From positions 1 through 8,093 of the forward strand of contig JAIFNF010000124.1 in assembly GCA_020047885.1 (NCBI GenBank): DNA of 8,093 nucleotides, written 5' to 3'. The translations under genes and the position numbers were made by a program. The notes beneath the pieces are model-generated. The model saw only the letters and a program-made list of their open reading frames with translations, was not told where the DNA came from and did no database searches. Within the stretch, counting starts at the first letter, position 1. The number at the start of each line of letters is the position of its first letter. The DNA is from Gammaproteobacteria bacterium (GTDB taxonomy: Bacteria > Pseudomonadota > Gammaproteobacteria > Competibacterales > Competibacteraceae). Shown one piece after another: positions 1 to 8,093 of the stretch.

Positions 1-914
1 CGCTGATGGGGCCGGGTTCGTTGCTAGCCGATCCGGTGACGGCGGTTTCCCTGTCACTCGGGCTGATGTTTGGCACCGCCGGTCTGCCGCATATCCTGAT
101 GCGGTTTTTTACCGTGCCCAATGCCAAAGAAGCGCGTAAGAGCGTGTTCGTCGCCACCTTATGTGTCGGCTTCTTCTTCTGCGCAGTGGCCATCATGGGG
201 TTGACGGCCATCACCATCGTCGGCACGCAGCCACAGTATTTCGAGGGCGGTGTGCTCGGGTCCAAGTTATTGGGCGGCAACAACATGCCCGCTATGCATC
301 TGGCTCATGCGGTCGGCGGCAACATGATGCTGGGCTTCCTGTCCGCCGTGGCCTTTGCGACCATTCTCGCCGTGGTGTCCGGACTGGCGCTGGCCGGCGC
401 TTCGGCGATCTCCCATGACCTCTACGCCAACGTGATCCGCAAGGGGCAGGCGACTGAAGCTGAGGAAGTCCGCATGTCCAAGATCTCCTCGCTGGGACTG
501 GGCGTCATTGCCGTGTTGCTCGGGATTGTGTTTGAAAAGCAGAACGTGGCGTTCATGGTCGGCCTGGCTTTCGGCGTCGCGGCATCCTGTAATTTCCCGG
601 TGCTGATCCTGTCCATGTACTGGAAGGGCTTGACCACCCGCGGCGCGATCTGGGGCAGTGTGATTGGCCTGGTGTCGGCGGTGTTGATCGTGGTGTTCTC
701 GAAGGCGGTCTGGGTCGTGGTGCTCGGTAACGAAAAGCCGTTGTTCCCGTATGAACAGCCCGCGATCTTCTCCATGCCGCTGGCGTTCTTCTTTGCCTGG
801 CTGGGTTCGGTGACGGATAGCAGTGCTCGCGCCACTCAGGAGAAAGCCGCGTTCGAAGATCAGTACGTGCGGGCGCAAACCGGCTTCGGCGCGGCCGGCG
901 CAGCAGCGCACTAA
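1..914 (+). CDS. actP: Cation/acetate symporter ActP, C-terminal part (5' end outside the window)
   Basis: This is an inner-membrane sodium:solute symporter (SSS family) that imports acetate and similar short carboxylates. The reading frame is open from the left edge, so the visible ~303 codons are the C-terminal part of a protein that is about 549 residues long in E. coli. The first ATG at position 6 is internal and is not the start. Stretches recalled from E. coli ActP are nearly unchanged: [65 protein letters not shown] and the end motif RAQTGFG. Hydrophobic helices are visible around residues 46-72, 105-135, 160-176, 182-204, 213-240 and 252-268, counting from the Met at position 6. The C-terminal tail is hydrophilic. 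The gene usually follows a DUF485 (yjcH) gene, which would lie to the left of this window. It ends in TAA and converges with the exonuclease fusion gene. Confidence 0.95.
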
Positions 915-953
915 CTTCTACCTTTAACCTAATCCTTTCTCACTCCCCACCTC

Positions 954-982
954 ACACTCTCCCTCGCCATGGGGGAGGGTGT
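954..982. terminator. GC-rich hairpin between convergent genes, possible bidirectional terminator or dispersed palindrome
   Basis: The arm at 954-965 (ACACTCTCCCTC) pairs with 971-982 (GGGGGAGGGTGT) over 12 positions, two of them G-U wobbles when read as + strand RNA. The loop is five bases, GCCAT. It lies 40 bp after the actP stop and 41 bp beyond the end of the opposing exonuclease gene, where a shared terminator would be expected. No U-run follows directly on either strand, so it is not a classic intrinsic terminator. The CTCACTCCCCACCTCAC stretch before it, and the CCCTC/GAGGG core, suggest a degenerate member of the CCCTCTCCC/GGGAGAGGG intergenic repeats common in proteobacterial genomes. 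The rest of the 915-1022 gap shows nothing else. Confidence 0.5.
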
Positions 983-1022
983 CGTAGCCGAACCGTCAGC
1001 GTTTCGTTTCCGTAGCGTCCAT

Positions 1023-3179
1023 TCAGTACTTCACTTTCTGGTAAATCTTCTCCGTCGCGGCTCGCGCATCGCCCAGCGTCCGCACCCCTTGCGCCATCAG
1101 TAGCGGAATCATCCGCAGGAACACTTCCCCGGTCACCAGCGCATCGCCCAGCGCCGTATGGCGCGCCAGGATCTTCACGCCCAATCGCCCGCAAATCGCT
1201 TCCAGGGCATGGGATTCCTGATGAGGGTGCAGCACTTCCGACAGGAGCAGCGTATCCAGTACCGGTTGGGTGAAACGGACGCCGGTTGATGCTTCTTTCA
1301 ATTGCAGAAAACGCAGGTCAAACGCAGCGTTATGGGCGATCAGTACGGCATCCGCGCAGTATTCATGGAACTGTGGCAACACGATGTCGATGGTCGGCTG
1401 GCCGCGCAGCATCTCGTTGGAAATGCCATGAATGGTCTGCGACAGCGGATCAATCGGCCGCTTCGGGTCGATCAGTTGTTCGTAAGTCTCATAGCGCAAG
1501 AGGCGGTTGTTGACGATGCGGACTGCGCCGATAGAAATAATCTCATCACCAGCCGTTGGATTCAGGCCAGTCGTCTCGGTATCGAAGATGGTGTACGACA
1601 GCTCGGTCAGCGACCGCTGATCAAGTGCCGACGTCTGGCCGGCCTGGTGGAACAGGTCAAAATCGTAGAACTCCGGTCGGCTTTCCCCGGAACGTGCGAG
1701 CGCACCGGCTACCGGCTGAGTTGGTTGAGCGAGGGGCAACAGCCAGCGAAACAGCGGTTGTTGCCGCGCCTGGTCCACCATGTACACAATCTCCGCCCCA
1801 TGGCGTTCGATGACATCGCGGAAGGAGAGTGGACTTTCTTCACCACCGGCGGTCATCGGATCGGTTTCCCAGCCGTACAGGGTGCGTTGCGAAAGGAACG
1901 GCTCGGTCCAGAGCATGTCCAGTTGCGCAATCCGGGCATGGCGCTCCAGATGGAACTGCAATTCGCGTACCCCGACTTCGTTGAGCAAGCGGCTGGCGAC
2001 ATAGCTGATCGCCTGCACGAGTGTATAGCTGTCCACCTTGACCCACAGTCCTTCATCCGCCGTTTCCAGCAGCGTGGTGATGCCCAGGCGGTTTTCGATG
2101 CGGCGCTGCGCGGCGGCGATCAGGTCTACGCACCGCATTTCTTCCAGCGGCCAGCGGGTTTTCAGGGAATCAGCGTGTTCAGCTATCGTTTGCTCCAATC
2201 GCTCGCTCAGACTACAGGTCTCTTCGTGGATGACCTGCAGGAACCGGTCGCGATGGATGATTTCGCAGTCCGGGTAATGCATCAGGGTTTCCACCGCGGC
2301 GCGAATATTCGCCAGTGCTGAGCGACTGCCATCGGTGAGCGATTGCAGCAGCATATCGCGGGTCGCGTCCACCTCGAAGGTGCGGGTAATGTTCTCCAGG
2401 GTCATGACTAATCCACTGACGACCGGAGGCGATGTTGAGGACAATGGCTGAGTGGCCAGCACCGGTGCCATTTGCACCCGGACAAATTGACCGGCGCGGG
2501 TGGTGATGACGAACTGAGCGGTCGGATCCGCTTCCGCACGTTCCAGGCGGCCTTGCACACGCTCCAGCGCGTGATTCAACTGGTTATGATCGATGATGGC
2601 CGCGATAGAGCGACCCAAGCCGACCAGGGCAGCGGTTCCCTGGTGGTTTCCGCCGAGGGCTTGGCGGGCGCGTTCGTTATAGAGCAGGATGCGGCCATCG
2701 CGGTTGCAGACCAGTACGCCCTGGGATAGCTCGGACATCAGCGCCGCCAGCCGGTTTTTCTCTTCTTCGACCGACGATTTGGCCTGAGCGACCTTGGCTT
2801 CCAGATCACGCGCCAGATTTTCGCTGTATTCCGCCAGATCATTGACCGCCTGCGTCAGCGCCCGGATTTCGGCAGGACTGGACGGTTCGAGACGATGGCT
2901 GGGATGGGCGCTGAGAATAATGCGGATGCCTTCAACGATTTTCAGCGGACCCTTGACGTACTGTTGCCAGGCGACGGCAAAGGCAATGCCGAGAATGGCC
3001 AGCGTCAGCACTTTTAACTCGATCAGCAGCTCCAGTTGCGGGGTCAGCATCGCCAGCAAGTGTTGCTGATTTTCCGGTGCCAAAACGTGGTAGAAGGCGT
3101 AGCCGGCAGCACATTCCAGACCCGCGATCAGCGTCAGAAACCCGGTAAGAGATATAATTATTTTGATATTTTCGTTCAC
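1023..3179 (-). CDS. Membrane-anchored HAMP/PAS/degenerate histidine-kinase protein fused to a DEDDh 3'-5' exonuclease
   Basis: The C-terminal third is a complete DnaQ-like exonuclease. Exo I is DTETTG at 533-538 (Asp533, Glu535), Exo II is HNAAFD at 616-621 (Asp621), and Exo III is His674 with Asp679, so all DEDDh residues are present. The N-terminal part looks like a sensor kinase: transmembrane helices at about 8-31 and 52-72, a HAMP-like linker at 76-125, a charged coiled coil at 120-148 and a PAS-like domain at about 144-265. The region 268-345 aligns in character with a kinase dimerisation domain, but LTDGSRSAL stands where the H-E-x-x-x-P phosphoacceptor box belongs. The ATPase-like region 350-485 has no N-box Asn and no DxGxG motif, although it keeps the terminal IERHG...FRWLLPLA shape. 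It is therefore probably a pseudokinase that senses or dimerises and controls a nuclease, which could act on RNA or single-stranded DNA at the inner membrane. The start is GTG at 3179. An in-frame TAA two codons upstream limits the choice, and no clear Shine-Dalgarno sequence is visible. The first codons are AT-rich. Confidence 0.88.
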   Translation of the reverse strand: MNENIKIIISLTGFLTLIAGLECAAGYAFYHVLAPENQQHLLAMLTPQLELLIELKVLTLAILGIAFAVAWQQYVKGPLKIVEGIRIILSAHPSHRLEPSSPAEIRALTQAVNDLAEYSENLARDLEAKVAQAKSSVEEEKNRLAALMSELSQGVLVCNRDGRILLYNERARQALGGNHQGTAALVGLGRSIAAIIDHNQLNHALERVQGRLERAEADPTAQFVITTRAGQFVRVQMAPVLATQPLSSTSPPVVSGLVMTLENITRTFEVDATRDMLLQSLTDGSRSALANIRAAVETLMHYPDCEIIHRDRFLQVIHEETCSLSERLEQTIAEHADSLKTRWPLEEMRCVDLIAAAQRRIENRLGITTLLETADEGLWVKVDSYTLVQAISYVASRLLNEVGVRELQFHLERHARIAQLDMLWTEPFLSQRTLYGWETDPMTAGGEESPLSFRDVIERHGAEIVYMVDQARQQPLFRWLLPLAQPTQPVAGALARSGESRPEFYDFDLFHQAGQTSALDQRSLTELSYTIFDTETTGLNPTAGDEIISIGAVRIVNNRLLRYETYEQLIDPKRPIDPLSQTIHGISNEMLRGQPTIDIVLPQFHEYCADAVLIAHNAAFDLRFLQLKEASTGVRFTQPVLDTLLLSEVLHPHQESHALEAICGRLGVKILARHTALGDALVTGEVFLRMIPLLMAQGVRTLGDARAATEKIYQKVKY
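3153..3158 (+). promoter_or_regulatory. Possible -10 element (TATAAT) for the rightward operon
   Basis: A perfect TATAAT reads rightward inside the first codons of the leftward exonuclease gene. A weak -35 match, GCGTCA at 3131-3136 (3 of 6 consensus bases), lies 16 bp upstream. Transcripts from here would start near 3165 and carry a leader of about 175 nt before the ATG at 3341. The tract is AT-rich because it encodes Ile and Lys codons, so chance is a serious alternative. Confidence 0.22.
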
Positions 3180-3340
3180 AATTTAAAAATCAGCATTTAA
3201 AAGCGGGTTAAGTGTGGCGTGTTCTTCATAGTGTAGAACCCAGTGCCGGAAAATTTTTATGAAAACCGGCTTTCTAATCCCTAAATCGCCTGGAAGCGTT
3301 TATGGTTATACCGACCCGCTCACTTTTTAGAGGTGAATTC
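3180..3340. promoter_or_regulatory. Divergent intergenic region with a GCCGG-N16-CCGGC inverted repeat
   Basis: These 161 bp separate the leftward exonuclease gene from the rightward DUF4139 operon and are the natural site for both promoters. The region is much richer in A and T than its neighbours. GCCGG (3245-3249) and CCGGC (3266-3270) form an inverted repeat around an AT-rich core containing AAAATTTT, with about 21 bp (two helical turns) between arm centres, which could suit a dimeric regulator. Positions 3307-3312 (TATACC) and 3227-3232 (CATAGT) match four of six -10 bases, but neither has a convincing -35 box. I see no hairpin followed by a T-run and no riboswitch. Confidence 0.4.
3329..3335 (+). 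promoter_or_regulatory. Ribosome binding site deciding the start at 3341
   Basis: AGAGGTG lies six bases upstream of the ATG at 3341. The alternative in-frame ATG at 3302 has no comparable site and would add 13 residues, including two arginines, before the signal peptide. This site therefore favours the shorter protein. Confidence 0.75.
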
Positions 3341-4525
3341 ATGAACCAAACTCGATTGCTCTACCCCTTGGGCGTCCTGCTGCTGCTGGGCATTGGCCCA
3401 CTGGACGCTTTGGCTCGCATCAAACTCACCACCCTGCCGGTGCGGGAACGGGTGCAGATCCATCTCGACCATCCCCAGCTCGCTCTGGTGGAAGAGGAAC
3501 GCATCGTCCCTCTGGTCAAAGGTGTCAATCAGGTCGATTTCTCCTGGGCGAATACCCGCATTGATCCCGATAGCCTGGTGCTGCGCATTCTCCCGACATC
3601 GGGCGATCAGCCACTGGATGCCAAGGTGCTGTCGGTCAGTTATCCACCGAATGAGAACGCCCTGGTCTGGTCGGTTTCGGCCAGCGCCTCGGGTGCGGCG
3701 CGCGTGCGTATCAGTTACGCGCTAGGCGGGTTGAGCAAGGATTTCCATTATCGGGCGGTGGCGGGTCGCGATGAGAAAACTCTGGAACTGGCGCAATACC
3801 TGCGGGTGAATAACCACGCCAATGAAGCTTATGACCTGGCGCAATTCGAGACCGGGATCGGCGCAGAGTTTGAGAAGCCGCTCGGTTTGAACGAGACCAA
3901 GGAAATGGAAATCAACCGCTTCGCCAATATCCCGGTGCATAAGACCTATACCAGCGATCCGGTGAAATTTGGCTATCTCGACCGCGCCCAGGACAAGCTG
4001 AATGTGCCGATGCACTACGTCATCAAGAACGCCGGCGGTTCGTTGGGAAAGGCGGCCTTGCCGGAGGGGAAGGCGCGCATTTTCCAAAATGACGGCAAGG
4101 GCGGTTCGGCCTTCCTCGGCGAGGATCGTGGCACGTTCACTCCCCCTGACGACGAACTGGAACTCTATCTGGGTCTGGCTCGCGACATCGTGGTCAAGCG
4201 CACCATCGACCGCAGCGAGCGGCAGCGCGTCGCGGGCAATCTCTATCGGTACGACGTGACCGTGAAATACGAGATTGAGAATTTCAAGGATGCGCCAGCA
4301 ACGCTGGACATTGTCGAGAGCGTCCGGTACATCCGCGATCAGCTCAACCGCCATGAGCGCGACCCGGAATGGCGACTCGGTGATGGTACGTTACGCAATC
4401 CCGATCCGGAGAAGAGCGACGCCGATAAGCTCCTGTTTCACGTCGATCTACCCGCCCGGCCTGCCGACGGTCCCGCCCCGAAGCAGACACAGACCCTGCG
4501 GCTAACCCTGAATAATGAGTGGTGA
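3341..4525 (+). CDS. Exported DUF4139-type protein, first of a tandem pair
   Basis: The 394-residue product begins with a clear signal peptide: MNQTR, a hydrophobic stretch around 6-19, and probable cleavage after ALA at residue 25. It should be periplasmic or otherwise exported, with no further membrane segment. The body resembles DUF4139 proteins, which also include the MuiA 'mucoidy inhibitor' group, and whose biochemical role is not established. It is a clear paralogue of the next gene. KGVNQVDFSWANTRIDPDS at 60-78 matches KGVNPLQFSWANTLIDPTS, and DEKTLELAQYLRVNN at 144-158 matches DEKTLRLESFVRVKN. The second half keeps the shared order PEGKARIFQNDGKGG (241-255) then ELELYLGLARDIVVKR (272-287), followed by the NLYRYDVTVKYEIEN strand region. 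Compared with its partner it lacks the long charged and Ala/Pro-rich insert and so is shorter. The start at 3341 is chosen over ATG 3302 because of the ribosome binding site and the clean signal peptide. It ends five bases before the next ATG. Confidence 0.82.
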   Translation: MNQTRLLYPLGVLLLLGIGPLDALARIKLTTLPVRERVQIHLDHPQLALVEEERIVPLVKGVNQVDFSWANTRIDPDSLVLRILPTSGDQPLDAKVLSVSYPPNENALVWSVSASASGAARVRISYALGGLSKDFHYRAVAGRDEKTLELAQYLRVNNHANEAYDLAQFETGIGAEFEKPLGLNETKEMEINRFANIPVHKTYTSDPVKFGYLDRAQDKLNVPMHYVIKNAGGSLGKAALPEGKARIFQNDGKGGSAFLGEDRGTFTPPDDELELYLGLARDIVVKRTIDRSERQRVAGNLYRYDVTVKYEIENFKDAPATLDIVESVRYIRDQLNRHERDPEWRLGDGTLRNPDPEKSDADKLLFHVDLPARPADGPAPKQTQTLRLTLNNEW

Positions 4526-4530
4526 GCGCC

Positions 4531-5967
4531 ATGACTCTGAACCGATTGGTCTGCTTCCTCTGGCTGCTGCTTCTGCCGCTGGCGCTACCCGCCCGCAACG
4601 TCGATCTGGCGACCGTTCCCGAACGGCGCACCGTGCAATTGACCATTTACAACTCCGAAGATTTGACCCTGGTGCGAGAAAGCCGGGTCGTGACCTTCAA
4701 AAAGGGCGTCAATCCCCTGCAATTTTCCTGGGCGAATACCCTGATCGATCCGACTTCGGTGGAACTGACTTTCCGGGAACCGAAGACCGGTCTGGAGGTC
4801 GCGGACACCACGTTTCCCCACGACAAACCGCAGATGTTGTACTGGAACGTGCAGAGCGATGCTGACCGTGAGGCGACCATCGAGATCAGCTACTTCACCT
4901 CCGGCATTTCTTGGGCGGCGGATTATCTGGCTATCGCTGACGCCGATGAAAAGACGCTGCGGCTGGAAAGCTTCGTGCGGGTGAAGAATCTCTCCGGTGA
5001 AGATTATGAAAACGCCCAGGTGCGACTGGTAGTCGGCACGATCAATTTGGTGGAGAAAATCGCGGAACTGGCGAAATTGCCGGTCGGGCGACTGAATGAA
5101 CTCAAACGGGAGGAATACCAGGAATTGCGGCAACGAGCCGGACGCAAGGCGATGGCCCCGCCGCCGGCGCCCATGCTCTCCATGGCCGCCGGCATGGTTG
5201 CTGACGCCGCCGAAATGGAAGCGCCCAAGGAAATTATTAAGGAGGGACTGAGCGAGTATTTCATCTACACCATCGAAGGTACGGAGACAGTGCCGACCGG
5301 CTGGGCCAAGCGATTGCGCAGCTTTGAGGCCGACGCCGTGCCGATGACCGTGGAATATCGCTACCGACCCCGGGAATATGGTGATCAGTTGACCCGGTTG
5401 TATTTGTTGAAAAACGACGCAGCTTCCAAACTGGGTAGTACCCCCTTACCGGATGGGGGAATGCAAATCTTCCGCACGAATGTCGGCGGCGGCCTGAATT
5501 ATCTGGCGACGCAAGCGCTGAAATATGTCCCGATTGGCGACAAAATTGAATTAAATCTGGGCGCTGACCGGCTGGTGATTTTTGAACAGGTCAAGCAGAA
5601 GGTTTATCGCGACAACCTGTGGTTCCAGATCAAGGGCGGTAATCTCTACCGCAAACTGGGCGAGGATGGATTCAAGCTGGAATTGGACAGCCAGGTCGCC
5701 GGGTGGGATGAACACACCGTTTACCGGCAGAACATTCGCAATTACAGTCCCAAGCCGATCCATGTGCAGATTCGCCGCCACTATGTGGGTGACATCGTCT
5801 TCCGCAGCCCGCTCAATCCCATCCTGCACGATTTCCAGACCGTGCAGTTCGAGGCCGATATTGCTGCCGGTGAAAAAGCCGGGCTGGATTATGCAGTGGT
5901 CGCCCGGATGGGCTACAACCAGAAGCAGAATCGAATCGAGTTGCAAAGTGGCGAGGCGGGGCGCTGA
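4531..5967 (+). CDS. Exported DUF4139-type protein, second of a tandem pair
   Basis: With the ATG at 4531 the product has 478 residues and a compact signal peptide: MTLNR, a Leu-rich core 6-19, probable cleavage after LPA at 21. Features typical of DUF4139 proteins are visible: an N-terminal beta-rich domain with KKGVNPLQFSWANTLIDPTS (58-76), a central TSGISWAADYLAIAD segment (123-137), a charged probably helical stretch at about 172-206, then a low-complexity Ala/Pro/Met linker at 207-232. A second beta-rich part follows, with SEYFIYTIEGTETVPTGWAK (241-260), LPDGGMQIFRT and IELNLG (339-344). Function is unknown; an envelope role is inferred from export alone. Alternative GTG starts at 4519 and 4522 overlap the upstream stop, but ATG 4531 has GGTGAG at 4521-4526 and gives the better signal peptide. 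The five-base gap to the upstream gene suggests translational coupling. Its 83 extra residues over the first paralogue lie mainly in the helical and low-complexity insert. Confidence 0.84.
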   Translation: MTLNRLVCFLWLLLLPLALPARNVDLATVPERRTVQLTIYNSEDLTLVRESRVVTFKKGVNPLQFSWANTLIDPTSVELTFREPKTGLEVADTTFPHDKPQMLYWNVQSDADREATIEISYFTSGISWAADYLAIADADEKTLRLESFVRVKNLSGEDYENAQVRLVVGTINLVEKIAELAKLPVGRLNELKREEYQELRQRAGRKAMAPPPAPMLSMAAGMVADAAEMEAPKEIIKEGLSEYFIYTIEGTETVPTGWAKRLRSFEADAVPMTVEYRYRPREYGDQLTRLYLLKNDAASKLGSTPLPDGGMQIFRTNVGGGLNYLATQALKYVPIGDKIELNLGADRLVIFEQVKQKVYRDNLWFQIKGGNLYRKLGEDGFKLELDSQVAGWDEHTVYRQNIRNYSPKPIHVQIRRHYVGDIVFRSPLNPILHDFQTVQFEADIAAGEKAGLDYAVVARMGYNQKQNRIELQSGEAGR

Positions 5968-5981
5968 TGCCTCGACGCGAA

Positions 5982-6003
5982 CCCTCCTCGGCCAGGAGGA
6001 GGG
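5982..6003 (+). repeat. Palindrome covering the ribosome binding site of the FAD oxidoreductase gene
   Basis: CCCTCCT at 5982-5988 is the exact reverse complement of AGGAGGG at 5997-6003, with an eight-base loop. A register shift pairs CCTCCT (5983-5988) with AGGAGG (5994-5999) around CGGCC. The right arm is the purine-rich Shine-Dalgarno tract at 5994-6004 for the ATG at 6010, so folding would hide the ribosome binding site. The core and the flanking GGGTTGGGATGA resemble the CCCTCTCCC/GGGAGAGGG intergenic repeat type also seen at 954-982. This element fills most of the 42-bp gap after the DUF4139 gene. Confidence 0.5.
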
Positions 6004-6009
6004 GTTGGG

Positions 6010-7125
6010 ATGAATGTGGAAACTGTTGAAGCGGTTGTGATCGGCGCTGGCGTGATCGGATTAGCGATTGCCAGAGCGCTGGCGCTGGCGGGTCGTGAGG
6101 TGCTGATTCTGGAAGCAGCGGAGCGATTCGGTACGCAGACCTCGTCACGCAATTCCGAAGTCATTCATGCGGGTCTGTATTACCCGCCCGGTTCGTGGAA
6201 AGCCCGTCTGTGCCTGGCCGGCAAGGCACAGCTTTACCGCTATTGCACCGAGCGCGGCATTGCGCATCGCGCCATCGGCAAGGTGCTGGTCGCCTGCGAT
6301 GCCATGGAATTGTCGATGCTGGCCGCTTACGCCGAACGGGCTGCTGCGAATGGCGTTCCCCTGCAATCACTGACCGCTGCGGAAATTCGGGGTCTGGAAC
6401 CGGCAGTTCACGCGCTGGCCGGTCTTTATTCGCCCACGACCGGTATTCTGGACAGCCACGGATTCATGCTGGCGCTGCTAGGTGATGCCGAACAGGCAGG
6501 AGCAACGCTGGCGACCCGAACACCGGTTATTGGAGGACGCATCACCGCCAGCGGGATGGTGTTGCACACCGGTGGCGAGGCCCCGTGGCGTTTGCAGAGC
6601 CGGATCGTGATCAATGCCGCCGGGCTGTTTGCCCAGGACGTAGCGCGGCGCATTACAGGATTTCCATTGGCCTGCATTCCGCCGACCTTTTACGCTAAGG
6701 GTCACTATTTCACGCTCAGCGGGCGGACGCCGTTCCAGCATCTGGTCTACCCGATGCCGGATCACGCGGGGCTGGGCATTCACGCGACGCTCGATCTGGG
6801 CGGACAGTGCAAGTTTGGCCCGGATGTCAGCGGTTGGCCGACCACTCCGGACTATGCGTTCGAGACCGGGCTGGAGGCCAAATTCTACCGGGCCATCCGG
6901 CGTTATTATCCCGATCTGGCGGATGGAACGCTCCAGCCCGGCTATACCGGCCTTCGGCCCAAGATCACCGGGCCGACCGAAGCCGCTGGCGATTTCCTGA
7001 TCCAGGGGCCAGCAGCGCATGGCGTCCCCGGACTGGTGAACCTGTTTGGCATGGAATCGCCCGGACTGACCGCCGCACTGGCCATCGCGACCGAGGTGGC
7101 GGGCTTGACCTCTTCCTCACCTTGA
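6010..7125 (+). CDS. FAD-dependent oxidoreductase of the DAO superfamily, L-2-hydroxyglutarate dehydrogenase-like (COG0579 type)
   Basis: The 371-residue product is a soluble flavoprotein. An N-terminal Rossmann FAD-binding site is plain: VVIGAGVIGLAIARAL at 9-24, with Gly12, Gly14 and Gly17, and Glu35 at the end of the second strand for the adenosine ribose. TSSRNSEVIHAGLYYPPGS (44-62) is close to the HNSGVIHAGVYYTPGS block of E. coli LhgO, as recalled. The end of the protein has GYTGLRPKITGP (311-322), then FLIQGP and NLFGMESPGLTAALA (344-358), the usual closing flavin-contact region of this family. The expected reaction is oxidation of a 2-hydroxy acid to the 2-keto acid, passing electrons to a quinone or oxygen. 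The substrate cannot be read from the sequence, so lhgO is not assigned; the protein is also shorter than E. coli LhgO (about 420 residues). The start is supported by the AGGAGGAGGGG tract at 5994-6004. It probably shares a transcript with the DUF4139 genes upstream and the FFLEELY gene 28 bp downstream. Confidence 0.88.
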   Translation: MNVETVEAVVIGAGVIGLAIARALALAGREVLILEAAERFGTQTSSRNSEVIHAGLYYPPGSWKARLCLAGKAQLYRYCTERGIAHRAIGKVLVACDAMELSMLAAYAERAAANGVPLQSLTAAEIRGLEPAVHALAGLYSPTTGILDSHGFMLALLGDAEQAGATLATRTPVIGGRITASGMVLHTGGEAPWRLQSRIVINAAGLFAQDVARRITGFPLACIPPTFYAKGHYFTLSGRTPFQHLVYPMPDHAGLGIHATLDLGGQCKFGPDVSGWPTTPDYAFETGLEAKFYRAIRRYYPDLADGTLQPGYTGLRPKITGPTEAAGDFLIQGPAAHGVPGLVNLFGMESPGLTAALAIATEVAGLTSSSP

Positions 7126-7153
7126 AGGACAGGACTTCTCGCGGAAAACCCGG

Positions 7154-7885
7154 ATGAGCCATCAAGCCCCCTGCGACGACACTACGACACTGCTCGAACA
7201 ATTACGCCGTAGCCAGGCCTTTCACCAGGGCGGCGTGGCCGGGATAGAGCAGCAATTCAAATGCCTGCAGCGCTGGCAATCGGCGCGACTGGCTCGCACC
7301 TATGCCGATGTGCTGAACAGCGCCCGCTACCGGTCTGCGGCTGAATTTTTTCTGGAGGAGCTGTATGGCGACCGGGATTTCCGCCAGCGCGAACAGGATC
7401 TCGCCCGTATCGTCCCCATGCTGACCCGGATTTTGCCGGCTGGTGTACTGCACACCACCGCGCTGGCGCTGGAGTTGAACGCTCTGTCCTACGAACTTGA
7501 TGCCGAGATGACGCGAACGCTGGTTATCGACTTTCGCTTTCAGGAAACACTCGACGAAGCGACATACACCGCTGCCTACCGCCAGTGCGCCCGCTATGAA
7601 CTGCGCGCTCGTCAGATTGATCTGGTTGAACAACTCGGCCAGGATCTGCAACAAATTGTCCGCAAAAACTTTATCGATGTAGCACTGAAGCTGGCTAAAA
7701 CGCCAGCGCGGTTGGCGGGCGTCGGGGAGTTGCACCATTTCCTGGAGACCGGCTTTTACGCCTTCCGCCAGATGGGATCTGATGCCGGGACGTTTATCGC
7801 CACCATTACCCGCCGTGAACAAGACCTGATGGAACGGATGCGCACCGGCCATCCGCAACCGTTGGCCGGGACGCCGGGCGGTTAA
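7154..7885 (+). CDS. FFLEELY-motif protein of unknown function
   Basis: The 243-residue product has no signal peptide or transmembrane helix and looks almost wholly alpha-helical. It carries RYRSAAEFFLEELYGDRDF at 58-76, the signature of a conserved proteobacterial family that I recognise only by that motif (RY..A..FFLEELYG..DF..R). The following RIVPMLTRILP segment (85-95) and ALELNALSYELDAEM (105-119) also fit this family. No catalytic motif is visible and the biochemical role is unknown. The ATG at 7154 has only a weak upstream site; AAGGACAGGA at 7126-7135 is 18 bases away, which is too far for normal use. The 28-bp gap from the oxidoreductase gene suggests co-transcription. The stop codon TAA (7883-7885) overlaps the stop of the opposing PHA-system gene, so any terminator must lie inside that gene. 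Confidence 0.8.
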   Translation: MSHQAPCDDTTTLLEQLRRSQAFHQGGVAGIEQQFKCLQRWQSARLARTYADVLNSARYRSAAEFFLEELYGDRDFRQREQDLARIVPMLTRILPAGVLHTTALALELNALSYELDAEMTRTLVIDFRFQETLDEATYTAAYRQCARYELRARQIDLVEQLGQDLQQIVRKNFIDVALKLAKTPARLAGVGELHHFLETGFYAFRQMGSDAGTFIATITRREQDLMERMRTGHPQPLAGTPGG

Positions 7886-8093
7886 GCCGAACCTAACCGC
7901 TCATCCAGTTGCCGGTGAATTTCCTCTTCCAGCCGCGATTTCAATGTGACCAACAGAAAACCCAGCCGCAGACTGATCCGAATCAAGCCGGGTTCCAGGT
8001 CGATCTGCCCACTGACCCCGGAGCGTTCAAAACACAGGGAATCCTCCTGCCAGTGATGGCTGATCTCATAGCGCTCAGCCAGTTCACCCACCA
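7882..8093 (-). CDS. Polyhydroxyalkanoic acid system family protein, partial (N-terminus outside the window)
   Basis: The visible 70 codons are the C-terminal part of a small protein, usually about 90-100 residues, found with PHA granule genes (TIGR02610-type). The evidence is ERYEISHHWQEDSLCFERSG, then GVSGQIDL, then IRISLRLGFLLVTLKSRLEE and a closing EIHRQLDERL helix. The family pattern, as recalled, is a Tyr-containing segment, W-x-x-D-x-L-x-F-x-R-x-G-V-x-G, a beta strand, L-G-x-L-L, then an amphipathic helix. The reading frame is open to the right edge, so the GTG at 8089-8091 is probably an internal Val rather than the start. It is likely cytoplasmic and granule- or phasin-related; its exact role is not established. 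It converges with the FFLEELY gene and shares the bases TTAA at its end. Confidence 0.82.
   Translation of the reverse strand, partial: VGELAERYEISHHWQEDSLCFERSGVSGQIDLEPGLIRISLRLGFLLVTLKSRLEEEIHRQLDERLGSA

Follow-up and report, generated by a model that had tools for sequence, protein, structure and literature searches.

What does a gene do that carries the name of a DNA polymerase subunit, encodes a membrane protein shaped like a sensor kinase and lies beside an acetate transporter? The question is raised by a contig of a gammaproteobacterium of the Competibacteraceae (JAIFNF010000124.1), of which positions 1 to 8,093, here called the window, were analysed. The gene occupies 1023..3179 on the minus strand and encodes 718 residues from a GTG start at 3179; a preliminary description had the coordinates exactly and gave no strand. 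In several sources the database name is 'DNA polymerase III subunit epsilon'. A mis-called reading frame is ruled out by full-length relatives and by Ka well below Ks. Comparison with a 91% relative gives Ka 0.045 and Ks 0.588, and with an 82% relative Ka 0.109 and Ks 0.979, as under purifying selection; Ka is well under Ks in each part of the gene tested (four relatives). The alignment used below has 93 rows: the window protein, the first 80 of 380 confirmed relatives, and 12 more (4 from plasmids and 8 from other genomes).

The domain anatomy can be followed along the chain, with all coordinates on the minus strand. Hydropathy marks two transmembrane helices, residues 5-26 (3102..3167) and 48-75 (2955..3038), and no hydrophobic stretch over the cut-off past residue 100; the AlphaFold model draws helices at 3-32 and 35-90. 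A coil (103-150) leads to the PAS domain, residues 149-263 (2391..2735), which the model folds at 154-263 and which Pfam PAS_7 matches over 149-240 (E 2.7e-5; 24.7 bits, under the cut-off of 27). The order of membrane helices, HAMP and PAS read earlier holds for the two helices (by hydropathy) and for the PAS fold (by the model); the HAMP match is weak and partial (E 0.021), below the Pfam cut-off for HAMP. Next come a DHp-like helical hairpin, residues 265-339 (2163..2387), and a CA/HATPase-like domain lacking N and G boxes, residues 346-484 (1728..2144), both delimited by the model and by hhalign to the core of the intact kinase encoded in these loci. Past a low-confidence segment (488-502), the linker RPEFYDFDLF, residues 501-510 (1650..1679), is identical in 82 of the 93 rows, and the DEDDh exonuclease domain fills residues 529-717 (1029..1595). 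The model was built from 80 input sequences and has a mean pLDDT of 82.5; because its pTM is low (0.39), the arrangement of the domains is left uninterpreted. Within the PAS domain, C158 is conserved in 90 of 93 rows and is a possible redox or cofactor site.

The kinase-like core aligns with the intact core of the SSS-histidine kinases at a probability of 98.4 (hhalign, E 5.9e-15), its CA part by itself at 91.6 (E 8.1e-7), and the control, the transporter part of the same kinases, at 1.1. Foldseek matches the sensor core to WalK (1.2e-20); the VIA structure list covers residues 517-711 well, and the matches of the sensor part are those from Foldseek. These comparisons indicate that the DHp and CA folds are present by descent from histidine kinases, and the PAS, DHp and CA folds expected by the preliminary description are all found by AlphaFold and Foldseek. 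The catalytic residues are gone. At the phosphoacceptor position (D283 in the window protein, codon 2331..2333, placed by hhalign and by the 93-row alignment), Glu stands in 69 rows, Asp in 16, Gln in 3 and another residue in 5. A His is found in none of the 93 rows, the window protein included, which rules out a working kinase. In the alignment of the window core to the intact kinase, the positions of the N box, DNGPG and GTGLGL hold non-matching residues, and in the rows of the 93-row set that were displayed the N and G boxes are unrecognisable. The loss of all three elements, claimed earlier from the single sequence, is confirmed. Among the 120 listed of 3964 matches to residues 1-500, PF00929 occurs in 117, and neither HisKA nor HATPase_c occurs in any.

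The nuclease, in contrast to the kinase core, is kept. Pfam RNase_T (PF00929) matches residues 531-687 (E 9.4e-33), the domain has an RNase H-like exonuclease fold, and the DEDDh residues fall, as first numbered, at D533, E535, D621, H674 and D679 of the translation. Close relatives retain them in 81/81, 81/81, 80/81, 80/81 and 80/81 cases, in that order. Over the whole alignment they are present in 91-92 of 93 rows, the exceptions being one gapped row, which fits L016, a gene ended by its contig end, and L139. The latter (509-2737) is a long-form frame with the sensor region kept and no recognisable nuclease. The window protein is almost certainly what the preliminary description took it for, a sensor-kinase-shaped membrane protein that has lost its kinase residues and carries an intact DEDDh output domain.

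That description went on to propose a signalling system of one protein, which the gene context does not support. In the window the only module partner near the gene is actP, a cation/acetate symporter gene (Pfam, NCBIfam) of which the 3' part alone is present, at 3..914 on the plus strand, convergent with the exonuclease gene. Among the loci of 80 relatives, an SSS-histidine kinase lies within 3.5 kb in 42, a DUF294 protein within 6 kb in 44 and an ActP-like symporter within 8 kb in 42. Of the 77 loci with room for one, 43 have a response regulator directly upstream, on the same strand and at most 450 bp away. These regulators are single-domain proteins, and 44 of the 45 extracted end 0-5 residues past the domain. 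One or more of the four partners can be seen in 71 of the 80 loci; the other 9 show none within the distances used, some of them lying at contig ends. Many relatives sit with an intact SSS-histidine kinase, a single-domain regulator, an ActP-type symporter and a CBS-DUF294 protein, and the signal may also come via the regulator.

Gene orders illustrate the module. A plasmid of Paracoccus yeei has acs - DUF485 - actP - DUF294 - regulator - exonuclease, Marivivens has acs - DUF4212 - symporter - DUF294 - hypothetical - regulator - exonuclease, and P. denitrificans has DUF294 - hypothetical - kinase - regulator - exonuclease; acs is present in two annotated loci, L082 and L083. The grouping of SSS-kinase, actP and acs is that of the CrbS/R (MxtR/ErdR) acetate-switch regulon. 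The protein between DUF294 and the regulator in Marivivens (L082, 6811-7299) has 162 residues and no Pfam match at E 0.001. The other genes of the window, all on the plus strand, are of different kinds. Two consecutive DUF4139-like proteins (3302-4525 and 4519-5967, Pfam below cut-off) are encoded divergently from the exonuclease gene, a pair found beside it in one of the 80 loci, L002. They are followed by an FAD-dependent oxidoreductase (6010-7125; best NCBIfam match, under the cut-off, L-2-hydroxyglutarate oxidase) and an FFLEELY-motif protein (7154-7885). A pattern for the ACTU motif of that regulon, derived from four printed sites, has no match in the window, where 2.5 are expected by chance and which leaves the actP promoter outside.

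The window's own clade (18 loci, L001-L017 and L019) has a reduced setting. ActP and/or DUF485 adjoins the window-type paralogue in 17 of the 18 loci; L015, which starts inside the gene, shows neither. An upstream regulator occurs in 0 of 18, and DUF294 in L001 only, adjoining a second copy of the exonuclease gene. Each of the six clade genomes searched holds two or three copies, and in five further loci (L156-L160), as also in L086 and L091, the second copy lies between a regulator and an SSS-kinase.

Is the DUF294 partner a matter of neighbourhood only? A survey of 299 genomes of the phylum (family at E <= 1e-60, DUF294 at E <= 1e-15) found the family in 41, of which all 41 also have DUF294, as against 68 of the 258 family-negative genomes (Fisher p 3e-21, the species not being independent). 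In four of the 41 (G213, G245, G280 and G380) only the exonuclease part is matched, and, with up to three candidates scored per genome, some family members may be missed. A listed DUF294 place lies within 8 kb of 35 of the 42 family places. In 143 genomes of the class, the long form and DUF294 occur together in 7 of 8 long-form genomes (p 0.001); the eighth, G057, is the genome of L139, the copy that has no recognisable nuclease. The co-occurrence is near-obligate from the side of the exonuclease, and the 68 family-negative genomes indicate that DUF294 does not depend on the long form. Independently of that form, a DEDDh exonuclease lies no more than 4 kb from 34 of 55 DUF294 places in the class genomes. 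Chance would account for about a tenth at most, on a rough estimate that takes up to 23 first-look candidates per genome, some 8 kb of searched sequence and genome sizes of 2-5 Mb. Of these exonucleases 31 are short (a stop-to-stop frame with no sensor or DUF294 domain), 2 are fused, one of them poorly aligned, and 1 is long; an ActP-like symporter lies within 6 kb of 42 of the 55 places. We consider it very probable that the exonuclease is functionally coupled to DUF294 and the symporter.

The coupling can go as far as fusion. In L087 (4825-6924, minus strand) a single polypeptide adjoining an ActP-like symporter comprises exonuclease, CBS and DUF294 parts. The family found through it has PF00929 and PF03445 in 118 of 120 listed members, and both catalytic sets are invariant in 55 aligned fused proteins. 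One further fused frame, L133 (4856-6970, plus strand), has a nuclease that aligns poorly, with most DEDDh residues missing (one row, of uncertain alignment). The short exonucleases that adjoin DUF294 have Glu rather than Asp as their third acidic residue in 22 of 31 cases (e.g., L094, 8028-8771), which tells against the eraser reading set out below.

A tree of 88 nuclease domains, including 16 generic DEDDh domains (presumably DnaQ and others) from the same kind of genomes and leaving out the poorly aligned L133 row, separates these groups. The 33 long forms and one short form make up one side of a branch (98/96), as do the 8 fused forms (100/99), 29 of the 31 short forms (96/94) and the 16 generic domains (93/88). 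Since the generic rows fall on one side of a branch, a single origin of the DUF294-linked exonucleases is possible. The tree and the gene context together rule out a plain DnaQ. They bear likewise on the reading that the database name invites, a DNA exonuclease for repair, proofreading or defence, which is hardly credible for a protein with a membrane anchor that is linked to acetate uptake genes and stands apart from the generic domains. PolC and DnaQ epsilon differ from the window protein on the same points: it is a membrane sensor fusion, in an acetate-uptake context and on a distinct branch. An anti-phage system was rejected as well, PADLOC giving DEDDh-domain matches alone for the window and fused proteins and no match for DUF294.

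What the nuclease acts on may be sought in its partner. A structure model of DUF294 (38 sequences, from 46 loci with a match) has an NTase fold with GS and DxD motifs and a helical C-domain. Fold comparison of the NTase part gives GlnE domains as the best matches, with 1v4a, the N-terminal half of GlnE, as the best single one, and the CBS pair matches nucleotide-bound CBS structures. The sequence search against solved structures returned no named NTase; its matches were CBS-domain proteins, enzymes that contain CBS domains and, at E over 0.4, a few by chance. DUF294 thus models as a GlnE-type adenylyltransferase fold. The shared module context suggests that the nuclease probably acts with or against this nucleotidyltransferase, and an NTase of a protein-adenylylating fold encoded together with a phosphodiesterase, sometimes in one chain, suggests a writer and an eraser.

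We therefore propose, as a plausible though tentative reading, that the exonuclease acts as the eraser in a switch that controls monocarboxylate (acetate/pyruvate) uptake or activation by reversible nucleotidylation. The writer, a separate CBS-DUF294 protein, would add a nucleotide to some component of the uptake pathway; candidates are the ActP symporter, its small DUF485 or DUF4212 partner, or Acs. The DEDDh domain would hydrolyse the phosphodiester between target and nucleotide and release a 5'-nucleotide, under the control of the membrane/PAS part and the dead histidine-kinase core. To the substrates named earlier (DNA, RNA or short oligonucleotides) a nucleotidylated protein is added as the preferred candidate. 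DEDDh enzymes act on a terminal nucleotide that is joined through its 5' phosphate to an alcohol, and set it free as 5'-NMP. AMP-tyrosine has the same form; we know of no DEDDh enzyme that de-nucleotidylates a protein. The epsilon subunit DnaQ is reported to hydrolyse the p-nitrophenyl ester of TMP (PMC7694242). We infer the direction, with DUF294 as writer; the GlnE half matched best suggests another possibility. That half is the de-adenylylating one, and DUF294 might write and erase alone.

Two other substrates deserve comparison. The exonuclease might trim the 3' ends of RNA at the membrane, whether tRNA or the mRNAs of acetate/pyruvate metabolism, with DUF294 adding nucleotides to the same RNA. 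RNase T and ERI, DEDDh enzymes that act on RNA, are indeed among the structural matches of the domain; the best matches of DUF294, however, are domains of GlnE, which acts on protein, and the window protein and two DUF294 proteins show no RNA-binding domain in Pfam. We regard an RNA-end switch, or mRNA decay, as unlikely. Alternatively, DUF294 would make and the nuclease destroy a small nucleotide or oligonucleotide messenger. In favour of this are the match of the CBS pair to nucleotide-bound structures, the fact that oligoribonuclease is a DEDDh enzyme, and a resemblance to GdpP, which has two transmembrane helices, a PAS domain, a degenerate signalling domain and a phosphodiesterase output. 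The parts differ, being a degenerate GGDEF and DHH-DHHA1 in GdpP and DHp/CA and DEDDh in the window protein, which has no Pfam match to DHH-DHHA1 at E up to 1. With GlnE rather than any known messenger synthase in the best rows for DUF294, messenger turnover seems distinctly improbable.

Genetic results from Pseudomonas putida bear on the choice. PP_0353 and PP_0354 belong to the regulon of MxtR/ErdR, that is CrbS/CrbR (PMC9927547), and look equivalent to the exonuclease/CBS pair; the link is by description. An RNase_T exonuclease gene lies downstream of a CBS-domain gene and in an operon with it, and the homologues adjoin actP/yjcH in P. aeruginosa PAO1 and P. fluorescens NCTC10783, whereas no sensor or kinase-like part of PP_0353 is described in the accessible passages (PMC9927547). 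A further protein under CrbS/R, Pflu5625, is a cNMP/CBS/nucleotidyltransferase protein (PMC5715377). CrbR is of LuxR type, unlike the single-domain regulators beside the present family. Deletion of pp_0353, the nuclease gene, impairs growth on pyruvate, as does deletion of actP-I, whereas deletion of pp_0354, the CBS partner, does not; on 20 mM acetate none of the three deletions affects growth, nor on succinate does that of pp_0353 or pp_0354 (PMC9927547). The lack of an effect of pp_0353 or pp_0354 on these two substrates tells against the eraser reading. The authors suggest mRNA degradation as the role of pp_0353 (PMC9927547), in line with an RNA substrate, from which the asymmetry between pp_0353 and pp_0354 is not predicted. 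Were ActP inhibited by the mark, the phenotypes would fit a writer and an eraser: a cell without the eraser should resemble one that lacks ActP, and a cell without the writer should be unharmed.

How might the nuclease be gated? In loci where a single-domain regulator adjoins the gene, that regulator, presumably phosphorylated by the neighbouring SSS-histidine kinase, would dock on the DHp as DivK~P does on DivL. DivL of Caulobacter likewise has PAS and a DHp/CA fold with the phosphoacceptor His missing, and a docking Arg at the same offset; it has Tyr at the His site where the exonuclease family has Glu or Asp, and no orthology is claimed. We know of no enzymatic output domain in DivL. The residue at +3 from the phosphoacceptor position, R286, is kept in 92 of 93 rows. 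The DivL arginine at this offset is required for DivK binding (PMC4211667). By this likeness the pseudokinase may read the single-domain regulator, which adjoins it in 43 of 77 loci and in 0 of 18 of the window clade. By this analogy the docking may hold, the case for and against it being evenly balanced.

Two relatives, L162 (5319-6743) and L163 (3601-5049), have TM, PAS and exonuclease with no DHp/CA region, and lie in a DUF4212-symporter-DUF294-exonuclease cluster with no regulator in view. The joint absence of DHp/CA and regulator fits docking; it also suits a membrane receptor complete in itself, whose ligand would suffice to gate nucleic-acid degradation with neither regulator nor writer. 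The link between regulator and DHp is loose across the relatives, L164 and L165 having no regulator though at least part of the sensor core is kept, and L083 keeping a regulator though its DHp is shortened. The window clade, with actP/DUF485 alone beside the window-type paralogue, also favours a self-contained receptor and, with no adjoining regulator and DUF294 in L001 only, counts against the eraser model. Such a receptor is nevertheless rather improbable for the family, given that every one of the 41 family genomes in the phylum survey has DUF294 and that the regulator is directly upstream in 43 of 77 loci. The eraser reading in its full form, a DEDDh exonuclease recruited as a protein de-nucleotidylase against CBS-DUF294, with a monocarboxylate transporter or its partner as the target and a dead kinase that reads regulator phosphorylation as the gate, we hold to be doubtful.

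A close precedent for the proposed switch is the pair GlnE and GlnD. The DUF294 partner has the fold of GlnE, and the exonuclease-CBS-DUF294 proteins would combine two opposed activities in one protein as GlnE and GlnD do. The erasers there are a second NTase-fold domain (GlnE) and an HD domain (GlnD), neither of them DEDDh, and the targets are glutamine synthetase and PII. In the open-licence part of PubMed Central we recognised no paper on a sensor-pseudokinase exonuclease or on its pairing with DUF294, and none turned up on 'VC0299' or on DUF294 in connection with acetate and an exonuclease; nearest come the papers on P. putida and P. fluorescens. Pseudokinase signalling and reversible nucleotidylation are each known; their combination appears to be undescribed in the literature searched.

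In closing, the name 'DNA polymerase III subunit epsilon' hides a signalling system present in 41 of the 299 genomes sampled from the phylum, and the family is part of a widespread, little-studied gene set for the uptake of acetate and similar acids. The eraser reading offers an explanation of the P. putida result (PMC9927547), in which normal growth on pyruvate requires a putative exonuclease. If it is true, acetate/pyruvate uptake would be switched by reversible nucleotidylation with an eraser of a new kind, and a two-component pathway would have a phosphodiesterase as its endpoint instead of transcription.
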